Shown here: positions 1-56,527 of the stretch, in pieces | Layout of the letters: the number at the start of each line of letters is the position of its first letter | How positions within the stretch are numbered: the first letter of the stretch is position 1 | Source of the DNA: Planctomycetaceae bacterium | GTDB lineage: Bacteria; Planctomycetota; Planctomycetia; Pirellulales; Pirellulaceae | Direction: 5' to 3' | DNA length: 56,527 nt | Assembly (NCBI GenBank): GCA_007694185.1 | Contig: RECD01000099.1 | Location: forward strand, 1-56,527 | The notes under the pieces: model-generated | The model's database searches: none | What the model saw: only the letters and a program-made list of their open reading frames with translations | What the model was told of the DNA's origin: nothing | Translations under genes and position numbers: made by a program

Positions 1-150
1 GGTGTCCTTCGGCAAAACACACACCAGCGTCTGTCCGAGTTCATCGCCAAGTTAGCGGAAGGGGGCAAGCCCTCCGGTCTTGCTGTTGCCAACGCACCGG
101 ACGGCTTGCGCCGTGCCGCTATGTACCGCAACAGGATCGTTTCGGCATGA
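1..150 (+). CDS. 3' end of an unrecognised protein (partial)
   Basis: An open frame enters from the left edge in frame 1 and ends at TGA 148-150, giving the last 49 residues of a protein whose start lies outside the window. The tail is hydrophilic and basic (it contains KLAEGGKP and ends RNRIVSA) with codon use like the neighbouring genes. No family can be named from so short a piece. It converges on the kinase gene; the roughly 210 bases between them hold no hairpin followed by a T-run that I can see. Confidence 0.45.
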   Translation, partial: GVLRQNTHQRLSEFIAKLAEGGKPSGLAVANAPDGLRRAAMYRNRIVSA

Positions 151-364
151 TCCACGAAGCCGGTCAACGGGGTGTCGATTTGCGCGTTCAAGTTGTGCGG
201 GATGGAATCTGTTGAGGTGCTTAAGCGGCCGACTCGACGCGTTCCCAACCGGGACGGGGGCCGACGAATCTCGCGCAGCGCCCCGCCGGCCGAGCGGTCT
301 GCGGTGTTCAGGCCCGATGCTCAAGCGGGTCGGGTGACCCGGTCGGCTGGGGAACGCCGAATCA

Positions 365-2599
365 TCACGCCTGATCGAGCGTTTGCTCAAGAACTGAACC
401 AACCCCTCTGGGATCCGAATCTTCTCGGTACGGGCGTCGGCGCTGGTCGCGAGCGTGGCGGCTCCACCAGGCATCCCCATCCGCGACCGTCCAAGCGTGG
501 GCGGCGGGGCATTTGTCGAGCAGTTGCGCCAAATCGCGGGCGGTTTGGGGCCGCAACGCGCGTTTCTTTTCGAGACAGGCCAAGATGGCATGTTCCAATT
601 GTGGCGAAATCGGTAACTTCGCGCGATCGGACGGAGGAATCGGCTCCTCGTCCACATGTTTGCGGCACAACTGCGTGATGCTCTCCGCCTCGAACACCGG
701 GCTGCCGGTAAGCAGAAAATAGCCCACCGCCCCGACCGCATACAAATCGCTGCAGGCGTCGACCGCCATCGGCGACGTGATCGCCTCGGGTGACATGTAG
801 AGCGGGGTGCCCGTGAGCGTGCGTTCCGACTTTTGCGTGGCGTCGTCGACCGCCTTGACCAGTCCGAAATCGAGCACCTTGACCACGTCGGGTTCACACC
901 CGCGGCGGGCGATCATGGTGTTCGCGGGTTTGATGTCGCGATGCACGAGACCCTGAGAGTGGGCTTCGAACAGCGAGCCGCACATCTGCCGCAAGATATG
1001 GATCACGCGGGCTTCCGGTAGGGCGCCATGCTTGCTGACCAACGTCTGCAGATCGATCCCCTCGATGTACTCCATCGCGTAATAAAACACACCTTCCGGA
1101 GTTCGGCCGTAGTCATAGATCGCGATCGTGTTGGGATGATTCAATTGGCAAGTGATCTGGACCTCCCGCTCGAAACGGTCGAGTGACTCTTCGTTGATTT
1201 TGTCGATGTTCAACATCTTGATGGCAGCGGGTCGCCGCATCATCGCATGGTGCCCGCGGTAGACGGCGCCCATCGCACCTTCACCGAGCTTCTCTTCGAG
1301 GCGGTACTGTCCCAAATGGCGAGCCTCCACGGCGGCCTTCTGGGCCTCGCGTTGGGCTCGTGACAAGGCGATGGTGAACCCGAAGATCGCGATCGAGCTG
1401 AGGATCAGCATGCCGTACAGCGCGAAATAAGTTCGCCTCAAGATGACCAGTGGTCGAAACGCTTGGGCCATGTCGACCTCGGTCGCCAAACCCATTTTGT
1501 ATTCCGGCATCCACTTCCAGGCCCCGACCACGGGGACGCCGCGGTGGTTGCGGTAGCCGTCGACATCGATACCCGAAGTGCCGGCGATCGCGGCCTCGGC
1601 CATCTTCGTCAATGGCAGGTTGCTGCGGCGTTGGGCCGGCCTGAATCCCTCCATCAGGTTACCGCCGGGATCCCGCAGGTGGACATTTAAGATCGACCGA
1701 ACCCCCTCCTGATCGGGCAGCACGCCGAGCAGGATGAGTTCTTCGTCGAACCGACTGTTGGAAACCATCACGCCGTCTTGGTTGAAGGCAAAGGTCTCGC
1801 CGGACGCGCCGACCTGCCCCAGTTCCAAGATGCCCGTGAACTCCTGTTCGGGACGAATCTGGAGCGCCAATACGCCGATCACTTGGAACGATTCCGAATC
1901 GCGAATCGGGGCGCAGGCGTACATGACGGGCTGCCCCATCCGCAACCGCCCGTTGGCATCCGGCACCATCACGACGCTGGCGAACGGCAACGACACGGTC
2001 GTGTCACCGTCGAGACAACGCCCTAAAAATTCGTCGTACTCGGGGGGGGCCGGTTGGCCCAACAATGACCGGTGGGAGGACGCGACGATGCGCCGTGAGC
2101 TGTCGGCGACGAAATACCCGTCGTAGTGATGGGACGACATCGCCGGACCGAGGTGCTGACGCAATTCGATGTGAGGCGGTGAATCGACGGAGTCCACCAG
2201 CTCTTGGTCGGTGACACCAGTCAACAACGGGTAAACCGCTTTGCGAATCGGCTGTGAACTGGCTAACTGCTCCGCGTTGGCCCGCTGGACCGAAAACCAT
2301 TTCTCCAACATCGCCGCCTCGATCGTGACGAACGACTGAAGCCCCGCGCTCAGGTTGCCGCGGATCGTCGATTCCACAAGTGATTTCGTCAGGAAGCCGA
2401 CTGACCCCAAAACGACCACCGCGATCAACGGCCAAATCCAGAGCTGCTTGCTCAGGAACAGGCTGGTGCGCGCGAACGACTGAGACAGACTGCGTGAAGC
2501 CCAGGTCATGTGCGGCTGTGGGTGCTGACTGCTGCGGCTTCGCGGGGCGGAACGGAAACGGTTCAGTAGGTTCATGCGGGCGACGGCGGTGGACGGCAA
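365..2599 (-). CDS. Membrane receptor Ser/Thr protein kinase with extracellular Cache-like sensor
   Basis: 744 residues. TM1 is at about 53-74, followed by a roughly 310-residue extracytoplasmic region with Cache-type sequence (GYFVADSS near 161, GASGETFAFNQDG near 264), TM2 at about 388-411, then a cytoplasmic Hanks-type kinase domain at about 432-695. The kinase looks active: glycine loop GEGAMG 439-444, Lys461, HRD 553-555 with Asn560, DFG 577-579, SPE 603-605. The layout is that of a receptor kinase that binds a small ligand outside and phosphorylates proteins inside. The short C-terminal tail is Trp/Arg rich. A second ATG at residue 9 is a possible start. The gene stands alone; its ligand and targets cannot be told from the sequence. 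Confidence 0.9.
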   Translation of the reverse strand: MPSTAVARMNLLNRFRSAPRSRSSQHPQPHMTWASRSLSQSFARTSLFLSKQLWIWPLIAVVVLGSVGFLTKSLVESTIRGNLSAGLQSFVTIEAAMLEKWFSVQRANAEQLASSQPIRKAVYPLLTGVTDQELVDSVDSPPHIELRQHLGPAMSSHHYDGYFVADSSRRIVASSHRSLLGQPAPPEYDEFLGRCLDGDTTVSLPFASVVMVPDANGRLRMGQPVMYACAPIRDSESFQVIGVLALQIRPEQEFTGILELGQVGASGETFAFNQDGVMVSNSRFDEELILLGVLPDQEGVRSILNVHLRDPGGNLMEGFRPAQRRSNLPLTKMAEAAIAGTSGIDVDGYRNHRGVPVVGAWKWMPEYKMGLATEVDMAQAFRPLVILRRTYFALYGMLILSSIAIFGFTIALSRAQREAQKAAVEARHLGQYRLEEKLGEGAMGAVYRGHHAMMRRPAAIKMLNIDKINEESLDRFEREVQITCQLNHPNTIAIYDYGRTPEGVFYYAMEYIEGIDLQTLVSKHGALPEARVIHILRQMCGSLFEAHSQGLVHRDIKPANTMIARRGCEPDVVKVLDFGLVKAVDDATQKSERTLTGTPLYMSPEAITSPMAVDACSDLYAVGAVGYFLLTGSPVFEAESITQLCRKHVDEEPIPPSDRAKLPISPQLEHAILACLEKKRALRPQTARDLAQLLDKCPAAHAWTVADGDAWWSRHARDQRRRPYREDSDPRGVGSVLEQTLDQA

Positions 2600-3031
2600 C
2601 GAGGATGGCGAGCGATCCCGTAGAATCCCGTGCTCTCAGCGACCGCAAGGTCGGCCATAACGTCGCCTTGAACAGACCCCTTCATTGTAGTTGCGGGCCG
2701 TGTGATTGCCGATTTTCTCGGCATTGCTGACGGGAAATAGCCCATCCGCCCCATGCCATCAGCCCGCAGTCAAACGACCGCACAGGCCGCGAGGCAGACG
2801 AAGCAACCGTGAGAACTCGCTGCGGGAACCGCAGGTTGCGACGGGAACGGACGGCGCCCGGATCAACGCCGGACCATCGGGAACCCTCGACACCCCGATT
2901 CGGGCGGCTGACCTGGCGCGAACTGTTGCCCCAACTGTTGCCCCCGCTGCTGTCCAAACATGTCAAGCCATGGCAATTAGTGGCAGAATCACCGCCACAA
3001 CCAAAATGGCCCGCATGGGGTCAAAACACGA
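2600..3031. other. Non-coding stretch upstream of the kinase gene
   Basis: About 430 bases between the kinase start and the tRNA-Asp terminator. Open frames here are Arg/Ser/Pro-rich with no ribosome binding site and look spurious. It presumably holds the kinase promoter, but I found no convincing -35/-10 pair. A perfect 12-base tandem duplication (AACTGTTGCCCC twice) lies at 2921-2944. Confidence 0.5.
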
Positions 3032-3068
3032 AAAAACCCCGGAAAACGCGGGGTTTTCCGGGGTTTTT
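3032..3068 (-). terminator. Strong rho-independent terminator after tRNA-Asp
   Basis: Perfect 16-bp stem: AAAAACCCCGGAAAAC (3032-3047) pairs with 3053-3068, with a 5-base GCGGG loop. On the minus strand the stem runs into a T-tract, five nucleotides downstream of the tRNA-Asp 3' end. The symmetric A/T flanks mean it could act in both directions. Confidence 0.92.
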
Positions 3069-3073
3069 GTGAG

Positions 3074-3147
<74 letters not shown>

Positions 3148-3184
3148 TGATCCGACTGGGCGTGAAGCCTGTCGGTTGGCTCCG

Positions 3185-3212
3185 ATTATAAAAGCCGAAG
3201 CCGGTTCGGCAA
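3185..3212 (-). promoter_or_regulatory. Promoter of tRNA-Asp
   Basis: Minus strand: -35 TTGCCG (3212-3207), 16-bp spacer, perfect -10 TATAAT (3190-3185), about 37 nt before the tRNA 5' end. The spacer contains the inverted repeat GCCGAA/TTCGGC. Confidence 0.7.
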
Positions 3213-3485
3213 GCCCGCTTCGGGGTAATCGATGGGACAACCCCAAAAGTGTGCGAAATCGGCGATCAACAACCGCTTGAGCCCTTGAGCGAACCGCCTC
3301 ATTCCACGGATCGGTTCAAAAGGCACGGCGACTTGCCACAAATTTCGGCGATTTCCGTTGACCGACAGATGGTTATTTGTACACTTCGCTTGCCCTCGTG
3401 TCGGACGGTTTCGAGCTTCCCCCAAAAATGCCGTTGAGGGCGTGTGTCGGGGGAATCTGGCCAAGCTTCTTGGGAGGCAATCGGG
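3213..3485. other. recQ upstream region
   Basis: Non-coding stretch between the tRNA-Asp promoter and recQ. It contains one plausible plus-strand promoter (annotated separately) and a roughly 100-nt leader. An open frame that reads from recQ into this region on the minus strand is a shadow of recQ. Confidence 0.5.
3358..3385 (+). promoter_or_regulatory. Putative recQ promoter
   Basis: -35 TTGACC (3358-3363, 5 of 6 consensus positions), 16-bp spacer, -10 TACACT (3380-3385, 4 of 6), about 100 nt upstream of the chosen recQ ATG. No LexA-type GAAC-N4-GTTC box is visible nearby. Confidence 0.45.
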
Positions 3486-5495
3486 ATGGGCAGCAAAAAC
3501 AGCGAAGTTCGCGGGATCAACGGTCGCACGATCGCCGACGACGGAACCACTAGCGGTTCGGCGTGGGGAGGGGAGGATCCCTCGGCGGTGTTGCGACGGT
3601 CCTTCGGGATGGAGTCGTTTCATCCTGGACAGCGGGAAGTGATCGATCGGCTGTTGGCCGGCCGCAGCGCCGTGGCGGTTTTTCCCACGGGCGGCGGTAA
3701 ATCGCTCTGTTACCAACTGCCGTCGCTGCTCTTGCCGGGCACGACGATCGTGATCTCGCCGCTGATTTCGCTGATGAAGGACCAATGCGACGCGTTGGCC
3801 CGCCGGGGGATCGCCGCGGTCCGGCTCGATTCGAGCCTGACGCCACAGCAGTTCCACACGTCGCTCGCCCAAATCCGCAGCGGTGAGGCGAAGCTGCTTT
3901 ACGTGGCGCCGGAGCGGTTTTTCAACGAGCGATTTCGGGCGTCGATCGGTGATTTGCGAGTCTCCCTCTTCGCGGTGGATGAGGCCCATTGCATCAGCCG
4001 CTGGGGTCACAACTTTCGGCCCGATTACCTGAAGTTGGCGGAGCTGTCGCGTGAATTAGGGGCCGAACGGGTGCTGGCGTTGACAGCCACCGCGACGCCA
4101 CCCGTGTTGCAGGAGATTCGCGAGGCCTTTGGGATCGTGGAAGAAGACGCGATCCGGACCCGATTTTTTCGTCCGAACCTGCAACTGCGAAGCCGGGTGC
4201 TCGATGTTTCCGCTCGGGACCGCGAGTTGATCGAGTCGATTCGGTTGCGGCCGCCGGGGCCTTCGATCGTCTACGTCTCGTTGCAGAAGACCGCCGAGGC
4301 GGTAGCCGAAGCGTTGGCCGGTGCCGGGGTGGCGGCTAGGGCTTACCACGCCGGGATGGAAACCGATGCCCGCGACGAGGTTCAGCAGTGGTTTTTGGAC
4401 TCGGATTCGGGGGTGGTCGTGGCGACGATCGCCTTCGGAATGGGGATCGACAAACCGAACATTCGCTACATCGATCACTACAACCCTCCCGCCTCGTTGG
4501 AGGCCTACGCTCAGGAAATCGGTCGAGCGGGCCGCGACGGGGCTGATTCGGTTTGTCAGATCTGGTTGGTGCCCGAGGACCGCGTGGTGCTCGAAAACTT
4601 CAGTTACGGGGATACGCCAACCCGGCAAGCGGTGGGCCGCTTGGTCGATCTGATCGCCGGTCAAGCGGAGACGTTTTACATCAGCCACTATCAGTTGTCG
4701 GCCGAAACCGACATCCGGATGCTGGTCGCCCGGACCCTGCTGGCGTACCTGGAATTGGACGGTCACCTGGCCGGGATCGCACCGCGGTACAACACGTACA
4801 AATTGAAACCGTTGGCGACGAGCCGCCACATCTTGTCCCACTTCGAAGGCGAACCGCGCGATTTCTTGGCGGGGCTGTTGGGCTGCCTGACCAAGGGCCG
4901 CACTTGGTTTTTGTTGAACATGGTGACGGCGGGGCGGCGGTTGGGGTGCGAGCGTCAGCGGATGGTGAAGGCGGTCGAACATTTGGTCCAGCGGGGCTGG
5001 GTGGAAGTTCAGGCCGCCGACTTGGTTCACGGCTATCGCAAGCCGGCGCCCTTGGTCGATCTGAAATTGATCGGCGACCGGCTGTACGAGCGATTGATGG
5101 ACCGGGAGCAGGCAGAAATCGCCAGGCTGGATGATGTCTTCGACCTGGCCGGGGCGGGGGGCTGTTTGGCGGCACGGTTATCCAGCCATTTCGGTGAGAG
5201 ACTACAGCAGGCCTGCGGACGATGCACTTCCTGCGTCGGAGAAGGCCCTTGGGAAATCCCGGCCATCGCAGGCCGAGGGATCGGCCACTCGGCACGAACG
5301 GCGATCGAGCGATTGATCCAGCGGTATCCCGACCACTTTGCTGACGCGCGCAGCCGGGCCCGCTTTCTGTGTGGGTTGTCCGGGCCGGCGTTCACTCGAG
5401 CGAAGCTGACCCGTGATCCCCATTTCGGGATTTGCGATCGGGTCCCGTTCAGTCGGGTGCTGGAAGAGGTACGAACTTTGGGCAGCCAACGCTAG
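3486..5495 (+). CDS. recQ: RecQ-family ATP-dependent DNA helicase with displaced zinc module
   Basis: 669 residues. ATG 3486 is chosen because GGGAGG lies 8 nt upstream; an in-frame GTG at 3444 would add 14 residues. Helicase core motifs are complete: PTGGGKS (67-73), DEAH (165-168) continuing as CISRWGHNFRP, and motif VI QEIGRAGRDG near 343. The RecQ zinc signature C-x16-C-x2-C-x2-C is present (C560, C577, C580, C583) but sits about 217 residues after motif VI, behind a winged-helix-like segment (about 440-530). In E. coli RecQ the zinc module directly follows the helicase core. No HRDC domain is evident. It should unwind DNA 3'-5' in recombination and fork repair. It is transcribed alone; the next gene starts 143 bp later. 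Confidence 0.93.
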   Translation: MGSKNSEVRGINGRTIADDGTTSGSAWGGEDPSAVLRRSFGMESFHPGQREVIDRLLAGRSAVAVFPTGGGKSLCYQLPSLLLPGTTIVISPLISLMKDQCDALARRGIAAVRLDSSLTPQQFHTSLAQIRSGEAKLLYVAPERFFNERFRASIGDLRVSLFAVDEAHCISRWGHNFRPDYLKLAELSRELGAERVLALTATATPPVLQEIREAFGIVEEDAIRTRFFRPNLQLRSRVLDVSARDRELIESIRLRPPGPSIVYVSLQKTAEAVAEALAGAGVAARAYHAGMETDARDEVQQWFLDSDSGVVVATIAFGMGIDKPNIRYIDHYNPPASLEAYAQEIGRAGRDGADSVCQIWLVPEDRVVLENFSYGDTPTRQAVGRLVDLIAGQAETFYISHYQLSAETDIRMLVARTLLAYLELDGHLAGIAPRYNTYKLKPLATSRHILSHFEGEPRDFLAGLLGCLTKGRTWFLLNMVTAGRRLGCERQRMVKAVEHLVQRGWVEVQAADLVHGYRKPAPLVDLKLIGDRLYERLMDREQAEIARLDDVFDLAGAGGCLAARLSSHFGERLQQACGRCTSCVGEGPWEIPAIAGRGIGHSARTAIERLIQRYPDHFADARSRARFLCGLSGPAFTRAKLTRDPHFGICDRVPFSRVLEEVRTLGSQR

Positions 5496-5637
5496 CGATG
5501 GGGGCGGGTTATACTGGGCGACCGCGAGACCGGTCGGGCGGGGTGATCGGTCACCGCCCTGCCAAAACTTGCCCCCACAACTTGCCCTCCGCACGCCCGA
5601 TATACGGGCCACTTCCTTCGCAGCATGGAGAATCCGG

Positions 5638-7728
5638 ATGAGATCACGACTCTGGTTGGCCGTCGGCTTCTTGGTGTTCACCGGCGGACGATTTGTCGAG
5701 GTGTCGGCCCAAGAGACAGGAGCTTCCGAGCAGGGAGGGTTGCCGGCAGCCGCCAAGCTGTTGCCCGACCAGCTACCTGGGGGATCCGAGCCGTCGACAA
5801 TGGTCCGCGACGCGTTGCATCGCGAAGCGAATGAACACTTTGCAAAGTGGCGGACGGCTTACGAGGCGAGGGTCGAACCGGATGAGATCGCTGGGTATCA
5901 AGAACACCTGCGGCAGGAGTTCGTGCAGCGGATCGGTGGGTTACCTCCCCGCGGCCCGCTGCGTCCGCAGATCACCGGTACCTTGCAACGTGAGGGCTAC
6001 ACGGTCGAAAAGGTGCTGTTCGAGAGCGCGCCCCAATTCTTCGTGACCGCCGGCTTGTTTTTGCCTGATCCGGAAAAGTTTCCACCACCCTGGCCGGCGG
6101 TCGTGATCGTCTGCGGGCACTCCGCAGAGGGCAAGTTGCAGACCGGTTATCAGACCGGCACGGCGCTCGCGGCGCTCAACGGGCTGGCGGCGATGGTCGT
6201 CGACCCGGTTGGCCAGGGCGAGCGCATGCAGTTGCTCCGCGAGGACGGTCGGCCTGCGATCGCGGGACCGACGACGGAGCATACCTTGTTGGGTACCGGA
6301 GCCATCTTGGTCGGCTGGAATACGGCGCGTTGGATGATTCATGACTCGATGGCGGCGATCGACTACCTGCAGAGCCGCGAGGATATTCGCGGCGATCGGA
6401 TCGGCTGCATGGGGAACAGCGGCGGCGGGACGCAGACCTGTTACCTGATGGCACTGGACGAGCGGGTGACGGCCGCGGCGCCGAGCTGCTACGTCACCAG
6501 CTTCAAGCGGCTGCTGGAAACGATCGGACCGCAGGACGCCGAGCAGAACATCTTCGGGCAGATCGCCTTGGGCATGGACCATGCCGACTACCTCATGATG
6601 CGGGCCCCCAAGCCGACGATGATCAACTGCGCCACTCGCGATTTCTTTGACATCAGCGGGACGTGGGGGGCGTTCCGAGACGCGAAACGCTTATTCCAGC
6701 GGTTGGATGCGGGCAGAAACATCGAGTTGGTCGAGGTCGATGCGACTCACGGCTGGCACCCGATGTTGCGGCGGGCGAGCGTGCAGTTCATGGTTCAGCA
6801 TTTGGCGGGACGGGTCGGTGATTTCGTCGAGCCCGAGATCGTGCCGTTGACCGCCGAGGAGATGAACGTGACGCCGGAGGGCCAGGTGTTGAAGCTCGCC
6901 GGCGCGATCTCAGCTTTCGACCAAGTCCGCCTGGAAGCGGAACGGTTGGCGGCGGAACGGCAGACGGCAGCTCCGGCACCTGAGGCGCTGCGACAGACGG
7001 TGCGGCAGGTCGCCGGCATTCGGACGATGACCGAGTTGGCCTCACCGGAAGTCGAGCGACGAAAAGAAATTCGGGTCGGCAACCTGACCTACCAGCCGCT
7101 CGTTTTTCAGGTCGAAGACGGGGTTTGGTTGCCAGCCGTCTTGGCACGCCCCGCGGACAGCAAGTCAGCAGGGCGAACGGTCACCTGCCTGGCGATGGCG
7201 GAAGGCAAGGAGTCGGTTTTGGATGTGGACGGCGAGCTTCAGCGGCGGGTGGCGGCCGGCGAAACGGTGTTGGCCATCGACCTGCGTGGCGTGGGTGAGA
7301 CGCTGCCCGAGGGGCAGCGGTGGTACCACCAGCGGTTTGGGGCCAACGGCGGCAACTCCGTGCTGGCTTATCTGCTCGGCAAATCGCTCGTCGGCTTGCG
7401 GGCCGAGGACTGTTTGGTCGTCGCCCGCTGGTTGGCGGCTGAGGAAGGGGTCGAGCGGATCGAATTGGTCGCCAGCGGCGAATTGACCACTCCGGCGCTG
7501 CATGCCGCCGCGGTCGAGCCGGCGCTGTTCGGCGGGATCGAGCTGCGGCGTGGTTTGCGGTCTTGGACCGAGGTGACCGCCACCCCTCAAAGTGAGAATC
7601 AGGTAGCCGGGCTGGTTCATCAGGCGTTGGTCGCCTACGACCTGCCGGATCTGGCTGCCTTGGTCGGCGATCGCCTGATCCTTCGTGACCCCCATGACGC
7701 GACCGACAAACCGGTCGGTCGCGACTGA
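5638..7728 (+). CDS. Secreted AXE1-like alpha/beta hydrolase (acetyl xylan esterase-type)
   Basis: 696 residues from ATG 5638 (GGAG upstream), which begins a classic signal peptide: MRSRLW, a hydrophobic core, then VSAQ near 22-25. The first half is an alpha/beta hydrolase: GNSGGGT gives nucleophile Ser261, CATRDFFD supplies a candidate acid, and DATHGWH a catalytic His. This pattern matches the acetyl xylan esterase/deacetylase-like proteins common in planctomycetes that attack polysaccharides. The second half (about 480-690) repeats a hydrolase-like layout (AIDLRGVGE) but has SGELTT where a nucleophile elbow would be, so it looks catalytically dead. The natural substrate is unknown. A 10-bp hairpin overlaps the last codons. 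Confidence 0.82.
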   Translation: MRSRLWLAVGFLVFTGGRFVEVSAQETGASEQGGLPAAAKLLPDQLPGGSEPSTMVRDALHREANEHFAKWRTAYEARVEPDEIAGYQEHLRQEFVQRIGGLPPRGPLRPQITGTLQREGYTVEKVLFESAPQFFVTAGLFLPDPEKFPPPWPAVVIVCGHSAEGKLQTGYQTGTALAALNGLAAMVVDPVGQGERMQLLREDGRPAIAGPTTEHTLLGTGAILVGWNTARWMIHDSMAAIDYLQSREDIRGDRIGCMGNSGGGTQTCYLMALDERVTAAAPSCYVTSFKRLLETIGPQDAEQNIFGQIALGMDHADYLMMRAPKPTMINCATRDFFDISGTWGAFRDAKRLFQRLDAGRNIELVEVDATHGWHPMLRRASVQFMVQHLAGRVGDFVEPEIVPLTAEEMNVTPEGQVLKLAGAISAFDQVRLEAERLAAERQTAAPAPEALRQTVRQVAGIRTMTELASPEVERRKEIRVGNLTYQPLVFQVEDGVWLPAVLARPADSKSAGRTVTCLAMAEGKESVLDVDGELQRRVAAGETVLAIDLRGVGETLPEGQRWYHQRFGANGGNSVLAYLLGKSLVGLRAEDCLVVARWLAAEEGVERIELVASGELTTPALHAAAVEPALFGGIELRRGLRSWTEVTATPQSENQVAGLVHQALVAYDLPDLAALVGDRLILRDPHDATDKPVGRD
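7698..7723 (+). terminator. Hairpin at the 3' end of the hydrolase gene
   Basis: CGCGACCGAC (7698-7707) pairs perfectly with 7714-7723 around a 6-base loop. It lies inside the last codons and is not followed by a T-run, so it may be a weak or factor-dependent terminator, an mRNA-stabilising hairpin, or chance. Confidence 0.25.
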
Positions 7729-7944
7729 TTGGGAGGTGGCGGCGCTGTCGCCAGTTTTTCGTCCGAGCCGGAGGAACTGTCGGGTCGATAAGCCAGGGTG
7801 TGGCCGAACGTCAGTCGCGATCCGATCTCACAAGGCACCCGTGGGTCGCGCCTGGTTGCTAAAAAAAGAGACGCTCCCCACTTGGGCAAGCGATTGCCCA
7901 GGCCCGAGTGTCAAACCCTTGGCTGTCAGTCCTTCGGATCGCAC

Positions 7945-10404
7945 ATGAGTTCTGCCGCGAGCACGCCGAACGTCGAAGAGTACGAAAAGCTGGCGTCTTT
8001 CTACTTGGGACGCCACTACGACTTGGCAAAACAACTGGTCAAGGATGATCTGTTGATGTACGACGCGAAGGACCTGTGTACGCATGCGATGTGCGTCGGG
8101 ATGACCGGGAGCGGCAAAACGGGACTCTGTCTGGCACTTTTGGAAGAGGCCGCGATCGACGGCGTGCCGGTGATCTGTGTCGACCCCAAGGGGGACTTGG
8201 CCAACCTGATGTTGACCTTTCCCGAACTGAGGCCGGAGGACTTCGCGCCGTGGCTGCAGCCGGGCGAGGCGGAGCGGAAGGGAGTCCGACCGGATGAGTT
8301 GGCCAAGTCGACCGCCGAATTGTGGCGAAAGGGGTTGGCGTCTTGGGGACAATCGCCGGACCGAATCAAACGGTTTCGGGAGAGTGTCGACATCGCGATC
8401 TACACGCCGGGCAGCAACGCCGGCTTGCCACTGACGGTGCTCAAGGGGTTCGCCGCCCCGCCGCCGGAGGTCATGGCGGACGTCGACGCGATGCGTGAAC
8501 GGATCACGGGGGCGGCATCGGGACTGCTGACCTTGATGGGCATCTCTGCTGACCCGCTGCTTTCACGTGAACACATCCTGATCACCTCGCTCCTGGACCA
8601 CTGCTGGCGGGCTGGGCAAGACGTTGCGATCGCGGACTTGATCGGTTTGATCCAACGGCCGCCACTTCGGCAAGTCGGAGTGCTCGATCTGGACACGTTC
8701 ATGCCGCCGGCGGATCGCGCGAAGTTAGCGATGCAGCTCAACAACTTACTGGCCTCGCCGGCATTCGCCGGCTGGCTGGAAGGCGAGTCGTTATCGATCA
8801 AACGGTTGCTGCACACGCCGGAAGGCAAACCACGCCTGTCGATTCTGTCGATCGCTCATATGACCGACAGTGAGCGGATGTTTTTCCTGACCATCCTGCT
8901 CAACGAGCTGTTGGCGTGGATGCGTACCCAGGGCGGCACCGGCTCGCTTCGAGCGTTGTTCTACATGGACGAGGTCGCCGGCTACTTCCCGCCGGTCAGC
9001 AACCCGCCATCCAAACCACCGATGTTGACCTTATTGAAGCAAGCCCGGGCATTCGGATTGGGAATCGCGCTGGCAACTCAAAACCCGGTGGATCTCGACT
9101 ACAAGGGCTTATCCAATATCGGCACGTGGTTCATCGGCAGGCTGCAGACGGAGCGCGACAAGGCACGCGTGCTGGACGGCTTGGAGGGGGCGTCGATTCA
9201 GAACGGTTCGGAGTTTGACCGCCGAACGATGGAGCGCTGGTTGTCGGCGCTGGGCAACCGGGTCTTTTTGATGAACAACGTCCATGACGACGGGCCGACG
9301 GTATTCCAAACCCGCTGGGCGATGTCGTTTCTGGCCGGCCCGCTGGTCCGAGACCAGATCAGCCAATTGATGGCGGACCGCAAGCGTTTGCAAGCCGAGT
9401 TCGACACCGGTTCGGGCGCAGCCGATTCGACGGGCGTCTCAGTTGGCCTGCCGAGTCGTCCGGTGGCGCCGGCGGGTGTGATCGAGCGTTTTCTACCTCC
9501 GAACGTGTATCCTCCAGTCGGCGCAAAGTTGGTCTATCAACCGGCCATTTTGGGATCCGGCTCACTCCATTACGTCCGCGCGACGGCGCAAGTGGATTTG
9601 TGGGTCGATTACCGGTGTCTCCTCCCTTGCGGCCACGGGTTGCCTGCGGCGACCTGGGAGTCTGCTTCGGAAATCTCTGCGAAGTGGTCGCCGGATCCGA
9701 AGCCTCGCGAGGGTTTCACTTTTGCGGAACTGCCGACCGAACTGCTGGCGAAAGCGACTTACCAACGGCTGGAAGGCGGCTTCAAAGATTACCTGTACCG
9801 GCACCACGCGTTGACCATCTTTCGGGCACCGGCGCTCAAGAAGTTCGCCCCACCAGGGGTAACCGAGGGCGAGGCACGAGTCCATTTCACGCAGGATCTC
9901 CGTGAACTTCGCGATCGAGAGACCGAGAGGATTCGGGCCAAGTATGTTGGCAAAGCACAATCCTTGGAAAGATCGATTCGATCGGCAGCAGAGAAACTGG
10001 ACCGCGAGCGGGCCGCGTTGAACCAGGCATCGATGGCTTCCGTGATCGAGTTGGGGACATCGGTGATCGGTACGTTTTTCGGTGGCAAGCGGAAGTCGCG
10101 GGCGAGGACTTCCGCGGCGAGCTCGGTGCTGAAGGGGGCAACTCAAGCCGCCAAGAAGAAGGCTGATGCGGATCGGGCCGAGGAGGCGCTGCGGCAGATG
10201 CAACTCGATCTGGATGAACTGCAGGTTTCGTTGCAAGCGGAGATCGACCGTTTGATCCAGAGGCACGATGTCCATCGCTTGGAATTGGAAGCGATCTTGG
10301 TTCGCCCCCGGAAGGCTGACCTAAAAGTCCGGCCGTTGGTCTTGCTTTGGACGCCCTGGCAGATCGACCCACAGGGGAACGCGCGACCGCTGTACGAAGC
10401 CTGA
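7945..10404 (+). CDS. HerA/VirB4-type ATPase (DUF87/DUF853-like ATP-binding protein)
   Basis: 819 residues from ATG 7945; upstream in-frame codons translate to Arg/Pro-rich sequence and are unlikely to be coding. Walker A GMTGSGKTG is at 52-60, followed by the HerA-like phrase CVDPKGDLANLM, and Walker B FYMDEVAGYFPP is near 340. ATQNPVDLDYKG is a typical sensor region of this fold. The C-terminal third has a charged coiled coil (about 655-700), a Lys/Arg/Ser/Ala-rich stretch and a second helical segment. HerA-FtsK superfamily members are hexameric DNA or protein pumps; this subtype is widespread but its role is poorly defined. No NurA nuclease or other partner is adjacent. It converges on the toroid gene 40 bp away. 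Confidence 0.8.
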   Translation: MSSAASTPNVEEYEKLASFYLGRHYDLAKQLVKDDLLMYDAKDLCTHAMCVGMTGSGKTGLCLALLEEAAIDGVPVICVDPKGDLANLMLTFPELRPEDFAPWLQPGEAERKGVRPDELAKSTAELWRKGLASWGQSPDRIKRFRESVDIAIYTPGSNAGLPLTVLKGFAAPPPEVMADVDAMRERITGAASGLLTLMGISADPLLSREHILITSLLDHCWRAGQDVAIADLIGLIQRPPLRQVGVLDLDTFMPPADRAKLAMQLNNLLASPAFAGWLEGESLSIKRLLHTPEGKPRLSILSIAHMTDSERMFFLTILLNELLAWMRTQGGTGSLRALFYMDEVAGYFPPVSNPPSKPPMLTLLKQARAFGLGIALATQNPVDLDYKGLSNIGTWFIGRLQTERDKARVLDGLEGASIQNGSEFDRRTMERWLSALGNRVFLMNNVHDDGPTVFQTRWAMSFLAGPLVRDQISQLMADRKRLQAEFDTGSGAADSTGVSVGLPSRPVAPAGVIERFLPPNVYPPVGAKLVYQPAILGSGSLHYVRATAQVDLWVDYRCLLPCGHGLPAATWESASEISAKWSPDPKPREGFTFAELPTELLAKATYQRLEGGFKDYLYRHHALTIFRAPALKKFAPPGVTEGEARVHFTQDLRELRDRETERIRAKYVGKAQSLERSIRSAAEKLDRERAALNQASMASVIELGTSVIGTFFGGKRKSRARTSAASSVLKGATQAAKKKADADRAEEALRQMQLDLDELQVSLQAEIDRLIQRHDVHRLELEAILVRPRKADLKVRPLVLLWTPWQIDPQGNARPLYEA

Positions 10405-10444
10405 TGGCGGCACCCGTCGACAAGACCGTTGGGGCAAAGCCGTA

Positions 10445-13240
10445 TTAGCGGGCGGTATTGTCGTAGATCGGCAGGTGGCGATAGTAGACTTCCAACGACA
10501 GCAAATTGAGCGTCGTCAGGTAGAGCCGACCGGCATGGACGCTCCAGCGATCGGGAACGGGATGGACCGGGTCCCAACTCCCTTCCATTGGGCCGGATTT
10601 GACTTGGCCATCCAAAAGGATCGGCTTGAGTTTTCCGTTCCACTCTTGCCAGTGATTGCCCCCCATGTGGAACATCACTTGGGTGGCGTAGTACCAATAA
10701 TAAGTATCACGCTGCGGGTTGAGGCGGTCCCCGATCTGGGGTGGGAATTGGGCCAGGTAGTCGGCCGCGCTTTGCATATCCGGGTTATCGCGCCGCCAGC
10801 CGGAATACATCCGCATCAGGATCGCTACCGAAGTCATGGCGGGCGTGACTTCGCGGCCGTGAGCTTGGGCGGGTGTATCAGGTGCGAACGGGTTGTAACG
10901 GTATCGGTCGCTCCGTGAGCGATCGAGCTTGGCGTATTCCAACCAGCGATCGATTCCTTCGTAGGTCTCTTGGGGAACCCGGAGTCCGGCCAATTCACCG
11001 CTCTTGAGGGCCATCATCATCCAGCCACTGACGCTCGTATCGCTGCTGACCTGCGGCTGGTATCGCCAGCCGCCACGTTGACGATGCTGGGTCAAAACGA
11101 TGTAGTCGATCGATTTCTGGGCGGCGTCGCGCAGCGTTTCGTCGCGGCTCATGCCGAAAGCTTCGCAGAGCGCGAGCGCGGCGATCCCGTGAGAATAGAA
11201 CGCGACACTCTGATCGCTCGCGGGATTCTCGGACCGATAGAGGTTGCCGTCGGGAGCTTGCATCGAGATCAAGGCCTTCAGGCCACGGTCGACGACATTG
11301 GCGTAGCGGTGTTGTTGGTGGGTGTAGCCGGCACCCTGAAATGCCAGCAGGCAAAGGCCCGTCGCGGCCGTATCGCTGCGGAGCAGCACCTGCTCACCAT
11401 GGCCCTGCAGGGACCAATGCCCCTCGGACGCCTGCCGCGAAGCGAGGTATCTCAGCCCGCGCTCGATCGCTTCCTCGGTTTCCGGGCCAACCGCAGCCGC
11501 AGGGATGGGCGCTGCCCCCGAGTCGGTTCGCAAAATGCGGCGTTGGAACAACTCCGCAGCGGCGATCTCGGCACCGACGGGCTGCATCGGCCCCCCGGCT
11601 GCTTCTGCCCGACGGCGAAGGTCAGGACGCGGGGCAAAGTCAGCGATCTGCGGTTGTTTTTCCGCGGAGGCGACCGCCCCGAAATGTCCCTTTGCCGGAC
11701 TAGCCATCGTTCCAGCCCCGCCGGGCAAGGGGAAAGCCGGAGGCAATTCCGTCGCGGCGAGTCCCTCCGTGAAGGTCGCACCGGAACGCCCGGAGGCACG
11801 TCTGGACTCGGATAAAGCGAGCCGTTCGGCGGGACCGGCCGGATCGGGTCCTGGATTCGGCTCCGTCGCCGTCGTGGCCGCAGTCCCGGCCGCCGTCGCG
11901 GTGGCGAGCGGCTGGGTGTCAATCACTGGCCCGCTGGCGGAACCCGACCGGTTAGCGGTTTGGGAAGTCGTCCGGTCGGAGCGATCAGCCGGCCGGGTTT
12001 CGGCAGAACCCGCCGAGATGTGTGGGACGTCCGGTGAAAATTCGGCAGGACCTGTCCGGGCCTTATCAGCAAGCTGGGCGAGGCCTGATCGGAGCGGACT
12101 GGGAGGGCTTGGAAATGATTTGTCGGCTTCGAAACTCGAACCGGCAGCGACGGGTCGGGAGGTGCGGGCCAACGGCAACTCGCCCGGGTCCAAGGCCCGC
12201 TCGACATCGGGTTGGGAGCGAACCAACGGCACCGACTGAGCGGCGGGCGCGGCCCCGGCGGGGTCCGGCGTCGGTCGTCCTGATCGCGCTAGCGTCCGAG
12301 ACGGTGCGACGTCCGATTCGGCGACACGGGGCAGGGACGCCGCTTCGGCCCAGCGGTCCGGGGCCGCTGTGTTCGCGAGCAATGGCGAAGGAGATGCGGG
12401 TGTTGCTCGCAACTCGGGCAACTCGTCCGGCAGCGCCGACGCGGCCGAAGGAATGGTCTGCGGTTGGCTAGCGCGACGCGGGTTTGCTTCGGCTGTGTCC
12501 GATAGGCGATCGGTCGGCTCCGAGCTGGGGACGGGGCGTTCGGGGACCTGGGGCACCTCGACGGGAGACAGCGGGCTTTCGCTGGGGGCGAGTGACGAAA
12601 CGTTGCGAGACGGTTGATTCGGGGAGTCGGCCGGCAGCGGCATCGAATCTTCGGGCTTCGAACGGTCTGCCACGGCTTTCCGCGGTTCGGGTGGAAGACT
12701 CGGCTGCTCTGGGGAAAACTCCGGCAGCGACGACGGTTGGTTTCGCGGCGCGAGCGCATTCCGCTCGAGCGGTTCGACCTGGGACGACGCCTCGGCCGGG
12801 ACGGGCTGCGCCCAATCCGGTTGTGAAACCCGAGGGTCGGGCTGGGAGAACAAATAGTCAGGGACGGTTTTGGGTTGAGCGATTTGTTCGGGCCTGCTCC
12901 CGCTGAATGTCTCCGGAAAGTAGCGGCCAAAGACGATCACGTTGACCGCCATCATCAGCAAGCCTAAGTGGACGAGGATGCTTGCCAGAAACCCCAACTG
13001 GGCCGACTTCTCGACGAACCGCGAGGCCACAAACCGCGACAAGAGCGAGAGCCCGATAACACCCGAGACGACCAGAGCGACATAGGTCCAAGCGTTGTAG
13101 AGGTAGCGCGGATCATCGAACCGGAACTGGGAAACCAAGGTGTAGCCGACTAGCGACCCGAGCAGCATCAGCGCAAGGTCGAGCGGCCACATCCGTTCCG
13201 GAGGTGCCGGCGGCGAGTCGACCGGTGAAGGTGAATTCAT
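10445..13240 (-). CDS. Membrane-anchored toroid protein with Pro/Ser-rich linker (TonB-like layout)
   Basis: 931 residues. ATG 13240 is chosen because TTAGGA lies about 8 nt upstream. Three TM helices lie at about 17-38, 50-70 and 82-105; the basic loop between TM2 and TM3 predicts N-in, C-out. A roughly 500-residue Pro/Ser/Ala-rich low-complexity linker (about 110-615) follows, then a C-terminal alpha/alpha-toroid of the squalene-cyclase/prenyltransferase fold (about 625-925) with QW-like repeats (QASEGHW, QRGGW, then SVSGW). No DxDD cyclase motif is present, so enzymatic cyclisation is unlikely. It is the last gene of a TPR-ExbB-ExbD operon, 47 bp after exbD. The anchor, linker and periplasmic head recall TonB, with a different head. 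The functional reading is inference. Confidence 0.85.
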   Translation of the reverse strand: MNSPSPVDSPPAPPERMWPLDLALMLLGSLVGYTLVSQFRFDDPRYLYNAWTYVALVVSGVIGLSLLSRFVASRFVEKSAQLGFLASILVHLGLLMMAVNVIVFGRYFPETFSGSRPEQIAQPKTVPDYLFSQPDPRVSQPDWAQPVPAEASSQVEPLERNALAPRNQPSSLPEFSPEQPSLPPEPRKAVADRSKPEDSMPLPADSPNQPSRNVSSLAPSESPLSPVEVPQVPERPVPSSEPTDRLSDTAEANPRRASQPQTIPSAASALPDELPELRATPASPSPLLANTAAPDRWAEAASLPRVAESDVAPSRTLARSGRPTPDPAGAAPAAQSVPLVRSQPDVERALDPGELPLARTSRPVAAGSSFEADKSFPSPPSPLRSGLAQLADKARTGPAEFSPDVPHISAGSAETRPADRSDRTTSQTANRSGSASGPVIDTQPLATATAAGTAATTATEPNPGPDPAGPAERLALSESRRASGRSGATFTEGLAATELPPAFPLPGGAGTMASPAKGHFGAVASAEKQPQIADFAPRPDLRRRAEAAGGPMQPVGAEIAAAELFQRRILRTDSGAAPIPAAAVGPETEEAIERGLRYLASRQASEGHWSLQGHGEQVLLRSDTAATGLCLLAFQGAGYTHQQHRYANVVDRGLKALISMQAPDGNLYRSENPASDQSVAFYSHGIAALALCEAFGMSRDETLRDAAQKSIDYIVLTQHRQRGGWRYQPQVSSDTSVSGWMMMALKSGELAGLRVPQETYEGIDRWLEYAKLDRSRSDRYRYNPFAPDTPAQAHGREVTPAMTSVAILMRMYSGWRRDNPDMQSAADYLAQFPPQIGDRLNPQRDTYYWYYATQVMFHMGGNHWQEWNGKLKPILLDGQVKSGPMEGSWDPVHPVPDRWSVHAGRLYLTTLNLLSLEVYYRHLPIYDNTAR

Positions 13241-13287
13241 GATTGGGGTCCTAACGCCGCGAACGGACGAATCAACGGTTCGGCGGT

Positions 13288-13716
13288 TCAATTTCCACCC
13301 GTCGGTCCTTCGCGAGTGGTCACCGAGTAGTCCGAAACGCCGACCTGGTTGCACAAATCCATCACGCTGACCACCGGCTGGAACGAGGTGGAGGCGTCGG
13401 CGCGGATGATCACCGATTGGTTGACGGGGTTGTCGACGACCGCGGCCGCCAACAGACGCCTGAGTTCCTGATAGTTGGTCGCTTGACCTCGGAGGTAGAC
13501 GCTACCTTCCTGATCCACATCGATCACGATTTCCCGTGGTCTGTGGACCATCGGCGAAGCCGAGGTCGCCGAAGGGAGGACGATGTTCAGACGCCGCTCC
13601 TCTTCTTCGAACTGGCTGGTCACCAGAAAAAAAATCAGCAGCAAGAAGACGACATCGATCAGCGGGGTCAGGCTGAGATTGGCAATGACGCTCGAACGCT
13701 TGATCGTAACGGCCAT
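13288..13716 (-). CDS. exbD: ExbD/TolR-type biopolymer transport protein
   Basis: 142 residues from ATG 13716, 10 bp after the exbB stop. A short cytoplasmic N-terminus is followed by one TM helix at about 15-35 carrying the conserved LTPLIDVVFLLL motif, with the proton-relay aspartate at D21. The remainder is a periplasmic domain of normal ExbD size. ExbD pairs with ExbB to form the proton-driven inner-membrane motor that energises TonB or Tol proteins. No canonical TonB gene is present; the next gene encodes the toroid protein. An in-frame upstream ATG would overlap exbB and is not preferred. Confidence 0.93.
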   Translation of the reverse strand: MAVTIKRSSVIANLSLTPLIDVVFLLLIFFLVTSQFEEEERRLNIVLPSATSASPMVHRPREIVIDVDQEGSVYLRGQATNYQELRRLLAAAVVDNPVNQSVIIRADASTSFQPVVSVMDLCNQVGVSDYSVTTREGPTGGN

Positions 13717-13726
13717 GGGCAAAAAC

Positions 13727-14902
13727 TCAGCGGGAAACGCGGCCGCCGGAGGGGACCGGAGAAGCGGCAACCGGGCTCGGGGAGATCGCCGCGGGTTGGC
13801 TGATCGGCGGCGGCTGGACCGACGAATGACCGCCGGTGGACGGATGAGGCGACGCGGGTTTGGTCGGGGGAACGGCGATCGCGTGCAGCGTCCCGTCCGG
13901 ATCGAGCCTCGCGCGACCGACGAAGCGAACCAGCGCCGGCGCGATGCTGAAAGCCAGCCGTTCGATCCGATGGAAGTGTTTGGCCAGCCGATTCTCGAGG
14001 TACTGCGCCAAGATGGCGGCGGGGATCGCGACCGCCAAGCCAGCGAGTGTCGTGACCAGGGCGGTGTAAATCCCTTCGCTGAGCTGTTCGCTGCGGCTGC
14101 GATCCGGCGTCAGCGTGGTCGCTTCGTGGAAGGCCTTGATCATCCCCCAAACGGTACCCAACAAGCCCATCAGCGGGGTGGCAGCGGCGGCCAGGCTGAG
14201 CCAGCGGATCGGCGCGGCCTGATCATCCGCTTCCCGCTGGACCGCTTCTGTCGCCGCGCGCTCGACATCCGCTAAGGGTTGGCCGGTCCGCAACAGCATC
14301 GCCGATATCGCGGTCGCGGCGGCAGAGGGATGCTCACGGCAGGCCGCCAGGGCTGCCGAGGGGCTGAATCGTTCGATCGGATCGATGAGACGTTGCAGCT
14401 TCTTGACCAACGCCGGTGGCACCAGGCGTCGCCGCCGGAGGCTCAACATCCGTTCGAAAGCCAAGGTCACGACAAGCAGCGACATCAGGCCGATTGGGAT
14501 CATGAAGCCACCGCCCTGGGCGATCAGCGACAACAAGTCGATCCCGGTCGGCTGAGGAGCGGCGTCGGCGACAGGTTCGGGAGATTCGGGCTCGAGCAAC
14601 TCCTGGATCATCGCCTCGTCGACCGGCACCTCAAACGGTTCGGCAAAGGGCGGTTCGGCAAACGTATCTGGGCCTTGCGCCCCAGCGAAGCCGCTGCCGA
14701 AAGGCAACATGAAAGCCAACCAGAGCATCGCCAGAGCCAAACCGGCACCTGGGGAAACACCTCGTCGAACGATCCCTGACTCGGTCGTCCCCCGCGATAG
14801 GACGGCAGCGGGCCGCTGCGACCGCAGGAGCCGGTTATGGCTCGGCGAATTCGCGTCGGCGTGAGAGGAGCGAAGTCGGGTGAGCATCAGCAAGCATCGC
14901 AT
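13727..14902 (-). CDS. exbB: MotA/TolQ/ExbB proton-channel protein with extended N-terminus
   Basis: 391 residues. ATG 14900-14902 follows the TAA of the upstream TPR gene directly, which suggests translational coupling; no strong ribosome binding site is seen. A long N-terminal extension includes a signal-like hydrophobic stretch (about 52-76) and an acidic Pro-rich segment (about 77-118). The ExbB core has three TM helices near 128-150, 230-255 and 275-300, with the family sequence TPLMGLLGTVWGMIKAF. The C-terminal tail is Pro/Ser-rich. The extended N-terminus is a known variant of ExbB. It should form the ring around ExbD dimers. Confidence 0.93.
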   Translation of the reverse strand: MRCLLMLTRLRSSHADANSPSHNRLLRSQRPAAVLSRGTTESGIVRRGVSPGAGLALAMLWLAFMLPFGSGFAGAQGPDTFAEPPFAEPFEVPVDEAMIQELLEPESPEPVADAAPQPTGIDLLSLIAQGGGFMIPIGLMSLLVVTLAFERMLSLRRRRLVPPALVKKLQRLIDPIERFSPSAALAACREHPSAAATAISAMLLRTGQPLADVERAATEAVQREADDQAAPIRWLSLAAAATPLMGLLGTVWGMIKAFHEATTLTPDRSRSEQLSEGIYTALVTTLAGLAVAIPAAILAQYLENRLAKHFHRIERLAFSIAPALVRFVGRARLDPDGTLHAIAVPPTKPASPHPSTGGHSSVQPPPISQPAAISPSPVAASPVPSGGRVSR

Positions 14903-17900
14903 TTAGGAACCCGACTTGGTTGGGGTAGGGCCAGTCGGATTGGCCAACTTGAACCCCATCAGGCGGAGGGCTTCGAGTCGTTCTTTGCTCTTGGAAGCCA
15001 GTTCATGCCGGGGATGCTTGCGAACGACATAGTCGTAGAACTGGAGGGCGATTTCTGCCGATTTGCGTCGCGGTTCGCCCCCGCGGACGCCCTGCATCAT
15101 CAGTTCGGCACAGCGACCCGCCTCGAAGCCGCTTTTGGCTTGCCAATTCTTGATCGCATCGGGGGCCTGATCGGCGCCGTACCCGTACATCACCCGCTGG
15201 AACTCCGGAATGGCCGCGGCGAAGTCACGGTCGGCGAAGCGGATTTCGCCGATCATGAACCGCGCCCGAGCTCCCAATTCGTTGCGTTCTTTCTCGGCAA
15301 CCTCTTGATAGATCGGCACCGCTTCGGCCGCCTTGCCCGACTGCTGCAGCGAGTTGGCGGTTTCGTACTTGGCCTTCGTCAGGTAACCCGAGTTCGGAAA
15401 CCGCTCCGCCAACTCATCGAACCACTCGATGGCAGGCTCCCATCGCTGGAGCTGCGCGAGACTCTGTCCGCCATGCAAATAGACCAACTCACGAACTTGG
15501 CGATCGGACACCTTCTCGAACCCTGCTTCCCGTTCGTCCTGCTCAACGATCCGCTTTCGGGCGACCTCATAGGCGGCCAAAGCGGCCTCGAAATCGGCAC
15601 GCTTGAAATGGCCTTCACCGATCATCAACAGGGCGTCAGCGAAGAAAGTCCCATCAGGAAACTGCTCGGCCAATTGCTCAAAGACCTGGGAGGCCTGCTG
15701 AAAATCCTCCGCCTTGTACAGCGACCAGCCTTGACGATAAAAGGCTTTCTCGCGAAGTTCCGCCGTTGCCTCGGGCGCCGCGGCCGCGGCGGCGAAAGAG
15801 CCGACCGCCTCCGGCCAGGCTTCGCGAGCGTACCGTCGTTGTCCGACGAAATAGTGGGCCTCGGCGGCCTGGGAAGAAGCTGGAAACTTCTCGACCAATT
15901 CCTGGAACCGCGTTTCAGCGGGCCCCTCTTGGCCGCTGTCTTTGAGAGCCCAGGCCAACTCCGCGAGCACCTTTTCGAGTTCCGGGTAATCGGGAACGGA
16001 TCGGATCAATTCTTCGAGCCGTCCCGTTGCCTGCTCCGGCAATTGTTGGCTTTGATCGATCAACGCCAACTCATACAACGCATGACCGCGACTGATCCCG
16101 GTCGGCACGGCGACGAGAAACTCCTCGAACCGTCCCCTGGCGTCGTCGAGCCGGTCGAGCGACCGGAGGCACATTCCCAAGGCGAGTTTCGTGTCGGAGT
16201 TCAGGGCGTGGTCGGGGTGCTGCTCGAGCAACTGCTCCAGCGGCTCGATCGCGTCAGCAGGTTGTTCGCCACGCATCAAATTCCACCCACGGCCGTAAAG
16301 GGCGTAGGGCTTCAAGGCGGGCTCAAGCCCGGACTCCAACAGCTCGCCGAACCGGTCAGCGGCCGCCATGTGATCTCCTTGGCGGGCGGTCATCAAGGCG
16401 AGGCGGTACCTGCCTTGGTCGCTCCAGGGGCTCTTAGCGAAATCGCGGACGAGCCGCTGCCAAGCCTCGGCGGCTTGCTCTTCGTCCCCGGCGAGCGAAT
16501 GGGCTTGCCCCAATTGCAGGATCGTTTCGTCGGCGTGAGCCCAATTGGAATCGGCCGCCAGCGACTGTTCCAAAGCGGCGACCGCGTCGGGGGCACGCTG
16601 CTCGGAGAGATGAATCGAACCGACGATGAACATCGCCTCGGCTTGTTGGGCGGGCTCGAATTCGGATCGATGCTGTTCGATCAGCCGAATCGCCTCATCG
16701 GGCTGGCCCGCCACCGATTGGGCGGTCGCGGCCCGAATCACCCACAGCGGCCATTGAGGCTTGGCCTGAGAGGCCGGGTCGGCGACAAGTTTCAAATACT
16801 GCTCCGCCGCCTTGTCAGCATCACCGCGGAGTATCGCGGCCTCCCCGATCACGTGGCGAACATCGGGGACGAGTGCGTCCTTGGGAAACTTTTCGAGAAA
16901 CTCGTCACCCCATTCGCTCGCCGACTCCGCTTCGTCCAACTGCAAGGCGGCGAAGGCGGCGTTGTACAAGGCCCGCGGCGCCTCAGGCGCGGCCGGATGC
17001 TCCCGATAAATTTCAACGAACAGCTTCATCGCGTCCTTCGTCTGATCAGGCAGCAACAACGTGGCCTCGGCCAAGTCGAGCCGCAACGTCACGGCGTAAG
17101 GCCCGGCGGTGCCGGCATCGAGTTGCTTGCGTGCGACCGCAACTGCCCCGGCCGGATCGTTGGCTCGAAGCGCGATCGTGGCCAGCCAATGGGCAGCCTC
17201 GGTCGAAGAGGCCAGATCGTTGGACGAAAGGACTCGCTCAAACCGTTTAGAAGCCTCGGCGAGGTCGCCGGCGCGATAAGCCGCTTGGGCCGAGGCGAGC
17301 TTCGCCGAGGCGGCATGCGGCGAGTCGGGAAAATCCTTCAGCAATCGCTCATAGATCTCCGAGGCCTCCGCAGGACGATTCGCCTGGACCAACGCGAACG
17401 CTTGTCGCAGCAGCGCATAAGGCCGCTCGGGCCCATCGACCGTCGCCACCTTCTGAAACCAATCGATCGCGTCGTCGAACCGCTTTTGCTGAATGCTGGT
17501 GTCGCCCATGCGAATCTTGGCATCGACCAGCAACGGAGCATCCTGACAACCTTCCAGCACCTGACGGTAAGCCGCCGTCGCGTCATCGAGCCGTCCGACG
17601 TCCTCCAGGGCGAGGCCCCGCGAATACACCGCCTCCCAGCGCAGCGGCGACTCCTGTGCCGATTCGATCGCCAGCAGTCGGTCATAGAATTCGATCGCCT
17701 GCTCCGCCTTGCCAAGCGAATAGGCCGCCTCCCCGCTGTAAAACAAAGCTCGATCCAAATATCGGCTAGTCGGCTTTTCCCGGATCAAGGTGCCAAAGGC
17801 GTCGAGGCTCGCCTCCAGACGTTTGGGGTCACGACTCTCACCCTCGCCCGCAGCGGCGAACTGACACCAACCGAGGTTGACCAAACTCTCCTCGCGGACA

Positions 17901-18295
17901 TCCGAACGGACATCTTTCGTCGCCCGCTCAAAGGCGGTCGCGGCGGCAACGTAGTCCGGCTCGGGCTGCTGCATGTAGCAGACGCCCAGAAAATGCGAAG
18001 CCTTGGCCGCCAAGGGTTCATCCGGATATTCCTTAAGGAACTTCCTCCAGGCGTCGATCGCCAACGGCAGCGCCCCGTTGGTCTGAAAGTTCGCCGCGTC
18101 GGCGTAGGCCGCCACGGCCTGCTCGTTCACCTCGTCGGCGGCGTGCAGCATCGACGACAGAAAAATCGACGAAACGGGACCGCATCCGAGCCCGACCGAA
18201 AGCACGAGCGCAGGCAATCGAAATGCCGCTGCGAGAGGCGAAAGTCGTCGAAAAAACATCGCGATCCGTTGTCTTCGTGAGGCGGTAAGCGGCAT
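14903..18295 (-). CDS. Secreted tetratricopeptide-repeat protein, 1130 aa
   Basis: 1130 residues with an N-terminal signal sequence, followed almost entirely by TPR-like helical hairpins (repeated A-x-Y/F-x-A-L and FP-D-S patterns such as FPDSPHAA and FPASSQAAEA). The signal follows the second Met, so ATG 18259 is an alternative start. Such proteins act as periplasmic or outer-membrane scaffolds, as YbgF/CpoB does beside Tol-Pal. First gene of the operon TPR > exbB > exbD > toroid, all within a few tens of bases, so it likely works with the ExbBD machine. A TAAACT -10-like element lies just before the first ATG, but the promoter is not clear. Confidence 0.88.
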   Translation of the reverse strand: MPLTASRRQRIAMFFRRLSPLAAAFRLPALVLSVGLGCGPVSSIFLSSMLHAADEVNEQAVAAYADAANFQTNGALPLAIDAWRKFLKEYPDEPLAAKASHFLGVCYMQQPEPDYVAAATAFERATKDVRSDVREESLVNLGWCQFAAAGEGESRDPKRLEASLDAFGTLIREKPTSRYLDRALFYSGEAAYSLGKAEQAIEFYDRLLAIESAQESPLRWEAVYSRGLALEDVGRLDDATAAYRQVLEGCQDAPLLVDAKIRMGDTSIQQKRFDDAIDWFQKVATVDGPERPYALLRQAFALVQANRPAEASEIYERLLKDFPDSPHAASAKLASAQAAYRAGDLAEASKRFERVLSSNDLASSTEAAHWLATIALRANDPAGAVAVARKQLDAGTAGPYAVTLRLDLAEATLLLPDQTKDAMKLFVEIYREHPAAPEAPRALYNAAFAALQLDEAESASEWGDEFLEKFPKDALVPDVRHVIGEAAILRGDADKAAEQYLKLVADPASQAKPQWPLWVIRAATAQSVAGQPDEAIRLIEQHRSEFEPAQQAEAMFIVGSIHLSEQRAPDAVAALEQSLAADSNWAHADETILQLGQAHSLAGDEEQAAEAWQRLVRDFAKSPWSDQGRYRLALMTARQGDHMAAADRFGELLESGLEPALKPYALYGRGWNLMRGEQPADAIEPLEQLLEQHPDHALNSDTKLALGMCLRSLDRLDDARGRFEEFLVAVPTGISRGHALYELALIDQSQQLPEQATGRLEELIRSVPDYPELEKVLAELAWALKDSGQEGPAETRFQELVEKFPASSQAAEAHYFVGQRRYAREAWPEAVGSFAAAAAAPEATAELREKAFYRQGWSLYKAEDFQQASQVFEQLAEQFPDGTFFADALLMIGEGHFKRADFEAALAAYEVARKRIVEQDEREAGFEKVSDRQVRELVYLHGGQSLAQLQRWEPAIEWFDELAERFPNSGYLTKAKYETANSLQQSGKAAEAVPIYQEVAEKERNELGARARFMIGEIRFADRDFAAAIPEFQRVMYGYGADQAPDAIKNWQAKSGFEAGRCAELMMQGVRGGEPRRKSAEIALQFYDYVVRKHPRHELASKSKERLEALRLMGFKLANPTGPTPTKSGS

Positions 18296-18356
18296 CCTGA
18301 TTTCAGTTTACCGCTAGCCCGAGAGTCCGCAAAGGACGAAAATGAGCGGGGCGATC

Positions 18357-19163
18357 TCACGAACCCATCGGCCAAGCTAGCATTACGGCAGCCATCAACA
18401 CCATCGACGAGTTCTCGATGATCGTCACGGAAGACATCGGCAGATTGAACGCCGTCCCGAGACAGGCACAGCGAATCGCTCGACCACTCCGGACGGCGCG
18501 GACGACGCCGATCAAGCCGACTCCCATCACCACGATCGTCAGGGAGTTGGTGAGCATCGGAAACAGCCCCAGCAGGTAAGCCGAGCCGAGGCCGAGTTCG
18601 ATGAACGGGTAGGCGAGCCCGTAAACACGAGAGCGGGCCGCGATCAGGTCGTAACTGGCGAACGCGTCGGCAAACTTCGGCACATCGAGCAGCTTGAAGA
18701 AGGCAAAGCCGACGAAGAACAGCCCCATGAACGAGTTCATCGCGAGATGCCAGGACCAACCGGCCGAGCCTTGCTGAAGCAGCAGAGTCCCGCCCACGAT
18801 GTAAAGGACCACCAGAAACAGCGGCCAGTAGGTCGACCAGCGGACCTTGTCGAGCGACGTGGTGGCCGCAGGGTCGTCACCGGATCGCTCGGGAGTTGCC
18901 GCCATCGCCCCAGCGGCAGACCCCGCCTCGCGATCGGCTTCGGTCGCGGCCTCCGTCTCAAGGCTAGACTCGAACCCCGCCTCCCGGACTACCCGCATCA
19001 CGGATTCGAGAACTTCCGGCCCGTCAACCGCGACAGTTAGTCGCTTCTCGGGGTCAGCCGTATCGACTGACCAATCAGACAAGCCGTCGATCCGATTCAA
19101 ACCGGGGGTCACCTTGCGGACACAGGCTTGGCAATTGAGCGTCGTGCGAAGAGTGGTATGCAT
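18357..19163 (-). CDS. Heavy-metal-associated domain fused to MauE/DoxX-type membrane protein
   Basis: 268 residues. The N-terminal ~70 residues are an HMA (MerP/CopZ-like) domain with metal-binding CxxC (NCQACV, C11 and C14). An Ala/Asp/Glu-rich linker follows, then a four-helix membrane domain (about 110-265) of the MauE/DoxX type, including IRCACLGTAFNLP, a MauE-like Cys motif. MauE-family proteins are linked to disulfide or redox maturation of periplasmic proteins; HMA domains deliver Cu, Zn or Hg. The fusion suggests a metal or thiol-handling membrane protein; the substrate is not known. It is divergent from the PNP gene (179 bp between), where a 12-bp palindrome lies. Confidence 0.8.
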   Translation of the reverse strand: MHTTLRTTLNCQACVRKVTPGLNRIDGLSDWSVDTADPEKRLTVAVDGPEVLESVMRVVREAGFESSLETEAATEADREAGSAAGAMAATPERSGDDPAATTSLDKVRWSTYWPLFLVVLYIVGGTLLLQQGSAGWSWHLAMNSFMGLFFVGFAFFKLLDVPKFADAFASYDLIAARSRVYGLAYPFIELGLGSAYLLGLFPMLTNSLTIVVMGVGLIGVVRAVRSGRAIRCACLGTAFNLPMSSVTIIENSSMVLMAAVMLAWPMGS

Positions 19164-19226
19164 GGCGTGTGGGGCGGGAGATGCGAAGCGAACGGGCCAC
19201 GTCGCCGTCGGACACGGTGGCGGGCT

Positions 19227-19238
19227 GACCGCGCGGTC
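19227..19238. repeat. 12-bp palindrome in the divergent HMA-MauE/PNP intergenic region
   Basis: GACCGCGCGGTC is a perfect palindrome 64 bp upstream of the HMA-MauE start and about 105 bp upstream of the PNP start. It could be an operator for either gene, but 12-bp GC palindromes also arise by chance in DNA of this composition. Confidence 0.25.
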
Positions 19239-19342
19239 GGCGGTTCAAGCGGCGGGCGAAAGGGATATAGTATCGCGGCGGGCGGAGAAGGCATCCGCCG
19301 TGGCGACGTCCATGCTCGGCAAAACGAAGGGTTCGTTCCAAC

Positions 19343-20182
19343 ATGCTCGATTTATTTGACAAGATTAACGAAGCGGCGGCGGCAATCCGGCAACGCTGGG
19401 AACGCGTCCCACAGGTCGTGATCATCCTGGGGACAGGGCTCGGGGGGTTTGCCGCCGAACTCGAAGTGGAAGCCGCGATCGAATACGAGGAGCTCCCGCA
19501 CTTTCCCAAGTCGACGGCAATCGGTCACCGCGGCCGACTGGTCTGCGGGATCCTGGAGGGCGTTCCGGTAATCGCGATGGAAGGCCGGTTCCATTTCTAT
19601 GAAGGCTATCCGCTGAAACAGATCACGTTGCCGATCCGGGTCTTTCGGGCGATGGGGGCCGAACTGCTGATCCAGTCGAATGCCTGCGGCGGCATGAATC
19701 CCTATTTCGCTTGCGGTGACCTGATGGTCATCGAGGACCACATCAACCTGATCGGTGACAATCCGCTGATCGGTATCAACGACGATCGGCTCGGACCGAG
19801 ATTCCCCGATATGTGCGAGCCTTATGACCTACGATGGGTCGACCGGGCGAGGGAACTGGCTCGCCGTCACGGCATGGAGGCCCATAAAGGGGTCTTCGTC
19901 GCCGTCGCCGGCCCGAACTTGGAAACCCGGGCTGAGTATCGATTCTTAAGGATGATCGGCGCGGATGTCGTCGGGATGAGCACGGTACCCGAGACGATCG
20001 TCGCGGTTCACTGTGGATTGAAGGTCATCGCCTTGTCGGTCATCACCGACATGTGCCTGCCGGACGCGTTGAAGCCGGCCAACGTCGAGGAGATCATTCG
20101 GGTGGCCAATGAAGCCGAACCGAAGCTGGCGATGCTGATTCGAGATCTCGTCCGAGAAGCCGGTTCCCTGCGAATCGCGTAG
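19343..20182 (+). CDS. PNP-family nucleoside phosphorylase with MTAP-like substitutions
   Basis: 279 residues, normal for trimeric purine nucleoside phosphorylases. Phosphate-site motifs are present: GTGLGG (30-35), GRFHFYEG (81-88), SNACGGMN (112-119), GMSTVPE (211-217). ETRAE supplies Glu194, equivalent to human PNP Glu201. The residue matching human Asn243 is Asp236 (VITD instead of LITN), and the one matching His257 is Val248 (PANVEE instead of KANHEE). Methylthioadenosine phosphorylase has Asp and Val at these sites, and changing Asn243 to Asp in mammalian PNP confers adenosine activity. I infer a 6-aminopurine or 5'-methylthioadenosine phosphorylase rather than a standard inosine/guanosine enzyme. 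AAGGG lies about 10 nt upstream. A paralogue follows 53 bp downstream. Confidence 0.88.
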   Translation: MLDLFDKINEAAAAIRQRWERVPQVVIILGTGLGGFAAELEVEAAIEYEELPHFPKSTAIGHRGRLVCGILEGVPVIAMEGRFHFYEGYPLKQITLPIRVFRAMGAELLIQSNACGGMNPYFACGDLMVIEDHINLIGDNPLIGINDDRLGPRFPDMCEPYDLRWVDRARELARRHGMEAHKGVFVAVAGPNLETRAEYRFLRMIGADVVGMSTVPETIVAVHCGLKVIALSVITDMCLPDALKPANVEEIIRVANEAEPKLAMLIRDLVREAGSLRIA

Positions 20183-20235
20183 GTGGACGCTGCCGAACCG
20201 TTCGGCTCCGTCAGAAACTTCCCACAGGCATCGGC

Positions 20236-21141
20236 ATGGATCGACCGGATCGGCGAAGCGACTTGCTGGCGTCGGCACTGAGCACCCTCCGCTCGGTCAG
20301 CGCGGTCACGCCCCGCGTCGGCATCATCCTGGGCAGCGGCTTGGGGACGTTGGCTGATGAAATCCCTGACCCGGTTCGCGTCGACTTCCGCGACCTGCCC
20401 GGTTTCGGACTTTCCACCGCGACAGGACACCGAGGCCAATGCGTCCTCGGTCGCCTCGATGACGTCCCGGTCGTCGCGTTCTCAGGCCGCTTGCATCGCT
20501 ACGAAGGCTACCCGGACGACCAGATCACTTTCCCGGTCCGGGTGATGGCAGCCTGGGGCGTGCGACAATTGATCGTCAGCAATGCGGCGGGCGGACTGAA
20601 TCCGTTGCTGCGGGTCGGCGACCTGGTGGTGATCCGCGACCAAATCGATCTGGGCAAACGCCGCCAACCGCGGCAGCCGGGTCACTGGGATCGAAGCAGC
20701 ACGTCGGGAACCGATTCGGCGGCCGAATCTGGTTGGGCGGGCGAAACCTTGCGGGGCATCCCCTCCCCGGCTCAGATCTACGACACGGACTTGGCCGAGA
20801 TCGCGTTGCGAGCCGCGCGGAACGGCGACTTCCGCGCCTGGCCTGGGATTTACTTGTCAACCTTGGGGCCGACCTATGAGACCCGGGCCGAATACCGAAT
20901 GATGAGGCGATTAGGGGCTGACGTGGTCGGCATGAGCACCGCGCCGGAGGCGCTGACGGCGGCGAGCCTGGGCATGAGGGTATTGGGGGTCTCGGTGGTC
21001 AGCAACGTGGCGATCCCAGAAAGGGGATGGTCGGAACCGCTTCAGCCGACCCTGCATCAGGACGTGCTGGATATCGGCAAGGGTGCCACAGAAAAACTGC
21101 GACACCTTGTTTTTGCGGTGTTGCGACAAGAAATCGTGTAA
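20236..21141 (+). CDS. punA: Purine nucleoside phosphorylase (6-oxopurine type)
   Basis: 301 residues. It keeps the canonical residues for inosine/guanosine phosphorolysis: GSGLG (33-37), GRLHRYEG (84-91), SNAAGGLN (115-122), Glu215 (YETRAE), Asn257 (VVSN) and His274 (TLHQD). It differs from the usual family in the 140-180 loop, where the RFPDMS-type segment is replaced by a longer hydrophilic Gly/Ser/Arg-rich stretch. It lies 53 bp after the first paralogue and is probably co-transcribed. Together the two would split purine salvage: this one for inosine and guanosine, the first for adenosine or methylthioadenosine. The split is inferred from active-site residues. Confidence 0.9.
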   Translation: MDRPDRRSDLLASALSTLRSVSAVTPRVGIILGSGLGTLADEIPDPVRVDFRDLPGFGLSTATGHRGQCVLGRLDDVPVVAFSGRLHRYEGYPDDQITFPVRVMAAWGVRQLIVSNAAGGLNPLLRVGDLVVIRDQIDLGKRRQPRQPGHWDRSSTSGTDSAAESGWAGETLRGIPSPAQIYDTDLAEIALRAARNGDFRAWPGIYLSTLGPTYETRAEYRMMRRLGADVVGMSTAPEALTAASLGMRVLGVSVVSNVAIPERGWSEPLQPTLHQDVLDIGKGATEKLRHLVFAVLRQEIV

Positions 21142-21195
21142 GCTGCCGGAGTCGTTCCGGGGAATTTTCATGCAAAAATTTCGGAGATCGGTTCC

Positions 21196-22617
21196 ATGTC
21201 CACCGCGCGAGTTCGCTTGCTGTTGTTCGCCGCATGGCTGTTAGCCGGAACACTTGGGATGGGAACGAGGGCGCAGGAGCCGTCGTTACCCGAAGCCGTT
21301 CGAGAGGCGATCCAAACCAAGAATTATGAGAGCGGCTTCAAACGACTCGATGCCGAGCTCGACGCCACTCCCGATGACATGTCGTTGGCCCAGCAGTATT
21401 CCGCGTTCCTCGCTTCGATCAGCCGCGAAGGCACTCCCGAAGCACTCGCGTTTCTCCGTCGCGTTGTCGAGGACGGCATGAAAAAGCCGTCTCGAGGGGT
21501 CGCCGAATCGATCGGGATCTCGTCCGCCGTCCAGACACTGTTGCTTCGGGACGAGACACTCTCGCTCGACGAAAAACTCGGGTTGCTCGATCGCCTCGAC
21601 AGCTTCTTGGAGGGTGCTGACGACCGACTGGAGTCGCCTCGGCGGATGGCATTGACCCGCAGGATCGCGCTACTGACCGGCGGCAATCGCTTGACAGAAG
21701 CCAGCCAACTGCTCGAAGCCCAGATCGAATCGGCTCGGGAAGGGTTGGACCCCGCCGACGGCATGTCGGTTCAGCGGTTTGTCACTGCGGTCATCTCCTT
21801 TTCTGGTCTCGGCGGTCCCGCCATGGCCGTCCGGGCCGAAGAACTGACTGAGGAAGCACTCGCCCTGACCGCCACAGCGGTCTCCGAGGAAGAGGTCACG
21901 CTGCCGACCGTCGCGGCTTATTGCTCGATCCGGCTGACCCGCGCCACAGCCTTAGCCCGCACCGATCCGGAGGCGGCGGAAGCCGCGCTGGAGGAATTAG
22001 AGCAAGCGCTCGCTTGGGCACCCGAGCGGTTGGACGAACGCTCGGCGAGGTCCATCGGCACCTACGCACGCTCGGTACAATCCCTTCGCGCCCGGATCGA
22101 GGCCGCGAAGAAGATCAACGCGATGGTCGGCAAAGACGCGCCGGAAATCGACGCCGAGCACTTCGTCGCAAGCGACCCCGTGACGATGGAATCGTTGCGT
22201 GGCCGGGTCGTGCTGATCGACTTTTGGGCGATTTGGTGCGGACCCTGCATCGCCACCTTCCCTCACCTGATCGAGTGGCACGAGAAGTACGCAGACCGTG
22301 GCCTGGTGATCCTGGGCGCGACACGGTTTTATGGCTACCGCTGGGACGAGGAAGCGGATCGGGCGACCCGGGGCGAGGATGTGCCAGCCGAAGACGAGCT
22401 AGAAATGCTCGAAAAGTTTCGTGAATCGCACGGCTTGCGCCACGGATTTTTCGTCACGCCTTCGGACAGCCGTTATCAGTCGGATTTCGGTGTGACCGGC
22501 ATTCCACACGCCGTTGTGATCGACCGCGAAGGCAAGATCCAACTGGTTCGGATCGGGTCGGGTGAAGCCAACGCGCGGGACCTGGAAGCCAAGATCGAAG
22601 AACTGCTCGGCGGCTGA
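21196..22617 (+). CDS. Secreted TlpA-like thioredoxin-fold protein
   Basis: 473 residues. CGGAG lies 8-10 nt upstream of ATG 21196. A signal peptide (hydrophobic 7-21, then TRAQ) is followed by a helical, repeat-like region of about 300 residues and a C-terminal thioredoxin fold of the TlpA/ResA type with the active-site motif W-C-G-P-C at 347-351 (WAIWCGPCIATFP) and the cis-Pro segment GIPHAVV. TlpA proteins reduce disulfides in the periplasm. Here the large helical N-terminus is probably a protein-interaction module. It starts 54 bp after the second PNP gene but shows no functional link to it. It converges on recG. Confidence 0.87.
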   Translation: MSTARVRLLLFAAWLLAGTLGMGTRAQEPSLPEAVREAIQTKNYESGFKRLDAELDATPDDMSLAQQYSAFLASISREGTPEALAFLRRVVEDGMKKPSRGVAESIGISSAVQTLLLRDETLSLDEKLGLLDRLDSFLEGADDRLESPRRMALTRRIALLTGGNRLTEASQLLEAQIESAREGLDPADGMSVQRFVTAVISFSGLGGPAMAVRAEELTEEALALTATAVSEEEVTLPTVAAYCSIRLTRATALARTDPEAAEAALEELEQALAWAPERLDERSARSIGTYARSVQSLRARIEAAKKINAMVGKDAPEIDAEHFVASDPVTMESLRGRVVLIDFWAIWCGPCIATFPHLIEWHEKYADRGLVILGATRFYGYRWDEEADRATRGEDVPAEDELEMLEKFRESHGLRHGFFVTPSDSRYQSDFGVTGIPHAVVIDREGKIQLVRIGSGEANARDLEAKIEELLGG

Positions 22618-22671
22618 TCAGCTCGGGCTGAACCTGGCGGTCGCTCTGACGAGCGATCATCGACCGCATCG

Positions 22672-24924
22672 TCAGGCGACGTCGCCCAAGTCCAGCACAT
22701 CGCCGTAACGACGGAAGACCTGCTTTTTCAATCCGGCGGCGGACGGTGCGGACAACTCGGCATCTAGGTCGACGGTCTCCTGCGCGATCTCGCGGGCCAC
22801 GCCGAGCACCGTTTCGTCGCGGGTAAGGTCGGCGATCCGCATCGGTGGCATCCCGCTCTGGCTTCGTCCCATCAGGTCGCCGGGCCCGCGGAGACGGAAA
22901 TCGGCTTCGGCGATCGCGAACCCGTCGTGGGTTTCCGAAAACGTCTTCAGCCGCTCGTTTTCATTCGGCGAAGCCTTCGCGTCGGTGAACAGGCAAACGT
23001 GACCGTCCTGGGTCCCACGGCTGACCCGGCCACGAAGTTGATGGAGCTGCGCCAACCCGAAACGCTCGGCTCCCAGGATCGTCATCACGGTGGCGTTGGG
23101 AACATCGATCCCGACCTCGATGACAGACGTTGTGACCAGAACCTGAATCCTTCCCTGTGCGAACCGCTCCATCGTCTCGGTCTTTTCCTGAGTCGTCATC
23201 CGGCCGTGAAGCAATCCGACGCGATAATCGGCTAACGGGCCTTGTCGAAGTTGGTCAAAGGTTACGACGGCGGACGTGACCTCCTCGACGCTCGCTGCGT
23301 CCTCGTCCTCGATCGAGCCTGCGGGGGCGGACGCCGGCTGTCCGGCATCGGTCTCCGTAGCCGGAGCGTCATCCGCCGCCACCGGGTCGGGACACACCCG
23401 CGGGGTCACAACGAACGCTTGACGCCCCTCGTCGATCCGTTGGGCGACAAACCGCCACCAACGATCGCGCCAAGCGTCCTCGGCCAGGTAGGTATGGACG
23501 GCGCCACGACCAGGCGGCTTTTGGCGCAGCGTGCTGACATCCAGATCCCCGAACATCGTCATCGTGATCGTGCGGGGGATCGGCGTCGCGGACAGGACGA
23601 GATAATGGGGATCGATGTCGCCCCGACGGAGGGCTTGTCGCTGCGTCACGCCAAACTTGTGCTGCTCGTCGATCACGCAGAGCCCCAATTTGGCGAAGCG
23701 AATGTCGCCATGGAGCAACGCTTGGGTGCCTACCAAAACGTCGATGTCTCCGGTTTCGGCCCGTCGTAAGACCTCGCGACGCTGCGTCGCGGTTAGAGAA
23801 CCGCAGAGCAAGCCGATCCGGACGCGACTGTGAGCGAGGGCTCGGGTCAGGGTTTGGTGGTGTTGCCGCGCGAGCACTTCGGTCGGTGCCATCATCACGG
23901 CTTGATGTCCGTGCGCCACGGCGAGCAAGATGGCGTATTGCGCGATGACCGTTTTACCGCTGCCGACGTCACCTTGCACGAGGCGATTCATCGGGAATTG
24001 ACGGGCCATGTCCTGCCCGACTTCACGGATCGCGGCGACTTGATCGGCCGTCAACTCGAACGCGAAACGATTTCGGATGCGGGCATCGATCAGCGAAGTC
24101 GGGGGCAGTGGCGGCGCTGTCAAGGCGGTCGTCAATCGCCGCCGACGGACCGCGAGCGCCAATTGCAGCACGAACAATTCTTGAAAGATGAGCCGCCGCC
24201 GTGCGGCCTCCAAGGCCTCCGCCCCGCTGGGTTGGTGGATCTCACGGAGCGCGGTCGTGATCCCGCACAGTGGCGAGGTCAGGCCCGGCAAGGTTCCCTC
24301 GATCCTCGCCGCGGCCAACGCCCGCAGCGGCTCGTCCAGCACCTCCTCGATCGACTCGGCCAGTTCGGCGACGACCGTCGCGGTGAGTTTGCGGAGCTCC
24401 CCCTGCTTGAGCCCTTCGACCAACGAGTAAATCGGTAGGATTTGGCCTCCCGGAGCCGTCTCGTCTTCCTCGAGCAGGACAACCTTGGGATGGATGAACT
24501 CCATCCGAAAGCCGGCCAGTTTCGGCGTTCCGGACACGAGCACCCGGCAACCTCGACGGAGTTGCTCGACCCGCCCGGGCTGATTGAAAAACAAGAGTCG
24601 CACCGCACCCTGTTCGTTCTCGACTAAGGCCCCGAGTACCGACTTTCCTGCGGTCCGTGAGCTGATCTCGACCTCCGTAATCCGGCCGACCAAGGAGGCG
24701 GGGCGGCCGTCACGCAGTTCACCGATCGCGGTTCCCGGCGCGGGGTGCTCGTAGGCCCGCGGGAAAAAAAACAGGGCTTGACCCGCAGTGTGAATCCCCA
24801 AACGACGCAGCAACCGAGCACGCGCCGAGCCGACCCCCGGAACGAAGCGGATGTCGGTGCCGAGCGTCAGGGGCACTCCCGGTTGCGGGCTGTTTGTCGG
24901 CTGCAAGCCTTCCGTGTTCGGCAT
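22672..24924 (-). CDS. recG: ATP-dependent DNA helicase RecG
   Basis: 750 residues, slightly longer than E. coli RecG (693). An N-terminal wedge/OB region contains VGRITEVE. The helicase core has QGDVGSGKT (Walker A), the DEQH box (VIDEQHKFGVTQR), LSATPIPRT, and motifs V/VI TSVIEVGIDVPNA and QLHQLRGRVSRG, all RecG hallmarks. An acidic Ala/Asp/Glu-rich insert between the two RecA-like lobes (near 530-560) is not in E. coli RecG. It remodels stalled forks and branch-migrates junctions. ATG 24924 has no clear ribosome binding site. It is transcribed alone, with a 369-bp gap upstream and the convergent thioredoxin gene downstream. Confidence 0.95.
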   Translation of the reverse strand: MPNTEGLQPTNSPQPGVPLTLGTDIRFVPGVGSARARLLRRLGIHTAGQALFFFPRAYEHPAPGTAIGELRDGRPASLVGRITEVEISSRTAGKSVLGALVENEQGAVRLLFFNQPGRVEQLRRGCRVLVSGTPKLAGFRMEFIHPKVVLLEEDETAPGGQILPIYSLVEGLKQGELRKLTATVVAELAESIEEVLDEPLRALAAARIEGTLPGLTSPLCGITTALREIHQPSGAEALEAARRRLIFQELFVLQLALAVRRRRLTTALTAPPLPPTSLIDARIRNRFAFELTADQVAAIREVGQDMARQFPMNRLVQGDVGSGKTVIAQYAILLAVAHGHQAVMMAPTEVLARQHHQTLTRALAHSRVRIGLLCGSLTATQRREVLRRAETGDIDVLVGTQALLHGDIRFAKLGLCVIDEQHKFGVTQRQALRRGDIDPHYLVLSATPIPRTITMTMFGDLDVSTLRQKPPGRGAVHTYLAEDAWRDRWWRFVAQRIDEGRQAFVVTPRVCPDPVAADDAPATETDAGQPASAPAGSIEDEDAASVEEVTSAVVTFDQLRQGPLADYRVGLLHGRMTTQEKTETMERFAQGRIQVLVTTSVIEVGIDVPNATVMTILGAERFGLAQLHQLRGRVSRGTQDGHVCLFTDAKASPNENERLKTFSETHDGFAIAEADFRLRGPGDLMGRSQSGMPPMRIADLTRDETVLGVAREIAQETVDLDAELSAPSAAGLKKQVFRRYGDVLDLGDVA

Positions 24925-25293
24925 CGCGAGCGGTTGTGCGAGTGGGGGTTGGAGCGACGCCGGCGCGGGTCACCACAGGGGCCGCGCCGATCGGACGCGC
25001 GGCTGTGGATATCAGACCAGCCACACCGTCTCACTTCCACCCTCCGTGCTGGGCGTCCGAACGTTGTCAGGCGAACGCCCCGCCGTATCAACCCCATCAA
25101 CTTCCGCTGTCCGTCGACTCCGCCACCGACGTCGCCGCTGGTGCTGGACTCGCTCGCTCACCATGGTCGGCTTGGTCGCAAGCCTGCTGCCGAGGTTGCT
25201 CCGCATCCCGCGGGTCCACCCGGCAATCTTGAACCCGGTTCCTGTCGCCCCAAAATCCGCAAACCTACCGCCAAGCAGAACCCACGACTGGGC
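24925..25293. other. Non-coding stretch between recG and the anti-sigma-like gene
   Basis: 369 bases on the 5' side of recG. Short open frames on both strands are Arg/Pro/Thr-rich, lack ribosome binding sites and overlap each other. I found no hairpin terminator for the upstream operon and no clear promoter for recG. No gene can be supported. Confidence 0.45.
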
Positions 25294-27312
25294 TCACTTG
25301 CCGTTTTGGATCACCCAGAACAGTTTCGCAACCTCCGAGTGGTGTCCGTCATCGATTTCGTCGACGGGACCGAGCAACTCGTCGGCAAGTCGTTGGTGCT
25401 CAGGCGTGAATTGGCGAAAACCGGCCGCATAGAAAGCGTGCCGTCGCTGTTGGTCTCGATCCGCAATCGACTCCAACCATCCCCCACGCAGCCCCTCCCG
25501 ATCGGCCATCCACTGGGCCCACCAGTGATCTTCACGTTGCACGTTCGGCGTGGCGGCCGCGGCGCGGTCGGTACCACCGGAGGTACGAAGCGGCGCGATC
25601 ACCAAGGGCTGGGCCAGTAGGGAGGCCTGCGGCCCGATCTTGGCTGGCGATTCGGAATCCCGGGAAGTCATCATCGCCAACAGTTGTCGCCTGCCTGCGG
25701 GCGGCCAATGAGCACGGGCGGCCGCGAAGGAACGCTGGGCCAATGAGGCTTGGACAAGGTTTTCCTCCGGTGCCACTTGCCAGCGATCGTTCTGAAACAC
25801 CTCCGGCAAGCCACGTCGCATCGGGTCCGAACCGATCACCCAGGTCGCCGCGGCACGGAGGTCGAAGTCGCTGGCCAGCAACCGCTCAGTCAACATTTCG
25901 AGCGACCGTTCGATCGCATCATCCAGTGGCGGGGCGATCGGAGAACTGGCGGATGCGACCATCGGGGTACCGAAACCGATCGCCCAAAGATGATTGGCTA
26001 GGGTTCGTGCGACCTGACGATTGCCAACGATCAGCCGATCGAGCGACTCGCGTGATCCGACGCCGGGGGCGGACGAGTCCGAATCCTGACTGCCGAACCA
26101 ACGGGCCGGGATGGCCGGTTCCGCGATCCGTTGGCGGCCATCGGCCAGCTCATAAAAAGTCGGTTGACCTTTCGGGCCGGAAATCAAAGCGGCGACCGCC
26201 CAGTAATCCTGCTGAGTGAATCGGCTATCGATCGGCGAATCGTGACAGCGGGCACAGCCGACATCGGCACCGGCAATCCGGCTGGCAAACCACTCGCCCA
26301 CCGCATCCGGCCGTGGCGTGCCCATAGGCTTGTCAGCGGATGGGATCGGAGCGAGCGGGGCAACCTGATCCTGGACCCAAGCGGCAAGCCAGACATCGAA
26401 ACCGTCTCCACGGCGGATCACTTCGGCCGCCGAATGGACCCATTGTTCACGCACCGATTCGTCAACCCGGAGCCCACGCGAAAGTTGACCGATCATCCGA
26501 TCGGCCAGCGCCTCAGCGTTTCCGGGGTGTGCCCACAAGCCGATCAAGTCCTGCGGATCGCCGGCCGGATCGACTCCGATGCCGAACCGATCAGCGACGC
26601 GGTCCGACCATGCGGAGGGCTCGGCCAACGGCGCCGGCGTGATCCCGATCGACACCCAGTATTCCTGAAACTCCCGATCGAATGCGGCCAACCCGTCCGA
26701 ATCGACAGTCAACGCCCGGGCGGAGGCGGGGCCAGACAAGCGGCGGTCGGCATCGGATCGGTCATTCACAATCGGATGCTCGCCCCGCGGTGTATCAGTC
26801 GCAGCCAGGCCCGCCTCTTCGAGGTCGACCGGATCCGGCCCCCCCAGGCGGAGCGGCGGTTTGCGAGTCGGCTGATCCGGCACGGAAGGGAGGGGACGTC
26901 CGGCTTCGGCCAGAATCGTCGTGTCGCCGTCGTCCCGCGCGGCATCCACTCCGGCCACCGACGACGAGTCTTCGTTCGCGGACGCCACCGTGTTCGGGGG
27001 AGCGATCGGTTCGACCTGACGCCGATTAGCCTGATAGCCGACCATCGCCAACGTCGCCGCCGCGATGCCGACCCAGAAGCCGATCGAAGGCCTGCGCTTG
27101 GCTAAGGGCACACCGTCGCTAGCCACGGACGTCAACGCCTTGCCCGACCGATTTCGGACAGTCACTAGAACGCGGTCGGTGAAATCACGAGCGGGCTGCG
27201 TGCCTCGCGCGGGGTCGATGGTGGCTTCCCGCAACAAGGCATCGAGCGCCCGCTCATCGGCTTCGGAAAGCTCGTCGGGTAATCGGGTGAAGGCGTCAGA
27301 GGGACCGGTCAT
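25294..27312 (-). CDS. Transmembrane anti-sigma-like protein with periplasmic DUF1549-like CxxCH domain
   Basis: About 672 residues from ATG 27312. A TTG at 27390 overlaps the sigma-factor stop as TTGA, has AAGG nearby and is an alternative start. The N-terminal ~90 residues are acidic and helical (DELSEADERALDALL), as in cytoplasmic anti-sigma domains but without a zinc motif. One TM helix (FWVGIAAATLAMVGY) follows, then a Pro/Asp-rich spacer. The large C-terminal region resembles planctomycete DUF1549/DUF1553 proteins: it has GCARCHDSPID, a CxxCH motif, and a DUF1553-like NRQVARTLANHLW. The gene directly follows the ECF sigma gene, so I infer that it tethers the sigma factor and senses an envelope signal through the CxxCH domain. 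Confidence 0.7.
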   Translation of the reverse strand: MTGPSDAFTRLPDELSEADERALDALLREATIDPARGTQPARDFTDRVLVTVRNRSGKALTSVASDGVPLAKRRPSIGFWVGIAAATLAMVGYQANRRQVEPIAPPNTVASANEDSSSVAGVDAARDDGDTTILAEAGRPLPSVPDQPTRKPPLRLGGPDPVDLEEAGLAATDTPRGEHPIVNDRSDADRRLSGPASARALTVDSDGLAAFDREFQEYWVSIGITPAPLAEPSAWSDRVADRFGIGVDPAGDPQDLIGLWAHPGNAEALADRMIGQLSRGLRVDESVREQWVHSAAEVIRRGDGFDVWLAAWVQDQVAPLAPIPSADKPMGTPRPDAVGEWFASRIAGADVGCARCHDSPIDSRFTQQDYWAVAALISGPKGQPTFYELADGRQRIAEPAIPARWFGSQDSDSSAPGVGSRESLDRLIVGNRQVARTLANHLWAIGFGTPMVASASSPIAPPLDDAIERSLEMLTERLLASDFDLRAAATWVIGSDPMRRGLPEVFQNDRWQVAPEENLVQASLAQRSFAAARAHWPPAGRRQLLAMMTSRDSESPAKIGPQASLLAQPLVIAPLRTSGGTDRAAAATPNVQREDHWWAQWMADREGLRGGWLESIADRDQQRRHAFYAAGFRQFTPEHQRLADELLGPVDEIDDGHHSEVAKLFWVIQNGK

Positions 27313-27386
27313 GGTTACTGGATCGGTTTGAACGGCGGGTGGGTCGGGGCCTTGCGGTCGACATTTTGGTGGGTAGGTAAAGTCGG

Positions 27387-27977
27387 TCAAGAAAGGCCTT
27401 CGCGACCGGATTTGACCTTCGCTTCGTGACCTGCACGAAGGTCATCCAGTTTCGATTGCACGCAATCACGTAATTGTTGTTTCGCCCTTTGCATCAAATT
27501 TCGCGCACCATGTTCCGTGATCTTTAGCTTAGCCGCGATTTCCGCTCGGCTGGCATCTTCGGCGAACCGCATTTGGAGCGCCGTGCGAGCCCGATCGGTT
27601 AAGGATTGCATGCACAACCTCAAACAATCGATCCCTTCGTCACCACCCAAATCGCGTCCGGCCCAGCGATCCCAGACTTCGTCCAAGGGATCGGCGGTGA
27701 AAATCGTTTTGGTGCGGCCCCCTTTGCGGTGTTGGGTGATCAACAGGTTTCGAGCGGTTCGTCGCAGGTAAGCGGCAGTCGCGGTATCACTCCACTGGGA
27801 GAACGTTTCTTGGCAAATGACCTTGACCAACGTCTCTTGCGTCAAGTCATCCGCCAGTGATTCGTCGCAACCGAGCATCCGCAGGTAACGCCAGATGCCC
27901 AATTGGTGGCGACGGATCAAACCTTCGGCCGACAGGACTTCGTGAGGCGGGATCGGCTCGCACGGTTCATCACTCAC
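27387..27977 (-). CDS. ECF-family RNA polymerase sigma factor
   Basis: 196 residues starting at GTG 27977. Region 2 contains WRYLRMLGCDESLADDLTQETLVKV, cited here as three pieces: the WRYLRMLG helix, DESLADDLTQ and the TLVKV core-binding segment. Region 4 has the helix-turn-helix SRAEIAAKLKITEHGARN. The short basic tail carries no sensor domain. It lies in one operon with DUF1549/1553 and DUF1501 genes upstream and the anti-sigma-like gene downstream (stop and alternative TTG start overlap). It likely directs transcription of its own cluster or of other surface-protein genes; no target promoters could be identified by eye. Confidence 0.92.
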   Translation of the reverse strand: MSDEPCEPIPPHEVLSAEGLIRRHQLGIWRYLRMLGCDESLADDLTQETLVKVICQETFSQWSDTATAAYLRRTARNLLITQHRKGGRTKTIFTADPLDEVWDRWAGRDLGGDEGIDCLRLCMQSLTDRARTALQMRFAEDASRAEIAAKLKITEHGARNLMQRAKQQLRDCVQSKLDDLRAGHEAKVKSGREGLS

Positions 27978-28042
27978 GGATCGATTTCATACCCGCGGTT
28001 CGGGGCAGCCGGGCCGGTTCAGGAAGGGCCACCCCGACACCA

Positions 28043-29341
28043 CTAGGCGATCAATTCTTGAATCACCTTGCCGCCACCGGCGATCTTCATGGGACGACCA
28101 TTCTTTGAAGTGTACGTGGTTTCGAGGGAAATACCCAGACCCTTGCACACGGTCGCCATGAAGTCTTCGCTGCTGTAGGGTTCGCTCTCGACCTCCGTCC
28201 CATCACTGCTGGTCTGACCGATCGCCAAGCCGCCCTTCAACCCGGCACCGCCCGCGACAACGGACCAGGAGCGAGCCCAGTGGTCGCGACCGCTGTCCTG
28301 GTTGATTCGGGGCGTGCGTCCGAACTCACCCATCCAAATCACCGCGGTGTCTTGCAGCAATTCTCGCTCGGCCAAGTCTTCCACCAAGGCGCTCATCGCC
28401 TTGTCGAGCTCAGGCAGTTTCCGGTCGCCGAGCGTCGTGAAGATATCGTTGTGGTTATCCCATCCGCCCAAGTCGACTTCGACAAACGGAACTCCCGCCT
28501 CGACCAATCGCCGGGCCAACAGGCACCCCTGCCCGAAACCTCGCTCGCCGTACCGTTCCTTCACCTCTTGCGGCTCCTCGGCAACTTTGAACGCCTTCAT
28601 CTGGTCGCTGGTCATCAGGTCGAGCGTCTTGCGAAGGACCTTCTGGTGCTCGCTGGCGGGACCGCCAGCCGCGGGGACCCCGACCCGTGTCTGCTTGATG
28701 AATCCGGATTCGATCAGATCGAGTGCGGCGACCCGTTGGGCCAGCCGACGGTCATCGATACTCATCGACAGATCCCGGACTTGCCCGTTGCTGCTGACCG
28801 AAAACGGCGCCCACGCCATGCCCAGAAAACCGGGTCCCGAACCGCCCCCACCGACCTTAACGAACGGCGGGATCTCCAACTCCTTACGCTGGTCGAATAA
28901 CTCGTGGGCGATCACCGAGCCGTAACTGGGGTGCTCGATGTTCGGATTGGGGACGTAACCGGTCTGCATGTAGTAGCGTCCCCGGTTGTGATCCGCCTCA
29001 CGAGTCGACATCGAACGGACGACCGACAGGTGATGCATCTGCTGCGCCAACAGCGGCAAGTGCTCGCTGATCTGCATGTTGCCGGTCGTGCTGATCGGCC
29101 GAAACGGACCGCCCGTCGCGGCACCCGGCTTCAAATCCCACAAGTCGATCGTCGAGGGGCCACCACCCATCCAGAGCAGGATGGCGGACTTGCGGTTCTT
29201 CCGTAGCTCCTCGGCATTGGCGGCGATGGCATTCCCGAAGGAAAACGCCGTCGATGCCATCACCGCCGAACCGGCGATGTGCTGTGCGAAGTGCCGACGG
29301 GACATTCCGACGGGAGTACGAAGAGCGGAGGAGAGGTTCAT
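28043..29341 (-). CDS. DUF1501 protein with Tat-type signal
   Basis: 432 residues from ATG 29341, where AGGA lies 8 nt upstream. The N-terminus has a twin-arginine-type signal (SRRHFAQH, then a hydrophobic stretch to NAIAANA). The DUF1501 (sulfatase-like fold) body includes [36 protein letters not shown] and [11 protein letters not shown] with GRDHW, which match metal-site regions of alkaline-phosphatase/sulfatase-fold proteins. The family is abundant in planctomycetes, nearly always paired with DUF1549/DUF1553 proteins, and has no established activity. Here the partner lies 16 bp upstream and the ECF sigma gene 65 bp downstream. Confidence 0.92.
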
Positions 29342-29357
29342 CGAAAATGTCCTATCG

Positions 29358-31037
29358 TTAGTGTTGCATGATGAATTCGTTACTGTTGATAATCGCCCAC
29401 CACATGTCCTGCAGCATCGCCGTTTCATCCCCTTCACGGGCGGCCTGCAATTTGGAAGCGATGGACAATTCATCCCGCGTGGCCTTTCTCGCCAGCCCCG
29501 CCAAGAAGAGCTGATTAACGCGGTCTCGGGTGTTGCGATTTTCGGCGATCACCCGCTTCAAAAAACCGCCTTCGGCATCGCTGATCGCCTGCCGCGTCAG
29601 GGCGCCGTTGAACAACATCAAAGCCTGGGGGATCGACCCGTTGAAGGTAGTCGCTTCGTCTCCTTCGTCCGTGCCGAACGCGGTCACAAATTGGCTCATC
29701 CACTGCCGCCGCTCCTGCTCCTGCCGTTCATAACTGCCCGCGACCGAAGCGCCGCTGGCGCTGACCAGCGATTGATACAACTGCTCAGCGCTCATCTGTC
29801 GCAAGTAAAAGTGAGAAAACTTAGGGGCCTCGCCCAACAACGGGTCATCGATATCGTTTGTCGAAGCGTGACGAGCCGCCAACTGATATGGCCGGCTCAA
29901 CACGATCCAGCGAATCAACTGCTTGACGTCGTGGCTATTCGACCGAACCTCCCCGGCCAAATACTCCAACAACTCCGGATGACTGGGCGAGTTGTGCGGC
30001 CCCAAATCGTCGACCGGCTTGGTGAAGCCATGCCCCAGGAAATGAGCCCAATAGCGATTGACCATCATCTTATCCATGAACGGACTCTCGACGATCAGCC
30101 GCCCCAACTCCTGGCGCCGGTTGACATCACTGACATAGCCACTGACACCGATCGCCGTGTCGTCGATGAAGACCGGGTAAGCGGTTTTCATCAGCCCGTT
30201 GCGGAGTTCATAGAAAATCAGAGCGTCGCTAGGACTACCCCCTTCGCCGCCGAAATCCTGATTGATCAGCTCCGCATGATCGATGTCGTTCGTGCCGCTG
30301 ACAAACCGCCTCAACGCCCGAGTCTGGCGAAAGAACGCATTGAAATCCCAAAACCGCTGCTGCTTCCATTGATTGAACGGATGGTTATGACACTGGGTGC
30401 ACTGCACCTGGAGGCCAAGAAAGATCCGCGAGGTGCTGCTGGTAGCCAACACCGCGCCCTCGGCATTGACCTTGTCAGCCAGGAAATTCGTCGCCCCGTT
30501 GAAACCTTCCACACCTGGCTTGGTCGCCCCCTCCGCCGTCACCAATTCATAGACCAGCTGGTTGTAGGGCTTGTTCGCCGCGAACGAGTCGCGCAGATAC
30601 TTCATCATGCCATCGCGACTGGTCAACGACCCCCGCTCCGTGCCGCCGCTGCGACCGATCAACACGTTCGTCCAAACGCTCGCCCAGTGCCCGGCATACT
30701 CCTCGGCGTAGCGGTCGTCCTCCAGCAACTTTTCAACCAGGTTCTGCCGTCGATCGGGTGACCGATCTCGAGCGAACTCGGTCAATTCCTGCACGGTCGG
30801 GATCCGCCCGATCACATCCAAAAAGACCCGCCGCCCCCATTTGGCGTCATCGACCTCCGGGGCAGGCTTGATCTCGTAGTCCCGCCACTGCTGCTCGATG
30901 ACCGAATTGATCTCGATCACCTGGGGAGGCAGCGACGCCGGGGCCGCCGAAAAAACGGCACCCGTCGGAATCGCAAGCGGCCACAGGCAGCAGCCGATCA
31001 GGCGAAAGCAGCGTCGGATTGAGTCAGAAAATCGCAT
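29358..31037 (-). CDS. DUF1549/DUF1553 secreted protein with CxxCH motif
   Basis: 559 residues from ATG 31037, chosen because it starts a signal peptide (hydrophobic segment [13 protein letters not shown], then SAAPA). DUF1549 occupies about 40-260 and includes [11 protein letters not shown], a CxxCH motif that could bind haem c or a metal. DUF1553 occupies about 295-550 ([31 protein letters not shown]-like SRPYQLAAR, and C-terminal RDELS). These proteins pair with DUF1501 partners in planctomycetes and have been proposed to act in surface polymer breakdown or electron transfer, without proof. First gene of the sigma/anti-sigma cluster. A TACAAT-containing promoter candidate lies about 220 bp upstream. 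Confidence 0.92.
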
Positions 31038-31306
31038 GGTCGTGAACCGGCCGTCTCGAAAAGAAATTGGAATCAGATCCGCTGATCCCGGGAAACGCCC
31101 CGAAGGCATCCGGAGAGGAACGCACCAGGGAACACTCGATGCGGTCGCCTCTCTGCCCTCAAAACGCCTCAGCGGATCACGGGGTACTCAACAAAAGCGG
31201 GAAAAGTGGGGCGAAACCGGCGTTTTCGGCGAATCAGCAAAACCGGCAACTTCTCCATTGTACCCAATAAAACCGTGACTTTCACGAAACCCGCCACCGG
31301 GCAACG
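31038..31306. other. Leader region upstream of the DUF1549/1553 operon
   Basis: About 270 bases between the operon's first gene and the folE terminator. It holds a candidate minus-strand promoter near its far end and therefore a leader of about 215 nt. I could not recognise a riboswitch fold in it, and no small gene can be supported. Confidence 0.4.
31257..31285 (-). promoter_or_regulatory. Candidate promoter of the DUF1549/DUF1501/sigma operon
   Basis: Minus strand: -35 GTGAAA (31285-31280), 17-bp spacer, -10 TACAAT (31262-31257). The -10 is good and the -35 is weak. If the ECF factor drives its own operon, the true promoter may be a different, unrecognised one. Confidence 0.35.
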
Positions 31307-31334
31307 AAAACGGCCCCGATCGAATCGGGGCCGT
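31307..31334 (-). terminator. Rho-independent terminator of folE
   Basis: Perfect 11-bp stem ACGGCCCCGAT (31310-31320) and ATCGGGGCCGT (31324-31334) with a 3-base loop, running on the minus strand into TTTT. It lies 46 bp after the folE stop. Confidence 0.8.
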
Positions 31335-31379
31335 CAAGTGAAGGACAAGGGAGAAGCGGGCGACTTACGAACCGAAGAT

Positions 31380-32045
31380 TCAATTGCGACGGTTGATCAA
31401 GTTCATGACTTCGGCCCGGCTTTTCGAGTCTTGCCGCAATACGCCACGGACAGCGGAGGTGGTACACAGACTGCCCGGCTTGCGGATGCCACGAATGGTC
31501 ATGCACGAATGGCTAGCTTCCAGAACGACAGCAACACCACGGGCATTGAGCCGTTCTTCCATCAGGTCGGCGATCATTTGGGTCATCCGCTCCTGGACCT
31601 GCGGCCGACGGGCGACCTCGTCGACCAGCCGCGCCAACTTGCTGAGGCCGACGACCTGACCGTTCGGCATGTAGGCGATGTGTGCGGTCCCGGTGAACGG
31701 CAGCAGGTGGTGTTCGCACATGCTGCAAAAGGTGATGTCTCGGACAAGGACGATCTCGTCGTAGTCTTCCTGGAAAACTTTGGCCAAATGGCGGCCGGCG
31801 TCGTGCTGAAGTCCGGCGAACATTTCGGCATACATCCGAGCGACCCGCTCGGGCGTTTCGAGCAAACCGTCCCGATCGGGATCTTCGCCGACCGCCACCA
31901 GGATCTCCCGAACCGCCTTTTCAATCCGCTTCAGGTCAACCCGATCACCACGGGGCTGATTTTTGTCGACGAAGGTCGGCGGCAGCGGGCCGGTGGATTT
32001 TTCGTGAGTCGAGTCACGATGCGGGATTGATGCGGTAGCTTCCAT
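31380..32045 (-). CDS. folE: GTP cyclohydrolase I
   Basis: 221 residues, the usual length. ATG 32045 is chosen because GAGGTGA lies 7-8 nt upstream; longer in-frame extensions are Arg/Pro-rich and not conserved-looking. Zinc ligands are C110, H113 ([11 protein letters not shown]) and C181 (SHSCMTIRG), the same numbering as in E. coli FolE. The GTP-binding region and the C-terminal SAEVMNLI-like end are present. It converts GTP to 7,8-dihydroneopterin triphosphate, the first step toward folate and also a route to queuosine and pterins. Single gene with its own terminator and a candidate promoter upstream. Confidence 0.97.
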
Positions 32046-32246
32046 GAACGATTCACCTCGAGGGTTGTTGGATGGTGGTAGCAAGCGAAGGCCGCTGGTT
32101 AGCGGAAAGTGTCGGGGCCAAAGGTGAACTCGCCTGCCTCGCCTCGTTTGCTCCCGCCTAGGGTGAACCAAAACGCGTTGGCAGCGATGGGTGAGCCCGT
32201 CCGTTGAAGGCGAATTCGGCCCACTGCTCGTAGCGGATCACTCCCT

Positions 32247-32274
32247 ATGTTATCCGCTTGCCAACCCCCGACAA
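32247..32274 (-). promoter_or_regulatory. Candidate folE promoter
   Basis: Minus strand: -35 TTGTCG (32274-32269), 16-bp spacer, -10 TAACAT (32252-32247), about 200 bp before the folE ATG. Both hexamers match consensus at 4 of 6 positions. No recognisable riboswitch was seen in the leader. Confidence 0.3.
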
Positions 32275-32336
32275 CCGAACGCTCCAACCGAACCCGCCCT
32301 GACCGGTTTGCGGGGCGTCCGCCACGAAGCCCGCGT

Positions 32337-33077
32337 TCAGTTGAGACTGAACGGGGGAGGGAAGGGACGGTCGTTCGGCCCTGGACCCGAGTTGCCAACC
32401 TGCATTGTCGAAGCCGGGCCTGCCGACAGGTTGGGAAATCGCTTTAGCAACTCGATCAACAGCCGAGCTCGCTCGGTAACGTCATCGCGGTCGAGCAACT
32501 GGAGTTTGGCCGCCGTCCCCAATGGCAGCGTGAATGCGATGATGTCCGTGATCGGCCCCAGCGACATTTGGCTGCTCATCAATTCATGCAAGTTGTGCTG
32601 GACCGTGGCGCTGGTGGGGATGATTTCGGCGAAAGCATCCAGCACAGCGGCCTTCAGCCCTTGGACGGCCGCGGCTTGCGCCGGCGGCTGAATGTCCGGG
32701 GCGATCTCAACATCGGCGAGCCGGAACGAGCGGTTGGTCGGCAGCTCTCGTCGGATCCTCGCCCGTTTGGCGCCGATCAGCAGGATGTTGTGGCGACCGT
32801 CCTCGGGTTCCACATGAGACACGATCCGACCGACGCAGACGGTCGGGTGAATCGGGGGCTGGGCGAGCGGAGAACCGGACGCGGTCTCGATCAGGGTGGC
32901 CATCGCGATCAGCCGGTCGCTGGCCAACGAATCGGCCAACATGTCACAGTACCTCGGCTCAAAAATGTGCAGCGGCTGCATCGCATGCGGGAACACGACC
33001 AAGTCGGGCAGCGGGAACAGGCGAACCAGACCGCCAAAGTCGTCTGGGAGTTCGGTCACCTCGTCAAAACTTGACAT
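32337..33077 (-). CDS. LON peptidase substrate-binding (N-terminal) domain protein
   Basis: 246 residues with the LON substrate-binding fold and no protease domain. The N-terminus has VRLFPLPDLVVFPHAMQPLHIFEPRY, cited here as FPLPDLVVFP and PLHIFEPRY, the family signature. GAKRARI and a helical C-terminal region (about 150-220) follow, then a Pro/Gly-rich tail. Stand-alone LON-N proteins are common in bacteria and their role is not settled; they may bind unfolded proteins. GAAAG precedes ATG 33077. It is divergent from dcd; the roughly 225-bp gap should contain both promoters, none of which stands out. Confidence 0.9.
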   Translation of the reverse strand: MSSFDEVTELPDDFGGLVRLFPLPDLVVFPHAMQPLHIFEPRYCDMLADSLASDRLIAMATLIETASGSPLAQPPIHPTVCVGRIVSHVEPEDGRHNILLIGAKRARIRRELPTNRSFRLADVEIAPDIQPPAQAAAVQGLKAAVLDAFAEIIPTSATVQHNLHELMSSQMSLGPITDIIAFTLPLGTAAKLQLLDRDDVTERARLLIELLKRFPNLSAGPASTMQVGNSGPGPNDRPFPPPFSLN

Positions 33078-33302
33078 TTCGATCTTTCTGGCGGTCGGTG
33101 GGTCGAATCAAATCGCGACTTTGGGCGAGTGCCTGACGGTCGGACCGGTAAACGAATTTCCCTTCAGTTTAGCGCCAGGTCGAGCGTTCGTGGCCTGGGC
33201 GTCTCGATCCCGTGTTGTTGACAGCCGTCGGGTCGTCGGCCGACAATTCGAAGTCCGGTGTCCGTGGCACCCTCCGCTCTCCCCTCCTATCGGTCGGCAA
33301 AG

Positions 33303-33878
33303 ATGATCCTTTCGGGCGAGGAAATACGCCGCCATCAGGGTTCCGACATCGTGATCGACCCCTTCGATCCGCAGGATCTGAACCCCAACAGCTACAACTT
33401 AACACTGCACGACGAGTTGCTGGTTTATGAAGAGGTCGTGCTCGACGCGGCCGCCCCCAACCGGTTCACCCGGCTGCGAATCCCTGGGGAAGGGATGACG
33501 CTGCATCCCGGCCAACTCTACCTCGGCCGGACGGTGGAGCGGACGGAGACCGAGCGGTTGGTCCCACGGATTCAGGGCCGCAGCTCACTCGCCCGGCTGG
33601 GGCTGTTCATTTGCCCCGGTGGGAGCCTTGGGTCGGTCGGCTATCGTGGCACCTGGACGCTCGAGATGTTTGTCATCCAACCGGTGAAGGTCTATCCCGC
33701 GATGAAGGTCTGCCAGATCTACTTTCACGAATTGGTCGGTGATGTCGGGACCCACGACGGCGGGAAATACCAAGACAGTTGGGACATCCAACCGAGCCAA
33801 ATGTATCGTGAGTTCGGCGGGGAGGCCGCCCGCAATCAACAGCTCGAACTCGGTTTTGACGACCGACTGCGATTTTGA
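33303..33878 (+). CDS. dcd: dCTP deaminase
   Basis: 191 residues from ATG 33303 (MILSGEEI, as in the family's MxLSDxxI start). Motifs: DLNPNSYNL (25-33), IQGRSSLARLGL (90-101), and the catalytic Glu121 in YRGTWTLEMF. The C-terminus KYQDSWDIQPSQMY matches the nucleotide-closing tail of the trimeric family. It deaminates dCTP toward dUTP for dTTP synthesis; some relatives also hydrolyse dUTP, which cannot be decided here. An in-frame GTG at 33258 is less likely. The stop overlaps a possible TTG start of the next gene. Confidence 0.93.
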   Translation: MILSGEEIRRHQGSDIVIDPFDPQDLNPNSYNLTLHDELLVYEEVVLDAAAPNRFTRLRIPGEGMTLHPGQLYLGRTVERTETERLVPRIQGRSSLARLGLFICPGGSLGSVGYRGTWTLEMFVIQPVKVYPAMKVCQIYFHELVGDVGTHDGGKYQDSWDIQPSQMYREFGGEAARNQQLELGFDDRLRF

Positions 33879-33916
33879 ATCGACCGGCAACTGCGACGGT
33901 GACGCGGACAGCGAAT

Positions 33917-35353
33917 ATGCAAGCACTCGACGAATTGGGGAAAGTTTTTGGGGATCGACTGCTGACCGCCGCCGGAGCGATGAAGGTCTTCGAATCCGAC
34001 GGGGTGACTGCGCTTTCGGCCCGTCCGCGGGCGGTCGTGCTGCCGTTGACAGAGGCCGAGATCATCGCGGCGGTCCGCTGGTGCTTCCGTCACGAGGTGC
34101 CGTGGGTCGCCCGGGGTAGCGGCACCAGCCTGTCGGGGGGCAGCGTTCCGGTGGCAGACGGACTGGTGATCTCGGTCAATCGGATGAACCGCTGTTTACG
34201 GATCGATCCGGATCGGCGACTGGCGATCGTGCAGCCCGGCATGATCAACGCGCGGCTGGCTCGGGAAGCCGCCCGATTCGGTTTGCACTACGCGCCGGAC
34301 CCCAGCAGCATGCAGGTCTGCACGATCGGCGGCAACCTCGCCTTCAATTCCGGCGGTGCCCATTGCCTGAAATACGGGATGACGACCAACCACATTCTGG
34401 GTTGTCGGGTCGTTTTGGCGGACGGTGAATTGGTCACGCTGGGTGGCGAGAGCCTCGAAGGGGAAGGGGCAGACACCCTGGGGCTGTTCTGCGGCAGCGA
34501 GGGAACGATGGGCATCGCGACCGAGATCACGGTGCGATTGGTGCCGCCGCCCGAGGCGTTTTACTGTGTCCTGGCTGGCTATTCCGACGTCGAACAGGCC
34601 GGGGAAGCGGTCGCCTCGATCATCGCGTCGGGCCTGCTACCGGGGGCCATGGAGATCATGGACGCGATGGCGATGCGAGCGGCTCGGGAAGGCGTCGGGG
34701 CGACCTACCCGCCGGGTTGCGACGCCGTGTTGATCGTCGAACTGGATGGCTCTGCCCAATCGGTTGAGGCGAGCCGAGAAAAATTAGACGAATTGCTGCG
34801 GCAAAGTGGTGCGATCGCGATCCGGGTCGCGGCCTCAGCAGCGGAACGCCTGGCGATTTGGACCGGCCGCAAAAGCGTCTTTTCGGCCGTCGGCCGCCTC
34901 AGTCCCGATTTCATCGTTCAGGATGGCGTCGTCCCCCGCAGCCGCCTGGGGTACGCGCTCCGGAAGATCGGCGAAATCAGCCGCGAGACGGGGATTCCGG
35001 TCGCCAACGTGTTCCACGCCGGTGACGGCAACCTGCATCCGTTGATCATGTACGACGGACGGCTGGAGGGCGCCCTGCATCGGGCCGAGCAGGTCGCCGC
35101 GCGGATCGTCAGGCTCTGCATCGAGCTGGGAGGTTCGATCACGGGTGAACATGGCGTGGGCCTAGAAAAACGGGATTTTTTGCCGGAAATGTTCGACGAA
35201 GCCAGCCTCGACGCGATGTCGCGAGTGCGAATTGAGATGGACCCCAAAACACTCGCCAACCGAGGCAAAATGTTCCCCAGTGGCGAAGGCGAACCGACCG
35301 GGCTGTACGGATTGCACCCGCTGGAAAAGTCGGGTGTGATCAGCCGGTTTTGA
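33917..35353 (+). CDS. glcD: FAD-linked oxidase, glycolate oxidase GlcD-like
   Basis: 478 residues from ATG 33917; a TTG at 33875 overlapping the dcd stop (TTGA) is an alternative. The N-terminal FAD-binding (PCMH-type) domain has RGSGTSLSGG, YAPDPSSMQVCTIGGNLAFNSGG (cited as YAPDPSSMQ and IGGNLAFNSGG) and GSEGTMGI. The C-terminal FAD-oxidase domain has HAGDGNLHP and GSITGEHGVGLEKR with its metal/substrate residues. This matches GlcD and D-lactate dehydrogenase relatives that oxidise 2-hydroxyacids. No GlcE or GlcF partner is adjacent, so either the electron acceptor subunits are elsewhere or the enzyme works alone. Confidence 0.88.
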   Translation: MQALDELGKVFGDRLLTAAGAMKVFESDGVTALSARPRAVVLPLTEAEIIAAVRWCFRHEVPWVARGSGTSLSGGSVPVADGLVISVNRMNRCLRIDPDRRLAIVQPGMINARLAREAARFGLHYAPDPSSMQVCTIGGNLAFNSGGAHCLKYGMTTNHILGCRVVLADGELVTLGGESLEGEGADTLGLFCGSEGTMGIATEITVRLVPPPEAFYCVLAGYSDVEQAGEAVASIIASGLLPGAMEIMDAMAMRAAREGVGATYPPGCDAVLIVELDGSAQSVEASREKLDELLRQSGAIAIRVAASAAERLAIWTGRKSVFSAVGRLSPDFIVQDGVVPRSRLGYALRKIGEISRETGIPVANVFHAGDGNLHPLIMYDGRLEGALHRAEQVAARIVRLCIELGGSITGEHGVGLEKRDFLPEMFDEASLDAMSRVRIEMDPKTLANRGKMFPSGEGEPTGLYGLHPLEKSGVISRF

Positions 35354-35363
35354 ACCGAACCGC

Positions 35364-35750
35364 TCAGCGAGGTGACTTGCGGGACAGCGGTGAGTCCGCG
35401 CCCGCTTGGGGAGCCGGAAAAACCCGCCGGGGGGCCAACCCGGCCGCGATGAACAAGCGGCTGATGGCCGTCATCAGCCGATCCCAGTGATCGAGCAACT
35501 CGGGAACGCCGAAGCTGCCGGCTTCGCAGCGCCCCACACCTCGCTCGCTGACCTCGACCCGAGAGCCCAGATGAAGCAACGCTTCCAGCACCAGGTGGTC
35601 GCGGCGGTCCTGTTCGGTCAACCCCGCGTCGTCGTAGATCCAGACGTGTTCACCCAGCAACTCGTCCAACAGCCGCAACGCCGCCGCTTCGGGTGACTCG
35701 GCGACGATGATCAGGTGCTGGCTTCCGCAAGTGACGTAATATTTGGACAT
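35364..35750 (-). CDS. Conserved hypothetical protein (planctomycete-type)
   Basis: 128 residues. ATG 35750 is chosen because AAGGAAG lies about 8 nt upstream. It starts MSKYYVTCGSQHLIIVA, which suggests a small alpha/beta domain, continues with a helical LDELLGEHVWIYDDAGL segment, and ends FGVPELLDHWDRLM followed by a Pro/Ala/Ser-rich tail. I recognise no enzymatic motif. The strong ribosome binding site and codon use support a real gene. It converges on glcD with only 10 bp between the stops. Confidence 0.75.
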   Translation of the reverse strand: MSKYYVTCGSQHLIIVAESPEAAALRLLDELLGEHVWIYDDAGLTEQDRRDHLVLEALLHLGSRVEVSERGVGRCEAGSFGVPELLDHWDRLMTAISRLFIAAGLAPRRVFPAPQAGADSPLSRKSPR

Positions 35751-36142
35751 CTTCGTTTCTTCCTTGATCAAAGCGGTCGATCGGGGCCATTCGTGATTTC
35801 GTCGACGTCCCAACCAGGCTGTCGACACCAACAGGATCGCCACCCCCCGTGACACGGTTGGTCACAGGTGACAGGGAAAATCCGAAAAATCTGCGCCGCG
35901 GTTCATGCGTCCGGCAAGCGGCAAGCGAGCAGTCTGGGCGATTTGCGGGCTCTGTATCGGCCTGGGCATGAAATCTTGGAGCAGGTTGTAACGATTCCCT
36001 GCATCCGCCCGGATGTAGCGGCCGAAACGAAAGCTGTCCGGCGGTGCCTCTGCATCGACGTCGACAGCAGATCAACCACTCACAAACATGGCCGGGCGCG
36101 GGCAGCCGCTTCGCGGTCGGACTCGTTCGGAAGGAATCGACG
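35751..36142. other. Divergent intergenic region
   Basis: About 390 bases between the conserved hypothetical gene (minus) and the lipoprotein gene (plus). It must hold both promoters, but no clear hexamer pair was found. Near 35849-35872 the pentamer GTGAC/GTCAC occurs three times as nested inverted repeats (GTGAC, 7 bp, GTCAC, 2 bp, GTGAC), a possible operator. Confidence 0.4.
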
Positions 36143-36616
36143 ATGAACCGTTTGCTTTGGATGGCATCCGTTGCGGTATTGATGTCCTGCTCAACCGGGT
36201 GTCTGCGTCACCATACGCGGGCTCAGTTCTCCGATTGTCCCGAATGCCAGGAATGCCCTCCGGGCGGCTCCTGCCATGGCGGCGGCGGGGGGCTGTTCGG
36301 CAGATTATTCAACTGCAACAGCGGCCGGACGGGGTGTGTCCCGGGGCCGATCGGTTGGCAACAGGGCGGGCTGAACTACAGCAGCCACCTCGGGCCTCAC
36401 GGCGGCACCGCCGGGCACCCGCACTCGGGCCATGGGCCCGGTCCCGGACCTGGCTACGCGGGTGGCGGTTACCCGAATGGACTCGGCGGACCGCACGGCT
36501 ATCAAGGCCCACCGATCAACCCGGGTCAGCCCAGCGCACAAGTCGCCTATCCCTACTACACGCACCGCGGACCTCGGGATTTCCTGCTGGATAACCCGCC
36601 GTCCATCGGGCGCTAG
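36143..36616 (+). CDS. Gly/Pro/His-rich lipoprotein (planctomycete-type)
   Basis: 157 residues from ATG 36143 with GGAAGGAA 6-8 nt upstream. A signal peptide ends in a lipobox-like CSTGC, so the mature protein likely starts with a lipidated Cys. Four Cys follow in CPECQECPPGGSC. The middle is extremely Gly/His/Pro-rich, and the C-terminus ends GPRDFLLDNPPSIGR, a motif I associate with a recurring planctomycete family. It is probably an envelope-attached structural protein; no function is known. Confidence 0.72.
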   Translation: MNRLLWMASVAVLMSCSTGCLRHHTRAQFSDCPECQECPPGGSCHGGGGGLFGRLFNCNSGRTGCVPGPIGWQQGGLNYSSHLGPHGGTAGHPHSGHGPGPGPGYAGGGYPNGLGGPHGYQGPPINPGQPSAQVAYPYYTHRGPRDFLLDNPPSIGR

Positions 36617-36692
36617 GGTTCGACGGCCCGGGGGCCGCGTGGTAAAGAAGTGGCAAGGGGACCGTCCGATCAAGGTCGCGTGAGCATCCGTC

Positions 36693-37667
36693 GTGGCAAC
36701 TGACTTTCGACTCAAAGCACAACTTCCTGAACTGACAGAACGCATCGTGGCGACCTATTCGCCCGATGACGGCATGAACCATTTGGGTCATTGCCCGCTG
36801 CCCAGTTATGAGGAGGTGGTCGAAGCGTTGCTCGACCTGAAGGATATTCTGTATCCCGGGTACCGGCGGCGGGTGGGGTTGCATAGCGGCAACATCACCT
36901 ACCATGTCGGCGGTCTTGTCGATTCGCTTCACGACCGATTGACGGTTCAGATCGGTCGAGCCCTTCGGCACGAAGACCGGGTGACCAAAAAGCACGGCGA
37001 CTGCGAATCGGAGATCGATTTCGAGGCCAAGGGCCAAGCGATGACGATCGAGTTCCTGCGGCGGCTGCCCGAATTGCGACGGACGTTGGGGACCGATGTG
37101 CAGGCGGCGTTCGATGGTGACCCTGCCTGCCAAACGACGGACGAAGTCGTCTTTTGCTACCCCGGGTTCGCGGCGACGACCGTCTATCGGATCGCACATG
37201 AACTGCTGCGTTTGGGAGTCCCCTTCATCCCCCGGATGATGACCGAGTGGGCGCACAAGCAGACGGGAATCGACATCCACCCCGGGGCGAAGATCGACGA
37301 GTACTTTTTCATCGATCACGGTACGGGTGTGGTGATCGGGGAAACCTGCGAGATCGGTCGACACGTCAAGATTTACCAAGGCGTGACGCTCGGTGCACTC
37401 AGTTTCCCGACTGACGCGGACGGACACCTGGTGCGGGGCCACAAACGGCACCCGACGATCGAGGATCGGGTGGTGATCTATGCCAACGCGACGGTGCTCG
37501 GTGGCCGCACGGTCATCGGTCACGACAGCGTGATCGGGTCGAGCGTCTGGGTAACCCGCAGCGTCTCTCCCTTGACGACCGTCACGCTGGAGAAGCCCCA
37601 ACTCAAAATTCGCAGCGCCAGCAGCGACGCGGAAGTGCTTGACAGCGAGCTGAATTTTCAGATCTGA
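36693..37667 (+). CDS. cysE: Serine O-acetyltransferase
   Basis: 324 residues from GTG 36693; the N-terminus [15 protein letters not shown] and [14 protein letters not shown] fit the long EpsC-like serine acetyltransferase subfamily, supporting this start. The C-terminal left-handed beta-helix has [27 protein letters not shown] and [12 protein letters not shown], with catalytic His in the DIHPG and DHGTG elements. It makes O-acetylserine from serine and acetyl-CoA for cysteine synthesis. No cysK lies in the window. It converges on the single-TM protein gene with 28 bp between the stops. Confidence 0.95.
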
Positions 37668-37695
37668 AGATCTCGGTCTCGTCGATCGCTGCTTC

Positions 37696-38325
37696 TCACG
37701 ACTCTCCCACCGCGGCTTGCGGCCGGACGATTTTGACGCCGCGTCGGCCGCTGGGCAACTTCGCGGTCACGCTGATTTTTGTGATCGGATACCGCCCCGG
37801 CACCCACCGCTGATTACTTTTGGTGGCGAAGATTTGTTGCGGAAAGACCAACCGCTCACGAGGGGCCAAAGCCGATTGCCGGTGCAGGAAATATTGGCCG
37901 TTGAGGTCGATCGTCAGGTTCGGGAGTTCGTAATCGGTGAGGTTCTGAATCACGATCGCATCGGTCAGGATCGCCGCTTGCCCCCCAACGACCTCGACCG
38001 GTTCCTTTACGATCGACACTTCGACTTCCAAAGGAGCGTCTCGGGCTTTGCCGAAGAGCGCCGCGTAACCGCTGAGGGCGACCAGTGGGATCAGGCAGGT
38101 GAGCAGCAGCAGGACGGACAGGGCGCGGGGGGAAAGTCTCGCGGCGGGGGCGGTTCGCACGGCGTCGGAACGGCCGTTCGGTGGCTCAGCGGGTTCGGCG
38201 AGCGGCGGATTTGGCGAAGGTATCGCCGCGTCGGACGGAGAGGGGGCGGTCACGGTACGGTCCTCGTAAATTGATCGATCTGCGGACTGGACGCAGGTGA
38301 GACACCGCACGCCACTGCCGCTCAT
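37696..38325 (-). CDS. Single-TM protein of the vWA/coiled-coil/toroid operon
   Basis: 209 residues. ATG 38325 overlaps the stop of the upstream toroid gene as ATGA, so translation is probably coupled. The N-terminal ~65 residues are Pro/Ala/Ser-rich and cytoplasmic, one TM helix follows (LSVLLLLTCLIPLVALSGYA, about 68-90), then a roughly 110-residue beta-rich extracytoplasmic domain (NLTDYELPNLTIDLNGQYF, cited in part). I recognise no family. Position as the last gene of the operon suggests a partner of the toroid or coiled-coil protein. Confidence 0.75.
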   Translation of the reverse strand: MSGSGVRCLTCVQSADRSIYEDRTVTAPSPSDAAIPSPNPPLAEPAEPPNGRSDAVRTAPAARLSPRALSVLLLLTCLIPLVALSGYAALFGKARDAPLEVEVSIVKEPVEVVGGQAAILTDAIVIQNLTDYELPNLTIDLNGQYFLHRQSALAPRERLVFPQQIFATKSNQRWVPGRYPITKISVTAKLPSGRRGVKIVRPQAAVGES

Positions 38326-39494
38326 CGTTGATAAATCGGCAAATAATGATGCGTGACGCTGAGGCTAAGCACCGCCAGCGAGGTCGCGTACGCGGAACCG
38401 TAGTTCCGTTCTTCACCCCGGGTACCGGCCCACGAACCGTCCGCGTTCTGTTCGGGCAACAACAATTGGCTGACGATTTCCGCGGCCTCCTCGCCATGGC
38501 GACCACCCCGTTGGTGCATCGCTTGGGCGTAGTAGTAGGTTCCATAGAAGAAGAACCGCTCGTCCAATTTGGGAGGGTGCTGCAACAGCCAATCGGCAGC
38601 CGACAAGGCTTGTGGCGAATCGTATCGGCCGCAAACCTGCATCGCCAGCAGGCCGGCCGCGGTCATCGCGAAGGTGGGTCGGCTCTGTCCCGGCGTGTAG
38701 CTGAATCCGGCCGGTGACTCTCGCGGACTGCCATCCGGTTCCAAGGGAGAGGTGAAAGACATCTCGAGGTAACGGACGGCTTGATCGATCGCCTCACTCG
38801 GGATCGCCATCCCCTCGTTTTTTGCAGAGCGAAGCGCCATCAACTGCCAGACCGAGACCGAGAGGTCCGAATCGGTCGATTCGGGAGTGTACCTCCAACC
38901 ACCTTGGTTGATCGACGATTTCTTGACCGCCTGCGCCGCCAGGATCAACCGGATCGCCGGTTCCATGGCGTCACGGATCCGAATGTCCTGAGCGTCATCC
39001 GCACCCATACCGGCCATTTCGGTCAGCATCAACGAGGTGATCCCGTGGCCGTACATTCGCGAGCCGTCGGAGCGGCCGAAGTAGCCTTGCGCGTCCTGCC
39101 GAGCGACGCGAGCGGGTGCGATCGGGTTGACGACGAAATCGATCGCCCGCCGCATCGCGAGCGCCTCGTCGGATGGGTCCCCGGGCAGGATCCCGACGCT
39201 GGCCATGGCCATGATCGCCAACGAGGTCATCGAGGTGTCGTGGCCGCGATCGTGGATCGAGCCGTTGGCATGTTGCAGCGACAGCAGGTGGCGAATCCCA
39301 CCGCGGACGGCACGGCGAATGGCTAGCTCTTCGGCGGCAACCGGTCCGCCTACAGGCGTGCTGCCGCTTGGAGCCTGGTCGCTGCCGGCGGGCGGCTGGG
39401 CCCGGGCGGGCGTGACAGCGCACGCCAAGCAAAGGCCGGCGACCAACAGCGGTCCGAACATTCTGCGGGGCATGCGGGGACTCCGTCGGGTCAT
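38322..39494 (-). CDS. Secreted alpha/alpha-toroid protein (squalene-cyclase-like fold)
   Basis: 390 residues. ATG 39494 overlaps the upstream stop as ATGA and starts a signal peptide (MFGPLLVAGLCLACAV, then PARAQ). The mature protein is a toroid with QW-like repeats (QHANGSI, NQGGWRYTP, QNADGSW) and the block SDLSVSVWQLMALRSA. It lacks a DxDD motif, so it is not a working cyclase. It ends THHYLPIYQR, echoing YRHLPIYDN at the end of the other toroid protein in the window. It is probably a periplasmic protein or glycan-binding head working with the coiled-coil and vWA partners. Confidence 0.87.
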   Translation of the reverse strand: MTRRSPRMPRRMFGPLLVAGLCLACAVTPARAQPPAGSDQAPSGSTPVGGPVAAEELAIRRAVRGGIRHLLSLQHANGSIHDRGHDTSMTSLAIMAMASVGILPGDPSDEALAMRRAIDFVVNPIAPARVARQDAQGYFGRSDGSRMYGHGITSLMLTEMAGMGADDAQDIRIRDAMEPAIRLILAAQAVKKSSINQGGWRYTPESTDSDLSVSVWQLMALRSAKNEGMAIPSEAIDQAVRYLEMSFTSPLEPDGSPRESPAGFSYTPGQSRPTFAMTAAGLLAMQVCGRYDSPQALSAADWLLQHPPKLDERFFFYGTYYYAQAMHQRGGRHGEEAAEIVSQLLLPEQNADGSWAGTRGEERNYGSAYATSLAVLSLSVTHHYLPIYQR

Positions 39495-42400
39495 GGTTCT
39501 CGTCCTCGTTCGGCGATCGCTCGAAAGTAAGCCTCGATTTGGCTGCGGAACTCCGGGGAGACTTCGATCCGCCGCTGGATACCGGTGTCTTCGGCCTCCA
39601 GTTGCCGCAGCCGCCCCCAATCGCCGCCGCGAGGATCGACCGTTCCCAGACGGAAGGAATCGGGTTCGCTACCGAGATTGCCCAGGCCGGCTTGGGACGA
39701 AGCCGCGTTGCCGGGCTGGCCGTCGGCCGACTCCCCGGGGGCGTTCGCCTCTTCACCGGCCGGACCGTTGGGCCCGTCGGCCGAGGGCTGCTCGCCCGGC
39801 AACGTCCGACGCATCGCCAAGCGTTGCATTTGTCGCCGGGCTTCGGCGGCAAGGGTCGGCGAATTGGTCTGAGCGGATGCCGATTGCGCACCGCCCTCGG
39901 CAGTTTCGGCCTGAGTCCCAGCCGCCAGTTCTCCGCCGGCATCCTGGCCGACCGCAGACGGGTCGGTATCGCCGTTGGGCTGACCGGCCGGCGACGGCTG
40001 CTCCCCTGCCCCGGGCGGTTGTGGCGACGGCGACTGGCTTTCCTGCCCGCGTTGGGACTGAGTCATCGAGCGATCAAGCTCATCCAGAGTCCGAGCCAAC
40101 TGGTTGGCCGAATCACCCTGGCTGTCGGCTTCGTCGCCGCGACCGTCGGCCCGCGTGTCACGCGACATGCGTTCGAGTCGCTCGGCGAGTGCCTCAGCCT
40201 GCTCGGCAATCGCCCCCTCGGCCACGCTCAATCGCTCGGCGGCGACAGCAGCCGGCGCGCTGAAATCTGCCTGGTTCGCCGCTTGTTCGGAGGCTTCTTC
40301 CAAGGAGCGGTTGGCCCTAGCTACCGAGTCCTCCGCGACCTGGGCGACAGACTGGGCGATCTCATCGATCGGCCGGGAGTGGTCCTGATCCTCTAACCTT
40401 TCCAGGTGCCGAGCCGCCCGACTCAGGTTTTCCGACGCTCGGGCGACCTCACCTTGAACTTGGGTTTGGGCAAGAGCGGAAGCATCCAGCGATTCCGAAG
40501 TGGCCCGAAGTTCGGGCGCCTCGGCGGCCCGGGCGACGGCCTCGGCCAACGCGTCCCGTTGGGCAGCCAGATCGACGGCCGCTTGCTCGAGCATCGACTC
40601 ACTCAATTCCGCAGCCGGTCGGGGGCTGTCCAACGGCGGCAGCGGGGTGCGACCGATTTCGGCCAAGTCCTCACGGGCCTGATCTGCGGCTGCCCGTCGT
40701 CGGGTCGCCTCCTCCTGGGCCAGCGCTTCTCGCGTCTGAGACGCTTCGACCCGTGCGGCAGCCTGATCCCGACGACGCCCGAGTTCGGGGTCATCGGGGC
40801 GCTGCTGTAACTGCTTCTCGGCCTCCGCCAGTTGTCGTTCGGATTGCTGGGTTTGTCCGCGGGCATTCCGAGCCTGCTGCTCCGATTGCCCGGCTGCCTG
40901 ATTGACGCGATTCTGGCGACTACGGACTGCGCCGGCGAGCGTATCGCGTGCCTGGCGTTGGAGGTTCTGCATGTCCCGCTGTTCCACCTTACGAGGATCA
41001 CCGGGCAAGGCCGCCTCGGGGTCACCGCCGAGCCTTTCGACCGAGTCTGCGATCGCCTCCAAACTTGCGGTCGATTCGGCGAGCTGTTCACGAAGGTTCT
41101 CGGCGACCGAGTGAAGGTCGTTCATCAACTCCTGTTCGGCGGAGCCGATTGTCGAGGCGGCCTGCGTCGCCTGCTGCAGCGATTCAATGGACTCCTCCAA
41201 CCGTTGTCGATCCCGCTGGGCCGTTTCGTTCAAGGGCGGGGAGAGGGTTTTTTGATCCAGCCGCGCGATCGCTTGGCGGGCCGTGTGCAAACGGGAACGC
41301 TGGGCCGCCGAGGTGTGATCGACCGCTTGGCGAATGGCGTCCTCGAGTCGCCGCTTTTCGTCGAGCAGCCCCGGGTCCTGGCGTTCCAGCTCCAATCGCA
41401 GTTCCCGTTCCCGTTGGGCCTGCTGCTGGAGGGTTTGCTGAGCGTCACGGATCGACCGCTGGGCGATCCGTTTGAGTTCTTCACGCATCGCTTCGTTGCG
41501 TTTCAACTCCTGGGCGAGTCGATCGAGCATTTCGCGTGGGTCTGACTGGATCGCATCCGCCAACATCTGGCTGCGGGCAAACTCTTGGTCCAATTGCTCC
41601 TGCAGTTCGAGTTCCTCCTGCAGTTGCATCAGGGGCGACGGGCCTTCCCCGGGCGCCTCTCCGGCTGCTCGCCGAGCACGATCCTCGTAGTGGCTCGCGA
41701 TCTGCTCTAGGGTGCGTGCGGCTTCACCCAAGGGATCGGCGGCGGCGTTGATCGCGGCTCGGGCCGCTGGAGGGTCGGTCGCTTGGTCGGCTTGATTGAC
41801 GGCTTCGCGGGTCGCTTCGGCTGCCTCTCGCATCCGGCGGTCGATCGCCCGCGACGCGATGTCGGCCTCCCGAGCGCGTTCCAACCCCTCGTCGCTCGTC
41901 AGATCCTGGGTATTCGCTTCGTCGATCAGGCCCTCGCGCAAGGCGGCGGCCTGCTCCTCGATCTTTTGTCGTAGCTCATCGAGTGCTTGGGCGTCTTTTT
42001 GGGCCTCCTCGCGAGGGTCTTTCTCACCAGGCTCTACGGCAGGCTCTTGACGGGCCTGCCGTTCGGCATCACGAAGGGCTTGGGCGGTATCCCGCGCCAA
42101 TTCGCTGAGGTCGGGCAGATAGGCCTCCAACCGACGGCGAGCGGAAGCCATTAGCGGCACCAACGATTGACCGATATCGAACAATTCGGCGTGCTTGTCA
42201 TCCAGATCATCGGCGAGGGAAACGGCCGGGATGCGTTGCCACCGGCGGGCCACGATCGCCGCGGAAATTCGGGACATCTCACGATCACGCACCGCATCGT
42301 GCAAGGGTTTTCGCGTCTCCCAACCGATCCCGGCGCGCTCCAAACCGGTCAGGGCGTGATCGAGACCTCGTTGCAGCCGTTCCCATCGGCGGGGGGCATC

Positions 42401-45229
42401 CAGACGGGCGGTCGCCGTATCGATATCCCACCGCTCCGTATCGGCCAGGGTTCTCAATTCGATCAGCCACTGGTTCCAGAGGTGACCTGCTTCCAATTGA
42501 TGGAACGCCCCTGCCAGATCCTCAAGGACCGCAGCGGGCGACCGCTCCTCGGGCGGTTCGTACCCTTCAACACGAAGTTGCTCGAGCACCCGCACCAACA
42601 GTCGGACGTCGGTCACGTAGCGCCGGTCAGCCTCGGGTCGGCGGAGGTTCATTTCGGCATCCCGCCGCAACCTGGCTTCCAACTCTTCCACACGGCCGGT
42701 CGCCGTCGGCCCGATCGGCCAAGCGGCGACACGAGACGAATCGTTCTCCGCAGCGAACTCACGTTGCACCGCTCGGATCGCCGGGGTGGTGAACCCGAAC
42801 CGCTCATGCAGACGGTTTTGGGATTCGACCAGCAGCGATGGCAAGCGGCCGTCCAGCATCCCGTAACGTCGTCGCCCGGCAATGTCGTTGGTCAGGTCGA
42901 GCGTCGCCCCGCGAACCCGCTGTTCACCGACCGCCGGATCGGACTGATCCGCCAACCGTTGCAGCCACCCCTCGATCCAACGCCGCAGGGCTTCCTGGTG
43001 GCTGCGGGTCGAATCGGGAACCGAGGCCCGCCCCGCGTCGATCGACGTCAGCATTTCCTGAAACTGCTGGGCCGTGACGCGATGATAATTCCCGAAGGAC
43101 TCCCACAGGATCCCCGAATCGGGATCGACCAAGGGCTCCAGCGATTGGTGCATGCGGTCCATGTCGTCGGCCAGGATCACGCACAGCCGGTGGGCAGCCG
43201 TTTGGCGAGCAGCGGTCTCGATTTGAGCGGCTGCCTTGGCCAGCTCGCGAAGCGGGTCGGCGGGCGGGTCCGCCACCGCCGCGGCACGCGCTAGTTCCGC
43301 GTCGATCTCAGCCAACCCGCGGGCGAGCATCTCCAATTCGCCGGCCTCACTGTCATGCAACGCGTTGCGGTTCATCGAGAGGATCTGGTCCAGGGCGGCT
43401 TTGGCCTGCTGAGCCGACGGAACCGCAGGCGGCTCGGCTCGATCCGGTTCGGTGGCCTCGGCGGAAGGCTCCAGACCCAGCCGTTCCAATTCACGACCGA
43501 CGCCGACCGACCAATCGGCGACCAACGAAACCAAAGTCGTCCAAGCCTTGAAATTGTCCCGCTTGCGAGCGTCAAAAGCCTGATCGCTGATCAGGAACTC
43601 GCGAACTTGCGATTCCCCCCGCTGCCCTTTCCGATCGATAGCGACCAGCCGCGTGCGGAGCAGGTCGCCGGGGCGCAGCGGTTGATCGGCTTCCGCCAGG
43701 GACGCCACGTCCCAAACCCAAGTCCGACGGTCGGCCGAATCGCCCCCGGGCGCTGTCGCTGTCGCGTTCGCGGTCGATGACAAAGCGGAGGGCTCCCGCG
43801 TCCAGGGACCTCGATTGATCGCCGTCTCCTGAAACGCCTCCTCGATCGGCATCTCATCTCGAAACTCCGCCGCCAACGCGAGCGAAGCCCGTGACGGGAT
43901 CAGCCGGCGACCCGGATTCCGTCCGGCGGCCGGCGAGTCGGATCGCGATGATCGGTCGACCGGATCGAGCCAGTCGATTTGGGGAGGCTGATCCGGGACC
44001 GGCACGAGATCGAATTGGGGGCTGAGCGAGTTATCGAAACCGGTCACCGCGTCTCGGGCCAGCACCTGATATCGGTCGGCGCGATTGACCTGCCATTGGC
44101 CGCTCCAAGCGGCCCCGTCGGCCTCCCCATCGTCGGTCATCGGGACCCGCACGTCTTCGTCGACCAGTCGCAACTCGGCGGCGACGACCGGCGCCGCGAA
44201 CCGGGCGGTGATCGTGACCCGGCTGCCCTCGAGCACCCGCAGATGCCCCTGCTCCGCGGCAACCGTCTCCGTCGGCAGACGCGTGTATTCCGGCGGTTCC
44301 ACCGCGAACCGGAACCCGGTGATTTGGGGGCGTGATTTCGGCTCCAAACGATGCCAAGCCGTGACCCCATCTCCGGCGAGCACACGATAGCGGATGACCG
44401 ATTCCGCGATCGGCAGATGGCAGACCAGTTCGGAGACATCCCCGTCAACGGCCTCTGACGAAGCCTCGGCATCAGAGGGACCCCAAGGCTTCATTTCGAT
44501 TTCGCCTTGGCGGCCCTCCTCCGATTCCCACTGCAGCCTCCCCGACTGAACCGGTCGACCTGAAGTCAGCACCCGGACCGGGGTCCATTCATTCGCCGGG
44601 ACCGTGGTCGAGGCGGGATCGGGCGAGCGGATTTCGAGCCGCGTCCGAGAAACTCGGTCCAGGTCGATCCCGGGAATGATCGCGCGGGCCAAGCGGGTCC
44701 CGTAGCGAAAATCGGGCACCCAAAGCAGCGAGCCGGCGACCACGAGCAAACAGGTCGCGGCGAGCAAGGGACGGCGGATCAGTCGCAGCGGCAACAGATC
44801 ACGAATCTCGATGCGACTCAGTCGAGACGCCACGTCCCGCTGCGCCGCCTCGATGAAGGCTCGCGAACCGGCGAACGAGCCGCGCGCCGAATCGGTAGCC
44901 AACTCCACCGCTGACAAAAGCCGATCCTTCAGTTCCGGCCGAGCCCCTTCGACGGCCAAGGCGGCCCGCCGGAGTGCCGCTCGCGTCGTCAGGCCGGGGA
45001 TGCTCAGGAACCCAAACAGCCCGATCGCCACGGCGTGCGTCGTCACGGTTAACAAAAACCGAGGGCCACGATCCAAGACCCACCAAGCGTCGACCGCCAT
45101 CAACCCCAGAATCGCCAGGATCCAAAAGGCGATCGCGACCGAGGCGGCGCGGAAAAGAATCATCCGACGCTGGCGACGGACGAACCGAGTCAAGCGATCA
45201 TCGATGATCGGATTTACCGAAGTGCTCAT
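39491..45229 (-). CDS. Giant membrane-anchored coiled-coil protein, 1912 aa
   Basis: 1912 residues; ATG 45229 lies 3 nt after the stop of the vWA gene. Three TM helices near the N-terminus (about 24-46, 58-79, 153-171) predict a long C-terminal part outside the cytoplasm. Residues about 190-430 look beta-rich (Ig-like; FAVEPPEYTRLPTE). About 560-1000 is helical, and about 1040-1720 is a very long Arg/Glu/Gln/Ala-rich coiled coil (LARELQEQ-like heptads). A Gln/Gly/Pro/Ala-rich disordered region (about 1750-1860) follows, then a short conserved-looking C-terminus (SPEFRSQIEAYFRAIAERG). Such proteins occur in planctomycete aerotolerance-like loci. It could span the periplasm as a structural rod. 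Confidence 0.88.
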   Translation of the reverse strand: MSTSVNPIIDDRLTRFVRRQRRMILFRAASVAIAFWILAILGLMAVDAWWVLDRGPRFLLTVTTHAVAIGLFGFLSIPGLTTRAALRRAALAVEGARPELKDRLLSAVELATDSARGSFAGSRAFIEAAQRDVASRLSRIEIRDLLPLRLIRRPLLAATCLLVVAGSLLWVPDFRYGTRLARAIIPGIDLDRVSRTRLEIRSPDPASTTVPANEWTPVRVLTSGRPVQSGRLQWESEEGRQGEIEMKPWGPSDAEASSEAVDGDVSELVCHLPIAESVIRYRVLAGDGVTAWHRLEPKSRPQITGFRFAVEPPEYTRLPTETVAAEQGHLRVLEGSRVTITARFAAPVVAAELRLVDEDVRVPMTDDGEADGAAWSGQWQVNRADRYQVLARDAVTGFDNSLSPQFDLVPVPDQPPQIDWLDPVDRSSRSDSPAAGRNPGRRLIPSRASLALAAEFRDEMPIEEAFQETAINRGPWTREPSALSSTANATATAPGGDSADRRTWVWDVASLAEADQPLRPGDLLRTRLVAIDRKGQRGESQVREFLISDQAFDARKRDNFKAWTTLVSLVADWSVGVGRELERLGLEPSAEATEPDRAEPPAVPSAQQAKAALDQILSMNRNALHDSEAGELEMLARGLAEIDAELARAAAVADPPADPLRELAKAAAQIETAARQTAAHRLCVILADDMDRMHQSLEPLVDPDSGILWESFGNYHRVTAQQFQEMLTSIDAGRASVPDSTRSHQEALRRWIEGWLQRLADQSDPAVGEQRVRGATLDLTNDIAGRRRYGMLDGRLPSLLVESQNRLHERFGFTTPAIRAVQREFAAENDSSRVAAWPIGPTATGRVEELEARLRRDAEMNLRRPEADRRYVTDVRLLVRVLEQLRVEGYEPPEERSPAAVLEDLAGAFHQLEAGHLWNQWLIELRTLADTERWDIDTATARLDAPRRWERLQRGLDHALTGLERAGIGWETRKPLHDAVRDREMSRISAAIVARRWQRIPAVSLADDLDDKHAELFDIGQSLVPLMASARRRLEAYLPDLSELARDTAQALRDAERQARQEPAVEPGEKDPREEAQKDAQALDELRQKIEEQAAALREGLIDEANTQDLTSDEGLERAREADIASRAIDRRMREAAEATREAVNQADQATDPPAARAAINAAADPLGEAARTLEQIASHYEDRARRAAGEAPGEGPSPLMQLQEELELQEQLDQEFARSQMLADAIQSDPREMLDRLAQELKRNEAMREELKRIAQRSIRDAQQTLQQQAQRERELRLELERQDPGLLDEKRRLEDAIRQAVDHTSAAQRSRLHTARQAIARLDQKTLSPPLNETAQRDRQRLEESIESLQQATQAASTIGSAEQELMNDLHSVAENLREQLAESTASLEAIADSVERLGGDPEAALPGDPRKVEQRDMQNLQRQARDTLAGAVRSRQNRVNQAAGQSEQQARNARGQTQQSERQLAEAEKQLQQRPDDPELGRRRDQAAARVEASQTREALAQEEATRRRAAADQAREDLAEIGRTPLPPLDSPRPAAELSESMLEQAAVDLAAQRDALAEAVARAAEAPELRATSESLDASALAQTQVQGEVARASENLSRAARHLERLEDQDHSRPIDEIAQSVAQVAEDSVARANRSLEEASEQAANQADFSAPAAVAAERLSVAEGAIAEQAEALAERLERMSRDTRADGRGDEADSQGDSANQLARTLDELDRSMTQSQRGQESQSPSPQPPGAGEQPSPAGQPNGDTDPSAVGQDAGGELAAGTQAETAEGGAQSASAQTNSPTLAAEARRQMQRLAMRRTLPGEQPSADGPNGPAGEEANAPGESADGQPGNAASSQAGLGNLGSEPDSFRLGTVDPRGGDWGRLRQLEAEDTGIQRRIEVSPEFRSQIEAYFRAIAERGREP

Positions 45230-45232
45230 GCG

Positions 45233-47644
45233 TCAAACCAATCCCGTTTTTTTTCGGAACCACCATTCGGCCGTCAACAGGCCGAGGACGGCGAAGAACC
45301 AGGGAAACGATTCTGCCAACGCGTACCGACGGGTTTCGATCCGCCCGTCGCTCAGCGGCTCGATCGCCTGCCACACCCGCTCCGCTTCGGTTTCGTCGGC
45401 GTAGACGCCACCCGAAGCGGTCGCCAACGAAACCAACAAATCGGCGTCTTGGGCGAGCCGGGACGATTCTCGATCGGGCGGGGCGACCACCAACAGCGAG
45501 GTTCGCACCGCCTGCGATGCCTGGTAACCGGCGGCTCGAAGCGAAACGTCGAAACTGCCGACCGGCAGCGGCGCGGTGCGGCCCTCGTAAATCCCGCGAT
45601 CCCCGTCGCTGCCACGCAACAACACGGTCTGGACCACCGCGCCCGAAGCGTCCTGCAAAACGGCCTCGACGATCACGTCCGACAAGGGCTTACCGGCAGC
45701 ATCGCGAAGCTGGGCGCGGATCGTCGCCGATTCCCCGACGGCGTACTGGGGCGAGCCGACTGCTAGAGCCACGTATTGATCACGAACCTCGAACGGTGGC
45801 TGCATGATCTCCTCCAACAGTTGGTTCCAGAACCGATTGTGGTAGCGGTCGGCGACGCGGTATCGCCATCGCCAGGTCTGATCAAACGGCAAGTAAACGA
45901 CTTGGCCTCCCCCAAACCGGCGGATCACCAGCGCGGGAAAGGGATCGGACGCTTCCCCCGGGATCGTTTCCAACCACACCTCGGCACCCGGCAAAGGTTC
46001 GACCGCCCGCAGTTCGGTCGGCGGCTGCAACCCCTCCCAGACCGCATTGGCGTCGGTCGGCCGGCCACCGCTAGCCGCTGCGGCGATGTCCGCCCTTTCC
46101 GACTCGACCCCGTCCGCCGCAGCCAGCTTGAGCGCCGTCTGTTCAGAACCGATCACGGTCGGCCGCAGCCCACGGACGCCGACCACCGCCGGGCGGTCAG
46201 ACCATTTGACCGGCAGCAGTTGCCCAGCCGGCGATCGGGCCAGCGACCGCAGACCATCGCGGTCGCCATCGACGAAGACGAGGGCGCCGCCTTGAGCGAC
46301 AAAGTCATTCAGCCGCTTCATATCCTCGCCGGAAAACGCATTCACACCACAATCACCCCAGATAACCGCGTCGTAGGCCGCCATCGACTGCGAGTCGGCA
46401 GGAAAGGAGCCTTCCAGCCTGTCCCGAACCACCGTGCCCGCCTCGGATCGCGGCGCCGCGATCACGGTCTCCACCTGCCAACTCGGGTCGCGGTCGAACA
46501 GGTTGAACAGGTAACGCGTCTCCCAACGGTTGCGAGAATCGACGAGCAGCAACCGGCGGCGACGAAGGTTCGCGGCGACGCGGAAATCGAGCCGATTGTT
46601 TCGCGCGTCGAACTGGCCTTCGATCGGGTCGATCGACACGCTCAGCGGCAACGTGACCCGAGTCCGTTCGAACCCGGTCGCTTCATCCGTCGCCCCAAGC
46701 CGTTCGATCAGCGGCGCGACAGGAAAATCGAAGGGGACCCGCCGCTGGGGAACCTGTTCGCTGGTCAGTGTCTGCTCCCAAACGACTTGATCGGCCAGCG
46801 TGATCTGCAAGCGAACCCGCTCGCCCGGATCCGCGAGATCCTTGAAAATCACCTGACCGCCGACACGACCGCCCGCCGACACGCTCGCGGGCGCGCTCAC
46901 CTCCAGGATGCCGACATCCCGAGGCTCTTGGAACCCGCCCAGACCGATGGCATGAACCGGCACGCCGGCATCCCCCGACAACCTCGCCCAGACCGCGGGC
47001 GGTGAGCCGGCATTGTGCTGGCCGTCGGACATCATCACCACGGCCGCCCGTTTTCCCGCCGATGGACCGTCGCCGCGCAGCAGCCTGGCAGCGATCGGGT
47101 CGCCCAAATTCGTGAACTGGCCGCCAGAGGAAGACCGCTCCTGGCTCCACGCCGCCAGCGGCGACTCCGGGATCGGCTGGTCCGAATTGGAATCCCAAAC
47201 GAGCCGTGCGTCATCTTCCGCCACCAGATGGACCGCTACGTGATGAGTCTGGCGAACCGCTTCGAGCCAACCCGGCTGACGGCCCTCGCCCGTCAGCAAG
47301 TCCCAAGAACGCTGTAGCCGTGTCCGCCCCGATCGACCCGCCGGCTCTTCGCCAATGACTTCGCCGGCAAGCTCGTCGGTGGCCAGCATACTGCCGCTGA
47401 AGTCTACAAAAACGTCGATCCGCGGCACGCTGCCGATCACCCGCTGCCAGCGAAACACGGGCCCGACCAACATCAGCAGGACCAGCGCGATCGCGGCGGC
47501 GCGAAGCAGCGGCAACCCCCAGGACCAGGGCCGATCGAGGTCACGGGTCTCGCGCCGATAGAACCACGCCACGGCCGACCCGACAGCCAAGGCGAGCAAC
47601 ACCGCCAGTGTCCAGGAGATTTCGCCTTGGGACTGCAGACGCAT
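45233..47644 (-). CDS. Membrane vWA protein with class I glutamine-amidotransferase-like domain
   Basis: 803 residues; AAGG lies 8 nt upstream of ATG 47644. Two N-terminal TM helices (about 10-29, 43-64) are followed by a von Willebrand A domain with an intact MIDAS start DFSGS (81-85) and MSDGQHNAG. A GATase1-like domain follows (LLLVDSRNRWETRYLF, YDAVIWGDCG, FVAQGGALVFVDG), then beta-rich segments and a C-terminal TM helix (about 780-800). This architecture belongs to the BatA/BatB-like envelope proteins common in planctomycetes. First gene of a tightly coupled four-gene operon; no MoxR or DUF58 genes are adjacent. Confidence 0.88.
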   Translation of the reverse strand: MRLQSQGEISWTLAVLLALAVGSAVAWFYRRETRDLDRPWSWGLPLLRAAAIALVLLMLVGPVFRWQRVIGSVPRIDVFVDFSGSMLATDELAGEVIGEEPAGRSGRTRLQRSWDLLTGEGRQPGWLEAVRQTHHVAVHLVAEDDARLVWDSNSDQPIPESPLAAWSQERSSSGGQFTNLGDPIAARLLRGDGPSAGKRAAVVMMSDGQHNAGSPPAVWARLSGDAGVPVHAIGLGGFQEPRDVGILEVSAPASVSAGGRVGGQVIFKDLADPGERVRLQITLADQVVWEQTLTSEQVPQRRVPFDFPVAPLIERLGATDEATGFERTRVTLPLSVSIDPIEGQFDARNNRLDFRVAANLRRRRLLLVDSRNRWETRYLFNLFDRDPSWQVETVIAAPRSEAGTVVRDRLEGSFPADSQSMAAYDAVIWGDCGVNAFSGEDMKRLNDFVAQGGALVFVDGDRDGLRSLARSPAGQLLPVKWSDRPAVVGVRGLRPTVIGSEQTALKLAAADGVESERADIAAAASGGRPTDANAVWEGLQPPTELRAVEPLPGAEVWLETIPGEASDPFPALVIRRFGGGQVVYLPFDQTWRWRYRVADRYHNRFWNQLLEEIMQPPFEVRDQYVALAVGSPQYAVGESATIRAQLRDAAGKPLSDVIVEAVLQDASGAVVQTVLLRGSDGDRGIYEGRTAPLPVGSFDVSLRAAGYQASQAVRTSLLVVAPPDRESSRLAQDADLLVSLATASGGVYADETEAERVWQAIEPLSDGRIETRRYALAESFPWFFAVLGLLTAEWWFRKKTGLV

Positions 47645-47819
47645 CGATCAGGCCTTGGCGGGACGGGTGGTCGGGAACCGGAAGGGGGAATTCTAACAAT
47701 CGTACTCAAGATGACGCTCCGGCTGTGACGATCAAGCGCAGGAGTAACGTTTATGCCGGCCCCCGGCTGTTGCCGGTCGGAGGGCTCGTGCAGGATGACA
47801 ACGGATTGAGGTTGCTGCC

Positions 47820-48836
47820 ATGTTGTCGAGCTTTCGAAATCGGTCCGCCGTGCGTCTCGTGATCACGTCCGCCTTCGCGCTGATCAGCCCCTTGGCTGCG
47901 TCGGCCCAGCGGCCGGTCGTGCCAGGCACCGGAACCGAAATCGTCGGGGTCTCGGACGATTTTGAAGATCCCAGTTGGGAATACATCCCGAATAACCCCA
48001 AGAGTACCGAAGACATCGACGAAAACCAGCGCTCACCGTTGGGCCGCAGCACGAATGGCCGCTGGTACGAAGGGGTCAAACGGGGCCATCCGGATATCGT
48101 CAAGCGGGTAGAAACGCCTTCCGGCGGGCTGCCCGGCAGCCAAGGGGCGTTGCTGCTCCGCAGCCGAGACACCGGAATCCCCGGGCGGCCGAGCGGACGG
48201 ATGCACCAGGATGATTTCGTTTGCAACGTGCAATACCGACTGAAACGGACCGTGCAAATCTCCGAAGTTCCCAGCGTGACGACTCGCGTTTTTCTGCCGC
48301 CGGTGGCCGAGTTCGAACCTCGTAGCGGCCCGCACTTCGGTTTCCGCTTGGCCCTCGAAACCACCGCGATGATCGAGCAGCGGATCGGCAACACCCCGAT
48401 CAAACGCAAGGCGAAAGGGAACGAGGTCTATTGGCCGGGAATGTTCATCGAGTTCGAAAGCAAGACTCAGAGCGGCAAAGAACACGACTACGCCTACTTA
48501 CGAATCCGCGGCAACAGCCAAGGGGGCGACTTTCGCGGGCCCCAAATCACCCAAACGGGCTGGTGGACACTCGGGATGTCGGTGACCCCGGACGGGATGG
48601 TTCACTACTACGCGGCGCCGGGCGTGGAAGAATTGACGGCCGATGCCTACATCACCAGCCAGTTCCCCTACAGCTACCGGGCGGAGCGATTCCGCACCTT
48701 TTTCTACAACGTCTGCAGTATCGATGACGGCAAGCAGTGGAGCACCGCGTTCATCGTCGACGACCCGAAGGTCTACACGCTGCGAAGTGGTGGCGGAAAT
48801 CAGATGGCATCCGGCAATCCCGGCAACCGTCGCTAA
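47820..48836 (+). CDS. Secreted protein of unknown function (planctomycete-type)
   Basis: 338 residues; GAGG lies 8 nt upstream of ATG 47820. A signal peptide ends near AAASAQ. The mature part starts with SDDFEDPSWEYIPN, a pattern seen at the start of concanavalin-like domains, and is rich in aromatic residues (GHWY-type patches, FRTFFYNVCSIDDG). It could be a beta-sandwich carbohydrate-binding protein, but no motif proves it. It is divergent from the vWA operon (175 bp apart) and convergent with the sulfatase. Confidence 0.7.
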   Translation: MLSSFRNRSAVRLVITSAFALISPLAASAQRPVVPGTGTEIVGVSDDFEDPSWEYIPNNPKSTEDIDENQRSPLGRSTNGRWYEGVKRGHPDIVKRVETPSGGLPGSQGALLLRSRDTGIPGRPSGRMHQDDFVCNVQYRLKRTVQISEVPSVTTRVFLPPVAEFEPRSGPHFGFRLALETTAMIEQRIGNTPIKRKAKGNEVYWPGMFIEFESKTQSGKEHDYAYLRIRGNSQGGDFRGPQITQTGWWTLGMSVTPDGMVHYYAAPGVEELTADAYITSQFPYSYRAERFRTFFYNVCSIDDGKQWSTAFIVDDPKVYTLRSGGGNQMASGNPGNRR

Positions 48837-48914
48837 ACCCGACCGGCGGCAGCCCCGACGCTAAATGCGATCCCAGGCATGGTGACCGCCACGAAGCTTC
48901 CAGCGTAAAGCAGG

Positions 48915-50459
48915 CTACCAGTTGTGGGGCTCGAGCGCAGCGGTCAACGCGGCGACGATCTCCGGGTGCAGGTGCGCAACGTTGCGGGTTTCCCCCGGGT
49001 CGTTGTCGTAATCGAATAGCTCGATCACCGGTTCGCTACCGCGTCTGCCGGCGGTTCGGATCAGTCGCCAGCGGTCATCCCGGATCGTCCGCGCGCCGCC
49101 GCTCCAAAAGCCGATCGCGGGTCGATCGGACGGACGGCCGGGTTGTTCAAGCCAGGGGCGAAGGCTTTTGCCTGACAGCCCCTCCGGGGTCGGCAAACCG
49201 GCGAGATCGACCAGCGTCGGAAACAGGTCAATCGTTTCGACCACCGCCTGACAGAGGCGACCATGCGAGGGCGGTTGCCCGGCGTCGATCGGGGCGGATC
49301 GGCGGCGCGACGCCGGGGCCCGGACCAGCAGCGGGCTGCGGAGCGCTTCCTCGTACAAACAGTGCTTTCCCCAGATCGCATGCTCGCCGAGCAAGAAGCC
49401 GTGATCTCCCCAGATCATCACCACGGTTTCGCCCTCCGGATCGGACCGGTCGAGCGATTCCAGCAGCCTACCCAATTGGTGATCCATGTAGCTGACCGAC
49501 GCCGCGTAGGCCCGCCGCAACTCTCGGGCATACTGTGCGTCATGATCGGGGTCGCGTCCGCCGTGTCCGTAATTCTTGCGGAACTCGCCGCTCGCATGCC
49601 AACCGGATGGCCAGTTCGGCTTCGCCGCGTTGGCCGGCGGATCAAAATCGTCCGGGTCATGGCGATCGAACCAAGCCCGCGGCGCGGCAAACGGAAGGTG
49701 GGGCTTGAAAAAACCGACGGCGAAGAACCAGGGAGCTGATGTCGCTCGCAAGTCCGCCAAGGTTTCGATCGCGGCGTCCGCGACCCAAGCGTCCGGGTAC
49801 AACGAATCGGGCCCTTCGAGTGCCTCGATCGGCGGGGAGACGCCGCGCGAGCGGGCACGACCCGCGGCAAAGCCGTGCATGATCGCCTCGGCGTGTGGCC
49901 ACGGGCCCGCAGGGATCGTGGCCCGATCCCAAGCGGCAGGCAATTCTTCGGGCAGAGCATCCCAATTCGAACCGGCGAGGTTGCCAGGATAATGGGTCAC
50001 CTTGCCGAGCGATCGGGTCTGATAACCGTGTCGTCGAAACCAAGCGGGCAGGCTTTCATCCCCCCACGAGGCATGGGTCTTCAGGATCGCATCGTTCGAC
50101 AGGTGAGCCGCGACCTCGGGATATCGGCCCCGCATCAACGCGGCACGCGAGGCACCGCAGGTCGGGACTTGGGTGTAATGCCGCGAAAACCCGACCGCGG
50201 TCTCGGCAAAGCGATCGAGCGCCGGGGTCTGCGCCCGGGACTCTCCCAAATAGCCGAGCTGGTTTCGCAAGTCATCGATGCAAATCAACAGCACGTTCGG
50301 TGGCCGCGACGCCTTCTCGGCCAATGCCGGACCCTCGGCGATCGCCAAATGGCCACCGCCCCAACCGAACGATAGGAGAACGATGACGGCGACTTTCGAC
50401 CGCAGGATGTCAGGGCGACCGCGGCCGGTACAGCGATCGGCCAGGTGGCAAAGTGGCAT
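48915..50459 (-). CDS. Sulfatase (iduronate-2-sulfatase-like)
   Basis: 514 residues; GAGGT lies 6 nt upstream of ATG 50459. An N-terminal hydrophobic signal (VIVLLSFGWGG) is followed by the sulfatase fold: PNVLLICIDDLRN metal site, CGASRAALMRGR formylglycine motif (Cys to be modified; Ala replaces the common Pro), KTHASWGDE, FFKPHLPF, and the second metal site WGDHGFLLGEH with WGKH. Class I sulfatases hydrolyse sulfate esters of polysaccharides such as those of algae; planctomycetes carry many. It needs a formylglycine-generating enzyme encoded elsewhere. The substrate cannot be told. Confidence 0.93.
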   Translation of the reverse strand: MPLCHLADRCTGRGRPDILRSKVAVIVLLSFGWGGGHLAIAEGPALAEKASRPPNVLLICIDDLRNQLGYLGESRAQTPALDRFAETAVGFSRHYTQVPTCGASRAALMRGRYPEVAAHLSNDAILKTHASWGDESLPAWFRRHGYQTRSLGKVTHYPGNLAGSNWDALPEELPAAWDRATIPAGPWPHAEAIMHGFAAGRARSRGVSPPIEALEGPDSLYPDAWVADAAIETLADLRATSAPWFFAVGFFKPHLPFAAPRAWFDRHDPDDFDPPANAAKPNWPSGWHASGEFRKNYGHGGRDPDHDAQYARELRRAYAASVSYMDHQLGRLLESLDRSDPEGETVVMIWGDHGFLLGEHAIWGKHCLYEEALRSPLLVRAPASRRRSAPIDAGQPPSHGRLCQAVVETIDLFPTLVDLAGLPTPEGLSGKSLRPWLEQPGRPSDRPAIGFWSGGARTIRDDRWRLIRTAGRRGSEPVIELFDYDNDPGETRNVAHLHPEIVAALTAALEPHNW

Positions 50460-50545
50460 GGCGAGACCTCGAAAAGACGACTCGGTCGATCGGCAAAACC
50501 GCCACCCCGCGAATCGCGGCGGAATGGGTTGCGTTAAAGTGATCG

Positions 50546-50553
50546 ATTATACT
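50546..50553. promoter_or_regulatory. Overlapping -10-like elements in the sulfatase/small-protein divergent region
   Basis: The 176-bp divergent gap contains TATACT on the plus strand (50548-50553) and a perfect TATAAT on the minus strand (50551-50546), overlapping. No good -35 element accompanies either at 16-18 bp, so the assignment is weak. Confidence 0.3.
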
Positions 50554-50635
50554 AAGCCAATGTCGTTCGGGTGGCCCGGTCATCGCGGGGCCCGAGGGGA
50601 TCGGAAACAACCGTTCGAGTGAATTTTCGAAGATC

Positions 50636-51007
50636 ATGAGCGACGTATCGGGTAACGCACTGACCGTTGTGGTCGGCCAGCTTGATGACCAATTGGCTCA
50701 CCTGTGGATGGTCCGAACCTTCATCAAGCATAGTGATGAAGCTCAGGATGACGAGGATTTGCGGGACATCGCCCGCGACCTCTACGATTACATCCTGGCA
50801 CTTGCCCCCGCCAAACTCGCCGAAGACGACGAGGCGTACATCAAGATGGCGCGGAAGAAATTCTCGAAGCTCCGGAAAGCGGCCGAGCTGTATGACGAGA
50901 TTCAGGTTGAAGTCAGTTCGCACACGAACTTCGAAATGGCGAACCGGTCGCTGAAGCTCGTCGTGGCCAGGATCGAGCAGATCCTGCAGGAACTCGGCTC
51001 GGCTTGA
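50636..51007 (+). CDS. Small helical conserved hypothetical protein
   Basis: 123 residues, almost entirely predicted helix and acidic in its first half (SDEAQDDEDLRDIARDLYDYI), with regular Leu/Ile/Val spacing that suggests a helical bundle. I believe it belongs to a planctomycete-wide family of unknown function, from memory only. No enzymatic motif is visible. It is convergent with the DUF1559 gene; a GC-rich inverted repeat CGGCGG/CCGCCG lies at 51011-51033 between them. Confidence 0.7.
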   Translation: MSDVSGNALTVVVGQLDDQLAHLWMVRTFIKHSDEAQDDEDLRDIARDLYDYILALAPAKLAEDDEAYIKMARKKFSKLRKAAELYDEIQVEVSSHTNFEMANRSLKLVVARIEQILQELGSA

Positions 51008-51058
51008 ACTCGGCGGAATGAATTCTGCCGCCGACCGAAGCCGCCAAGATCGCCCCGA

Positions 51059-52081
51059 TCATTCGGTCGTGTTCGCCTCGCCGCCAGCTCGGGTGCCGAG
51101 CGCCCGATAGACATCACCGCGGATGGAATCTGACAGCCCTCGTACGGACCCGTCCATCATCGCGACCATCACCAACCCGGGATGGTAGCTGCGGGAGGTG
51201 ATCACGCCCCGGGTTGCGTCGGTGAGATTGCGTCCCTCACGGCTGGTCGAAACGTCGATATCGAAAGTCTGGCCCCCGACCAGGTGCGGAACCCGGGTAT
51301 TCGGCGTGAAGGTCGTCGTGAAGCCGGTATGGATCGCTCGGCCGCACACCCATTCGGTATGGCCGTTCGTCGCCGACCAGGCTCCGCCCTGCACGTTCGC
51401 AGACACCTCCGCCGGAAACAACGGCTCGCCGACCGGCAACACCGCGTCATGAAACCGCGGCGTGAAGGCCTTCACCTCTGCCAGACCGATGGTGTTGCTC
51501 AAGCCGTCCACGAAGGCCGCCGGGCCGAGCCGTCCGTTGGGCGCGAACGCCGCCCCACCTTCGGCGCGGTTGACCGGGTTGTAGATCAGGTAGCGACCGA
51601 CGTTCAACGCGTAGTTCAGCGGGTAGTGATAAGGCTGGCTGGAAGCGGGATCGATCCGCTCCCGATCGTTGGGGTCACTGGGGCACATCAAAACCGCGAC
51701 GCGGGTCGCCGCGATGCCGTGCGGCGGGAATAAATCCCGATTGCCGGCCGAGTGGTAGCCGATCGAAAAGTTGATCAGGTTGTAGGTGTTGTTCCCTTCG
51801 ACGTAGGGCAGCAGGAAGGATTGGCCGGACCAAGGCTGATTCGCCGCCCCGCCGACGGTCACCGAGGAGGGGGGGAAGATCCGATGGACCGACTCGTAGT
51901 TGTGCAGGGCCAAACCGAGTTGCTTCAGGTTGTTTTGGCAACTCATCCGGCGGGCCGCCTCGCGAGCGGCCTGAACGGCCGGCAACAGCAACCCGACCAT
52001 GATCCCGATGATCGCGATCACGACCAGCAATTCGACGAGGGTGAAGCCGCGGTGGCGCCGGGGAGGATGAAAAGCAAGCAT
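51059..52081 (-). CDS. DUF1559 protein with type IV pilin-like N-terminus
   Basis: 340 residues. After a short basic leader comes [18 protein letters not shown], a prepilin signal cleaved between Gly and Phe, continuing [18 protein letters not shown], the hallmark of the large planctomycete DUF1559 (SBP_bac_10) family. The C-terminal domain ends with [21 protein letters not shown], the family's conserved close. These pseudopilins are thought to belong to a type II secretion-like or surface system; no function is proved. AGGA lies 9 nt before ATG 52081. A promoter overlapping a Fur-box-like palindrome lies about 150 bp upstream, which suggests metal-dependent repression. Confidence 0.93.
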
Positions 52082-52221
52082 GGGCGGGGTCCTGCGAAGT
52101 TCGTGGGTGGGTCGTTACCAACCGCAGCGATCGTCGAACTCTGGCTGGCTGAACCCTTCATCTTGGAGGGAATCCCCAAGGAGGACCTGGCTTGCTGGCG
52201 ACTTCAGCTACTCGTCTGCTA

Positions 52222-52238
52222 ATGAGACTCAGTCTCAT
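52222..52238. promoter_or_regulatory. Fur-box-like palindromic operator
   Basis: ATGAGACTCAGTCTCAT is a perfect 8-1-8 palindrome; its core TGAGACT-C-AGTCTCA has the 7-1-7 form of Fur-family boxes (TGATAAT-n-ATTATCA). It begins one base after the -10 of the DUF1559 promoter, over the expected transcription start, a position typical of a repressor site. Which Fur-family regulator (Fur, Zur, Mur or PerR) binds is unknown. Confidence 0.6.
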
Positions 52239-52239
52239 C

Positions 52240-52267
52240 AAGCTAGCCATTGAGAGCGATCTGTCAA
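52240..52267 (-). promoter_or_regulatory. Promoter of the DUF1559 gene
   Basis: Minus strand: perfect -35 TTGACA (52267-52262), 16-bp spacer, -10 TAGCTT (52245-52240, 3 of 6). The weak -10 is offset by the perfect -35, and the operator-like palindrome sits immediately downstream. Confidence 0.5.
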
Positions 52268-52663
52268 GAGGCTTCTGTCAAGTGGCCCACGGCCGAGCGG
52301 ACGGAATTTTGGCTCCGACCGTCAAAATCACTCTTCTCGCCCGAGTTTTCCCGGTCTGGATGTGATGATCGCGAGACTTTCCCAGCCAATCGCGATTAGA
52401 GTCACCGTCGCCGAAACCCGATTCTTGCTCGCCGGGGAACCAAATCGGGCCGACGAGCGTATCCATCCGAAAGTGAATCGTTGTCGGTCGCGACAGCGAT
52501 CGGCTCGTCCCCGCGATCGCGTTCTCGGTTAATCCGATGTTCGCTTCACGGGCATCCGGAGGGATGAGAAAGAACGGGTGCGGGAGAGAACGGGAGTAGG
52601 CCGGCTTGACGGTTGCGTTCGTCAATCGTTCGCGAGGGTCGTCAACGTCAATTGAGGTGAAAC

Positions 52664-53074
52664 ATGGCTCGACAGGAAACGATCGAAAAGCTTCGCACCA
52701 CCCTGCTGCGGCGACGGGATGCCCTGGCCAGATCGATCAGAGGCGACATGAAATTACTGCGTGAATACCACTCGGATGCCTCGGGCGATATTCTCGACAA
52801 CGCCGCCGACACGGCCCAGGACGAAGTGAACAGCCGTCTTCTGGAAGTCGAAAGCAACGAGTTGCGAGCGATCGAAGGCGCGATCGAGCGGCTCAAAGAC
52901 GGCACGTACGGCACCTGCCAGGATTGCGGTAAACCGATCCCGTTGCGAAGGCTCCAGGCGGTCCCCTACGTCGTCGATTGCATCGATTGTCGACGGCTGG
53001 CTGAAAAGCGGAGCGAACCACGGGCCGCCGGTTGGAGCACTCCTAGCGGCCCTTACGGATACAGCGCGAACTGA
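52664..53074 (+). CDS. DksA/TraR-family zinc-finger protein
   Basis: 136 residues; GAGGTGA lies 5 nt upstream of ATG 52664. An N-terminal helical hairpin (about 1-80) carries ASGDILDNAADTAQDEV, matching the coiled-coil tip of DksA-like proteins, followed by a C4 zinc finger CQDCGKPIP with CIDC. Such proteins enter the secondary channel of RNA polymerase and modulate initiation, often with ppGpp. The DxxDxA tip of true DksA is only partly matched, so it may be a paralogue of different function. A strong terminator follows. Confidence 0.88.
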   Translation: MARQETIEKLRTTLLRRRDALARSIRGDMKLLREYHSDASGDILDNAADTAQDEVNSRLLEVESNELRAIEGAIERLKDGTYGTCQDCGKPIPLRRLQAVPYVVDCIDCRRLAEKRSEPRAAGWSTPSGPYGYSAN

Positions 53075-53152
53075 TCCTCGGGGTTGTCGCGTGGATCGGC
53101 CAGACCGCGCGACGGGCTTCACACAGTACGCGACCGCCACGATCGGATCGAC

Positions 53153-53182
53153 AGCGACGGGTTACCCCGTCGCTTTTTCTTT
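53153..53182 (+). terminator. Rho-independent terminator after the dksA-like gene
   Basis: Perfect 9-bp stem AGCGACGGG (53153-53161) and CCCGTCGCT (53166-53174), 4-base TTAC loop, followed by TTTTCTTT. It ends the dksA-like transcript and separates it from htrA. Confidence 0.9.
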
Positions 53183-53200
53183 GGGCCTCATGGTGGTGCG

Positions 53201-53229
53201 GTTGGCGCGGTGAACACGCGTTGGCGCGG
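53201..53229. repeat. Direct repeat upstream of htrA
   Basis: GTTGGCGCGG occurs at 53201-53210 and 53220-53229 (period 19, 9-bp spacer), about 120 bp before the htrA start. Spacing near two helical turns fits a tandem regulator site, but no regulator is known. Confidence 0.25.
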
Positions 53230-53350
53230 AAATCGAGATCGCTCGGTTTGTTCGGGTTGAGTCCGGCAGCCGAGCCGATAGCAAATTCCGGCTAGGGAAA
53301 CGGCCGATGGATGCCCTTCAGGCGAGTTTCCTCCCAACCTCCCCGAGTCC

Positions 53351-54562
53351 GTGTTGATGTCCGCCTTCATTTTCAAACGTCTCCCGGCATCCGCCCCCGC
53401 GGTCGGCATGCTCGCTTGGTTCTGGCTATGCCTGCTGCCACCGTCGTCGGCGCCCGGACAAGGGCCCGCGACCGGATCGGAAGGCGAAAAGCACCGGGTT
53501 CACCGGATCGGAGAAGGGGTTTCCAGCCGTCCCCCGACATCCACGCGACTGGCGGACCAAATCGAGGAACGCGAATCGCTGTATGCCGAGCTGGCAGAGG
53601 AATTCGCGTTGGTCGAGCGGCTCGGCAATCTCGTCAAACGCGTGGCGACCTTGGTCAAGCCGAGCGTGATTCACATCGAAGCCCGCAAGTTGGAACGGCA
53701 CCACGGGCGCAGCGAGGCTTTCGACGAAGCCGGTGCAGGCGTGGCGGTCAAGATCGCCGGCCAAACTTGGGTGCTGACCAACCGGCACGTGATCGCCGGC
53801 GCCGAGTTGTCTGAAATCGTGATCCGCACCAGCGACGGCCAGAAGTGCCACCCGTTGAAGGTCCTGTCGGACCCGAGTACCGACGTGGCAGTGATGCAGA
53901 TCGACGCCGCGATCCCCTTGGCCAAAATCGGCGACAGCGAACAGGCGGACATCGGGGACTTCGTGATCGCGATCGGCAGCCCGTTCGGGCTGAGCCACAG
54001 CGTCACGTTCGGGATCTTGAGTGCCCGCGGCCGTCGCGACCTGACCCTCGGCAGCGAACGGATCGAATTGCAGGACTTCTTCCAGACCGACGCGGCGATC
54101 AACCCCGGCAACAGCGGCGGTCCTTTGATCAACTTGCGGGGCGAGGTGATCGCGATCAACACGGCGATCGCCAGCAGCAGCGGTGGCAGCGAGGGGATCG
54201 GGTTCGCGATCCCGATTGCCATGGCGGTTCGGGTCGCCGAGGAATTGGTCAAGCATGGCCAATTGCGACGGGGCTATTTGGGCGTGACGCTCGACCCCGA
54301 GTTCTCACCCGCCGAAGCGATCCGGGTCTTGGGCAGTCCCCACGGGGCGCTCGTCAAAGAAGTCCGCGCCGGCTCACCAGCCGATTTAGCTCGCATCCGC
54401 CGCGGCGACGTGATCCTGGAATTCGACGGCGCCAAAATCGAGAGCGATGACCACCTGGTCACCCGCGTCGGGCTGACCCCCATCAATCATGAGGTGCCGC
54501 TGGTGATTTCTCGCAACGGCCAACGCTACCGGACCGTCTTGGTCGTGACTCCGGTTCCCTAG
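53351..54562 (+). CDS. HtrA/DegP-type trypsin-like serine protease with one PDZ domain
   Basis: 403 residues from GTG 53351 (ATG 53357 is two codons later and equally likely). A signal anchor or peptide (about 16-34) is followed by a helical segment and the protease domain, with catalytic triad His146 (TNRHVIAG), Asp178 (STDVAVMQI) and Ser255 (NPGNSGGPL). One PDZ domain (about 305-395; RGYLGVTL, GSPADLARIRRGDVI) follows, as in DegS rather than the two-PDZ DegP. It should degrade or sense misfolded envelope proteins. A large inverted repeat lies just past its stop. Confidence 0.93.
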   Translation: MLMSAFIFKRLPASAPAVGMLAWFWLCLLPPSSAPGQGPATGSEGEKHRVHRIGEGVSSRPPTSTRLADQIEERESLYAELAEEFALVERLGNLVKRVATLVKPSVIHIEARKLERHHGRSEAFDEAGAGVAVKIAGQTWVLTNRHVIAGAELSEIVIRTSDGQKCHPLKVLSDPSTDVAVMQIDAAIPLAKIGDSEQADIGDFVIAIGSPFGLSHSVTFGILSARGRRDLTLGSERIELQDFFQTDAAINPGNSGGPLINLRGEVIAINTAIASSSGGSEGIGFAIPIAMAVRVAEELVKHGQLRRGYLGVTLDPEFSPAEAIRVLGSPHGALVKEVRAGSPADLARIRRGDVILEFDGAKIESDDHLVTRVGLTPINHEVPLVISRNGQRYRTVLVVTPVP

Positions 54563-54580
54563 GATCGTGCGGGACATCAG

Positions 54581-54641
54581 TGTCCGGTACCTTTTGCGAG
54601 GAACTCGCCCTCCGGGTGCTTTGCACAAAAGGTACCGGACA
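54581..54641. repeat. Large inverted repeat / bidirectional terminator between htrA and lexA
   Basis: TGTCCGGTACCTTTTG (54581-54596) pairs perfectly with CAAAAGGTACCGGACA (54626-54641) across a 29-base loop that itself contains a small CGAG/CTCG hairpin. T7 follows on the plus strand. GGACA-TCAG-TGTCC (54572-54585) overlaps the left arm as an alternative hairpin. It can terminate htrA, and the shape resembles REP/BIME-type or miniature mobile elements; I recall similar GGTACCGGACA sequences in planctomycete genomes, which needs checking. Confidence 0.65.
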
Positions 54642-54710
54642 TTTTTTTACCGCTCATGGCTTAACCGCGACGGACGTCAGATCGGAAGCGTGCCCACGAC
54701 GGGTCGCCGA

Positions 54711-55316
54711 TCAGATCTCCCCACGCACAACCGCCACCGCCACGCCGATCACCTTGGCCGACTTCACGAAGATCGGTTTCATCTGCCGGTTGGCAGGCTG
54801 CAGCCGAATTCGTTTCTCCTCCGGATACCAATACTTCAGCGTCGCCTCGCCGTCCGGCGTTTGGGCGACAACCATCTGACCCGGCCGCGCCTTTTGGGCC
54901 GGTTCGATGACCACGTAGTCGCCATCCAAGATGTGTGCCTCGATCATCGAATCGCCCGAAACCTGCAACACAAACCGGTCGTCGCGGAAAATGATCTGCC
55001 CGAGGTCGATCCGCTCTTCCTGCTCGAATGCCAGCGATGTCGGACCGGCAGCGACGACCCCCGCCATCTGCATCGCGTAGCGCCCCCGGTCGGCTTCCGT
55101 GACCAATTCGATCGCCCGGCTCCGCTTGGCTTCGCGGGTGATCAACCCCTTCCGTTCCAACGCCCGCAGGTGGCACATCACCCCGTTCGGACTGCCGATA
55201 TCAAAGTGCTTCGCGATTTCACGCACCGTCGGGCCATACCCACGCTGCAAGATCAGACCGCGGATCATCTCGTACACCGCTCGCTGCCGAGCCGTCAGGC
55301 TGTTGGAATCGGCCAT
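54711..55316 (-). CDS. lexA: LexA repressor (SOS response)
   Basis: 201 residues. The N-terminal winged helix-turn-helix (about 1-70, recognition region SPNGVMCHLRALERKG) is followed by the S24 autoprotease domain: cleavage bond A90-G91 (VVAAGP), Ser123 (GDSMIEAHI) and Lys161 (GEATLKYWYP). RecA-ssDNA-stimulated self-cleavage would induce SOS genes. A GAAC-N4-GTTC palindrome, the LexA box type of Gram-positive bacteria, lies 79 bp upstream, consistent with autoregulation. The ribosome binding site is weak. It is convergent with htrA, and uppP lies upstream on the same strand. Confidence 0.95.
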   Translation of the reverse strand: MADSNSLTARQRAVYEMIRGLILQRGYGPTVREIAKHFDIGSPNGVMCHLRALERKGLITREAKRSRAIELVTEADRGRYAMQMAGVVAAGPTSLAFEQEERIDLGQIIFRDDRFVLQVSGDSMIEAHILDGDYVVIEPAQKARPGQMVVAQTPDGEATLKYWYPEEKRIRLQPANRQMKPIFVKSAKVIGVAVAVVRGEI

Positions 55317-55502
55317 GGGTCAATTCAAAGGGGGTTGATCGTTAGGATCGAAGCGGGATGCGAACCAATCCGACGAGCGGAATCGCCCCAGCCGGAACGT
55401 GTGTTCACCCTCCATTGTCACCACGCCCGACCGGTTTCGCCACCCCGGATATGGGAATCATCCCGCAAATATCGCCACCGTGATGTCGCTACTGTGATGT
55501 CG
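55317..55502. other. lexA upstream region with tandem repeat
   Basis: 186 bases between uppP and lexA. It carries the putative LexA box (55395-55406). At its far end GTGATGTCGCTAC occurs twice (55480-55492 and 55494-55506), a 13-base direct repeat of period 14 that runs into the uppP stop codon. Confidence 0.45.
55395..55406. promoter_or_regulatory. Putative LexA-binding site (SOS box)
   Basis: GAACGTGTGTTC matches GAAC-N4-GTTC, the consensus bound by LexA of Bacillus, Mycobacterium and several other groups. It lies 79 bp upstream of the lexA start. It is one perfect match found by eye in the region where autoregulation would place it. Confidence 0.6.
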
Positions 55503-56360
55503 CTACCGCCCCGATCCGAGCTCGGTGTTCTCAGAGACCGCCGGCGAGGGATCGGTCGAAAGGGGAGAATCCTCCGTGGTCCCCGAGAGGGCTCCGGCCA
55601 GCGAAAGCCCGATCACGAGCAAACCGAGCGGCGCGCACCAAGCGGCGAACCAATGCAGCCGATCCTTGCGAGCCCAGACCATCAGCCAGCGGAGGGCAAA
55701 GATTCCCAGCACGAAGGAGATCAACGCCCCGGTCACCAGCACGCCGATCGTCGGCTGATCGGTGGCGGGTTTCATGAGGTCCCTGAGGGCGAGCACCGTA
55801 GCGCCCGACAGCGCCGGTATCGCCAACAGAAAAGAGAACGTGACCGCTTCGTCTCCGCGGAGGCCAAACCATCGGCCGCCGAAGATCGTCGCACCGCTGC
55901 GGCTGATCCCCGGCAGGATCGCGACCGCCTGGAAGCATCCGATCGCCAGCGCCTGCCACCAGCGGAGGTCGGCATACTCGACCGTTCCCGGGCGTAACCG
56001 CTTCAGCCCCAGCAGCAGCGCGGCGGTGACCAGCAGCAGGCAACCGGCCAACAGCGGGTCCTTGAGCCAGCTTTCGGCGAACAGCTTGATCGGCAGCCCG
56101 ACCAGCACGGCGGGAACGGTTCCGACGATCAACAACGGGATCACCCGTCGGTCCTGAACCAACAGCCGCAGGATCCGTCGCCAATAAACGACCAAGATCG
56201 AGCCGAGCGTCCCGCCGTGGAGAATGATTTCGACCGTCGCCGATTCCGAGTTGTAGCCCAACCAGCGGCCGACCAGCACCAAATGCCCCGAGGAACTGAT
56301 CGGCAAAAACTCGGCAATCCCCTGCACGATCGCCAGGATCACCATTTCAAACAAAGACAT
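55503..56360 (-). CDS. uppP: Undecaprenyl-diphosphate phosphatase (UppP/BacA)
   Basis: 285 residues, seven to eight TM helices. Signature motifs: AEFLPISSSGHL (about 16-27) with the catalytic Glu, and PGISRSGATI (near 150-159) with the active-site Arg/Ser. It dephosphorylates undecaprenyl diphosphate to recycle the lipid carrier for peptidoglycan and other surface glycans, and can confer bacitracin resistance. The C-terminal tail (about 260-285) is hydrophilic and Ser/Thr/Glu-rich. Its presence fits planctomycetes making peptidoglycan. The gene is followed by lexA on the same strand, 186 bp away. Confidence 0.96.
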   Translation of the reverse strand: MSLFEMVILAIVQGIAEFLPISSSGHLVLVGRWLGYNSESATVEIILHGGTLGSILVVYWRRILRLLVQDRRVIPLLIVGTVPAVLVGLPIKLFAESWLKDPLLAGCLLLVTAALLLGLKRLRPGTVEYADLRWWQALAIGCFQAVAILPGISRSGATIFGGRWFGLRGDEAVTFSFLLAIPALSGATVLALRDLMKPATDQPTIGVLVTGALISFVLGIFALRWLMVWARKDRLHWFAAWCAPLGLLVIGLSLAGALSGTTEDSPLSTDPSPAVSENTELGSGR

Positions 56361-56405
56361 GAATCAACCCAACAAAGCGTGCCAAAACACCACCAACGCC
56401 CCAGT

Positions 56406-56527
56406 CTAGGTCAAGATCGACGCTGACACAGAGCCCAGGGATTTGAAGCGAGCGTTGCTTTCACCGTAATTCGGGAGGTACACGAACGTCTTTCCCGCGG
56501 TTCCGATCATTCGGATCGTGCCAGCCA
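56406..56527 (-). CDS. 3' end of an unrecognised protein (partial)
   Basis: A minus-strand frame enters from the right edge and stops at TAG 56408-56406, giving about 40 residues that include MIGTAGKTFVYLPNYG and end SVSASILT. Codon use with G/C-rich third positions and a globular-looking sequence support a real gene. The start lies outside the window and no family can be named. Confidence 0.4.
   Translation of the reverse strand, partial: AGTIRMIGTAGKTFVYLPNYGESNARFKSLGSVSASILT

Follow-up and report, generated by a model that had tools for sequence, protein, structure and literature searches.

A probable ExbB/ExbD-driven, TonB/TolA-like transducer with an alpha/alpha-toroid head in Planctomycetota

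Known trans-envelope force transducers include TonB and TolA of E. coli, which work with the ExbBD and TolQR motors and combine a membrane anchor carrying a Ser-x3-His, an extended linker and a C-terminal domain after the linker. Within the SHLS motif of the anchor, TonB Ser16/His20 and TolA Ser18/His22 are described as touching ExbB/TolQ (PMC12215075). Williams-Jones et al. 2025 (PMC12204202) recently described a second class of transducers, with vWA heads, from Planctomycetes as well as further phyla. This class unites an unrelated globular head with an SHLS-type anchor and a disordered linker of ~100 residues, is often accompanied by paired tolR-like genes, and in PVC bacteria often lies downstream of TPR and motor genes. 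The main text of that paper contains no word starting with toroid, squalene, prenyl or cyclase, and among the papers listed by literature searches of open-licence PMC articles no report of a toroid-headed transducer appeared.

The window analysed here, a stretch of 56,527 nucleotides of planctomycete DNA, carries on the minus strand (10445-18295) four co-oriented genes encoding a TPR-repeat protein, ExbB, ExbD and a toroid protein (Table 1). Coordinates, strand and Pfam matches confirm the operon order TPR > ExbB > ExbD > toroid that an initial annotation had proposed, and TonB is indeed absent from it: ExbD (1.7e-30) and MotA_ExbB (1.3e-24) score above cut-off, the upstream gene holds TPRs, and the toroid protein has neither a TonB_C (PF03544) nor a vWA match. 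The motor family, the Ser-x3-His of the anchor, the extended linker and the C-terminal domain are shared with the E. coli systems, but the window protein has three TM helices, of which TM3 is TonB-like, its linker spans about 450-480 residues, and a toroid replaces TonB_C or TolA III. The vWA class is alike in anchor and disordered linker, whereas the window protein has a toroid head (no vWA fold in the model) and there is one exbD per operon in the operons scanned. We consider it likely that the operon encodes a proton-motive-force motor coupled to a TonB/TolA-like transducer with a toroid head, and in our reading such proteins make up a class of their own among ExbB/ExbD-driven transducers, one with toroid heads that stands beside the published class with vWA heads.

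Table 1. Features of the operon and of its putative transducer (aa, residues of the encoded protein).
Feature	Coordinates	Strand	Basis
TPR-repeat protein, 1130 aa	14903..18295	-	Pfam TPR_16 and tol_pal_ybgF (CpoB-like) repeats
ExbB/TolQ-family proton-channel subunit, N-terminal extension	13727..14902	-	Pfam; alignment to E. coli TolQ
ExbD/TolR-family subunit (from first ATG)	13288..13716	-	Pfam; alignment to E. coli TolR
Putative force transducer with toroid head, 931 aa, ATG start	10445..13240	-	ORF reading; AlphaFold2
TM1 of transducer, aa 19-38	13127..13186	-	AlphaFold2 helix
TM2 of transducer, aa 50-72	13025..13093	-	AlphaFold2 helix
TM3 of transducer, aa 78-107, TonB/TolA-like helix	12920..13009	-	AlphaFold2 helix
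Ser87-x3-His91, Ser-His half of SHLS motor-binding motif	12968..12982	-	Sequence, alignments
Pro-rich, mostly disordered linker, aa 112-563	11552..12907	-	Low pLDDT; composition
Alpha/alpha-toroid head, aa 584-926	10463..11491	-	AlphaFold2; PDB fold match

For the toroid gene the ATG at 13240 was used as the start; the GTG at 13354 chosen by the ORF program falls within exbD. The TPR protein is probably exported, judging by eye from a signal-like N-terminus. In the motor subunits, alignment to E. coli TolQ and TolR finds the positions of TolQ T145, T178 and P187 conserved in ExbB, the proline in the window and in 9 of 10 relatives, and that of TolR D23 conserved in ExbD. The top-scoring models for ExbB and ExbD are TolQ and TolR, though under the model cut-offs, and the TPR protein matches YbgF/CpoB repeats.

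The full-length AlphaFold2 model (whole-model pTM only 0.49) places helices at residues 19-38, 50-72 and 78-107, followed by a low-pLDDT linker and an ordered toroid, in agreement with the three TM helices expected from the sequence. The linker, annotated at some 500 residues, measures 479 by the cut chosen here with 16.5% Pro, and is predicted to be mostly disordered, with pLDDT values below 50 across the greater part of residues 112-563 (112-127, 148-378 and 380-563). The TM2-TM3 loop, likewise described as basic, has a mean net charge of +2.2 versus -0.4 for the TM1-TM2 loop (100 aligned sequences, window included; loops delimited by fixed offsets from the TM3 His). In four relatives (L097, L098, L199 and L223; TM1 of L097 was assigned by eye, its best 19-residue stretch scoring 1.35, below the 1.45 threshold) a TolB-type PD40 propeller is inserted between TM1 and TM2, which supports a periplasmic head. 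Loop charges and PD40 placement predict a C-out topology with the toroid in the periplasm; together with the AlphaFold2 layout they argue, at the level of prediction, against a cytoplasmic toroid. Two further traits of TonB/TolA-type transducers, a Pro-rich linker that is disordered and a C-terminal domain in the periplasm, are thus predicted for the toroid protein. A strand resembling the D-box (motor box), which binds ExbD, is only partly recognisable after TM3, two loose patterns finding it in 50/100 and 81/100 rows of an ambiguous search.

Modelled alone with AlphaFold2, the toroid reaches a pLDDT of 91.9 and a pTM of 0.91. Its closest structures are squalene-hopene cyclases (8paj, Foldseek 5.5e-7; 2sqc, VIA, Z 26.5, rmsd 3.4, 292 residues), and QW-like repeats are directly visible in its sequence (GLRYLASRQASEGHW; IDYIVLTQHRQRGGW), so that the alpha/alpha-toroid read from the letters alone is borne out. 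Sequence comparison with Pfam gives sub-cut-off matches only (best SQHop_cyclase_C, 0.0022), and the whole protein retrieves nothing significant from the PDB. Fold and QW-like repeats are those of squalene-hopene and class II terpene cyclases; unlike these, the window toroid has no DxDD, as had been noticed before, and is fused to a TonB-like anchor. The protein could nevertheless be a membrane-anchored periplasmic enzyme, acting for example on a glycan or isoprenoid, which the motor would position or gate, rather than a force transducer. The fold is common to cyclases, sugar epimerases and GH76 mannanases, and there are toroid paralogs that appear secreted and lack an anchor. Moreover, H684 (70), E693 (73), W725 (75), D734 (75), W740 (75), Y847 (75), W889 (75), R905 (75) and E917 (74) are conserved in the anchored toroid family (n=75), and these aromatic and polar residues may line a cavity. 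Against an enzyme stand the missing DxDD, present in just one of 114 toroid ORF C-termini, linkers of up to 1838 residues among the relatives, and the Ser-x3-His that the TM anchors of divergent toroids have in common; we regard it as unlikely.

The strongest evidence for a force transducer is this Ser-x3-His in TM3, a feature of the TonB/TolA SHLS motif that the initial annotation had not mentioned. Across 101 aligned sequences the His column reads H 91, N 9 and Y 1, and the Ser column S 77, C 12, G 8 and A 4; S87 and H91 are invariant in a 31-row full-length alignment. The 101 rows include the window and the divergent L176 protein, with near-identical rows kept separate, and derive from 114 unique toroid ORFs (after exclusion of 12 whose toroid stretch duplicated another), 13 of which were dropped for having no TM segment within the first 230 aa, many of them beginning at a contig end. 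In further toroid ORFs (53 from phylum-wide regions, 4 from this genome, 5 from L094-L098), SxxxH occurs in a TM segment preceding the toroid in 51/62 proteins versus 5/328 control segments from 295 ORFs, the unit being the protein in the test and the segment in the control. Neither the Leu nor the second Ser of SHLS is present in the window protein (A98 at H+7, I102 at H+11); both are described as less conserved for Ton (PMC12215075). An HMM of the Ser-x3-His helix ranked E. coli TolA 24th and TonB 112th among 7273 ORFs and placed six of eight planctomycete TonBs at 13-84 (the others at 210 and 1045), with some ExbD helices also in the top 60; this retrieval is partly circular, since the HMM was trained on rows selected for Ser-x3-His.

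Conservation of gene order, on which the proposal had been staked beforehand, holds: ExbD lies upstream of 92/97 toroid ORFs, ExbB of 77/92, TPR of 66/78, and all three partners of 66/78. The totals comprise toroid ORFs preceded by at least 500, 1700 or 5500 bases of available sequence; exbD was counted when its frame falls within 400 bases of the toroid ORF, the HMMs were built from the same loci, and the window itself was excluded. The order recurs across many genomes in several families of one order, which is more than chance. It is very unlikely, in our estimation, that the Ser-x3-His is coincidental and the toroid merely an envelope protein co-transcribed with motor genes. The motif is short, five residues in a single helix, and a profile of the toroid TM regions retrieved no TonB from PDB sequences, only chance TMEM106B matches. 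On the ExbB side, conservation is lacking at two of the three contact residues: in the window, Ala stands at the position of TolQ Ser28, where relatives have A, V, G or T, and a gap at that of Trp32, in a TM1 alignment that is uncertain. Set against this are the enrichment of SxxxH, the His column and the upstream exbD counted above. In the six N rows for which ExbB TM1 was captured, the His/Asn swap in TM3 has no counterpart in that ExbB helix. The pattern used captured TM1 in 63/82 ExbB matches of H rows, in 6/7 N rows and in the Y row, always with an identical ER pair by construction; an earlier, cruder pattern often caught wrong stretches.

Toroid matches extend to 265/294 genomes of the phylum and to 60/60 near genomes, including the window's own. 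Motor-linked toroids occupy two separate clades of the toroid tree, and of the 62 further toroid ORFs, which come mostly from other parts of the phylum, only 4 adjoin exbD within the stretch fetched, as judged by HMMs for which relatives of the window had served as training set. In six single-TM toroid loci (L203, L213, L216, L219, L220 and L224), a related gene immediately precedes the toroid gene, the two frames lying 4-104 bases apart. SurA/PPIase domains score over Pfam cut-offs in four of the five such genes scanned (L203, L216, L219 and L220) and below cut-off in L213 and in L214, which belongs to another cluster. These neighbours are suggestive of a link to outer-membrane biogenesis, though not a general one.

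The distribution of Ton components makes it highly improbable that the toroid substitutes for TonB at TonB-dependent receptors: the layout is TonB-like, TonB_C is undetected in this genome (E 1e-3) and seven of the 60 near genomes with Plug but without TonB_C leave a small opening, yet neither this genome nor the four others of its genus that were searched has a Plug match, and TonB_C is found in 29/60 (all with Plug), Plug in 36/60 and neither in 24/60, while the toroid is in every one. Of the proton-driven machine first envisaged, the association of an ExbB/ExbD motor with a transducer of TonB shape is supported, and uptake through TonB-dependent receptors is weakened; the toroid may pull on or bind an outer-membrane or wall partner, and the TPR protein may serve as a scaffold. 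Pal is over cut-off in 0/60 genomes, with weaker matches to its model in 45/60, and is not found in this genome at E 1e-3. With TonB_C, receptor plug and Pal all undetected here, in contrast to the E. coli systems, TonB-receptor uptake is unlikely, and Tol-like envelope maintenance is the most likely role. Features reminiscent of Tol-Pal are the TolQ/TolR-leaning motor, the YbgF/CpoB-like TPR protein and the PD40 propellers fused in four relatives; the system differs in having no TolA head and no Pal over cut-off.

In the mechanism that we infer for docking, force transduction, ligand, partner and role, beyond the computed gene order, layout, fold, motif and motor residues, the motor would by homology consist of an ExbB pentamer and an ExbD dimer, onto which TM3 would dock via Ser87/His91. 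The N-terminus and TM2-TM3 loop would be cytoplasmic and the Pro-rich linker would cross the periplasm, with the alpha/alpha-toroid in place of a TonB_C or TolA III domain. Protons passing the Asp of ExbD and the Thr residues of ExbB, all of them conserved, would shift TM3 and pull the linker taut. The toroid, which lacks the DxDD acid and has strongly conserved aromatic and polar residues, would attach to a ligand or partner located at the outer membrane or wall.

The operon also occurs in Rhodopirellula baltica (L108), a model planctomycete, and the system is therefore testable. In an array study of this species, exbB RB12053 and exbD RB12055 were reported as induced by high salinity (PMC2754498); these may not be the operon's copies. 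The main texts of essential-gene papers on Planctopirus limnophila (PMC10632474) and Verrucomicrobium spinosum (PMC12283558) do not mention ExbB, ExbD, TonB, Tol-Pal or squalene.

More tentatively, and with slightly less than even confidence, we propose that toroid-headed, TonB-anchored proteins form one class of proton-driven trans-envelope transducers throughout the Planctomycetota, in which a few motors serve the several members of each genome, the head is built around one conserved ligand cavity, and the operon-encoded multi-TM members fill the Tol-Pal slot. If the reading as a transducer is true, a large planctomycete family, whose member in the window has only weak squalene-cyclase matches, would move to proton-driven force transduction, and there would be a candidate energy route to the outer membrane where TonB, receptor plugs and Pal are undetected. 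The toroid class would also broaden an idea opened recently by the vWA class, namely that ExbB/ExbD motors accept unrelated heads.

The initial annotation described the fourth protein of a TPR-ExbB-ExbD-toroid operon as a membrane anchor, a long linker and an alpha/alpha-toroid head without the cyclase motif DxDD, and this layout proves right. AlphaFold2, with a 31-row full-length alignment, places helices at residues 19-38, 50-72 and 78-107 in a chain that is mostly disordered up to residue 563 and then ordered; the C-terminal domain modelled by itself reaches a pLDDT of 91.9. Its nearest solved structures are squalene-hopene cyclases (for 2sqc, VIA gives Z 26.5 and an rmsd of 3.4 across 292 residues); sugar epimerases follow at about Z 23. 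DxDD is absent from the window's toroid and occurs in one of 114 toroid ORF C-termini. The linker spans 362 to 1838 residues in 99 proteins, the window's own included (relatives in loci L043-L086 and L099-L178).

Features of the window around the toroid genes
Feature	Position	Strand	Notes
Tandem of four genes: TPR, ExbB, ExbD, toroid protein	10445-18295	minus	
TPR protein	within 10445-18295	minus	1130 aa; NCBIfam nearest YbgF/CpoB repeats
ExbB/TolQ-family protein	within 10445-18295	minus	Pfam MotA_ExbB 1.3e-24; NCBIfam nearest TolQ, far under equivalog cut-off
ExbD/TolR-family protein	within 10445-18295	minus	Pfam ExbD 1.7e-30; NCBIfam nearest TolR, far under equivalog cut-off
Toroid protein	ATG at 13240	minus	931 aa; start 47 bases past exbD
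Open frame antisense to almost entire TPR gene	14837-18280	plus	1147 aa
Second toroid paralog	38322-39620	minus	apparently secreted; N-terminus signal-like, TonB-like anchor absent

The antisense frame is probably a composition artefact. Beside the second paralog lies a 1912-aa ORF with no Pfam match at 1e-4.

The decisive new observation, which goes beyond the initial annotation, is a Ser-x3-His motif (Ser87-x3-His91) in TM3, KSAQLGFLASILVHLGLLMMAVNVIVFGRY. It matches the Ser-His half of SHLS, the motif through which TonB docks on ExbB and TolA on TolQ. The cryo-EM paper PMC12215075 describes motor contacts by TonB Ser16/His20 and TolA Ser18/His22, and reports weaker conservation in Ton of the Leu and the second Ser; both are absent from the window's TM3. 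S87 and H91 are invariant in the 31-row alignment, and among 101 aligned sequences the columns read S 77, C 12, G 8, A 4 and H 91, N 9, Y 1. Residues aligned with TolQ T145 and T178 are retained in the window's ExbB, as is that aligned with TolR D23 in ExbD. Several results speak against a TonB/TolA-like transducer. In E. coli the Ser/His pair contacts TolQ at three residues, and the window's ExbB keeps the position of Pro187 and not those of Ser28 and Trp32. No covariation of the TM3 His/Asn with ExbB TM1 was found, a profile search of PDB sequences with the toroid anchor gave no link to TonB, and the D-box is recognisable loosely, no more, in toroid proteins.

The earlier reading of a basic TM2-TM3 loop holds across 100 sequences (mean net charge +2.2, against -0.4 for TM1-TM2), and these charges predict an N-in, C-out topology. 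Four relatives (L097, L098, L199 and L223) carry a TolB-type PD40 propeller between TM1 and TM2 (Pfam E-values 2.6e-31, 3.1e-26, 5.9e-37 and 2.8e-33, respectively; TM1 of L097 assigned by eye), and the last three of these genes sit in TPR-ExbB-ExbD-toroid operons. Propellers of the PD40 type, TolB among them, lie in the periplasm, so the insertions fit a periplasmic location of both the TM1-TM2 loop and the head.

Counting toroid ORFs whose upstream DNA is long enough, 92 of 97 have ExbD upstream, 77 of 92 have ExbB, 66 of 78 have TPR and 66 of 78 have all three, so that the gene order is conserved among relatives. Where exbD was found, its frame and the toroid frame lie no more than 400 bases apart (median 4). 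Rhodopirellula baltica, R. europaea, Stieleria and Roseimaritima are among the named carriers of all four genes, and these names suggest a place for the window in or near Pirellulaceae. One group among the misses, with several members named Pirellula, has exbD adjoining the toroid gene, but neither ExbB nor TPR was detected upstream of it. One relative's locus (L176:3054-9409, minus strand) holds a divergent second operon of this order with its own Ser-x3-His helix, on a contig that also bears a partial operon-type toroid gene.

Toroid profile matches occur in 265 of 294 genomes of a phylum sample. From the matches listed as best, 40 further regions were picked; adding four paralogs from the window's own genome and the five ORFs of L094-L098 brought the set to 62 toroid ORFs. 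Ser-x3-His falls in a hydrophobic segment ahead of the toroid in 51; two match only with another small residue, five have a segment without the motif, and four lack such a segment altogether, a contig end truncating three of them. In 295 other ORFs of the same loci, the motif occurs in 5 of 328 hydrophobic segments. The single-TM form, typified by APWWMISLVIHAVAF (L214), is near E. coli TonB FPWPTLLSVCIHGAVV and TolA IIISAVLHVILF. A point against the reading is that, with HMMs trained on the window's relatives, only four of the 62 have an ExbD match in the fetched stretch. Motor-linked members form two separate clades in the tree: one joins the three-TM group and L097/L098 (support 0.996), the other is a five-member clade including L199, L223, L222 and the L176 minus-strand protein (0.72); anchorless toroids are mostly scattered tips, one three-member clade excepted. 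Other ExbD genes of the window's genome lie on contigs C236, C283 and C157 (L090-L093); among the ORFs kept there, in four stretches, none carries Ser-x3-His within a hydrophobic segment, which implies partners of another kind or elsewhere.

The toroid protein quite probably works like TonB/TolA, yet it lies outside the TonB_C family. Williams-Jones et al. 2025 (PMC12204202) describe PVC-group proteins that join a vWA head to an SHLS anchor and are encoded close to TPR and motor genes, and they state that further such systems are left to discover. The toroid class is parallel but has another head, a longer linker and one exbD in the operons scanned. The terms toroid, squalene, prenyl and cyclase were not found in that paper's main text, nor did a report of a toroid-headed class appear among the papers listed by literature searches of open-licence PMC. 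An aromatic and polar set of head residues, kept across 75 anchored toroids, suggests one common ligand.

Toroid matches occur in all 60 genomes surveyed, the window's own included, TonB_C in 29 and Plug in 36 (all 29 with TonB_C and seven without); 24 have neither, and in the window's genome TonB_C, Plug and Pal were not detected. Canonical TonB thus follows receptors and the toroid does not. A SurA/PPIase-like gene lies directly upstream of a single-TM toroid gene in L203, L213, L216, L219, L220 and L224, passing Pfam cut-offs in four of the five scanned. Farther upstream these loci have a gene of one cluster, identified as Mfd in L213, the only one scanned; RNase III was likewise identified in L213. 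Because the toroid does not track receptors, and given the likeness to TolQ/TolR/CpoB, the PD40 fusions and the SurA/PPIase-like neighbours (four confirmed loci), we favour a role in outer-membrane or envelope maintenance.
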